DNA of 49,325 nucleotides. Source: Seison nebaliae (Eukaryota; Rotifera; Pararotatoria; Seisonacea; Seisonidae). The position numbers were made by a program, and so were the translations under genes. Below, one piece after another: positions 1-49,325 of this stretch. The notes below the pieces were generated by a model. It did not search any database, was not told where the DNA came from, and worked only from the letters and a program-made list of their open reading frames with translations. Where the stretch lies: contig JALJEE010000725.1 of assembly GCA_023231475.1 (NCBI GenBank), forward strand, positions 1 to 49,325. Direction: 5' to 3'. Every line of letters begins with the position of its first letter. Within the stretch, counting starts at the first letter, position 1.

Positions 1-342
1 ATTTAAATTCACAGAATTAGTAGATTATGTCTATTCTATACAGTTGTAGTTGTAAATCCACTAGAAAGTAAAGGAATTTTCGATTTCAATTTTGCCTGAA
101 TATATTTTAGTTTATTATTCCTTTAAAGAAAACATTAGGATAATGAATTTAAATAATATGTAACAATCGTTTATTCTTCTTGACGACTAAGCAGATAATA
201 ATTGTCAAGGTTAATTTGAAAATGAGAAGGAGAAAGACATACGGTCCAACAATTTTCATCATTTTCCATTTACTCATCGTAGGTTGGACAGCGAAATATC
301 GAATAACAATTTCTAGATTTTATAAATTATTAAAATTCCTAT
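1..342. other. AT-rich flank, no gene seen
   Basis: I see no convincing coding exon here. The only open frame begins with TTG and has no recognisable content. It may be the 3' flank of the minus-strand gene that follows. Confidence 0.4.
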
Positions 343-873
343 TTAAAAAAAACCTGGTTTCTTGTTATTAACTTCTGCCGGAATGTTTAAAACAAGTACT
401 AAATTTTTCGTTGAACTTGTTGAATTGGGTTTGATTATTTGATCTTGACCATTGCCCTGAATATAAGAGTTCAATGTTTGTGATTGATTGCTTGTTTGGG
501 AGCGTTGCACATCGTTATTTTGAGTTTTCAAATTTGTTTCGGAAATCGACAGAATGTCCCCCGAAGATGGCAAAGAAGATACAACCAATTGTTGTATTGG
601 TACATTTTGAACGGGACTAAAAGGTAATGGAGTTGCCAGTGATACTGAAGGTGGCGATGGTACTGAAGGTGGTACCGGTGGAGGTATATTCTTATCAGGT
701 GGTAGAATGATTAAGATGTAATAACAATCAGGCAACATATTAGCAACATTAAGTGAATTCTTAGCCGAATTAGCAATCTGACCAATATACGATTTAAAAA
801 AGAAAAGAAAAAAGAAGAAAACTTTATAGACGATAATGTGTAGACGTTTTAAATTCCAAAAACAAGAAATCAT
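343..873 (-). CDS. hypothetical Pro/Ser-rich protein
   Basis: The frame is open for 176 codons from an ATG. After a short N-terminus comes a Phe-rich stretch (VFFFFLFFF), then a Pro/Ser/Val-rich middle (PPPVPPSVPSPPSVSL) and a Gln/Ser/Asn-rich C-terminus. The Phe-rich stretch may not be coding: on the minus strand it is a T-rich tract that starts with GTTTTC and ends with GGTCAG, and both ends are in phase, so it fits a spliced intron of about 45-48 nt. In that case the protein has about 160 residues and no membrane segment. I do not recognise the family, and low complexity makes the call uncertain. Confidence 0.35.
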   Translation of the reverse strand: MISCFWNLKRLHIIVYKVFFFFLFFFKSYIGQIANSAKNSLNVANMLPDCYYILIILPPDKNIPPPVPPSVPSPPSVSLATPLPFSPVQNVPIQQLVVSSLPSSGDILSISETNLKTQNNDVQRSQTSNQSQTLNSYIQGNGQDQIIKPNSTSSTKNLVLVLNIPAEVNNKKPGFF

Positions 874-1581
874 AACTTCCTGACTGTTTTCTTTTAATGT
901 TACACTGTGCAGTCCAATTTTCTGTTAATTAAAATTTTTTTGTTTTAAGTTGCAAATTCGAAGAGGATTAAACTATTCGAATATTTGAGATTTCTGATTC
1001 TCCACAAATCGGTTCCGATAGAGACAAATTCGTACGTAGATCATTCGTTGTTATCAACTTATTAATTAACCTATTATTGTCTTGGAATATGTCGTACGTT
1101 ATAGAATCGACATGACTATGTACTTCTATTTTTGATAGTCGACTATTAAAGAGTTAGATGGAATAAACGAAATATAATGCTTATAGAAACTCCGGTTGTG
1201 AAAATGGTGCACATATCATTAAACAAGAAACTAGAAGATAATTTGAAAAAAACTTAATAATTTCAAAGCAATATAAATTTTCCCTAACAAATAATGGCGA
1301 TTGGTAGTAAAGAAAATGTGGTGAACATTGTAGATTTGGTTAGATGGTTTCGTTTCAAAAAATTTGGTTAAAACGGAATTAAAGAAAAAAATGAAATTAT
1401 TATGAATTGATATTTCAACTAATAAGAATAATAGAATTTCTCAAAAACACATTGTGTTCATGTCTCATTTTATTCGATTCGACTTTTCAATTTTCCTTTT
1501 AATTTTTCAAAGAGTTTCTTAAATTTATTTCAAAATAAAAAATATTCAACAAAACATTTATTTGACAAGAACATGTTTAAT
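874..1581. other. intergenic, nothing recognised
   Basis: About 700 bp of AT-rich sequence between the hypothetical gene and the stop codon of the BAG1-like gene. I see no long frames, repeats or RNA genes. Confidence 0.4.
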
Positions 1582-2416
1582 TTAATAGTTTAGTGATCGT
1601 TTACTGGTGAGTGGCCGATGAGCCCCAACCAAAGCCTTTGCTCTATTCTGGACAGTTTCGGCGAAATAATCAGCATCTCCTAATGCATCCTTAAAAGAAA
1701 GAGAAATCACATTTCTATTGTGTCAAATTGATAAACTAACAACTAATTGATTTTTAGAGACGGCCAATCTTTCTTCCATTTGCAGATTATCGTCCACGCG
1801 AATTCCATTTAAAGATTTTTGTAATTTTTGCAGATCACGAATACACATTCCAATTCTGTCAGCTATCTTTCGAAATGAATCCGCCAAAATACCAACATCG
1901 TCCGTTTGTTTCGTTACCATGGCAACGTCCTCTTGTAGATTTTCCATCGCTTTCCGGACAGTTAAATGATCTTTCTCTATCTTTAAAATGTTCCGAAGTT
2001 TTTCATCATCTTCAGTTCTTAACTGTGTCAATTTGATAAATAATTAAATTAATTAATTTATTTAAATTAAGATAAAAATCCCACCGTTTGTCCAATCAAC
2101 ATAATAACATTCCCACTAAATATTCCAAATCTACTTAACATTTCCTTCTTATGATTATGCAATGCTTGTCCTCTAAATATGAGTCGTTGTTCGTTCATTG
2201 GTACTCTGGTTTTATTTTCCACTTCATACATCAATTCCTCAACCAATGCTTGATGATTGCTATAAATTTGAATAGGATATCTATCCGAGCCTAATAAGTT
2301 TTTTTTTATTAATCAATGAAATAAAATAGATTATTATTAATTAAAGAAAAATGTTGAGAAATGTTGATAGAACCATGATGTAATTCGATCTTTAAAATAT
2401 ATGTCTTCGCATCCAT
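1582..2416 (-). CDS. BAG1: BAG1-like Hsp70 cochaperone (ubiquitin-like + BAG domain)
   Basis: Four exons. Exon 1 encodes MDAKTYILKIELHHG. After a GTTCTA..TTATTAG intron, exon 2 completes a ubiquitin-like fold with the typical motifs EQRLIFRGQAL and SRFGIFSGNVIMLIGQT. Exon 3 (LRTEDDEKLRNIL onward) and exon 4 (DALGDADYFAETVQNRAKAL) are helical and amphipathic and match a BAG domain in position and length. Bag1 proteins bind the Hsp70/Hsc70 ATPase domain and act as nucleotide-exchange factors in the cytosol, coupling it to the proteasome through the ubiquitin-like part. The protein is about 210 residues, similar to the short nematode BAG-1. The start is the only ATG ahead of the beta-strand pattern. 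It is divergent from eEFSec, with 385 bp between the starts. The family call rests on the domain order and motifs. Confidence 0.8.
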
Positions 2417-2801
2417 TTGTATTTGTTCGTGAATTGTTTTAATGAATTAATGTTAGTTCTCTTTTAAAAGTTCGAGTAATTTAACTGAATAGAAATACTA
2501 TTTGTTTGCTTTCTTCCTGAATGTTATATGTGTCTCCAGTTCCTTGACTACCATTTCTACGTCTGTCCTTAGCTTTCATTTTTAATGAAAACAAAAAATT
2601 CTCGAAAAAATTCCCAAAAAGTGTCACGACTCGTTCTATTGAATAGAAAGCTCTCATCTTACAATTCATTCTCTTCTCAATTAACATTTCTAAAGAAGAT
2701 TTATCTATTTTTAATAGAGTTTCTTTGAATTTATTCTCAGGGAGATTTTCAGTTGAATATGAATAAAAAGCTGAAAAAAAGGGAGTTGTAGGAAAGTCAA
2801 C

Positions 2802-4604
2802 ATGAAAGTATTTAATTGTAACATCGGCATATTGGGACATGTAGACAGTGGGAAAACTACTCTTGCTAAATGTCTGAGTGAAATTGGAAGTGTGGCATCA
2901 TTCGACCGAAATCCCCAATCGAAAGAACGTGGCATAACTATTGATCTCGGATTTTCTTCCTTCAAATTACCATTAGAAAATGAAGAAATCCTCCAAATTA
3001 CTTTGGTAGATTGTCCAGGTCATGCGTCGTTAATTCGATCAATTATCGGTGGCGCTCAAATTATCGATCAATTAATTTTGGTGGTCGACATAACGAAAGG
3101 AATTCAAGCTCAAACTTTTGAATGTATCATTTTGGCAGAGATATTAGCCGAACAGAATGTCACAATAATTTTAACGAAAACTGATTTGTTGGAGAAAGAA
3201 AAACGACAGAAATTAATCGATAAAAGAATCCAATCTCTCAAGAAGATTTTATCGAATAAAACTAAATTGAAAAATTTAAAATTCTTCCCAATCTCTTTAA
3301 TGAGTGAAGATGTTGAAAATGATAAGATTAATTTAAAAAAATTATTAAAAGAACAAACGAATATTGGAGAGATCAGGAAAAGATATGATGACAATATAGA
3401 AAATCCTCAATTATTAATGGCGATTGATCATTCATTTCAATTAACAGGAGTTGGAACTATTTTGACTGGTACGATTCTCAGAGGAAAATTATCAGTAGGA
3501 CAAATGGTAGAAATTCCGAAATTGAAGGAAAGTCGTAAAGTGAAGAAAATCGAAAGATTTCATGAATCAATTTCTCGTGCATATATCGGCGATCGAATTG
3601 CTGTTTGTATTCAACAATTAACAGTGAAGGAAATTGGACGTTGTCTTGCTGTCACACCAGATAGTATGCATTTGGTGAAAACATTTATTATTCGTTTATC
3701 ACCCGTCAAATATTTTCGTCATACTCTTCGAACAGGTCGTCATTTCCATTTGTCATTGAATTATGATACAGTTGATTGTACAATCGATTTATTCCAACCA
3801 TCAAATCAACCTCTCGTCAGTTATGTTTCGAGTAGAGAATATGAGGAAGAAGAAGAAGAGAAGAAGAAATGTGGTGAAATTGTGATTGAGAAAAATTTCG
3901 ATTTAACTCGAATTTATTCATATATCGAAGAGATTGATTGTGAAGGAAAAATAGTGGATGATCGATGGTATGATAAAGATAATATAAATAATAATTTAAA
4001 TAAACAAATTTTTGCCGTTGTTCATGCTCAACGTCCATTTTTATTACCGAAAAATGAAGGAAAATCTATTAAGCTTATCGGCTCTCAATTGGATATGACT
4101 ACATCAACATCATCAGATGTATCATGTCGAATTGCTTTCTCCGCTGATTATCTCATTTCTCTAACCGAAGTCACAACTAATGAGGAGAATACTCGAATGT
4201 TAACGAGTGATGGACAAGTAGAATATAAAAATCAATTGAAAATTTATAAATCTTATGAACGGAAAGGAACCGTTCAACGCATAACTGATGACGGAATAAT
4301 CTGTTCTAATCTAGTGAAGAAACAATCGAGTATTCAACCATTCATTGGATGTCAAGTGGCAATTGGTGAGCAGAAATTATTAGGAATAATTCAATCGTTT
4401 TTTGGTAAGAGTGGGAAAATTTTGATAACTCTCTTCAATTCAAGTTCTTCATTTTTCTTTTCATTATTCAAAATATTTTTCGTTGAAGATCCAAAAATAG
4501 ATTTAGAAAAAGAAAAGAAAAAGATGAAAATTGGTGATGAAGTTCTATTTAAGTATAGGAAATATACTTATGGATTCAATTCGAAACGGATGTGTCAAGG
4601 ATAA
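2802..4604 (+). CDS. EEFSEC: selenocysteine-specific translation elongation factor eEFSec
   Basis: An intronless gene of 600 codons. It is a GTPase of the EF-Tu/SelB class that delivers selenocysteinyl-tRNA to ribosomes at UGA codons. The G motifs are intact: GHVDSGKTT at residues 12-20, ERGITIDLGF at 42-51 (the eEFSec switch-I signature), DCPGH at 70-74 and TKTD at 125-128. The beta-barrel domain 2 follows (LTGVGTILTGTILRGKL, about 210-226). The C-terminal domain, divergent as usual, carries a poly-Glu/Lys stretch near 350 and a hydrophobic insert (SSSFFFSLFKIFFV) near 560 before the final GDEVLFKYRKYTYG segment. Length is close to the animal family. The start is the first ATG, two codons before the conserved core. 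Its intactness implies the organism still makes at least one selenoprotein. Confidence 0.92.
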   Translation: MKVFNCNIGILGHVDSGKTTLAKCLSEIGSVASFDRNPQSKERGITIDLGFSSFKLPLENEEILQITLVDCPGHASLIRSIIGGAQIIDQLILVVDITKGIQAQTFECIILAEILAEQNVTIILTKTDLLEKEKRQKLIDKRIQSLKKILSNKTKLKNLKFFPISLMSEDVENDKINLKKLLKEQTNIGEIRKRYDDNIENPQLLMAIDHSFQLTGVGTILTGTILRGKLSVGQMVEIPKLKESRKVKKIERFHESISRAYIGDRIAVCIQQLTVKEIGRCLAVTPDSMHLVKTFIIRLSPVKYFRHTLRTGRHFHLSLNYDTVDCTIDLFQPSNQPLVSYVSSREYEEEEEEKKKCGEIVIEKNFDLTRIYSYIEEIDCEGKIVDDRWYDKDNINNNLNKQIFAVVHAQRPFLLPKNEGKSIKLIGSQLDMTTSTSSDVSCRIAFSADYLISLTEVTTNEENTRMLTSDGQVEYKNQLKIYKSYERKGTVQRITDDGIICSNLVKKQSSIQPFIGCQVAIGEQKLLGIIQSFFGKSGKILITLFNSSSSFFFSLFKIFFVEDPKIDLEKEKKKMKIGDEVLFKYRKYTYGFNSKRMCQG

Positions 4605-4693
4605 ATACAGAAAGAAATTTGTTTTTTATTTTTCCAAGAAAAATATTTAAAAAAATTCTTTGCAGGAAATGTAATTTTAAAATAAAAAGAATT

Positions 4694-5002
4694 CTAATCA
4701 ACATATTTCACACGATATTTGGGTCGTTTGAGTAAATCATATTGAGAGGGACCGCGACTTTTTCCAGGACCGACTTGCATCATAAGAAAAGTTCGAAGAC
4801 GTTGATCTTGTCTCGAACTCCAAAGTCCTTTCGCTTTCATCAAATATGGCGATTTCCAGTATCCCCAAATTCTGTACCAATTTCCCTGAGTCTGAGTTAT
4901 GGGATGTTGTTTGGCAGCCTCGAATTCATAATGGTTCGGTTTCTTTACAAATCTCTTAGGTAAAACGGCAGTTCTCATCAATATTGTGTTGATAAATCGC
5001 AT
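4694..5002 (-). CDS. small basic protein, probably mitochondrial
   Basis: A single-exon frame of 102 residues, convergent with eEFSec (89 bp between the stops). The N-terminus (MRFINTILMRTAVLPKRF) is amphipathic and basic without acidic residues, like a mitochondrial presequence. The body is rich in Trp, Tyr, Lys and Arg (GNWYRIWGYWKSPYLMKAKG) and ends with KRPKYRVKYVD. The size and composition suit a small mitochondrial ribosomal or respiratory-complex protein. I could not place it in a specific family, so function is inference only. Confidence 0.65.
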   Translation of the reverse strand: MRFINTILMRTAVLPKRFVKKPNHYEFEAAKQHPITQTQGNWYRIWGYWKSPYLMKAKGLWSSRQDQRLRTFLMMQVGPGKSRGPSQYDLLKRPKYRVKYVD

Positions 5003-5163
5003 AATTCCTACTTCAACACTTTTATGAAATTATTAATTATGTAAACTTAGAATTTGAATGTTTGAAAAGGAATTTATTTAAGAAAATTTTTGAGTTAAGT
5101 TCAATTTTGACGAGGTGTAATGAGAGGGGAAGAAGAAGTAGAAGATTAAAAAGTTCGATAAAT

Positions 5164-6270
5164 TTAGAAAATGATTTCATTCTTCTTATCTACCATCTTC
5201 TTGTGCTTTTGTAACCATTTTTTCAAATAACGTCTCATTAGACGACGAACCGCATTTTTTCCTCCTTTTCCTTTACTCTTATTTTCTTTGACGATAATAT
5301 TCGTATTTCGTCGATCACTCGCTCGTGGTTTTACTTCACTGTCAAACATAACTTTCGAACCATTGTCACCACTAACTGAAACTTCTCCGTCAGCCATCTC
5401 ATCGATTGTTTCAGCTTCACGTCTCTTATTCGATTTGTTCTTTCTGTCATTCACTACAATATTAGTTTCAGCTTCTTTTTTCGTTTGTTCATTTACAACA
5501 ATATTCGTATTCCTTCGTGCTTTCTTATCAGAAGTGCGCGTCTCATCTACCATAATGTTGGTATTTCTTTTCAAATTATCATTATGATGTCTCCGATAGA
5601 ATTCACGATATTTACGGAATTTGGCGAGGATATTTCGTTTCATTAAATCTTCTTTTTCCAGTGCTCGTTTTTTATGAGATTGATTATCGAAACGAATCGT
5701 TTCTCCATTTTTCTCCTTCTTCTTTCCTTTACTTCCATCGTCATTCACCACTATGTTTGTATCACGTCGTTTCAATTGATCCATATGATCTTTGGATAAC
5801 GATTGATTATTTGAATAATATGGACTGGTATTTTCCTTTCCATTCAATTTATAATCATTTATAATTATATTCGTATTCGGTCCATGTTTCTTTCCATTTG
5901 CATCCTTTACATCCGATGTCAATTGATTAACAAAAATATTCGTATCTCTCTTCTTTTGTTCTTTCTTCTTGTTATGTTTACCTCCTTTACCTTGATCATT
6001 CACCACAATATTTGTATTCCTTTTCTCCTTCTCCAATTCCTTCTCATTCTCCAACTGATAATCGAGAAGAGAACTTCGTTGGAGAATCTCCAATAACTTG
6101 TGTTGTTTCTCTTCGTCCGATGATCGTTCACTTAACTTCCCATTGTCTTCTGTCTCTTGATAATCTATTCATCAATTATATTCACAATTGAAATATGTTG
6201 AGAACTAACCACTTAACTTGAATGCATTAATTGCAACGATAAATAAGAAAAAAATTATGAAACTCTTCAT
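5164..6270 (-). CDS. secreted repeat precursor with eight [N/D/E]TNI-type octapeptides (neuropeptide-like)
   Basis: Two exons. Exon 1 (6270-6210) encodes the signal peptide MKSFIIFFLFIVAINAF. A 45-bp GTTAGT..AATAG intron follows, then exon 2 (6164-5164). The predicted protein has 353 residues, mostly Lys, Arg, Asn, Asp and Glu. It carries eight copies of an octapeptide close to NTNIVVND at residues 70-77, 94-101, 117-124, 155-162, 221-228, 239-246, 253-260 and 307-314. The invariant core is TNI followed by two mostly aliphatic positions (one Phe, one Met) and a polar pair. Six copies directly follow KR, KKR, KRR or RR, and the other two lie 3-4 residues after KK. That is the layout of a prohormone cut by furin/kex2-type convertases. 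There is no regular C-terminal Gly amidation site. I recognise no known peptide family. An intrinsically disordered secreted or structural protein is the alternative. Confidence 0.7.
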
Positions 6271-6706
6271 TGTCGATTGGGAAAGAAATCGAATTATTGT
6301 AAAATTAAAAAATTGTTCTAATTCAAAATTCTCTTGATTTCCTTCTCTATTTATTTATATCACTCAATTTCCTCATTTGAAATTAGCGCAAATTTTCATT
6401 TTTCAGCGCAATCTTTTCCTTCAATTTCTATTTCAACTCTTTTTTCTATTAGAAATTTTCCAATAATTTTCATTTTCCCTCAAAGTAACTTCTAATTTGC
6501 AACTCAAATTTATTATTTGTAAGAAAATTATTCTAGAAAATTAAAATTATGAAGACAAACAACTTTAATATTTAAAAAATGAAAAAAAATTGAGAATTGC
6601 AAAAAAAACATTAAAAAGATGAAAATTTTGAGAGAAAGATGTTTCTAATTCTAAATGTAATTTTCTTTAGCCAATTTGACACTTTCATAATAATCGACCA
6701 ATTCCA

Positions 6707-9700
6707 TTATAAACATTTTCGTTTGTTATAAGGTAATGGCACACAGATATTTGCGCATCTTCCATTATCATAAGAACATTGAGTTTGTTCATCTAAACAA
6801 ATAGTTTAAGTTTCACATGAATTCATTTTTTTCATAAATTAAGAACTTGGACAGGATTCTTGGACGGTTGTTATACCGAAAATTTTTCCATTAGCTCCAT
6901 ATGCGAAATTTACAGATTCCTTTTCTTGAGGTATCGGTGACAATAATGTGACACGACCAATCCATTTCCTAAATTACAAGATCGATATTAAACTGATAAT
7001 AATAAAGAAGAACTTTGTCCAATCGGTCCAATAAATATCTTTTCCATCGAAAGCCAATCCGAAAGGAGCCTCCACTTTCGATCTTCCTTGAACAATTGTT
7101 CTAAATTTGGAAATACTAACAATCGTCTCGTCATTGGCCGAACGTTTCAAATAAACTTTGAATTAAATTGATAAAATTAAAGCTATTATACTATATGATA
7201 AGAATAACTAACTTTCGGCACATTCAATTTTATGATGACCAGCATCAGCCCAACATAATTCCTTTGTTGCATCCACCCAAATGACAGCGTTTGGTAATAA
7301 AAGTTTCCTTCGATTTAACAACACATTCCGATTACTTCCATCCATAAATGAACATTCTATTCGAGGATTATCTCGTTGCCAATCAGTCCAATAAATAATT
7401 CTTTAAAATCCAAATATGAACTTTCTTTATAAAATAAAAATTCAGTTAAATTCCAAACCCATTCTTATTATCGATCGCTATCGATCTCGGCATTCTTAAT
7501 CCGTTATCGACAATTACTTTTTCTTCTCCTGTAATTCCCGGATTTTTCACAATTATTCGATTTCTATCTGTATCAATTGCAAATATATTTCCTGTATTAT
7601 GATCAACTGCCATTCCTTCCACAATCACGTCGTCTATAATTGGAAGAAATGTTTGAATAAATTTATCATAATAATTTTATTGTAACAAAGTAAAGTTCTC
7701 ATTTCGTAGCCATCAAGTTTAGCTTGATATACCGTCCTTTTATGGAGATCAGACCAGAAAATTTTCTGTCTACTACAATCATAAGTTACAGCCACAGCCT
7801 GTTGTTGAGGAGTATAAGAAATTTGTGATGGTTGTTCTCGTTTCCTGTTACTTGTGTCAACGGTCATGACATAATTTGATTGAGCATATGCCAATCGATG
7901 TCCTCGAATTTGTGAAGCAGAACGACATCTACCAAAAATTATTAAGAAATTTATAAATTAAATTTTGAAAAATTCGATCTAACTGAAAACCATCTCCAAT
8001 GAATCCTAAACGACAAACACAATAATATGTCTGACTGATTGGATGGAGGAGACATTCGGCGTTTATATCACATTGTTTCGCATCTAAATCACAACGACCA
8101 GAAACGCCAACTAATCGACAATCATGACCAGTTCCATCGAAACCGGCTTTACATTGACATTTCTTCGTCAAATGATTACAAGTTGCTCTTGATACATCGC
8201 AGATGGATGGATATTCAACACAAGATAAAGGATTACAAATTTTACCATCACCATTAAAACCGGTTTTACATCGGCAAACGGTTCGTTGTATTCGAGGATG
8301 ATTCGCACATTCCCCTCCCACAATATCACAATCTTTATTCGATCGACAAATATCTGGAAATATTTTTAAATTATTTTAAATTTAATGATTGGATTTGAAT
8401 GGAATAAACAATTAGAATTTGGTTCACATTCTTTTTCATATGGAACATAACCAAATTTGCATCTACAATTCCTTCGATGAGATCGATAATCCGTTTCGCA
8501 AACCGCATTTGGATCATTATTCAAATAACTTGTGTCTATTGAGGAAGAATGAGAAAAGTAAATTTTGAATAAATATATGATAAAAATTAAACCTTTCACT
8601 GCATAATGATAATTCGGTCGTTTAATTGTTCCTTGTGGTGTCTCGTCATATGGATGGACACATTTGTTACCGATGAGGACGTATTTATCGTTACATTTAC
8701 AGGAATAACTTCCAACGGTGTTTGTACAAATCGACGCCTTTCCACAAATATCATGTTCCTTCGAACATTCATTAATATCTTTAATAAAATAAAATTTAAA
8801 AATCCCTAAAAATTCTTAAGACTAAAAATTACCTTGACATTGTTTACCGTCTCCTTCGAATCCTTTTCGACATTCACATTCAAATCTCCCATATGGGTCA
8901 CGTTCACATTTGGCATTTAGGTCGCAGTTTAACGAGATACATTGTTTCCATTCATCATTCTCATTCTCTTCAATTGAATTTATTGATATTGAATGATAAT
9001 GAAATATCTACTAACTATTCGGATAAACGAGAGATCTCTGTTGGAATTTAATATTCACATAATGATTATCGGCAGCAGCTGATGAATCGACAAATGCATA
9101 TGCCATAGGTTCCAATAATTTTAAAACTGATCCATTCTCTTCGAATTGTCGAATATTCTGGTCCTTTACAAAAGAAATAAATTTAAATTTAATCAAGAAA
9201 TTATGAACGTTGGAGGGACATGATTCATCTTCTTCATATGTAATTATATCATCCACTTCGATCGTAACTACTTCTTGTTTTTGAGGATTTCTTTAACAAT
9301 TCACAAATTATAAGGAAAAAATTAATTAGAAAAAAATTAACTGATTTTCTTCTTTTCCCGAATGAATTACAGCAACTCGATATGTGGCCAAACCTCTCAA
9401 TTTACCCGGACCTACTTTATATAACTGAAAAAAATTTTTTTTTATATTATTAAAAAATGAATATATTCAAATAACTTTCACATTATGTGGTTCTATTCTC
9501 ATTCGTTCGGGATACATCCGAGGGAAATAAGGACCGAGTAATGGTAAATTACCATTAATTTCCATCGAGGCTGAGATTTTTCCTTGAATAGAATTCGGTG
9601 CCAATTCTTCCAAACCATTAAACTGTTGTTCCACTTTTACTACAGTTTTCTTCTGCCAAAACGTAAAAGTTAAAGATGACGTTCGATGAAACTTCCCACC

Positions 9701-12607
9701 GGTTAATCGAAGTAACGAAATTCCGGAGATATTCCGTCCATTTATCACATCATATCTCTCGGAAGATGCCAACCAGATACTTGCATAATCAACACCATAT
9801 AACATAAAATAATAATATAACGGAATTTCTTCAAAGAGTGGACGATAGACTTGGTATGATAAACCGTCAAGTATTCTACCGGTGGCCCAATATTCAACAT
9901 TTTGTGGTGGAGCCTTGCTCGAAATTCCACCATATTTAAATTGAATTGGTATACCATTCAAATTACCTTTAACTGATGATTGGATAATTAGTTGTCCGAT
10001 ATTCGGTAAACATTTCTTTCCATTTCCAACATAATCGACAGGACAACTACATTGATTCTCTGTGATTTGTTCATTGAAATTTTTCTCTTCATTCACTTCA
10101 TTCAACGGAGTAGTTTTATCGATAACTGTCTCTATTCTCACTCGAGGTGGGATGGCTTGTTTCAATTTATTCTCTTCAATTTTCGGTGTCTGTATGGACG
10201 GTGAGATATTTGATGATAAAGTGAAGATTTGTAATCCCTGAATGGATGGACAAGTATTATAAGTTAACGAACGGAAAATATCAGCTTTCGATCCCGCATC
10301 ATCTGTACATGTAAATTGGTAGATAGTCGATCGGTCTTTCGTCAGAATATAGCCACATTCCATACCAAGAGGTGCCACATCCAAAGTTGCAGGTAACAAA
10401 TAATTTCCATTAATATCCGTTTGAACATATTGATGGAGTGCATAAGTTTTATCTTTACCAGAAACGAGAATTAACTGAACAATAATTTTACCGAATTTTG
10501 GATCGTCATTCGTCAAATCGAAATGCCAAGTGATGACAATCATATCATTAAGTTCCGCTTCAATCTCACCGGAATAAACATCCGTCAAAATTGATTTGAC
10601 TCTTTCATTCGGTGTAAATTGCAATTTGAACGACCATTTTTCCACACGACCTTCGTTGAACAAGAGAGGAACAATCGAATTGACATGATGAACAGTGTTG
10701 AACGATATGAATTCTTCCGGTTCTGTCGTATCCTTAGTTTTGAATATGACGATTGCATTCCGTTTATTAACCAAAATCGATTCAAACGGTTCAGATGACA
10801 TAGCTTTCCATTCATTCTCTAAATTAATATTCACCCAATCTGATGTGGAATTATTTGCTTGTAACAATAATAAAGTATGTTCTTTTGGATCAATGATCAA
10901 TTCTTTCAATACCTCGTCACATTCTTCATCTTCAATAACTTTCTCTTCATCAGTTAAATTTTTCTCATTTTCATCTTCATAATTTTTAATTGTTTTTTCA
11001 TCTTCTTCGTTTTTATCATCTGATGATTCATGATCTTTATTGTCATCTTTGTCAATTGACTGTTTCTTGTCTTCTTCATCTGGTGATTTTTCTTCATCTT
11101 CGTCGTCAGTTTCAGGTTTTTTATTCTCATTATCTGATATTTTAATAATTCCATCATCTGAGGTAGATATGTTTTCCGTTATCGATTCAGTTGTAGGTAA
11201 AATGTCATTTAGTTCCTTCTCTTCAGTTGGAGAAGGAGATGTTGAGTCTTTCTCTAATTCTGGAACGTCTGAGAAAAAATCGATTTCTGTGCTTTGACTT
11301 TTTTCAATTTTGTTCGTCAATAAATCAGAATTAGTTGTTACGTCTACATAATCGACATAATCATCTAACATTGTATCGGAGAATGATTGGTCGTTTACTG
11401 TTGTCCATTGTTGTATTTCACTAGCTAAATCATTTAAGGCGGTTGGAAAAACAGTAGTTGGTTGTTGCTCAATATTTATCGATGTCTGATCAGTAGACGA
11501 ATTCAAAATTTCTGTATTTATATTTGTCTCTTGATCTTCTACAAATTCACTTATCATCGAATTGGAATTGGTACTTTGTTTTCTTTCAGTTATAAAATCT
11601 TCAGCTTCTTCTTTTTTATCAGATCCAATCGTTACATCATTGGGTTGTTCGGTGGAGAAGTCGACAAAATTCGTTGTTTCAGAACTTTTATCATTAGTTG
11701 CACTAATGAGAATATTCTCTTTCGGATTTTCGGTAGTGTGTTCATTAAATTCATCGACAAGTTCAGCGGTCGTTACTAAATCATTGAATTCAGTAGGAAA
11801 ATGATCTTTAGTAATTCCGGTTGTTTTCCATTCATCCTCTTCTGTTGCAATCTCTTCCGTTACTTCTCCTTTCACAAGATTTGTAGTTGATACATCTGAA
11901 GATGAATTTGTTTGTTCTAAATTTTTATTAAACAAATCCGTTTCCAATTCCATCGATGTTAATAAAATCAATGGAGATGTACTTGTTCGAAAGTTGGCCA
12001 ATTCTGATGTTGTATCATCGACTCCCTCCGTTTCCATGGCAATCGAAGAATCTTTAGTAAAATGATCAATTTTTGCACTTGGGTCAAACGAAATTTCATT
12101 TAGATTCATTGTAGTCTCATCCTCAATTGGAGATATTTTAATTTTTGAATTAGTAGAGGGTGAGTTGGTTGTTACTGATTCGTTGTCAATTGGAACATTT
12201 ATAAGTATTTCCGTTTGATTCGAAGTGTCATTGGAAAACTGATGAAAGAAAGTTCCATTAGACAAGTCGATATTGATAGTTTTATTTCCAAAATAATCTT
12301 CGACCGGTGCCAAGGCCACATTCTCGTCCATGTAGTTTCCATACGGTAACGATCCATTTAAAAAGTCACCATATTCTTCATAATTACTCACATTCTTGTT
12401 CTGGTCTACATTGTCCATTAATTTACTCAACTCCTCAGAGTTTTCGAGTTCGTTAACTAATTTTATCAGTTCATCATCATCTTCAGTATGATTCGTATTA
12501 AAATTACTCTCCAATACTTTTTCCACATCTTCGTACAATTGGGAATTCGTCCTTTCGCCAGAGATCCTCAAGATCAACAGACCAAATAGAAGAAAAAACA
12601 TTTTCAT
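6707..12607 (-). CDS. NID: nidogen-like basement membrane glycoprotein
   Basis: Thirteen exons, about 1,750 residues. Exon 1 (12607 to about 9478) holds a signal peptide (MKMFFLLFGLLILRISG), about 500 residues rich in Ser, Thr, Glu, Asp and Asn, a run of almost only Asp/Glu/Lys near residues 505-565, and a region around 600-800 (NDMIVITWHFDL...KTYALHQYV) that may be a divergent NIDO domain. A half EGF (CSCPVDYVGNGKKC) and a clear G2F beta-barrel (GGKFHRTSSLTFTF, about 870-1044) follow. Later exons encode EGF modules, one calcium-binding type (DINECSKEHDICGKASIC), then a YWTD propeller (IFWSDLHKRTVYQAKLDG, IIYWTDWQRDNPRIE, IYWTDWTK) and a last EGF-like piece ending NKRKCL. The order matches nidogen, which links laminin and collagen IV. 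Introns begin mostly with GTT. The acidic N-terminal extension is unlike the vertebrate protein. The stop is TAA at 6709-6707. Confidence 0.88.
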
Positions 12608-13187
12608 TTAATTCACATAAATAACAATTTGGTTCTGTGTTTCGAGACAGAAAGTTTATTGTTGATCGAAAGTCGATTGGTTTGAAGATATCTTATCTAT
12701 CTTTCTTTTTTTTTGATTACAATGGTCAAGAGTGCAAAGTTCTTTATTTTGAAAGAAAACACTTCAAAAAATTACCTCCGAATCGAAGTTTTACCGAGAT
12801 AAATATATTTCATGTAGGAAAGATAATTGTTTACATAAAGAACAATAATTACTAAAAATTTATCTTCTATTTCTCATGGAAACTGTTAGAAATATCTTTT
12901 ATTTTTGGTGAGAGATATCGTAAAAATTAAAATTTATTATCCGAAATAATCAAAAGGAAATTCCTAAGATGATGACATGATCGTACAATGAAATTTCAAT
13001 CTAACAATCAATCACATTATACAAGAGAGATATTTGGACGAAAATAGAAAGAAAAAACTTAAATTTTAATCTACATCTATTTCAGGCTAAATTGAGAGAT
13101 GACTGACTAAGAAGTCTTTTTTTGAGAAACAAATAATAATAATAAACATCTACAAGATCGTATACGACACATCATTATTAGTTTCAG
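12608..13187. other. intergenic region upstream of nidogen
   Basis: About 580 bp that should contain the nidogen promoter and the 3' end of the next minus-strand gene. I see no coding content. The open frame at 12637-12855 has no supporting features. Confidence 0.4.
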
Positions 13188-13254
13188 TAAGTTGTCGATG
13201 TTGGAATTTCATCGCCTTCACAAGTTCCACTCATTTGCTCCGTTTGATATATGT
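13188..13254 (-). CDS. possible alternative last exon of the downstream-strand membrane gene
   Basis: On the minus strand a long pyrimidine tract (CCGTTTCTTTCTCCTCC) runs into CAG at 13255, the best 3' splice site of the neighbourhood. The exon after it can read NIYQTEQMSGTCEGDEIPTS and stops at TGA, or in another phase reads TYIKRSK and stops. It can be joined to donors GTATGT or GTGTGA inside the last codons of the 13441-14948 gene. It would replace the terminal CEKKR of that protein. Confidence 0.35.
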
Positions 13255-13440
13255 TCCTGGAGGAGGAGGAGAAAGAAACGGTTAATTGATGTTAATTCAA
13301 ATATGTGATAATATGATAATAATTAATAGAAAGAAAACGAATTTAATTGATATCAATTCCAATCTTATTCCCTTCTTTCAACATGCGCACATTAGATTGA
13401 GCGATTAATGTGCTCGTGCATTTAAAAGTACTTAATCATC

Positions 13441-14948
13441 TTAGCGCTTCTTCTCACACATACGAACATTCATTTCCTTTTGAAAAACAGAAGAATTTAC
13501 TAACATGTTGATCGAAGGTTTACGTACTTCGTTTGTTGAAACTTCTGGTAAATTAGGTATTGATGGAATGACGTTAATCTCTAATCGATCATTACCTACT
13601 TTTGAGGAACATAAAGTATCACTACCGCTACTTGATTCCTTTACAGATCCGTTTTCCGATTTACATTTACCAGTTTTTTTTACATCATTTATTTTATAAT
13701 ATTGTCCGTTAATTAAAGCGAATTGATCAGATGATGCATTGGAAGGTATTGTCGAATCATTCATTTGCTCAGGATTAAATGAAGAATAAGTGATGGTCGA
13801 TGGTTTAGGTGAGAATCTGATTGATGATGGTGCTCTTGATGTGGGTAAATTGACTGGTAACATCGAATAAAATAATTGTCCTAATCGATTCGTCTTATTG
13901 TCTGTACTGGAGATATCAGAGATTTGAGTGATCTCATTACTCTTGCCAGCTTTCTTTCGAATATTTCCAATTAATTTCTCCGTTTTTATTCGTTGATTCT
14001 CCGGTATCTGTTCAAGTATCGATGAGAATTCGGTATCAGTAAATGCTCTAAAACCGTTTGGCAATTCGGAAACGATTCCATCTTCGAACTTCAAATTGTT
14101 ATTCATATTATTATTGTTCGTTTCGAATTCTGCAGTCGCCTGATTTATTTCAGTGACTTTCAGTGAAGACAAAGGAAAAGAGATGAAGAGAAAAATTTAT
14201 TTCCGAAATCAACTACCCGAATAGAGAGTGGATTGAGAGTGACTACGAGATACACCTTCCAATTGCTGCGCATTATTATTCCATAATTGTGGCATCGGTT
14301 GCATAGGCAGACTGGTGGAGTTGTTGTATTGAACATTTTGAGCCAACGGGTCAACGATCCACATACCTAAAAAGTAAGTAAAATATAGAGTATCAAGAGA
14401 AGAGTAGTAAAGTAAACCTCCATCTTTATGATCGACATCTTCTTGGAACAACCAACCATCATATGGTTCGTCGTTAACTTTATAATACCAATTTCCGTTT
14501 AAAGGATTTCCATCCGGACCATTCCTCCACACATATCTACCACCATATGGATCGAGCGACGTCGGATCACAGTCCATACCATGCGCTAAATGATAATTTA
14601 TTTGAAATGAGAGTTAGGAGAAACCGTTGGGCTTAACACTGTATCTTCTTGAACGATAAGAACGACCACCGGCACCTTCGAACGTAACACAGTTGGCTTT
14701 CCGAATGACGGTGATGGCTAGTAGAGCAATAAGGACAATGATCAGACCTCCTCCAACTGCGATAGCTAAGGCTTTCCATAACTCGATAGGACGATTTAAG
14801 GGTGATACTTCGATGGGGGTAACTTGAATTGTTTAGTGAAATCTCTTAGAAATGGAAATGAGAAAGAACTTTGTCCTAAAATACCTTCAATTAGTACGAA
14901 GAAAAGGATGCCCAAATAATTTAGTGAGAGAAATACTAATTCTTCCAT
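13441..14948 (-). CDS. type I membrane protein with tiny ectodomain and long cytoplasmic tail
   Basis: Five exons by frame. Exon 1 encodes a signal peptide (MEELVFLSLNYLGILFFVLIE). After a GTATTT..TTCAAG intron only about 14 residues (VTPIEVSPLNRPIE) precede a transmembrane helix (ALAIAVGGGLIIVLIALLAI). The tail starts with basic residues (GGRSYRSRRY), has a Gly/Trp/Tyr-rich segment (YGGRYVWRNGPDGNPLNGNW, then YDGWLFQEDVDHKDGG), and becomes Asn/Ser-rich. It contains several Ser/Thr-rich stretches that could be phosphorylated. About 380 residues in total. I do not recognise the family. It could also be a signal-anchor protein if the first segment is not cleaved. The next gene upstream has the same architecture in miniature. 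Confidence 0.6.
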
Positions 14949-15349
14949 CCGAAAGATCTCTATCAGAGTTAAAGTCCAAGAATTTTTAAAGAATGTTTAA
15001 TAGATAAGAAGTGAAAAAAAAAGGTGGAAAGTAGTTCTCGAAATGAAAACTAAATGAAATTGAGGAAACTGAATTAAAATCAATGAAACTAATATGACAT
15101 TTCAATTTAAAACATTTCATATACTTTATTTGTACCTGTTTTATTTCTAAATATTTTAAATAAACTTCATCAAATAGATTAATAATTTCGGAAATAATCC
15201 AATTCACTTCTCCTCTACACTACAATAATGGTGTTCCTTAAACTTGTTGCGAATAATTCTCGCTCGGAATAGTATAGTCTAAAGATAGTGAAAAATCAGA
15301 AATCGATTCCATATCTATTAAAGATAGGTGTACTACTAGAGAACAACCG

Positions 15350-15742
15350 TTAAATATAACCATAAATATTATTAAAATTATTATTTTCTAATATACTCTC
15401 ATCTTCCACTTTTTCTCCGAAATTCGATTCTAAGTATTTGTCTTGTTGATCATACAGTGCCAATTTGGCAGCTAATATATCGGTGGCAGATAATGCTTTA
15501 GTTTGGGGACGATTCGTGGCAGCCAGTATGACGAATATTATCGAAATAACTATGAGTATGCTAAGTGCGGAAATGAGGATTACTTGGTATGTGCCTGGCA
15601 ATGAACCTGTACTACAAATCACTTCAACTTCCGCTAAAACTTTATCATCTGTAAATCATAAAGAAAAATTCTAGAAGGAACAAAAATAATCTAATGAACT
15701 GTTTAATAGAAATAATGTTAATAAGGTGAAATAGATCATCAT
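15350..15742 (-). CDS. small single-pass membrane protein with minimal ectodomain
   Basis: Two exons. Exon 1 encodes a signal peptide (MMIYFTLLTLFLLN). A GTTCAT..TTTACAG intron follows, and exon 2 reads NDKVLAEVEVICSTGSLPGT, a transmembrane helix (YQVILISALSILIVISIIFVI) and a tail of about 55 residues, acidic in its second half. The protein is about 112 residues, and its ectodomain of about 20 residues has a single Cys that could form an inter-chain disulfide. It is on the same strand and about 400 bp upstream of the larger protein of the same layout, so the two may be functionally paired or distant paralogs. The family is not recognised. Exon 1 is inferred from frame and splice sites only. 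Confidence 0.5.
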
Positions 15743-16153
15743 TGTTGAATAAGGGATAATTCGATAAAAAGAAAAGGAGGAAAACTTAATAAAATAAAAA
15801 TTGAATTGAATGTAAAACTAAAAAAAGAATTTAAGATTAGTTAGTTTCTTTTAAGGAATATTATATCTTAATATACACTCGCCAAATTCACCACCCAAAA
15901 TAGAGAAAATACCAATAAAACAATTCGGTTAGAATTTTATTTTCCTATTGTTTTCATCTCTCCAATCTCCTCCAATTAATCATTCCAATTAACTAATAAT
16001 TAATAAATTAATAGAACAATAGTGAAATTTCTTCCAAAATATTTTAAATTAACTAAATTTTATTTACTATTAGTTCTACAAAATTTCATTCCAACAGAAA
16101 CACATTGTAAAATATTTACTTGGAATAAATCATAATTGTCTCCAACGTTATCC
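15743..16153. other. divergent promoter region
   Basis: About 410 bp of AT-rich sequence between two divergent starts. I see no additional gene. A signal-like minus-strand stretch near 15900 lacks an ATG after an in-frame stop. Confidence 0.35.
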
Positions 16154-17625
16154 ATGGTGAGTTCGAGACCGTTAATTTGTGGTTATATAATAACAATTTT
16201 AGTGTTCACATCTTATTATTATGATTCGATGACGGTTATGGTGAGGAAAGTGTATATAGAGAAAAGGAAATTCTCACCGATTAATCTTCAATTTATCGTT
16301 TACAATAAACCGGCGAAAGTTGGTGGAAGTACTTTATTTTCAATTTTAAGAAAATTTACTTTATTAACTGGTTATGAATCACTGATGGAATCGAATATCA
16401 ATTTAGTTTTACCAACTATCGATAATTTGATGGATAATGCTAAATCTCAAAACTTCTCCGATATATATATCATGGAGACGTTTCATGTAACAAAATTTAG
16501 GTTTCCAGATTTACCGATGAAAGTTATGGAAACGAATATTATCGATGATAATATTGAGAAGAAACAATTCGCTCTTTCCATTGTACGTGATCCGATTGAA
16601 ATTTTTATTAGTTATCTCTCGTACTATAACGGGAGACTTGCCGGAATTTCATTGTCAAAAATTGAGAAATTCATAAAAAAAATTAAGATAAATTTGAATC
16701 AATCCACAATGAACAAATCACATCAAGAAGTAGAAGTGAATTTTTTAAGGAATAATTTATGTCGGCATATTTGTGGAACTGATTATCCTTCGATGGTGAA
16801 ATTTGCAGATAATTCAAAAATATTGCGCGAGTATTTGAAAAAATTAAAGAAATATTATAATTTTGTCGGTTTGACTTCTCATTTCGAATTGACTCTATTA
16901 GCCTTGTCTAAATATCTGAAACATGATTTCTTCCTTTACACTTATATCAAAATTAATAAGAATAAGAAAATTTTTAAGAAATATCAGATAACAGAAAGTC
17001 AGAAAATGATTATCGGTGATTGGATGAAGTTACAATTTTCATAATGCACAACATCCATATAACCATTTGTAATAGAGTCGATAGGATGGTTTATCAAGAA
17101 TTCGAAAAATTATTTTGGAAGAAAGTTTCGAAATTATTTTCGAAAAAAACTGTGACTGAATATCGAAGTTTATCGAAAATCATTTCCATCAATGATACTC
17201 ATCATACTAATGTGATAGTAAAGGATATCGCTCGTTTTCGCGTTCTGAATAAACTGGTGAAATATTTATGTATTAATATGACTGGATATAATTACCTGTA
17301 TCAGACATCGAAAGCATCAACAGAATCATTTTATTTGAATAATAATCCATTTTGTCTCTTATATTCTCATCCGAATATCGATATATTGATGTTATATCGA
17401 CATTGGTACAAATGTAAATATAGTGAAACGGTTAACCTCCTTAAAACTCATTTAGAAACTTTTGATTGGCAATTACATGATGAGGACAACTACTTACTTT
17501 TACCTCTACTACAGAATAATAGTTGTTTTATTCCATTACCATATACACCGGCAATACCTGTTCGAATAGCATGGTATGCTCGAATGGTACCTTATGACAA
17601 TTTAGAATTTATGAATTTCTTATAA
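16154..17625 (+). CDS. Golgi galactose-3-O-sulfotransferase-like enzyme
   Basis: Two exons. A short intron (GTTACA at about 17029 to AATAG at 17075) joins IIGDWMK to VDRMVYQEF, so the frame change at 17041 is not a frameshift. The ATG at 16154 gives a type II signal anchor (PLICGYIITILVFTSYYYDS). A PAPS 5'-phosphosulfate motif (NKPAKVGGSTL) and a 3'-phosphate motif (ALSIVRDPIEIFISYLSYY) follow. GLTSHFELTLLALSKYL and VYQEFEKLFWKKVSKL match the late part of the Gal3ST family, where a similar 'YxxFNxxFWRKV' element occurs. Such enzymes transfer sulfate from PAPS to galactose on glycolipids and glycans in the Golgi. About 120 residues extend beyond the family core. The substrate cannot be predicted. 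Confidence 0.72.
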
Positions 17626-17771
17626 ATTTTCTCGAAATTCACATATTAAATAAATTAATAATAATCATTTTTATTTATTAATCATTTTATTTAAATTCAA
17701 AATAATTTATTAAATTTTTGATTCCATTCTCAATTTCGTTAATTAATAATCAATGAATAGGGTTAGTTATT

Positions 17772-18577
17772 TTACCCAGCAGACATGTTAGGGCAATAGA
17801 TACTGCCAGTCATTGTCAAACTTGAACTTTCTCTCAAAATCGAATCCAAACCAAACCAATCGCAATTGATAATTGAACATAAATTATAATTCAGTGAGTC
17901 TGCTTCCCAAAGAATAAAACGCCCGTCATAAACTTCATTTTCACTCACTTTACAAGATATTCTCTTATCGTCATGAATTTGAAGATGATTACATTTGACG
18001 CTAATTCTTCCTTTGTTCGTCAAAGCGTATAATAATAGAACAATATTTTCACACTTGAGGAATTTTTGGAAGCGAACCATCAACGCCATTGTTCGAAAAC
18101 CTCGAAAATAGTTATAATGATTTATATAAAACGAATCTGTTCCAATGTGTGTTTCTATAGGCCTATCCCATTGTGTTCGGAAATATATAAAGCAAACGTA
18201 ACTCAATAATTGTGTTCGATAATTATCGGAATTAAGTTCAATGGTACCTGCAATTGCGTTGTTCCTCTTCACTATCATCATATATAAATCATATAACTCT
18301 TTTAACGAATCAATTTTGGTAAATGAATGAAATGAGAACCTGCAACAAAATAAATCGGAAAGGTAGTTGGAGAACGGAGTACATTATATATTTGAGTGTT
18401 AGAGAAGTCCGTTATTGAAAAACCGACACAGTTAGTTTTTTTGGAGCATTGTAAGGCTAATTGTCTCTCATATGTACAATTGATGGGATTTCCAGTTGAA
18501 ACATATAATTTATATTCTACACAATAACTTAAGTGAAAGAGCAATATTTGATAAATAATGATTTTGACTAAAATCAT
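17772..18577 (-). CDS. secreted Cys-rich protein, paralog A
   Basis: Two exons: 18577 to about 18350 and about 18302 to 17772, joined by a GTTCTC..TTAAAAG intron. It has a signal peptide (MILVKIIIYQILLFHLSYC), then NCTYERQLALQCSKKTNCVGF, YNYFRGF, ISVKCNHL, ISCKVSENEVYDGRF, LCSIINCDWFGLDSIL and a short tail. About 250 residues. The cysteines match one by one those of the neighbour at 19547-20353, so the pair arose by tandem duplication. There is no membrane segment after the signal peptide, so it is probably extracellular. The first Cys cluster is slightly reminiscent of PAN/apple folds, but I cannot support a family assignment. Confidence 0.72.
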
Positions 18578-19546
18578 TATTGTACTGATTTGTAGAATTT
18601 GATTGAAGAGGTGACTTCAAATGACTTTAAATAATTTTCAGAAGACCAGAAAATTCTTTGTTCTTTTATATCATTGAAATGATTCGATATCCAAAAAAGA
18701 TATTTTTGTTAGACATTCATATTGAAACTTTTGTCTACTTACTCAACAAATTCCACATTTCCTGATATTTATCGACCAAAATCATCAAATATAACTGTTA
18801 TTCAATAAATTTGCTTACTGAATATGATAACATTTTACTTTCACTTTATCCACCTACGCTGAATGATTAATAAATTGACCAATTCGTTAATGTTAAGAAA
18901 CAAATGCTTTCATCTAAATGTCTATTGTTTTTCATGTGTTAATTGACCGAAGAATTAGAAAACCGATATATGGAAATTCTTAGGACTGGTGGTTTGCACG
19001 GTTGTTGATGTGATTGGGGGCAGATTGTAAGCCTATCTAAAAACTTTGTAGAATACAACGTTGTAAGCCTCAACCAAAAAATAGGACAGTTCTTAACCAA
19101 GTTTTTTATTCGTTCGAACAGTTCCCAACCTTTTTTTCTCAATTTTGGACAGTTCCCACAGACGATCTTAAGATAAACCTATGAACTGTATAATAATATA
19201 ATACGATCGATATATTGAATAAGTAATCGAATAATGTTTGTCAATATTGAACTACTGAATAAATAAATTAAACAATCGGTCTATTATCGAATTTTAAATT
19301 GAGTAACATTTTCCACAAAATTAACAAAGTTTAGAAAATTGAGAGATTAAATCGTTTATTATTATTAAATTACTAATGAAAACATAACATGAAAACATAG
19401 AAGAGTAAAATGAAATATCTATAAATTTCAAGAATATATTTCAGAAAAAAAAAAGTATAAACAATTTGAATTAAAAAAATGATTTACTAATTAACATGGA
19501 AATATGGTGAGTGGTCGAAAGAATGTAAAACTTTGTGCGGCCATTC
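18578..19546. other. intergenic between secreted paralogs, with a degenerate short repeat
   Basis: About 970 bp. No gene is recognised. Between about 18985 and 19165 the sequence is less AT-rich. It has GTAAGCCT twice (about 19028 and 19061) and ACAGTTC followed by YYA three times at about 30-bp spacing (19085, 19120, 19149). This may be a relic of a mobile or tandem repeat. Confidence 0.35.
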
Positions 19547-20353
19547 TTAAGCAGAACAATTAATTTTGTTATTGATATAAATTTGATAATAGATAGATCC
19601 ATCGGCCATAATTCTTTCTAAGTCGAACCATTGACAATTGATTAATCTGCATAAAGTTGTTTCACTTCCTATCTCCAATTCAGTCTGAGAAATATAAGTT
19701 CCATTATAAAGTTTACCTTCCGTTGTAGTGCAAGATACCTTATTTCCTTCATAAACGGTCAAATGGTTACAAACGACTGAAATTTCTCCGAGTAAAGATT
19801 TAGCATTTATTCTCATGGTGATATTATCACACCTTAAGCGTTTCTGAAGATTAACCATTCCGATGAAACCACTCGTTCCACGAAAATAATTTCGATAACT
19901 AAGAAAAAAAGAATTTTTCATAAAATGCGTCGAAAACTGATAATTGGATGATAGTTCATATTTTAACAATGTTGTATCACTTGTTATATACTGAACATAA
20001 TTGTCATAAGTGATAACTATTGGTAGAGATGTGTCCGCTAAATTGATTTTTGCCAATAAATGGAATAATTCTTCATATTCTTTTTAAGAAATAAAAAAAA
20101 TTAAAAAAAACTGAACAACACCTTTAATCAGATACACAGGACCTCTGAATGGATTTTTTTTCAAATATTTTTGGCTGGTAAAGATCTGATCATTAAAGCC
20201 GAGACATTTATATGTCTTATAACATTTTATTGCCAATTCTTTGTTCAAAGTACAGTTTGGTCGACTTCCATCAGAAAAAGCTAAATTGTATTGAGCACCA
20301 CAAACCACATTCCATAGACATTTCACTAAAATTATAATAAAAATTTTTTCCAT
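19547..20353 (-). CDS. secreted Cys-rich protein, paralog B
   Basis: Two exons joined by a GTGTTG..TTAAAAAG intron. The start is the ATG at 20353; an upstream in-frame TTG is not a likely start. Signal peptide MEKIFIIILVKCLWNVVCG, then NCTLNKELAIKCYKTYKCLGF, YRNYFRGTSGF, LRCDNI, ISVVCNHL, VSCTTTEGKLYNGTY, LCRLINCQWFDLERIM and a final CSA. All cysteines and the YxNYFRG, CNHL and INCxWFxL signatures are shared with paralog A (17772-18577), with low identity elsewhere, so the copies are old or fast evolving. Several N-glycosylation sequons are present. Probably an extracellular protein of unknown function. Confidence 0.72.
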
Positions 20354-20826
20354 TTTCAAAAATGAAGAAAAAGATAAAGTTTATCGAGCTCTTTGGAACT
20401 ACTCCTTTTATAATATTTTCAATTCTCTCCACAAAACAAATGACATGTATCGATCGAATATTTATTTTCTCCTTCAATATTCAAGTATCCAATTTTCGGA
20501 CGTGATAATTTATTTAGTGCATTTGCACTTTTCTATTGACAAGAAGGAATTAGGTTCCTTCTATTTGTGTCAAAAAATTGACTCTTTTTTTTCATTTTTG
20601 ATAAGCTTAGAAAAATTACTTTATAATAATTTCTAATTATATATATCCTCAAAATTTCAATTAACATAAATTTAATAAAAGAAGAAATAAATAAAATTAA
20701 TCAATTTTTACTTATGTCTAACTTACCTAATATATCGAAGTAGGACATTAATTTAATGATTCCTCTCATTCGTTTCCACAATAAATGAACATGATAATAA
20801 TCTGATTAAATGAGCGGCTCATTTTG
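20354..20826. other. divergent promoter region
   Basis: About 470 bp of AT-rich DNA between the start of secreted paralog B and the Sly1 start. I see no coding exon. Confidence 0.35.
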
Positions 20827-23800
20827 ATGACGATGCAAAATATTAAAGAAAAGCAAAAAAGTTCAAATTTTTTCTGGTAATTCTCCAATTCATTTTCCTC
20901 CTAGATGTCATAGCAGATTGCCTCAATTTGAAATTGGGAAGTCAATTGATCAAGACATTCCAAGATCGAAATTCCATTCAATGGAAATTATTAATTTACG
21001 ATCGAACATCTCAAAACATCATATCTTCCTTATTCAACGTGAAGGAATTACGTCGTAGTGGAATCACTTTACATTTGTTCCTTTTATTTTCTCTTCTTTT
21101 CATTTTTTCAATTATTCAGATTAATCAATTCAGAAAGAGATACAATTCCTGACGTTCCTGCCATTTATCTCCTCGCACCAACCAAAGAGAACATCGCTCT
21201 CTTATGTAAAGTTAAAGAATATTTTCATTTTCAATAATTCTTTTAAAAAATTGTATATCTTTCAGAAATTCTATGTAATTTGTGAAAAAAGTAATTTTCA
21301 TTTTCAATAATTAAAAAAATTTTTTTTTCATTTTTTGTAATTTTTGAAAAATATTTATGAAAAAAAATTTTAATTTTGATTCATTTCTCAAAATAAAGGA
21401 TATAGCCTCATATAGTTACGATGAATATTATTTGAATTTCATTGAACCGATTTCTCGAACGTTATTAGAAGAAATTGCTCAAACTGCATTATCAGCAAAT
21501 GTCGCCGACTCAATAAAACAAGTTAAATTGTTTTTTATCGAATAATTAAATTTTCATTTACTTTTCCAGGTCTATGATTTGTATGTTAATTATGTGACAT
21601 TGGAACCGTCATTGTTCTATTGTTATTCGTCTCCTTATCGTCAATTGGATAATTCATCTCAAAAAGAATTAGCCGAATTACAACAAAAGAATCAGATGTC
21701 ATTGATTAAACATGAGAAGAATTTATATTATGAAATTATCGGAAACATTCCATCACTCGATTTATTGGCACCGATGTATTACAGTCTTCATTGTCCGAAT
21801 GTGGATGATAAGAAAATGGATTTATTAATTGATTCTATAACGAATTCTTTATTCTCTACAATCGCCACAATGAAACTCGTTCCGATTATTCGAACCACAA
21901 GAAGTTCATATTTTCCATATTTTTATTAAATATTTCTCAATATTTTTATTTTCATCATATCAATTAGATCATGCTGCAGAAATGATTGGAAGTTGTTTAG
22001 AACGAAAAATTTGTGATGATTTGAGAGACATTCGTAAAACATTATTTCAACCATCTACTTCCACCACTTCCACAATTCAAATAAGGTTTTTTTTTAATTT
22101 TTTAAATTAAATTTTTTTCTAATTTTTAAAATTAAATTTTTTTCTAATTTTTAAAATTAAATTTTTTTCTAATTTTTAAAATTTAATTTTTTTCTAATTT
22201 TTAAAATTTAATTTTTTTCTAATTTTTAAAATTTAATTTTTTTCTAATTTTTTAAATTTAATTTTTTTCTAATTTTTAAAATTAAATTTTTTTCTAATTT
22301 TTAAAATTAAATTTTGATAATTTTCAGAAATGAACGACCATTATTACTGATTATCGATCGTGATATCGATTTCGTTACACTTCTCCATCACACATGGACG
22401 TATGAAGCGTTGATTCATGATTGTCTTCAATTCCAATCGAATCGTGTTCGATATGCAGAAGAAACGATCAATAGTGCTGGTGAAAAGAAGGATGAGATTC
22501 GAACTTATGAAATTTCTGATAGAGATACTTTCTGGCAACAATATAGAGGAAGCCCATTTCCTATAGTAGCTGAAGCGATTGAGAAAGAATTGGAGAAATA
22601 TAAAGCGTCAGAAGATCATATAAAACATCTGAAAACTTCTTTAGTTTTTTTTTCTTTTAATTTTCATTTGTTATTATTAATTATTAAATTATTATTAATT
22701 AAATTTTCAGCATCTCAATAACGATAATGAAGAGGAGACGATTAATCTCCTTTCAGATACAACAGCACGAATCAATTCGGCAGTGAATTCTCTTCCAGAA
22801 ATGTTGGAGAAGAAACGACAATTAGATATGCACACCAATATCGCAACAGCTTTATTGCAACAAATCAAAGTTTTCATTCTGAAAAATTAACGAAAATTCA
22901 TTTTATCCAAATCTCTTTTAGAGTCGTCGATTAGATTTATATTTCGAAACGGAAGAAAAAATAATGAACAATAATTGTAATCTTGTTCGTCTTCAATTTT
23001 GGAGAGGAAAATTTTAATTTTAAATTTTAGGAAAAATCCGTCATAGATATCATTAAAGATCCACAAGGTTTCCGTTTTTTTTTTCAGAATTTTTTTTTCT
23101 TATTTTCATTTCAATTAGTGGGAACGATGGAAGATAAATTGAGATTATTCCTCATCTACTATCTATGTAATCAACAAATGACGGATGTTTGAATTAGAAT
23201 TATTTTCAAATTATTTTTATTTTTAGGCTATTGTCAATGAACATGAAAAAGCTTTAGCCAATGTCGGATGTGATACTCGTTCAGTGAAATATTTGAGACA
23301 TCTAAGAATTTTGGAGAAGAACAATAATTTGATAAATCCAAATCAAGGAACTGCTTTGAATTTCTTCGGAGAATCTGGAACAAAAACAATGAAGTTGATA
23401 ATTTTCCATGATAATTTCAAACAATAATTTTTTTTTCAATGATTTTCTTTAGTTTAATTTCAAATATCGTTTCAAAAGCTTCCAAAGTCGCCATGGATGG
23501 AGTGAAGAATTTAGTAGTAAAATCGCATAAATTGCCACTGACACGAATGTTGTTGAATACGATGTCAAATAAATTGGGAGTTGATGAACAATTGACTTAT
23601 ATCGATCCGAAACAACCGAAGTTAATTTTTATTTTTGAATAAAAAAAAATTTTTTTTTAAGAATTTCAATGAACTCTCAAAAATTGAATGGATCGACAAA
23701 TAATGAAAAACAATTAGGGAATAAACAACAATTTACGAATGCGATCGTGTTTGTAATTGGAGGTGGCAATTTTGTAGAGTATCAGAATATTAAAGATTTC

Positions 23801-24113
23801 CTCTCTCAATCACAACAAATGAACAATTCAAATATGACAATTACGAATAGTGGAAATGGCACCACATCCACCATGAAAGAATCGATGAATTCCGATTCGA
23901 TGAAACAACAGAATGGATTCTTTTCTAATTTTTCAGGTTTATATTTATTTGGATGATTAAATTATCTAATCGAATCTCATGATAATAGTAACACAATTCA
24001 CCAATTTAACAAATGGAAATAATTCGGATAAGAACGTCATTTATGGAAGTAGTCAATTGATTAATCCGTCGGATTTCATCGGACAACTCGCCCAATTGGG
24101 AAGTCAATTCTAA
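20827..24113 (+). CDS. SCFD1: Sec1/Munc18 family protein Sly1 (SCFD1)
   Basis: About 15 short exons. The N-terminus (MTMQNIKEKQK, spliced to DCLNLKLGSQLIKTF) is followed by WKLLIYDRTSQNIISSLFNV and KELRRSGITLHLL. Later hallmarks are DTIPDVPAIYLLAPTKENIA, VPIIRTTRSS, RPLLLIIDRDIDFVTLLHHT, WTYEALIHD, SGSPFP-like RGSPFPIVAEAIE, NSLPEMLEKKRQLDMHTNIA, FLIYYL, MDGVKNLVVKSHKLPLTRML and AIVFVIGGGNFVEYQNIKDF. These are specific for Sly1 rather than Unc-18 or Vps33/45. Sly1 binds syntaxin-5/18 SNARE complexes and drives ER-Golgi membrane fusion. The intron at about 22087-22326 is enlarged by a 25-bp tandem repeat; the others are near 50 bp. The ATG at 20833 is an equally possible start. The stop at 24111-24113 overlaps the stop of the convergent gene. 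Confidence 0.93.
22094..22313. repeat. 25-bp intronic minisatellite in Sly1
   Basis: Eight copies of CTAATTTTTAAAATTAAATT plus TTTTT, an exact 25-bp period, with CTAA at 22119, 22144, 22169, 22194, 22219, 22244, 22269 and 22294. Copies differ mainly by AAAATTAAA versus AAAATTTAA, and the variant copies are clustered in the middle. The array fills most of one intron and leaves the splice sites intact. Confidence 0.95.
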
Positions 24114-24586
24114 ATATAATTAAATTGATGATATGATGACACTTTCGTTCTCGCTCCATGTCTCATTGGACGATTATTATCTAAGAAAATTTAAAATATT
24201 GAAAATTTTCTGAAGGAAAATTAATCGAAATAAAATGAACGAGAATAAGAAAATTTTGCATTCTGATCTTGCCACGTCTCCGAATTTGGATCCATTTCCA
24301 AATATTCGCCTTGTTCTAAATGTATCGGTTCGGGTAATTCATCTATCATGGTTTTTTTTTTTCGTTTAAAAATAATTTTTTAAAAAATTGGAGATAAATT
24401 GATGGAAATGAAGAAAAAATGAAAAAAACCATATCGAATGATGGAATTAGAGATGTGAATTGGTTTAATGTTGTCAGTTAACATGATTGAACGAGAACCG
24501 ATAAAATAAGATTGAGATTGATGGAAAATTGTGAATAGTAAAATGATGAGAGAAAAGATGGAATTTCTTCGAATTTTATTTGACAT
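24110..24586 (-). CDS. small secreted protein, convergent with Sly1
   Basis: Three short exons by frame. Exon 1 from ATG 24586 gives a signal peptide (MSNKIRRNSIFSLIILLFTI, cleavage near SQS) and SYFIGSRSIMLTDN. A GTTTTT intron leads into DELPEPIHLEQGEYLEMDPN, and a GTTCAT..CTTAG intron into NNRPMRHGARTKVSSYHQFN, ending YI. The product has about 107 residues. The last exon has only one open frame and its TAG (24112-24110) overlaps the TAA of Sly1 on the other strand. No Cys pairs and no dibasic processing sites after the signal peptide. Family unknown. The exon chain is unverified and exon 2 could also start its own ATG at 24348. Confidence 0.5.
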
Positions 24587-24725
24587 TTGGAAAATGATTA
24601 TTAATTGAAATAGAGAAGTTAGGTGTGAAAATGGTTTGATGAAGTTAATATATAAATTTAGACTATTCGAAATAGAAATAATGAAATCGATAAATTCCAA
24701 CTGTTCCGATAAATAAATCCACTCG

Positions 24726-26207
24726 TCAAATAACTACGAGTGATTTAGTGAAGTCTTCCATGTAAGGTGAAATGGAGAAACGAGTCGCGAAATAAAATAT
24801 CATTCCAAATAGAATTGAGATTGGCAAAGCAGGTAATGCCTTCCCAACCATTGAGAGAATGATAAGAGTGAATGAGAGACCGATAAGAATGGCAACAAAA
24901 CACAAAATTGTTGTATTCCAATCATTACTTACTGATGCTTTCCCCACTAACAAACTATAAAAGACGAAGTCACCTAAACCCAATTTCACTCCACTCGTTT
25001 CATTATCATCTTCCCGCTCTTGTTGTTGTTGTTGTCGAATTATTGAGGGAGTGATATTATTTTGTCGTGTATCATCAGATGATTGATTGATTGTTCGATA
25101 ATTATTATTATTATTATTATTTTCAGTTGATGATAAAACGAAATTATTTGTTGTTGTTGTTTGATTTTGAATGTCGTTATCGTTGTCATCATTATCACAT
25201 AATGTATCGTGAGTTTTAGTTGAAAGAATGGAATAGATTAATGTGGAGGAATAAATGATAGCGGGAAATAATTCATCTCCACGTTCTTGTGCTGTTTCTA
25301 CCAGAATTCTCAATGGACCATGTGGACATAAAACGGCGATGAGATCCCAAATAGCGATAAAAGCCAAAAGTACCCAACCGGTCCATTCGGGTAGAAATTG
25401 AATAAATACTGAAGCTATCAATGCACTTACAAAAACTAAATAAAATTGTCGTACAATTAACGGACCTTTCCAATGAATCGACAACATTCCCACCACAGCG
25501 AAATTATAGAGTAGAAAGACAACGGTGAACATATCGATGATCGTAGAATTTCCAACTGAACATAAATCACATACTAAAGTGTAAGTAAACCAAGAGACGA
25601 GTAATAATGTGGAGAGGAATAACCAAATTGTTATAAATTTCATACAACGGAATTTGTACATGAGCACAAGAAATATCGTCATGACAACGACCACAGCAAT
25701 GAAAATGAGAGCATTGACAATTGCTTTCCATGTTCGAGCACCACTACTTTCATTATCATTCTCGTCATAGACGATGTAAGGCAATCGGGCATTATTCATC
25801 ATCGATTCATCACCTTTCAATTTCATAATAATCACCACACCAATCATACAAATGGAAACTGGAATATAAATTTGAATGATGGAATATGCCGAATATCGTC
25901 TCTCCATTCCGTTACTCTGTTCCATATTATTACCATTACTCCGATCTATTGGAGTTAATTCATCTTCAACTTGTGGTCTTGTCGGTGATGGTGATGGTGA
26001 CTCAATTGGTATTTCAACGGTACGAGCATTATATACAACTTCGTCACCTTCTGATGACTCTCCACCAATCGATTGTTTCGACGATTCAATATTCGGCTCA
26101 TTTCCACCATTCTCCAAAACATCCAAAATCGTTTGTTCATTATACCATTGTGTTCCTCGACTTCCATTATTCTCATTCAAATTCACTTTATATACTTTCT
26201 TCGCCAT
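24726..26207 (-). CDS. PSEN: presenilin, catalytic subunit of gamma-secretase
   Basis: A single-exon gene of 493 residues. Presenilin is a nine-pass intramembrane aspartyl protease that cuts Notch and many type I proteins in the gamma-secretase complex. The catalytic Asp residues are D288 (AIWDLIAVLCPHGPLR) and D413 (LGLGDFVFYSLLVGKAS), and the PALP motif is at residues 459-462. ETAQERGDELFPAIIYSS is nearly invariant in the family. The cytosolic N-terminus (1-105) is acidic and Ser/Pro-rich. The large loop (about 330-405) is Asn/Gln/Thr-rich and lacks similarity, as usual. Lack of introns is unusual for a presenilin in an intron-bearing genome and might reflect retroposition or intron loss. 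The start is the first ATG. PEN-2 lies at 45734-46033 in the same window. Confidence 0.96.
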   Translation of the reverse strand: MAKKVYKVNLNENNGSRGTQWYNEQTILDVLENGGNEPNIESSKQSIGGESSEGDEVVYNARTVEIPIESPSPSPTRPQVEDELTPIDRSNGNNMEQSNGMERRYSAYSIIQIYIPVSICMIGVVIIMKLKGDESMMNNARLPYIVYDENDNESSGARTWKAIVNALIFIAVVVVMTIFLVLMYKFRCMKFITIWLFLSTLLLVSWFTYTLVCDLCSVGNSTIIDMFTVVFLLYNFAVVGMLSIHWKGPLIVRQFYLVFVSALIASVFIQFLPEWTGWVLLAFIAIWDLIAVLCPHGPLRILVETAQERGDELFPAIIYSSTLIYSILSTKTHDTLCDNDDNDNDIQNQTTTTNNFVLSSTENNNNNNNYRTINQSSDDTRQNNITPSIIRQQQQQEREDDNETSGVKLGLGDFVFYSLLVGKASVSNDWNTTILCFVAILIGLSFTLIILSMVGKALPALPISILFGMIFYFATRFSISPYMEDFTKSLVVI

Positions 26208-29200
26208 CTTTTACAAATCGGAAGAAATTCAACAAGTCCTTTTTTCTCCTTTTCTACTTCATTCATTCATCATTCAACAATGTCATGTTTATAAATTTTT
26301 AAGAATTTTCTTCTTTCCAAAAATTTGGCTTGATTCGTCGAATTTCCTATTTACTTTTCTTCCCATACCACTAATTTGTTGACGATTATCGGACTTTAGA
26401 GAAAAGTAATTTCTGTTTATTTGACTCATCATGTGATTGAATGAGAATTACAAAGAAAACGAAATAATCTAAAAGAAATTATTTACCAATAATCATTTCG
26501 TCTCTTCGTTTCATTCGAGTTGACAATTAATTTCTCATTTAATATTTCCGTCATATCAAAAAATTTTCTCATTCTTTACGACCTAATTTTCTCTTTGAAA
26601 CAATAAACATTTTTATTTTCTATTTCTTTTTATGGAAGTTACCTTGAAATAATTGTGAAGATGATTTCGAATAATTTCTTCAAATTATCTCGAAAGACAA
26701 CTCTCCTCCCAATCGAACTAGCTAGCACATCACCATCTGGAATAAAATAAATAAAAAACTTCTTTTCTAATCAGAGTTAATTAATTTATTCCTAAAATAA
26801 TCAACAAGATAATCAGATGAAAATAAACGATATTTTATCTTCTCACTTTTCTATTTTTGGGAAAACTTAAAATTTTTTTGACTAAATGGAGAAATAATAT
26901 GAATTTAATCTTATCCGGAACATACATAAAATCGACCAACAGTTCTATTGCTAATAACACGAACATGTACACTATATAAGAGTAACATTAAATATTAGGC
27001 GAATATCTCGTTTTGTGTCGACACAACTACATCACGAACTATAACAATACCATAGAAAGGATTTGTTTTTCAATTAATTTTATTGTTAGAACATGAAAAC
27101 TAATGAATGAGGAATTTTTGATTTCGTAATGATCCTTCAGGTCCATTAAATGGAACAATTTTAATTGGAATTGAAGCATGAACAATCATCGATCATCGTA
27201 CAAATGTCATCAGAGTCGCATAAATTAAATTTTCTTCATCAGAATTTGTTAACTATTCAAATCTCTCGGTGGTCATTGAGAGTTAGCGAGAGGAAGTGTT
27301 GTCGATAACACTATTTATTTTTAGATTATTATTAAATATTAAGAGATGAATGGAAAGATTTTTTTTTTCATTTCGAGAGGTGATATTCAATTGAAGGTCA
27401 TCCAAACTTTTATATTCTGTTAAATATAAATATTTTCCTCGTTCAAACACCAACGAAGCAACCAACCCCTCCTCATCGAATGTCTGTATGTTGTGTAAGT
27501 TGGGAGGACGATGTGTAGCAATAGCAGGGAGAAGTAGATTAATGAGAATGAGAAGAATTGTCCCTAATTTTTCTTAATAAATCGATTTGTCTTATCTTAT
27601 ATTCGGAGATTGGTTAGAACAAATGAAATAATTTTTAATTATCGTTCACAAATTTAATAAGTTTGATGAGAGGTGGACCTTTTAAGACGATTTTAATTTT
27701 ACTAACATAATCATTTAAATCTCCTTCTCTTTTAATTCGATAAAATTGTTAATTGATTGTTTACAATTTGAGATTTACATCTCAATCAATCGGTCATCTT
27801 AATAGAAATTTAAATTTTAATGTTATTCAATGAAAATCATTTTGATATAATCTCGAAAATCGATCAATTTTTATGAGAACACTCTATTATTTGTATTTAT
27901 TGAAATCGTTTCATTATGTAACTATTATCAAAGGAATAAACAGTATTTGCACTTTTCCTTCATGAGTCATCCATATACATGGATCTACTTTAACCTCCTA
28001 AGACTTCCCGATTGGGATAACCTTGAATATAGATAAGTTTTGGTTTAATTTATTCCCTTCTTTTCCGATGAGCAATAATTTTCCTTCTCAATTCCCCCAA
28101 AGTTCTTTCGTATAATTGACTCTAATAAATCTTTTCTGCTAATCAAAGAAAAACAGTGAACTCTTCATCATCATCCAATTCAGAACAATCATATTGAACT
28201 GAAAATGATTCTATCACATTCACTCGATCACCTTCTTTTTTGAAATTAGAAAGAGAATTGAGAAAGATTCCATTTTGTCTTCTTTCCAATCGTCTCATTC
28301 AACATTTGTGTGCTCGATTCATATCGGAGTTATCAAATGAGAAATTTCATTTTTGAAATTGAGTAGTGTAGAAAGGTAAATAAATTTATCTTTATTTTCC
28401 ACAGGGAGATTTTCTTGAAACGATTTATAAAATTTTTTTCATTTTCACGTTTAATAAACAGTTTGTATTACAATTGAATTGTCAATAAATGGGCGCGAAT
28501 CCAGTGAATGATCGGAGTGATACTCCGTTTGATAAGATGTCATAGAATTACATTCGCAATATTTATCTTTCGTTGCAATTCGATGAATGCATTCTTATCA
28601 TTCCGATTCCCATTTTTCTTTTTCATTTCATTCATTCGACTCCTGATACATTTCTGAACTTTTTACTTTCCTTCCATTCCATATTAGCTCAATAACGAAC
28701 AACCCTATACTATTACACTTAATACCATCTTCAACATCATTATGAACATCTTCGAAAAAGTAGAAACTACTTTCTTGATTACACTTCTCATCTCGTCTAT
28801 TCCCCTAATAACAACTTAACGTCTTTGTAAACTGTGAGACTCATAAAGATTAAATCGCCGAAATTTTTTATCTTATCACCCAAAACTGATGTTAAATTTG
28901 AATGAGTTTCATTTCTTTCCTAATTCACTTGATATTCTCCCCTCGAAAACTTACAATTCCTTCTCGTAAATGTAATGAATTTGATGAAAGGAAAAATTTT
29001 TTCATTTTGATGATAGTTCAAGGTAGATGAAATTCATATTTACCTTCTCTCTTGAAATTTGTTACCTAATTTTTGTGGTGTCTTCCTAATCGTTGTCTAA
29101 TATTACAGTCAATCTTCAAAAGTAAAAATTTTGATAAGAAATGTCAGACAAATGATATCTTATCCAAATGGTGATGATTCGGAGAGTAATGATACTGAAC

Positions 29201-29277
29201 TCAAATTATCGAATGATTTTTATTGAATTGTAATTGAATTGTGATTGAATTTAATTAAATATTTTGATTTTGATATG
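26208..29277. other. large non-coding region between presenilin and the EGF receptor gene
   Basis: About 3 kb without a credible gene, the longest gap in the window. It lies between two divergent starts, so it probably holds regulatory DNA for one or both genes, perhaps with 5' UTR exons or non-coding RNA. I found only short features, such as a small palindrome CGGAGTGATACTCCG near 28515. Open frames here are short and AT-biased. Confidence 0.45.
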
Positions 29278-29472
29278 TTAATTAAAATTTTCATATGTTA
29301 GTTGAGCGTCCTCCAACTGTGAATGGTGTGTACTGTTATTATTGTTGATGGTGATGATGATATAATAAGTAGAAGGACTGACTACCATCATGAGTATAAT
29401 GATGAAAAAAATAATTAACATTTTCCCATTTCTCTTTTCAAACGATCCTCTTCTCTCATTATCACTCCTCAT
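29278..29472 (-). CDS. possible small membrane peptide
   Basis: A 64-codon frame starting with ATG and directly preceded by CAACAG, a possible cis or trans splice acceptor. It reads a basic N-terminus (MRSDNERRGSFEKRNGK), one hydrophobic segment (MLIIFFIIILMMVV), then an Asn/Ser/His-rich end. It resembles a small type II membrane protein. Support is only composition and topology; it could also be chance within the regulatory region. Confidence 0.3.
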   Translation of the reverse strand: MRSDNERRGSFEKRNGKMLIIFFIIILMMVVSPSTYYIIITINNNNSTHHSQLEDAQLTYENFN

Positions 29473-29668
29473 CTGTTGACGTTATAGTCGTTCTATTATC
29501 TGCCTCATTGTATCGTTGTCATGTCATTCATTCGATCATCATTGACATAATGTTTACATTTATAGAATTCTGTTCATAGATACGTCGAAGTTCTATTACA
29601 AGACACATCATTGTCGAATAAAGAAAATCATTGAATAAAGAAATCGTTAAAGTTGAAGTGGACGAAGA

Positions 29669-32600
29669 ATGGTTCGGATCATATTTCTCCTTCTATTTCT
29701 CGTCTCTTACGGAACGGCATTCAACGAACTTATCTCAAATTCCACCATCAATTTCGCACAAAGTTACGTATCTTTAACGTCTCCTCTTAAAAATACTTCT
29801 GCCTTCCCGATCGACAATTCCCGATTTTTCTTAACTGTACCATCTCATGATAATTTCCGATAAACTACCGTTTGATGATAATTTCTTCAACTTAATTTAA
29901 TTTCATTAATGATATGGAAGATAGCTTTCTCAGATGACTATTACGATATCGACTACGATGGATATTATTTGAGAGATAATGACGTTGTCGATAATGATGA
30001 TGATAATGTCGATGATATCACTATCGATAATGATTTATTGAGTCTCATCTTCTCATTGAAGGATGAGAATTTTGATTCGAATAATTTCATTAATAAATTA
30101 TTGGTTTCTCAAAGAAATAATTTCATTCCACCAACAACATCAAATTATGAGTTTCCATCATTCCACTTCTCTGACTTCACATACACCTCCCTTCTTAAAA
30201 CTACCAAAAATAGTAAGTCTTATTTTAAATAGTAACTGGTGAAAGGACTTAATCATTAATGGAATAACTAATCCATAATTAATAACAAATTCATTTAAAT
30301 TACTATCATTCTTTCAGTTTGTTATGGCGAACGATTTACTTCACATTCGACCGAGTCGTTTCAACATCAATTCCAATCATTTGCTCGAGTTTATCAAAAA
30401 TGTAACATCATGGTGGGAGATCTGATTATCACAAATACCTTAATTCCTCATCGAGTAAATTTCACCGATATCTTTGCCAATTTATTGGAGATAACTGGTC
30501 GATTAATTATATCAAATAATCATTATCTGGAGAATGATGAGGAACTAGTCATTAATTTTCCAAATCTCATGATCATTCGAGGTGATACGCGCGATTCAAT
30601 TATGAAGAATTTGAATGAAAATCAAAAGCCATATTCTTTATTCTTCTTCCATAATACTAGAATCGTGATACAATACCCGAAATTACAATGGATCATGAAT
30701 CTCGACATTCTTTACGAATATCTCGATTCAATTTGTACTCCAAATATCATTGAAGCCAAACGATATTTCTCCCAACGTTCTTATCAACGAGGAACGAAAA
30801 TACATTTGACGTCATCCTGTTTCCATTTTTTTCATTACGAAATCAACGAAAAATTATTCATTTGAAATTTTCAGGTAAAAATGGTGAGAAATGTAATGAG
30901 ACATGTTGTAATGAAAAAACTGGTTGTCATTGTCTAACTAATCAAGCTCACGATTGTATTTTCGGTTAATTTTAAAAATTTCAAATTTTTCCAATTTTCC
31001 ATCTAAAAAGATAATAAATTACGGAGATGCGACTTATGTGATGGAACCCATTGCTATTCATCTCAACTTAAATTGGAAGTGAATGATAGAGATGATTTGT
31101 TAAGTCTAATCGACAAAGCGGAACAATTCAACAAAAGTCAAGATTCGAAAGCTGAAAAATATAATTGTTGTTCATCTTCTTGTCTCGTCGGTTGTTTCAA
31201 TTCAATTCCCGGTTCTTGTTATGTTGGTATTTTGTTTTTTATCACATTCCCCTTAATCATTTACATTTTCCAGTTCTGTAGTCACATGAGGAATTATGAA
31301 ACGATGGAATGCGTTGACGATTGTCAAGGTAAATTGAACACTGGTGGTTTTGTTCGAACGGGAAGTTTCTGTGTGAGAAAATGTCCTAGTTAAATAAATT
31401 AAAAATTATTTAAAATATTGAAAAATTTATACATATCGTCATAGATGGATTGTTGAGATTTAATAATCAATGTGTACTTGATTGTCAGCGTGTTGGCGGT
31501 TATGCTGATTATACCAAGAGAATATGTAGGAAATGTGTTGAATCATATAACATGAAATTGTTGGGTGATGAAATATATTGTGACGATCTTTGTTATCCAC
31601 CACCTCAGCAATGGCTTCAGGGTAAATATATAATGGAAGAAATACTGTCTAGAAATACTTCTTGTAAATATCTGGATGGGCCATTAAACATGGTGGGAGC
31701 GTCATATAGTTAAGCTTTTTGACTTTTCTAATAACTCGTAACTCGTTTCTTAGATACCGAAAATATTACTTGGAAATTATTGAATGAATCATTCCATGAT
31801 TTGGAAAGTGTTAAATCGATACGTATCTCAACTCCGGAAAAGAATTTCAATTTGACTTTTTTGAAAAATCTGAAACAACTCCAATTAAAAGGAACCGCTT
31901 GTACAATCACATTGGTTAAGACGGAAGTTGAATCGTTGGCAGGACTGGAGAATATCAAAGATTTCGATAACCAAACGATTTGTTTATCCTCCAATCTTAA
32001 TATGTGTCTACCGAAAAAGGAATATCTTAAAACTTACCGGAATGGCAATATCGTTGTTCGACGAATGAAATCCACAGATTGGTGTCGTTAGTCAATTTTA
32101 ATTATCTTTTTCTTTTTATGGACTTATTCTTTAGATTGTCATCCAGAATGTCTTCATGAAGAAGGCGGTTGTTTAGCGCCCGATAGTCCACATAGTTGTT
32201 TAAAATGTAAAACATATACATATGTCAATGATACGTGCGCAAGTGAATGTGATCGTGGTTTCTATCTAAATACAACGACTTGTTTTCAATGTCATGATGA
32301 ATGTGTCGATTGTATTGACGAGGGTTCCACCAAATGTTTTAATTGTCGAAATTTTTATGATATTTCCCATAATGATTGCGTGAATAAATGTGGCAATGTG
32401 ATGAAATTAAAAACTAATAAGCCTAAAGACTCACTAGCCAACACCAAATTGCAATTTCAATTACCTAATGATATTCGAACGGTTTTCAACCAATTAATTA
32501 TGCCGAATGACATTTCCGGTTGTATCAATTGTAATAACAATTGTGATGGGTATATGACGATTGATGAGAGTAAGATGGATTCCCTTAAAATATCCAGCGA

Positions 32601-35600
32601 TTGTTCGAGTCGAATGAATGTGAAAGAATTCGGAGAGAAATTTCCAACAAATTCAAATAATTTCATGGAATTATATTCATTTTGTCGCATGTGGGACACT
32701 GAAGAAGCAATTCATATTTTCCTTCCAGAAACTCAATCTACGTCAAAATTTGTTCCATATAATAATAATCAATGTTTGTTCGTTTTAAGAAAACCATCAG
32801 AACGGAAAAATGCAACGAAACATCTTTGCTTATCTTCAACATCTCGTCTGGAGAATGTTCAAATAAAGAGTTATCTTCTCACTTTCAATAAGTTGTTAGA
32901 TGAAATTTACTTCGATCTCTTACCAAATCAATCGAACAAATTAACTTTTACTAATATTTTCGATTATTTCGTCTATCTCACCGAATATGTGACGACGAAA
33001 CGAAGTCTGAGGAAAACGCAACGAAATTTCGCTTCATGCGCTACTGGTTGTTCGAAATGTATCGGACATATTTGTATGATTTGTAAAAGTGGTTATTATC
33101 TGAATATAGATAAAGAATGTGTTACTAATTGTCCGTTATCTTATTATCCGTCGTCAACGAATGGATCGATTAATGAATTATTGAAAAATTATTTAGAAGA
33201 GATTGGAAGTAAACAATTAGATGGAATTGAAACTCTTTATCTTGTAGATGAAATTAATGACGAATTATCATCGATATCAAATAAATCTGATAAGGAATTG
33301 ACTGAATCGTATCAAATAATTTCTCATAATCTTTTCCGTCTCATTGTTATTGGACAAACGAAAAATTCTTCTCATCATCTTTTACATCTTCAACTCTTCA
33401 CCGATTCAGTTACACCAACTTGTTTACCTTGTGCTGATGGTTGTGGACGATGTGATGGTGATTTATATGAGAATTGTATGGAATGTATTCATGCCTCAGA
33501 AGTGAGAGATTCGATAAATGTTTGTGTGAAACGATGCCGTTTAGGACATATCGTTAAAGATATCGATGGAAGGAAAGTTTGTGTAATAAACAAAATAAAT
33601 TATGTTTTATATGCAATTTATGCGGCTGTCGCCGTATTCTTGTTAATAATTGCTATTGCTCTCTCTTATCTCGTTTATAAACGATGGAAAGCACAAGCTC
33701 GATCGAAACTTTATCGGAAATATATCGAAACTGATACGATTTTGGTTAGAATTTATATTAATAACAATTCAGAAAATTTGAATATTTCCATTCATTTTAG
33801 CAATATTCTTCGTATTCGAATAATGAGAATTCAAATTTCATCATCATTCCTCAGAAATATTTGAAAATTATTCGTAGAGTTGGTGGTGGTGCTTTTGGTG
33901 GTGTTTATTTCGTTAGTTTACCTATTTTCAATGAGTAAACTAACATTCTCAATTTATTGTTGTTAGGGATATTTGGAAATTGAAAATGATTATGGACAAT
34001 TGCCAGTTGCCATTAAAGTATTAAATGAAAAAGTTTTTGGAAAAGTTACTGAAATTGATCAACTGCTCTTGAATGGGAATGGAACAACAAGTGAAAATAA
34101 TGAGAATTCTGATACGACGACTTGTGAGAAAGCGATGGAAATTTTGAAAGAAGCATCGACTATGGCTCGAATCCAACATAAATTCTGTATCAAATTTCTC
34201 GGAGTTACCGTTCAGCAACCGTTATGTATAGCAACCGAATATGCGGCATTAGGCAGCCTCACTGATTATATGGAAAAGAGGAAAAATAAATCGAGTAAAT
34301 CACAACCGGTCAATTCGTTACAAATTATCCTTTGGAGTTTACAGATAGCAAAAGCAATGAAGTTCCTTCATCGTCACGGAATCATCCATCGTGATTTAGC
34401 TGCGAGAAATGTTCTGGTTTGTGAAACGTATCTAGTAAAAGTTGCTGATTTCGGATTGAGTCACATTTTATGTCGAGAAGAAAATGAATTTACAGAAAAT
34501 CGTTCAAATTTTATCCCAATATTTATCTTATTTTTTTTATTCTCTTTCTAAAGAACAACAAATATTACCAGTAAGATCGATGGCAATTGAATCGTTAACA
34601 GAAAGACGATTCAATGAAAAAACAGATGTATGGTCTTATGGTTTCTTTTATTGTTAACCGAAATTTTTAAACTTTTATTTTTAGGTATTACTATTTGGGA
34701 GATATGTACATTCTGTGAGACACCTTACTCACAAATTCAAATGACTCATATTTTAAATTTCTTAAAAGCTGGAAATCGCTTACAACAACCGTTAATGTGT
34801 ACCGTCGATTTCTTTAATCTTCTTATTCTCTGTTAGTAGTTCTGTTTTATTTAAGATAAATGTTTCATGAATTAGGTTGGATGAGTAATCCGGAACAGAG
34901 ACCGACGTTCGATCATATCGCGAATGAAGTGGAGAAAATGATAACATCACCGAGGAAATATATTGTGATAAAAGATGATCGATTTCCATTAACAATTAAT
35001 CGAACAAAATATGTCAATGACAATGATGATGATGATGTGAATGATGATACGAAGATTGAATTGAACGATATGAAAGCGAACAAAATGTACGGAAAGAAGA
35101 ACGAAAGTGAACCGTTATTATGGCAAAAGAACAGTATGGCATCTAAACAAATTAGTCAACAAACGAATTATCCCGCTTCCTCCGTTTATACATATAACAG
35201 TTACTCAATAGTTGGAAATGATAATAATAAATTCAATTATCCTTCAAATGACAATAGCAATACAAATAGTATTTATAATATGAACGGTCTCAATACTTAT
35301 CATTCACCTTCAAATAATAATAGTATAAATAATTATAATATTCCAATAAATACAATTAACAGTTCGAATAATTATAATATTCCAATAAATACAGATAACA
35401 GTTCAAATAATTATAATATTCCTAATTCATCTTCACCCAAATGCCAAGAACTTAATTCAACACAGTCATATCTCATACCATCAAATAGTTCGACAGGAAC
35501 CGATTCTAGTTACATTTAATTTAATTTTTCAAATTTTCATTTTCTTTTTTTCAGGTACAAATTACTTACTTCCCAAATCATCCCAATCCCAAGTGAAAAA

Positions 35601-35673
35601 TAATCCTGAATTTCCTTTCTTTAATTCCGTCAATTCATCAGAACAATATGACGATGTGGCACCAGAATCATGA
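29669..35673 (+). CDS. let-23: EGF receptor family tyrosine kinase (LET-23-like)
   Basis: About 15 exons. Signal peptide (MVRIIFLLLFLVSYGTAF), an acidic Asp/Tyr-rich spacer, a first receptor L domain (about 30320-30825), furin-like Cys-rich modules (CNETCCNEKTGCHCL), a second L domain (about 31754-32090), two further Cys-rich stretches, and a transmembrane helix (YVLYAIYAAVAVFLLIIAIA, from 33600). Kinase elements are intact: GGGAFGGV (33882), VAIK (34006), HRDLAARN (34387), DFG (34447), DVWSYG and QRPTFDHIANEVEKM. There is an Asn/Ser/Thr-rich insert of about 30 residues between VAIK and helix C. The usual W in P-I-K-W-M-A reads S here (PVRSMAIESL). The Asn-rich tail holds YVND, which fits a Grb2/SEM-5 SH2 site, three YNIP repeats, then YLIP and YLLP. 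EGFR signals through Ras-MAPK at the plasma membrane. First exon junctions are uncertain. Confidence 0.92.
35328..35435 (+). repeat. 39-bp coding tandem repeat in receptor tail
   Basis: AATAATTATAATATTCC occurs at 35328, 35367 and 35406, a perfect 39-bp period. It encodes NNYNIPINT plus INSS or DNSS, then NNYNIPNSS. The frame is preserved, so each unit adds 13 residues and one tyrosine to the receptor tail. Confidence 0.9.
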
Positions 35674-36491
35674 CGAGGTCAATGTCTTTAGGGTAACGAA
35701 CTTCTCGAGTGAAATTATATTTATGGATTTAATTTTCATAATTATGGAAAATTTTCATTTTATTTTGTAAAAGTTTTTTATTCATCGTGTCTCAAATTTT
35801 CTTTACTTTAAATTTTACTAATAAAACTTTCTATTATGATTTTCTAACATTATTTTATATATGAAATTATTATTTTCCCTCATAAAATTGATGGAATGGA
35901 AATTGTTTGAATAATATTTTTTATTTATGAAGAAAATTAAATTTAGAATCATTGTGAATGATATTTTATAGAAAATACGGTTTTTTTTAGTGCACTCGAA
36001 ATGCACAACGCAATGATGATATGAAAATAATTTAGTAGAAGAAAGTAGAGAAGACGTGCATAAGCATCAAGAAAAATTAAAGAATTTGAATAAAATCCAA
36101 AATTGAACGAATTCAAAAATTTCCATCAATCGATAAATCGAAATGAATGGAAATCAATCATTAAAGGATTTATATTAAATTTGTAAGTGATGCTGAATTA
36201 ATTGAATGTTAAGAATAAAGAGATGAATCTGAATTTTACTCTGTGTCTTGAATGTAAAAAGGTGTAGGAAGTGAGCAATAGAAAAAATAAAATTGATTAA
36301 TTCGAAAAAAAAGAAAAGGTAAAAATGCGATAACAATAATTCTGATAATTTATTCAAGTTGATGGGAGAGAAAAATGGGAGAAATGTTTATTTCATCCAT
36401 TACACTTCATGTCGATAAAGAGGTGAATGTCATTTTTAAATATCTATCAATCATTAGCATTCTCATACGATTTCTCGACGATTCCATTTAA
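35674..36491. other. intergenic between convergent genes
   Basis: About 820 bp between the stop codons of the receptor gene and ADF/cofilin. AT-rich, with no recognised gene; probably two 3' UTRs. Confidence 0.4.
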
Positions 36492-37081
36492 TTAGAGAGT
36501 CCCATTAAATTTATCTGAAATGATATCAACAATATCTAATTCAGCGAACGAAGTTGCTTGAATTTCATCCTGGATTCCCACCAATTTCTTCTTCAAAGCG
36601 TCCTTACTACTCGCCAATAACATTTTCGGTTTCACCGGTAAATTTTCAGGTGCCCTAGAAAGGATCATTTGAAAATCATTTTCATCTTCTTTTCAACTAA
36701 CCAACTCAACAAACATAGTTTGGTTCGAGGACCTTCATTTGTCATAAAATGAATATCTACCACAGCATATCTGACATCGTCTTTTGGCAAGTCATCAATC
36801 AATTCTTGCCATTGTTCCACTGAAAAATCATTCAAATATTTCTATTATATGAAAATTTAACTTTTCTCTTTTGGTGGAGCTGATGCATTTGCCTTTCTCT
36901 TGTGCACACTCTTCACAATGATTTTTTCAAGATCATTAGAAAATCCGAAAGTGAGGAATGCTTCATTCTTTCTCAATTTCATCTCTTGATATGCTTCAAT
37001 GCATTCATCAGCTACTTTTACACCTGATGCCTTAAAGAATAATGATGATAATGATGAGGAAAACGATGGAAATCAAACCAT
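36492..37081 (-). CDS. unc-60: actin depolymerizing factor / cofilin
   Basis: Four exons. The first coding exon is only the ATG (37081-37079), followed by a 48-bp GTTTGA..TTTAAG intron. The next exon starts ASGVKVADECIEAYQEMKL, placing the regulatory Ser right behind the start as in all ADF/cofilins. ADF-H core motifs: IIVKSVHKRKANASAP, DLPKDDVRYAVVDIHF, EGPRTKLCLLSW, APENLPVKPKMLLASSKDAL and KKKLVGIQDEIQATSF. About 150 residues, full length. The protein severs and depolymerises actin filaments, and Ser phosphorylation by LIM kinase switches it off. An intron after the initiator Met is a known feature of animal and fungal cofilin genes. The symbol is by family, not proven orthology. Confidence 0.94.
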
Positions 37082-37318
37082 TATCAATTAAAAGTGTTGA
37101 GGGAACAAAAAAATTTTAATAAAAAATAATCTAATTCCAAAAGAAGAAATTTTATATTAAAGTTCAAACTGATATGAGATAAATGAGGCAAATAAGCAAA
37201 GGAGGAGATTAATGAAATGAACGTATCGAGAGAAAAATTTAAAAAGAAAACTTTTGAGAATACGTTGCAGCAGCAACGAAAAGAAGAAAATTTTATAAAG
37301 AATAGCACGTTAATCGAC

Positions 37319-37637
37319 CTATCTATTACTCATTCGTTCAACAATTCGTAGATAATCATGTTCTCGGTTGTCTGAACGTACTACTGTAAATTTCAGCTTT
37401 CCAATTGACCAATATTCAAATTTTAAGCTTCCAACTCTCAGATGACCATTACCAGCAGCAAATCTGTTAAAAGTCCTAATGATGTTGATAATGTAAATAA
37501 CATCTTTTCTTACATTCAAACATATTTCATACTTTCATCTTCGCATACATATATTGAAAAAATAGATTGTATCTTCTCCAAACGGCCAAAATTTTCCACA
37601 ATCGTAAAACGCACACTATATCTGTCATTTCATCCAT
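37319..37637 (-). CDS. possible small unknown protein, two exons
   Basis: The 3' frame reads RFAAGNGHLRVGSLKFEYWS onwards and ends VERMSNR. It joins in frame, via donor GTATGC and acceptor CATTAG, to an upstream stretch beginning MDEMTDIVCVLRLWKILAVW, giving about 80 residues. A TATATAAAG box lies upstream at about 37727 on the minus strand. I recognise no domain. A longer gene with further 5' exons, or a chance frame, remains possible. Confidence 0.3.
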
Positions 37638-38115
37638 GTACATATGTAGGTTGGTGAGAATAAAATTAATGTGAACAGACTTAAATGTTCATGTAAATTC
37701 ATTTTCTTTCCCACTCTTTATATACTCCAACAATTTACATGAACTCACACTTATGTATTATGGTTGGTCACATTCTGACAAAGATATCATTTCCCTCAAA
37801 TTTATTTCCATATTTGGCAATATTAAGAAATTTGTTTATCTCCATAAATGGATTTTTTGCCTTTTTCGAGTGATTGCTCTTACTATGACAAATATTTAAA
37901 ATACTTCTAAACCATTTAAATTTGTCTTATTAGAAATTTCAAATGTTAAGCTTTTAAATCACATAAAAGTTTTTTTTTTTTGAAATTAAAATCCGGAAAA
38001 TTCAATTTTCCGTCTTTTTTGATTGTGAACATTTATTTATTTTTAAAAATCGATTTTTTTTTAAATTACAAATTCGAAAAAAATTGATAGATGAGGATTA
38101 CCAAAAAATTTCATA
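37638..38115. other. intergenic, nothing firm
   Basis: About 480 bp of AT-rich DNA with long A and T runs between two minus-strand genes. A signal-like frame (MNLHEHLSLFTLILFSP) occurs near 37705 but leads to a stop and cannot be joined by an intron of normal length. Confidence 0.35.
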
Positions 38116-38764
38116 TTATCTTAATCTCATTTCTTGTACGTCTAATTGTGTAAATATTTGGTCTAATTGTCTTATGGCAATTGTTAAATGATATTCCTTA
38201 TTTTTCAAAATTGAGAAATTCTTTTCAATATCCTTGAATTCTAAAAAAATAAACTTCTTCTTTGATAACTTAAATAAAAGAATAACCTTCTTGTTTGACC
38301 ATTAAATGTTTACGATATTTCATTTCATGCAAATCATTGATTTGATATGACTGAAATTAAAATGAGAGCAATAGTAATGAAAGATGAGATAAATGAAGAA
38401 GAGTGGACGAACAAATACAATATCGTAATCGCAAAGCATTGCTTCCGATTCTAAATAATGTTTGATATATTCTCCTAGTTTGTCTTCAATAAATTTCCCA
38501 CTGATTCTCACATTATGAAATTTAAATGATAAATTAAAAAGAAATTAACTATAATTCAAGATCTGGTTGTTTTTTTATAGATGTTCCTTGATACTCTAAC
38601 AAGTCACTTAAAATTTTCTTCATAATCTGTTGTCATGACAACGAAATGAAAGAGATTTATAAATTGTAGAAAATTTTACGAACTAGATATTTATCTTGGA
38701 TTTTCTGGAGGATGTATTTGACTGTATCAAGATCATAAGTAGACGTATCGACTTCGTTACCCAT
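38116..38764 (-). CDS. small coiled-coil protein
   Basis: Five short exons with GTTCGT, GTTAAT, GTTCGT and GTTATT donors. The predicted protein has about 145 residues. It starts MGNEVDTSTYDLDTVKYILQ, continues IMKKILSDLLEYQGTSIKKQ, GKFIEDKLGEYIKHYLESEA, SYQINDLHEMKYRKHLMVKQ and ends ITIAIRQLDQ-like with DVQEMRLR. It is almost wholly helical with heptad spacing of Leu/Ile, so a coiled-coil subunit of some complex is likely. There is no signal peptide. It lies 131 bp downstream of prefoldin 1 on the same strand. I cannot assign a family, and the intron 2 acceptor is a choice between two AGs. Confidence 0.55.
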
Positions 38765-38894
38765 GTTATCCCGTTAAATATTTCGTTATCTATCATGAAA
38801 GTGGATAAATAAAGTTGTGAGGATGATGAAAAGAATAAAAAAAATTTATGAATGAAAATTTTTAATGTTTTAATAATTTAAATATTTTATGAAT

Positions 38895-39269
38895 TTATCG
38901 ATTTTTCAACATTTCTCGAATATAATTCTCTGTATCTTTCTGACGAGCGTCCACTCGTACTATTTGGTCTTTGAAACTAGTAATTAAGTTGGAGAGATTG
39001 TTCTTTTCTTTCGTTAATTGCCTGTCTATCATCTCCTTCTTTACAGGAATATATGAGTGTCCAAATCCTGTGAAGATTTGAGATTTGGATGAGATTTGAG
39101 GCATGAAATCTTCCTGTTTCTTTATCGCGTTGATTTCCCGTTGTGATAATTCTATTTTCTCCTCCAACATCAACTTCTCCATTTTAGTCTTTGTGGCGAG
39201 AGTGTTAAGTTCTCCTAACGCTTTCTTGATTTCTTCATTGCTCACTTTCGATTGAAGTGGAACCGTCAT
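38895..39269 (-). CDS. PFDN1: prefoldin subunit 1
   Basis: A single-exon gene of 124 residues from the ATG at 39269; an earlier in-frame TTG is not a start. It is a beta-type prefoldin: helix 1 (VSNEEIKKALGELNTLATKT), a central hairpin (SQIFTGFGHSYIPVKKEMID) and helix 2 ending in DTENYIREMLKNR. The last motif matches the EDNIREML end of animal PFDN1, and 'FGHSYIPV' corresponds to its VGRMFIL. Prefoldin is a six-subunit cytosolic chaperone that passes nascent actin and tubulin to the CCT chaperonin. It is divergent from the gene at 39429, with 159 bp between starts, probably a shared promoter. Confidence 0.88.
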   Translation of the reverse strand: MTVPLQSKVSNEEIKKALGELNTLATKTKMEKLMLEEKIELSQREINAIKKQEDFMPQISSKSQIFTGFGHSYIPVKKEMIDRQLTKEKNNLSNLITSFKDQIVRVDARQKDTENYIREMLKNR

Positions 39270-39428
39270 TTTCAAGTGTTTCCTTTGCTTTAGATTCCAA
39301 TTTTATTTTTTCATTCAATCCAGTCCAACTTCAACTTTTAGTTATTTGCACAAGAATTTTTTTTGTTTTTGTTTTTTTTTCTTCTATGAAACATTTTTAG
39401 TGAATTAGAGAAATAACTTTAGATTAAA

Positions 39429-41452
39429 ATGCCATTGAATGCCAAATCGGTGCATCGAACGGTGAATAGTTTAATTGATTTAGAGAGTCGATTGACAATA
39501 CGATCGGAAAAGAGTTTACTTGACGATTTTCCCTTGTTCTCCAATTGGCGAGAGGAGTTGACAGAAATGAGAAATCGAAAGACACAACATGAAGAATTGG
39601 CAGCTGAAGAGACGAGATTGAAATTGAATAAACATGAGAAATCGATATTGGAAATTGATCGAATGATTCATAATGAGAAAGTAACGATGAAACAATTATA
39701 TTTGAGATTTCGACTTGATATTAATGCATTGTCATCGAAAGAGAAGGAACGAATAAATATATTGAGAAATCTTTTATTACATCAGAATGAGGATAATATA
39801 AAAATGGATGAATTTACTAGAGATATGAAAAAAGTGGAAGAAATGTTGAAGGATGTTCGACGGAAATATATTATTAAATTACTTGGATATTTTGAATTAG
39901 ATGACGAAGCGAAAGAAATGTGGTTAGAAGATTATGAAGAGGAAGAAGAAGAGACGATCGATTATATTATTCGTTGTGTCCGTTTAGCTCATGAACGTGA
40001 CGACCCTAACATTTATTGTGTGGATTTGAATGGTGAAGTGCGATATCGTCGATTATTGAAATTCTTAATAAAAGGACGTCGAGAAGAGATGAAGGAACAA
40101 GAAATTAAGAAGAAATTATTAGCGAAACGTCGAGAAGAGAAACATCGAATTAATGAAGAACGTCGAATGAAAACTATAAATAAATTATATCAACAAAAAC
40201 AATTTATGGGACAAGCGAGTACTGCCTCATTTTTCCAACTGGTCCGACAACAATCTGTTCATTCTCATCCATCTCTTCCTAAAACGAGAAGAAATAAAAA
40301 AGGAAATTCAAAAAAAAGACGAAAATCTAAAAGGAGATTATCAGCGAAAGATAATCATCATTCCATCAGTCGATCCTTATCTCATTCGAGACGAGAACAA
40401 ACAAAAATTACATCAATGGGAGGTAGTGGTGGTGCACAAACAGGAAGTAACATAACTCTTCAATTATATGATGATGAATATGATTATTTTTATGAGGAGG
40501 ATGAAGAAGCGAAAAATAAAGTGGAGGAAAAAATTGAAGAAAAAGATCGAGGTGATGAAATTAAATCTGGAGATGATGATAATAAATCATATCGATATAC
40601 CGTATCAGAAGCTGAAGAATTAATAAAAAAACAAGTGAAAAGAGAAGAAGTGAGGAAGATATTAGTGAATATTACGAACGATTATTCACATGGAAAGAAA
40701 ACACATAAAACAGGCGAAGAAGATGGTGATGAAGATGATTTGGATGAGGAACAATTAAAAGCGAAAGAACGAGCGAGAATCATGGAAGTTCTCGGTGATA
40801 TTCCCGTGAAATTGGAAGATAATATTATTAATTTTTGGAATAATTCTATCATCGAACCAGATATTACGAGTGGAGAAGAATATCTTACTGACAAAGCATA
40901 TTTATTTCGAATGAAATTTTGTTAGAAAAATAATTTTCATTTTCATTTTCTCATTCTCATTTACAGACGAATTTTATGAACGTATTAGAACACATATTCC
41001 ACAAACATTCGAGAATAATCGAGTGGAATTCAAACGTCGATTTAATATGTTAGTTATATAAATTCGAAAATACATTTATGGAATTAAGCCGAAAATTTAA
41101 AATTAGAAAAAATTTTAAATTAATTTCATTTATTTTTTCAAAAAATTTCAATTTATTTAATTTATTTAAATATTTATTTATTTCATTTTCCCATAGATCA
41201 ACTCCTCGAATCCAGAATGAAATCGAAGAAATCGATGCTGTCCGAACTGTCAAATCATCATTGAGTTATGAACATATGAGAGAGTTGTTACATATACCTG
41301 TGTCGAGAGGATTGGACGAGAAGGAACTTTTTGATTGTATCGATTATCTCAAACATCAAACGGATAAGACGACGGAAGATTATTTGATGTTAAAGAAATT
41401 GAGAGAAGAATATAATCAAGTTCATGAGGAGCGCATGAAGAACATTATATGA
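39429..41452 (+). CDS. large charged coiled-coil protein
   Basis: Three exons: 39429 to about 40922, about 40968-41048 and 41199-41452, with donors GTTAGA and GTTAGT. About 610 residues, highly charged. Long helical stretches (residues 50-150, and KEQEIKKKLLAKRREEKHRI) are followed by a basic Ser/Arg/Lys-rich linker near 285-325, an acidic stretch (YDDEYDYFYEEDEEAKNKVE) and a C-terminal helical part. No signal peptide, membrane segment or known catalytic motif. It could be cytoskeletal, ciliary or nuclear; I cannot choose. It is the first gene of a tightly spaced plus-strand cluster. Confidence 0.72.
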
Positions 41453-41509
41453 AATTATGTAAATTTTTTTATAATAAAATAATTCGTTTTTTAAATTTTT
41501 TTTCCCAGA
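41453..41509 (+). promoter_or_regulatory. 57-nt intercistronic region with poly(A) signal and trans-splice-like acceptor
   Basis: Between the TGA of the coiled-coil gene and the next ATG are AATAAA (41473-41478), a T-rich tract and TTTTTCCCAG ending at 41508, one base before the ATG. This is the arrangement seen at internal genes of operons processed by polyadenylation and spliced-leader addition. Confidence 0.55.
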
Positions 41510-42304
41510 ATGAAACCGAAAACTTATTTAGATTTTGTTTCATTTCCGTTAAAGTCAGAGAGGAAAGGAAATAAAGAATGGTTCAATGCAGAAAGCAAAA
41601 CAGCGAGTGGAGTAAGTGGAATTTTTAAGGAATATCTTCAAAAATTATCTTGTGGCCGAATGAAAAATGTAGCGAAGAAAATTCGGAAGAATCTTTCCGA
41701 AGAGAAAATTGTAAAAAAGAAAGAAGAGAAGAATAAGAGAATTTTTATAAGAAATTCCTGTTTTGCTATCGGTTACAATGAAACGATGAAAGCTATAGAA
41801 AAGAATGAAAATTTATTAATGGTTTTCGCCGATCTCCAATACGTCGCCTCAAATATGGACCGAACAAGAAATGATATTCTGTGTACTATGTTGAAGAATT
41901 CGTTAGTTACAAGTCCCGAAAATGTGAAATTTCATTTGGTTATGTCACTCTCTACTACACTCGTTCATCATCTTAACTTACCTAAAAATATTCGATTCAT
42001 CGGCATTAGGATACCTAATGAAAACTTTGAAATTTATCCGATTTTTAAGAACTTCATTTTTTCATTAAATCGTCTGACAAGTGAGTCGTTTTATTTCGAC
42101 CAATTATCATTCATGAACGAGAAACCGAATGATATTACGTTGGAAACACCATCGCCAAAATCGGAACGACTGGTAAAGAAATCGACAAGAAGTTCAAGGA
42201 AGAAGAAACAATTAACTGAGTTATTGAATGTCAGTTTAACAGATAATTCCATTATCACCATGACACCAAAACGATCGATGAAGAAGATAAAAAAACGATT
42301 TTAA
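41510..42304 (+). CDS. L7Ae-fold protein, RNase P/MRP subunit Rpp38-like
   Basis: A single-exon gene of 264 residues. The middle (CFAIGYNETMKAIEKNENLL, then MVFADLQYVASNM...HHLNLPKNIRFIGIRIP) follows the L7Ae/Rpp38 pattern: 'G.NEVT+ALE+..L' and a later short strand. The N-terminus is basic and the C-terminus ends in a Lys/Arg-rich stretch (KKSTRSSRKKKQ, KRSMKKIKKRF) fitting RNA binding in the nucleolus. Rpp38 binds kink-turns in RNase P and MRP RNA. The similarity is moderate, and another L7Ae relative remains possible. It lies 57 nt after the preceding gene, probably in the same operon. Confidence 0.6.
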   Translation: MKPKTYLDFVSFPLKSERKGNKEWFNAESKTASGVSGIFKEYLQKLSCGRMKNVAKKIRKNLSEEKIVKKKEEKNKRIFIRNSCFAIGYNETMKAIEKNENLLMVFADLQYVASNMDRTRNDILCTMLKNSLVTSPENVKFHLVMSLSTTLVHHLNLPKNIRFIGIRIPNENFEIYPIFKNFIFSLNRLTSESFYFDQLSFMNEKPNDITLETPSPKSERLVKKSTRSSRKKKQLTELLNVSLTDNSIITMTPKRSMKKIKKRF

Positions 42305-42411
42305 CAATTTTTTTTGTGTACAGAGTTAAATAAATTTTGCGTTGATTTTAATTCATGGCCGATGATGAAATGACCTGAAGGGCAGTGAAGAAATGTCCTA
42401 ATTAAATATTA

Positions 42412-42740
42412 TAAGTCTATTAAAATCAAATTTATTTAAATAAAGAAACTCAATATAAGAGAAGAAATTTTTAAACTTAACTTATTTTTCTTTCAATTTT
42501 ACTATTCTAATAATGATGGTGAATTGGAAAGAGATTAAAGATGAAGCTTTAGTTTGTTATTTAGCTTTAGATGAAGATAAAATTTTTATATTAGAATAAA
42601 ATAAAATTATTAAATAACAGACTAAAGCTTCATCTTTAATCTCTTTCCAATTCACCATCATTTCTTCTCTTATATTTATTATTTATATGTAAATTTTTTT
42701 CTTTATATAAATAAATTTGATTTTATAATATTTTAATAAG
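42412..42740. repeat. large inverted repeat with a 52-bp near-perfect stem (MITE or hairpin RNA)
   Basis: The inner arms are 42512-42563 and 42611-42662. The left arm starts AATGATGGTGAATTGGAAAG and the right arm is its reverse complement with one mismatch in 52, which becomes a U.G pair in RNA. The 47-nt loop is AT-rich. Outer arms (about 42412-42468 and 42663-42740) share ATCAAATTTATTTA, TAAAGAAA and ATATAAGAGAAGAAA in inverted order. The whole looks like a foldback element of about 330 bp. It sits between the Rpp38-like gene and HINT3, ending four bases before the HINT3 ATG. Confidence 0.85.
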
Positions 42741-42744
42741 TTTC

Positions 42745-43164
42745 ATGGAGGACAATTGCTTGTTTTGTTCGTTCGTGTCGAAGAAGGAGAATGTGGACAT
42801 TCTGCATGAGAATGAAGAATGTATTTTGATTGAGGATCACAAACCTGCATCAACACATCATTATTTGGCGATAAGCAAGAGACATATAAAAAATACGAAT
42901 TCACTTACAGATAATAATGAGGACAAGTGTTTAATCGAAAAAATGGAAGAATTATCCCGAAATTATTTGGGAAATAAAGTTGAAATTGACGAGAATGAAT
43001 TACTCACAGGATTCCATCGTCCACCATTTACCTCTATCAATCATTTACATTTACATACGATTTATCCTTCAAGAGAAATGTCTTTTTTTTCTCGATTGAT
43101 TTTCCCGTCTATTAATCGTCGATGGTTTTCTCATTTGTCATTAATTCGAAAGATATTCCATTAA
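42745..43164 (+). CDS. HINT3: HINT3-like histidine-triad nucleotide hydrolase
   Basis: A single-exon gene of 139 residues. The HIT motif HLHLHTIYP sits in GFHRPPFTSINHLHLHTIYP, the HINT3 form of the family, and the N-terminus (CLFCSFVSKKENVDILHENE) and C-terminus (FFSRLIFPSINRRWFSHLSL) also match HINT3 along its length. The two paired Cys (LFC) resemble the Zn-binding Cys pair of HINT proteins. The family hydrolyses AMP-lysine and nucleoside phosphoramidates. The gene follows the hairpin element directly and is followed after 46 nt by a SANT gene. Confidence 0.85.
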   Translation: MEDNCLFCSFVSKKENVDILHENEECILIEDHKPASTHHYLAISKRHIKNTNSLTDNNEDKCLIEKMEELSRNYLGNKVEIDENELLTGFHRPPFTSINHLHLHTIYPSREMSFFSRLIFPSINRRWFSHLSLIRKIFH

Positions 43165-43210
43165 AATATATATTAAATTTAAAAATAAATTCTTTTTCAA
43201 TTCACAGAAA
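43165..43210 (+). promoter_or_regulatory. 46-nt intercistronic region with poly(A) signal and trans-splice-like acceptor
   Basis: After the HINT3 TAA come AATAAA (43184-43189) and TTTTTCAATTCACAG ending at 43207, three bases before the next ATG. Too short for an independent promoter, so the downstream gene is probably an operon member. Confidence 0.55.
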
Positions 43211-43876
43211 ATGCATCTAAATTGTGATGGAAAAGATATGAATAAAAATTTTACAAATTACAAATTATATCAAATATTTACGGAAGGTGGGAAACTTATG
43301 AGTGAATTATCACAACAAATTATGTATCTTTTCCAATATGATTCCGATATACAGGAAGATACTCAAGTGACGAACAAAACGAGATTTTCCGGAATCGAAG
43401 GTGGTCCATGGAAACGATCAGAAATTACCAGATTGATGGAAGCCATTCGACGATATGGCACTTCAAATTTGCAAGATATTGCTAATTATGTTCAAACGAG
43501 AAATATTAAACAAGTTCATGGTCATATTAAACGTCTCGATTTGTTTGATGTACCTGAATTACCGAAGAAAAAATATTATATCAGTGTGTCGGAAAGGAAA
43601 GCTTTAGGCCTTAAATCTTTTCCTTCGAAACCTCCACTACAACATCCCCAATATCGAGAACAAATCTCTGGTGGAATGGAGAGGGGAATGAATGAGAATA
43701 ATAATGAATATTATGAACAAAATCGAATGATGAGGGATATATATGGAAATCATTCGAAAGAAATGGAGTATATTCAACATCCAATTTCTTCTCCAAATAT
43801 TAGTCGAAAAAGAAGACAAATCGATTCTCTTCCTCCTCAACCAATTTATTCACCAAATAATAATTTCGATTATTGA
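43211..43876 (+). CDS. SANT/Myb-like domain protein
   Basis: A single-exon gene of 221 residues. A SANT/Myb repeat occupies about residues 70-120 (WKRSEITRLMEAIRRYGTSN, then LQDIANYVQTRNIKQVHGHI, KRL): a Trp in helix 1, the Y-G turn, and a third helix suited to DNA or histone contact. The C-terminus is Pro/Asn/Ser-rich with a basic KRRQ patch that may be a nuclear signal. Probably a nuclear chromatin or transcription factor. The N-terminal 60 residues have no recognised domain. It shares an operon-like spacing with HINT3. Confidence 0.75.
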   Translation: MHLNCDGKDMNKNFTNYKLYQIFTEGGKLMSELSQQIMYLFQYDSDIQEDTQVTNKTRFSGIEGGPWKRSEITRLMEAIRRYGTSNLQDIANYVQTRNIKQVHGHIKRLDLFDVPELPKKKYYISVSERKALGLKSFPSKPPLQHPQYREQISGGMERGMNENNNEYYEQNRMMRDIYGNHSKEMEYIQHPISSPNISRKRRQIDSLPPQPIYSPNNNFDY

Positions 43877-44240
43877 GTAATTTCTTTTTCTGAATATGTA
43901 TCATTTAATGTCCCTCAAAAATTATTCAAAACTTTTACTTTTATTGCAATTTTTATTTCAAATCACTAATTGTATATTTCTACTCTTTCATTACCGATAT
44001 TCTATCCAAATAATTATCATATAATTAATTATTAATATTATTTTAGTTTCTATGTTTGATTATTTTCTAACTGGAAAGCAAAAAATAAATAATTATTCTA
44101 AAAACAATTTTATGAAAACTTTTTTTTTTAAATTATGATGGATAGACTACATATATAAGATCTACAAAAAGAAAGTAAAAAAGAGGAAAAAAATATTGAT
44201 AAAATATTTTTCGATATTCTTCCCAAATTGTTAAACGAAC
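43877..44240. other. intergenic, nothing recognised
   Basis: About 360 bp of AT-rich DNA after the SANT gene, with long A/T runs and no coding content. Confidence 0.4.
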
Positions 44241-44264
44241 GAATAATTGACAAATTATTACAAA

Positions 44265-44502
44265 AGGTCATGCAAAGTATAGCCCGTTATTACGACATGA
44301 GTTGCTACTCTCATATAAGATCCTGAAAAAAAAATATAAATATACAAATATTATATCGTTTGGAACTTTTATGCGCACTGTTCATTTGATAACCAATAAC
44401 AGGAAGATGTTTTCTTAGACATATAAGATTGTAAAGAATAGCCGTATTTCTTGAACAAGTTTCATAGATGGTCATTGCAAAATTCTCTTTCTCTTTTTTT
44501 AC
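44265..44502 (-). CDS. possible small gene fragment
   Basis: A minus-strand frame reads MFISVKKEKENFAMTIYETC, then SRNTAILYNLICLRKHLPVI, with a good acceptor (TTTTTTTTTCAG at 44324) leading to a short exon. It lies just downstream of another minus-strand gene, whose stop (44590) is followed within 35 nt by TTTCACAG, so it might be a downstream operon member. There is no recognised domain. Confidence 0.25.
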
Positions 44503-44589
44503 ACTTATGAACATATTTGTCACATCCGCTATCGAATAAGAACTATAAAGATACTCTGTGAAATTATTTCGTACATTTCAAAAAGTTAA

Positions 44590-45275
44590 CTATTGTAATT
44601 GTAGCAGATTTGATTCCAATGCATTCTTTACATTCATATCAACCGGATAAAAAACTCTAGCTCGATTCAAGTTACTGTTGGAGAACCAAGATAGAGTATT
44701 AGGAGGATTATTATTATTTTCAAATCTCAATTCTATCACTACTTTTCCATCGTCATAAATTTCATAAAGAATCTGTAAATAAATTAGTATTAATCATTTT
44801 AAAAAATTCAAAAGGAAACCTCTTGGTATAAAGTAGATGTAAATGAACTATGAAAATAGTGATCCATCGAAGTTGATACGATAGTTAAATCATTTGGTGG
44901 TGGATTAATTGTATATTTTGATTCATCATATATCTCACTTCCAACTCGACGGCCATTGCCACCCACCAGTATCCCTATAACTTTCTCGGTTTTTATTCTC
45001 GGCAAAATACTTGTGCATGATATCATATCAATATATGCAATAGTTTCTATTATCAAATGACAAGCAACTTGAAAGCCTTCGTCCTTCTTTGATTTCTTTT
45101 CTACGATTGCCAATATTTTCAATTTGGTTCTATCAATTCTCTCAATATATAACATGCCATCCTTGAACATGGTATTCTTAATCTTTATATCATCTGTTAT
45201 TTGTCTAATCGACGACTTCACTTTTAGTCCACTCAAACAGTTAAGTAGTAATAAGCATGCGAAACAAAGAAACAT
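44590..45275 (-). CDS. secreted protein of unknown family
   Basis: Two exons, 45275 to about 44821 and about 44774 to 44590, joined by a GTTTCC..TTTACAG intron. Signal peptide (MFLCFACLLLLNCLSGLKVK), then a beta-rich body: GMLYIERIDRTKLKILAIVE, VIGILVGGNGRRVGSEIYDE, ILYEIYDDGKVVIELRFENN, NTLSWFSNSNLNRARVFYPV. About 210 residues with few Cys. The alternating hydrophobic pattern suggests a beta-sandwich, perhaps a carbohydrate-binding or lectin-like fold, but I recognise no family signature. Confidence 0.65.
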
Positions 45276-45733
45276 CGTTCGCGAAAGTTTTAAAATTTTT
45301 TATAAGAAAGTTTGTGGAGTAACTAAATAAAATATTTTATTTAACTTCGGACTAATCGATTAATTTAATGCATAAATTGTAATCAGCCTCATGAAGTTTA
45401 GCACTCAAATTAATAAAAACACTAATTATAAAGGTAGTTTTCGGTCATTCTTTCCTATCCGGACATAATTTACAGGTAGACGAATTTAGAAGGAAACATA
45501 TTTTTAACGGGAAACATTTCAACATCTAATATATAACTAAAATGCCATCTTGGGAATTTTTGATAATTACTCATTTCAGTAAATATTATTCTCGAAAGGA
45601 AATGATGTTAAAGAAAATTTAAATATGAAAAGTTAAAAAAAACAGAAATTTGATTTGAAAGAGAACATAGAATAGAATTCCAGTTTTTATTCGTCATCCT
45701 CCAGAATGGCAATCAAATAAAAGAAATCGTGTG
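45276..45733. other. intergenic, nothing recognised
   Basis: About 460 bp of AT-rich DNA between two minus-strand genes, presumably holding the promoter of the secreted-protein gene and the 3' end of PEN-2. Confidence 0.4.
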
Positions 45734-46033
45734 TCATAATCGTCCTCTTGGTGGGATTAATGTGAGTTTATCTCCGAATTCACCCCAATCGACACGCTTT
45801 TTTTGGAAAACTATTATCCAAGTAGTTAAAGCAATCATTGAAATTATGAATCCGATAGCACTGGAGATAACATAACGACGAATTTGAGGATCACGTCTTG
45901 ATTTTCCAAAAGCATATGAACCGAACCAAAAACAATTAATGAGCCACACTAATGGTAGAGCGGCACATCCTATGTAAAAATATTTTTGACACAATTTCCT
46001 TCGATCGTTTTCACTAATTTTATCTAATTTCAT
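45734..46033 (-). CDS. PSENEN: PEN-2, presenilin enhancer / gamma-secretase subunit
   Basis: 99 residues from the ATG at 46033, which aligns with the known family start (MKLDKISENDRRKLCQKYFY). The frame is open further upstream to an ATG at 46159, but the added residues are not family-like. Signatures: LPLVWLINCFWFGSYAF (first hydrophobic part, the WLxNxFWF motif), RRYVISSAIGFIISMIALTT (second helix) and WIIVFQKKRVDWGEFGDKL, ending IPPRGRL. PEN-2 is needed for presenilin endoproteolysis and activity in gamma-secretase. Presenilin itself is 20 kb away in this window. Confidence 0.93.
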   Translation of the reverse strand: MKLDKISENDRRKLCQKYFYIGCAALPLVWLINCFWFGSYAFGKSRRDPQIRRYVISSAIGFIISMIALTTWIIVFQKKRVDWGEFGDKLTLIPPRGRL

Positions 46034-46240
46034 TGTCCCATATATTTTCCGACGAAATCGGACTAATTTAATCAACAAATCTATCATTTTTAATCTTAAG
46101 TTAATACATACATCGTTTATTACAACACGAGAAAAGCCAAATAAATTTCTAAGAAACAAGCTTCATCTTGTCGTTATTCATAAAATTCAATTTTGTATAA
46201 ATATGGAAACTAATTAAAATATGACTAATTATTAAACTAA

Positions 46241-46640
46241 TTCCTGTTCCAACTCTATTCCGCATTCCTCTCTTCCAGCTGAGTCCTTCGCTGAGTATTT
46301 TGGTGCATATAGGTACCGCACTTCATTCGATTACTACGATTGTTCCAATCTTAACTCTCAATTCGATGATTTTTTTCCTCAAGAAATTTTTGAATCTATC
46401 CTGAGGCTCTCCTTGTTCGTTCAACCATTTCTATTAAGGGGAAAATAAATTGTCCTTAAATCTCCTTTTCCTCGAAGCTTCCAAGGCATTTGATTCTGTC
46501 AATGTTTCCTTCGCTCTGACTATCTTCAGCGTCAATGCGTACAGTGTTCGATCATTAAGTTCTTCGTTCATCTTTCTCATAATTCCTCTGGGTGTGTAGT
46601 TCATGGATGAGGGTGGTTATAAAACGATACAAGATGAGAT
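46241..46640 (+). mobile_element. decayed non-LTR retrotransposon, endonuclease-RT linker and RT fragment
   Basis: The frame LNLLFLEASKAFDSVNVSFA (46456-46515) is the LINE reverse-transcriptase block with the D-A-S-K-A-F-D motif (here EASKAFD). Upstream, AESFAEYFGAYRYRTSF and NSQFDDFFPQEIFESIL resemble the linker before the RT. Stops and frame changes interrupt it, so the copy is dead. Confidence 0.55.
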
Positions 46641-47267
46641 TCGGGATGGAAGTTTAATACAGCTGTATTCAAAAGTAATCAGACAAAATTCGATATTGTT
46701 TAAATGCTCATAACTTTCTTCTAATAGCATTATATGCTTTCAACCAACTCGCACCGATGAATTGATTTGAGATGTATCTTCTACATCTTATAGCGAGAAC
46801 AAATTGATTATTTTGGTCAAATAAGCTTCAAATCAAACTCTTTGGTCAAATACATCAAAATCATAAATATTTTTAAATACCTTCAACTTTTTTCTTATTT
46901 AAAATTCGATAAAAATGAATTGATATTATGAAAGAACACATTTTTTTAAACCTAAAAAAGTATTTTAAAAGGAATTTACATATTAGGAAAATGATTTAAG
47001 GTAAGACTGATAAAAACAAGCTTAGTACGAAGTGTTTCATCTTGCCCAATATGACGGTAATGATGATAACTAAGATGACCATAAATAAATAAAGAATATA
47101 TAATTATTTCACCTACTAACTCCAACGATGAGAGGAGGTACTAATTCAAAGAGGTATGTCCGACTTTTAGTAGGAAGTGGGAAGCTACGAAATGACAAAC
47201 TACGAGGGCAGAAAGTATGAAGTGGGGAAGTATATCATTAGATAATTAAAAATTTCAAAATTTTTAC
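46641..47267. other. AT-rich spacer between LINE fragments
   Basis: About 630 bp with no recognised coding content and no further RT blocks. It contains the 3' flank of the tRNA-Trp gene, including its TTTT terminator. Confidence 0.4.
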
Positions 47268-47338
47268 GACCCCGACGTGATTCGAACACGCAACCTTTCG
47301 ATCTGGAGTCGAACGCGCTACCATTGCGCCACGGAGTC
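47268..47338 (-). tRNA. trnW: tRNA-Trp (CCA)
   Basis: A 71-nt cloverleaf without intron. Acceptor stem GACTCCG/CGGGGTC with one T.G pair, D arm GCGC-AATGGTA-GCGC, anticodon arm TTCGA-CTCCAGA-TCGAA giving anticodon CCA, T arm GCGTG-TTCGAAT-CACGT. The A box (TGGCGCAATGG) and B box (GTTCGAATC) are intact, and a TTTT run follows about 7 nt downstream on the same strand. The base after the acceptor stem (position 73) is G, not the A usual for eukaryotic cytosolic tRNA-Trp. Confidence 0.95.
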
Positions 47339-47387
47339 ATAATAGAAATTAGAAATTCAAATATTAAAAGATGACACTGTACAATAA

Positions 47388-48152
47388 GTGTGTTCAAAAT
47401 TCAGAACCATAGTTTATTTTTGTGCACATTATAGATGTGTAATGTGTAACGATTCGAAATCTAAAATTCTCACGAATATTCTACATTTTTCCGCTCGTAG
47501 TGAGTTAAAAAAATTGGTGTTAAAAGAGATTGAATTTCTGGGATGTGTGATAGATAACAGGAAAAAGTCGTCGACATTAAAAGATAAGATCCGTTGTAAA
47601 TTTCTTCGAATGTTTTATTCATTTCATCACAAGTGCAAATACTTTTCGATTTGTTTGAAACTTCGTCTCTTTGTGACTTTTTGTTGTGACTTTTATGGTC
47701 TCGCCATCTCCTTATCAAGCACGCGCAAATCGTTACTTTGTCTTGATCGAGCATATAACCGAGCGGTACGTATGTTACTCGGATGCGGAAAGCCTTTCAA
47801 TAGAGCCTTTATGTTCTGCATCAGTAGGCTGAAACCCTTACTACTTCTCTTAGCGGAAAGATACTTGAGAATACTTGATTCTATCCGTATCTCAGAAATC
47901 TGCATTCCGTCTTTCGATCAATGTGAAGATTTTTTCTCGCCGTTAAAATTTTTTTGTGAATATTACACTCTGGAAACCCCTATTTCCATTACCAACTTCC
48001 GTACTATGATGTCGAATTTTAAAATCATATCTTATTTGCCGGATCTCTTACGCTCAAAAATAGATCAAGCTAAATCATTCATTTCCGATGATTCACCTAG
48101 TGAATTATCCGTTTTCTTATTTTATTTACCCCGCGGGGATTTGTTGTTATAA
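47388..48152 (+). mobile_element. non-LTR retrotransposon, 3' part of RT and C-terminal domain
   Basis: An open frame of 254 codons without clear start. IEFLGCVIDNR followed by KIRCKFLRMFYSFHHKCKY, KLRLFVTFCCDFYGL and LDRAYNRAVRMLLGCGKPFN is the typical stretch after the YADD block of LINE reverse transcriptases (thumb and 'AYNxAxRxLxG' motif). The catalytic YADD block is missing, so this is a 5'-truncated, dead copy despite the long open frame. Confidence 0.62.
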
Positions 48153-49030
48153 TAAAAAAAAAATTCAATGAAAAGTGAAGGAAAAAGAAAAATGGTAAAA
48201 AATGAGTGATCAAGGTACAGGTACATCCGATCAAGTCTGTCCACTCGTACAGAATAATAATCCTGACTCTGACTCTCTATCGGACTCTTAACGTCGCATT
48301 CTACCACATCCATTGGGTGGTTTGAGCATTTTTTTCGATATTGAGTTGCGATATATTTATTTCGGTATTAGGATTGTCGACATTTTTCGCATTTCCGAAT
48401 GGTGTTTTTGATATGCTTCTTCAGATTGGGATGATAATGTATTCACCTACGGCGTTTTTTTAATACCTGGCATTGTTAACAATAAATGGCATAATGTGGT
48501 TCGGCAGGACGATTCGTAGATTTGATTTATGTTTTGTTAATGGAAAGTTTTCGTTTTTTCGGTACACAATCTCGTTGATGATTTCAAATTTATTTGAACT
48601 TTTAACTGATTCTATGAAACTGCAATTCGATTGTTCTCCGATTAATCGGTTTCTAGTGTAATCGATTGATAAAGATCGATTAAGACATCTTCTCCGATAA
48701 TCGCATCATGTTGAATATTATCAAGAACCGTAAAACTAATCGTGATTGTGAAATCACTGTTCAACTGGAAGTTCACAAAAATCTTCTCTTTAGCCGTCAT
48801 TCTTGTTCCTGATATCCCCCAAAGATTTCATTACACTCCATTAATTGGATTGGATTAATTTTGCGTCGGCATTTTGAAGACATTAGCGATTTCTCCACAC
48901 TTGAATCAAGCAGCACTCTGATGTTAACGTCCTGGATTAATGCGTAAATGAAGGATAGTCCATTTTCAGACTTTACGTTTGAAATTGGTAAGATGTCTGA
49001 TTCTTCTAACTAGGAGAAGTCAAGGTGTGA
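48153..49030 (+). mobile_element. possible decayed LINE endonuclease region
   Basis: Frame fragments VDIFRISEWCF and WDDNVFTYGVFLIPG are reminiscent of the LINE apurinic endonuclease (...ISETWL... and the following Y/F-rich strand), and RHFEDISDFSTLESSSTL near 48870 of the linker that follows it. Many stops. Given the neighbouring LINE pieces on the same strand this is plausible but weak. Confidence 0.35.
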
Positions 49031-49325
49031 CCTTGAAATTTTAAAAAAGTAAAATATGTAAAAGTATCAGCATTATTTTATCATTCAATTGATACCCTCA
49101 AATTCGGCGGCCGGCACCAAGAAAACCGGTTTTTTTAATTAAACGTTAAGCTAAAAATTTAAAATGACATTGAGACGCAAACAAACTCTAAAAAATCAAA
49201 CTTCTCTTTTACTAGATTTTGAGTCATCTATAGATGAAGAAGATAATCCTATATAAAAAGATAAAAGACTGAAGAAGATGACATATAGATAGATAAAGAT
49301 AGAATATAGATAGAAATTTATATTC
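49031..49325. other. window edge, nothing recognised
   Basis: About 295 bp, AT-rich apart from CGGCGGCCGGCACC near 49106. I see no gene. Confidence 0.4.

Follow-up and report, generated by a model that had tools for sequence, protein, structure and literature searches.

Seisonidea, relatives of rotifers and acanthocephalans with an epizoic way of life, include Seison nebaliae, and one small gene of this species raises the question of whether eight near-identical octapeptides in its product are pieces of a secreted signalling precursor or parts of a protein that works intact. The window considered here is the whole 49,325-nt stretch of contig JALJEE010000725.1. A first, sequence-only reading had placed an octapeptide gene at positions 5164–6270 and described it as a candidate new neuropeptide precursor; the gene is present between these positions, on the minus strand. 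Below we combine its gene model, a diverged paralogue, the arrangement of basic cleavage sites, and comparison with known peptide systems to ask what its products are likely to be.

Gene model and octapeptide repeats

The putative multi-copy peptide precursor gene (5164–6270, minus strand) starts with an ATG at 6270 and has two exons, the first at 6270–6210 (61 nt) and the second at 6164–5164, with the stop codon at 5166–5164. The 45-nt phase-1 intron between them (6165–6209, minus strand; GTTAGT...ATAG) is predicted. Sixteen GT-AG choices leave the reading frame open, and the 6209–6165 intron yields exactly 353 aa, a spliced product identical to the unnamed S. nebaliae protein SNEBB_005317; a paralogue also carries an intron in the matching place. 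Downstream of the stop codon, at a distance of about 86 nt, is a candidate polyadenylation signal, AATAAA (5073–5078, minus strand).

The first 16 residues of SNEBB_005317, MKSFIIFFLFIVAINA (6223–6270, minus strand; the cleavage point is a guess), resemble a signal peptide, with a best Kyte-Doolittle 11-residue mean of 3.55 at residue 4 vs. a maximum of 0.95 past residue 40. The signal peptide and the 353-residue length proposed earlier were both recovered, the former as a hydrophobic N-terminus detected by hydropathy only. The protein is very basic and Lys/Arg-rich (pI 9.8, the same value as for the paralogue).

Eight octapeptides beginning with [NDE]TNI had been claimed, and all eight were found (coordinates on the minus strand). 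Six directly follow a dibasic or tribasic run: octapeptides 1 (NTNIVVND, 5995–6018) and 5 (NTNIMVDE, 5542–5565) are preceded by KR, 6 (NTNIVVNE, 5488–5511) and 8 (NTNIIVKE, 5284–5307) by RR, 2 (DTNIFVNQ, 5923–5946) by KKR, and 4 (DTNIVVND, 5740–5763) by KRR. The others begin shortly after KK, octapeptide 3 (NTNIIIND, 5854–5877) three residues past it (KK-HGP-NTNI) and octapeptide 7 (ETNIVVND, 5446–5469) two residues past it (KK-EA-ETNI), the latter with RK immediately after. Among 5,000 shuffles of the whole protein, the mean number of motifs was 0.0026 and the maximum was 1, vs. the 8 observed. A recent tandem DNA repeat is excluded as their origin, since the repeats differ at synonymous codon positions and Tandem Repeats Finder reported no array at the locus.

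Several other genes were recognized in the window. A presenilin gene (PF01080, E 1.6e-131; 24726–26207, minus strand) and a PEN-2 gene (PF10251, E 2.4e-31; 45734–46159, minus strand), both for gamma-secretase subunits, lie ~19.5 kb apart. An ORF at 2802–4604 (plus strand) has domains of eEFSec, the selenocysteine-specific elongation factor, which suggests that selenoprotein synthesis is retained in Seison. Two 169-aa ORFs (17772–18281 and 19547–20056, both minus strand) resemble diverged tandem paralogues by eye, and neither has a Pfam match above cut-off.

Paralogue, constraint and distribution

Protein and own-genome searches both returned a diverged paralogue, SNEBB_000256 (287 aa), on contig C820. 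Its N-terminus is also strongly hydrophobic (best 11-residue mean 3.31 vs. a maximum of 0.44 past residue 40), and, as in SNEBB_005317, a single phase-1 intron of 45 nt interrupts its gene immediately downstream of the sequence for the signal peptide. It contains five octapeptides, four of them directly after RR. Spacing between octapeptides is irregular in both proteins, at 14–66 residues in SNEBB_005317 and 17–111 in SNEBB_000256.

The residues T, N and I are invariant in all 13 octapeptides of the two proteins, even though synonymous sites have diverged nearly to saturation. At the protein level the octapeptides are strongly constrained (pN/pS 0.19) and their flanks are not, with values of 0.85 over the six residues that lead up to the dibasic position and 0.98 over the ten that come after the octapeptide. 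The earlier statement that only the octapeptides are conserved holds, with the addition of one further conserved block. Loss of the octapeptides with retention of the spacers had been named as evidence against a precursor; the opposite was seen, but the comparison is with a paralogue within S. nebaliae, whereas the criterion concerned related species.

The further block emerged when the octapeptides were masked and the two proteins compared by BLASTP, which gave a single confident match (SNEBB_005317 residues 167–215 vs. SNEBB_000256 residues 143–190, E 1.1e-6; next match, E 0.28). Within it, and in the alignments, lies a second conserved segment, NILAKFRKYREFY (5596–5634, minus strand), a candidate 13-residue peptide flanked by KR and RR. 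The segment ends in YR[DE]FY and has KR before it and RRHxN after it in both proteins; the paralogue version is SVWDQFVFYRDFY, and that of SNEBB_005317 has an internal RK.

Neither protein has a Pfam family above cut-off or an NCBIfam match; Ribonuclease_3 (E 0.048) and DUF6277 (E 0.67) were considered as known domains and rejected, as they fall below their own cut-offs. Searched against PDB sequences, the two-row alignment of the paralogues had no credible match (best E 0.37). An AlphaFold2 model of SNEBB_005317 made from the two-sequence alignment is poor (mean pLDDT 44), with helices at residues 2–23 (the signal peptide), 32–68, 181–221 and 322–352, and with nearly unstructured octapeptide regions.

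Relatives were sought among 5.8 billion proteins using SNEBB_005317 (5,295 candidates scored), the two-row alignment (at least 7,993) and SNEBB_000256 (864) as queries. Solely the two Seison proteins were returned; among the matches, none lay outside Seison at E values up to 10 and none came from a second seisonid, in searches that could miss relatives sharing a short motif with other spacing. Nor did a literature search find a paper containing the octapeptide motif strings, so the description of the family as a candidate new one stands on both counts.

Pattern searches of the animal's own genome covered 36 Mb, similar in order to the 44–46 Mb given for Seison in the part of PMC8351084 available to us. 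Four patterns gave 91, 20, 17 and 17 matches, of which 12, 10, 10 and 7 fall inside the two known genes, and the reversed-pattern controls gave 29, 5, 3 and 13. Outside both genes the first three patterns leave 79, 10 and 7 matches, more than their reversed controls, an excess that might reflect the composition of the patterns or the presence of a few diverged members. Judged by eye, multi-copy same-strand clusters of the four patterns occur at SNEBB_005317 and SNEBB_000256 only, and the first pattern (91 matches) has no other same-strand pair within 4 kb. None of the 23 outside matches of this pattern that were inspected (of 79) is directly preceded by a dibasic site; for the second pattern, context was inspected for 4 of the 10. 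A single RNTNIIIRD at C633:48281 (plus strand), in a short open stretch after one Arg, could be the last exon of a third family member that has diverged, or a chance match.

Predicted processing and alternative readings

A dibasic pair stands directly before 10 of the 13 octapeptides (six in SNEBB_005317 and four in SNEBB_000256), while 8.0% and 5.6% of all positions in the respective proteins are so preceded. In 20,000 spacer shuffles and 20,000 random placements for each protein, the observed counts were never matched. The three exceptions are KK-HGP-NTNI, KK-EA-ETNI and R-GI-DTNI, the last after a single Arg. All 10 dibasic runs that adjoin an octapeptide on its N-terminal side have Arg as their last residue, vs. 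15 of 27 runs elsewhere (Fisher p 0.015), a bias that comes from SNEBB_005317 (p 0.015), as SNEBB_000256 by itself gives p 1.0. Arg-ending pairs are the better convertase sites.

At the other end, a dibasic site immediately follows one of the 13 copies; in the remaining 12, a dibasic site first appears 2–56 residues further along, and a single Lys or Arg 1–6 residues further along. Cutting solely at dibasic sites would give peptides of 8–35 residues in 12 cases and of 64 in one. Because a dibasic site directly follows just one copy, the mature peptides are unlikely to coincide with the octapeptide and are probably longer and ragged. With the downstream sites at such distances, the predicted peptides would be alike in their N-terminal core and unlike at the C-terminal end, whereas amidated neuropeptides usually show the opposite layout.

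A Gly amidation signal had been reported as absent. There is indeed no general signal, but two predicted fragments of SNEBB_005317, those of octapeptides 2 and 4, could end in Gly before a Lys run (DTNIFVNQLTSDVKDANG-KK and DTNIVVNDDGSKG-KKK). These are its two G[KR][KR] sites; SNEBB_000256 has none, and neither protein passes a published amidation-repeat filter. Both pass the multi-copy filter described in the portion of PMC8557429 available to us (at least five dibasic sites 5–25 residues apart), but so do 1,311 of 2,000 shuffles of SNEBB_005317 and 350 of 2,000 of SNEBB_000256. Dibasic sites are common in proteins of such Lys/Arg-rich composition, and the filter is therefore of little weight here.

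Taken together, these features make it probable that SNEBB_005317 and SNEBB_000256 are precursors of processed, multi-copy secreted signalling peptides, most likely neuropeptides. The original precursor interpretation is supported by the signal-like N-terminus, the repeats that start at KR/RR and a paralogue that retains octapeptides while its spacers have changed. On its hydropathy, the precursor would enter the secretory pathway via the signal peptide. A prohormone-convertase-type protease would then cut after the KR or RR that stands before most [N/D]TNI[V/I][V/I] cores, exposing a defined N-terminus of the [N/D]TNI core, and further cuts at basic sites downstream would yield peptides with this common core and a variable C-terminal end. 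Release of the KR- and RR-flanked 13-residue peptide that ends in YR[DE]FY may accompany theirs. The core-bearing peptides would probably act through a receptor at the cell surface, with the N-terminal core as the part recognized.

Profile searches of the Seison genome for precursor-processing machinery gave nine P_proprotein (convertase P-domain), one Secretogranin_V/7B2 and 11 Cu2_monoox_C (copper-monooxygenase C-domain) matches, counted exon by exon, so that the gene numbers are lower; these agree with the precursor reading. Furin-type enzymes carry P-domains as well, and Cu2_monoox_C is shared with dopamine-hydroxylase-type enzymes; the matches do not single out PC2 or PHM.

A more detailed version of the precursor reading is tentative, and we would not expect all of its parts to hold: a Seison-specific two-gene system with a receptor-read N-terminal [N/D]TNI[V/I]V core, Arg-ending dibasic cleavage, free ragged C-termini and a co-released YR[DE]FY peptide. 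In such a system the KK-EA and R-GI copies would mature through dipeptide trimming; the EA of KK-EA-ETNI recalls, speculatively, dipeptidyl-aminopeptidase trimming in yeast alpha-factor. If true, such a system would turn around the arrangement usual for neuropeptides, which are amidated and conserved at the C-terminal end.

Peptides cut by convertases in the same way could also serve outside the nervous system, as products of an exocrine or epidermal gland (e.g., in defence or in life on the crustacean host), with maturation unchanged. Sequence anatomy does not by itself separate neural from glandular secretion, Seisonidea live on Nebalia (PMC8351084, in part), and the lack of matches outside Seison in the protein searches fits a lineage-specific trait. 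However, the [ND]TNIVVND core has neither the positive charge nor the many cysteines typical of antimicrobial peptides, and repeated near-identical cores would better suit receptor ligands; we consider a glandular role unlikely.

It is similarly improbable, in our judgment, that both genes encode intact, secreted, largely disordered basic proteins of an adhesive, matrix or egg-shell type, in which the octapeptide and its adjacent basic residues form a binding or assembly motif. The high pI of both proteins agrees with this, as do a model of SNEBB_005317 in which structure is confined to four helices (including that of the signal peptide), the lack of a dibasic site at the C-terminal end of all copies but one and upstream of three of the 13, and the attachment of Seison to its host. 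Cleavage is better suited by the Arg ending of every run directly before an octapeptide, though 10 of the 16 other sites in SNEBB_005317 end in Lys, and the irregular spacing and unconstrained flanks also argue against an assembly motif. That the 13-residue segment (NILAKFRKYREFY / SVWDQFVFYRDFY) is the main bioactive product, with the octapeptides as spacers or protease-recognition elements, is very improbable: it is the sole confident match outside the octapeptides, is set between KR and RR in both proteins and has a loosely similar SEWTKFYKAYMDY after the last KR of SNEBB_000256 (by eye; masked BLAST pairs the start of the latter with SNEBB_005317 at E 0.28), but conservation runs past RR into HxN, an RK interrupts it in SNEBB_005317, the modelled helix there may mark a structural part of the precursor, and it is present once, vs. 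eight or five constrained octapeptides.

Context and comparison with known peptide systems

If the two genes are precursors of signalling peptides, they fall in a poorly sampled part of the animal tree. In the part of PMC8557429 available to us, an in-depth survey of gnathiferan peptides is called the next frontier, Gnathifera are described as lacking deeper sampling, and a study of three Rotaria species is noted to have found very few precursors. The word “neuropeptide” is absent from the main text of PMC8351084 and PMC12256650, and because a literature search for neuropeptide and Seison gave no title on seisonid peptides, this may be the first peptide family reported for Seisonidea. A two-gene family with a clear core offers a peptide suited to synthesis, antibody raising and testing. 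Its occurrence in Paraseison or acanthocephalans would make the family a marker for the branch of epizoic and parasitic forms; restriction to Seison would make it a case of a recently invented peptide.

FMRFamide and RYamide precursors have been reported from several phyla, Rotifera among them, in the portion of PMC6425005 available. As a control, the RFamide pattern RFGKR gave 84 matches in the Seison genome vs. 79 for its reverse, with no clustered precursor found and three same-frame amidation sites absent from all 30 loci inspected. This control is uninformative, and the comparison below is therefore made without a known Seison precursor.

Multi-copy invertebrate neuropeptide precursors (e.g., PMC8557429) are alike in having a signal-like N-terminus, several short conserved copies that mostly start after KR or RR, unconserved spacers and no other domain. 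They differ in that dibasic sites do not define where the Seison octapeptide ends (one does so in 1 of 13 copies) and a Gly amidation signal is almost absent; cleavage and neuronal expression of the Seison copies are predictions.

Pedal peptide/orcokinin precursors are also multi-copy, and the starfish peptides, like most of those predicted here, are non-amidated (PMC5814872, in part). The starfish peptides have 19 residues with the motifs GR(T/S) and LT(H/N)LXSGF(H/N) in the available text of the same source; compared by eye, [ND]TNI[VI][VI] has neither the motifs given there nor the hydrophobic pattern.

Among rotifers, the APGW/AKH precursor of Brachionus plicatilis likewise holds repeated short peptides and KR sites, but the part of PMC10730642 available describes three APGWamide copies and one AKH from an intronless gene, with no TNI motif. 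Feeding circuit-activating peptides (FCAP) of three Rotaria species are similarly multi-copy, with 8–9 copies (PMC6425005, in part). Scallop FCAP read like SLDRLGGAYLHGF in the accessible portion of PMC5996578, and the Seison copies share no such residues, as judged by eye from the scallop and not the Rotaria letters. FCAP also vary towards the N-terminus, according to the available part of PMC6425005, whereas the Seison copies vary on the C-terminal side.
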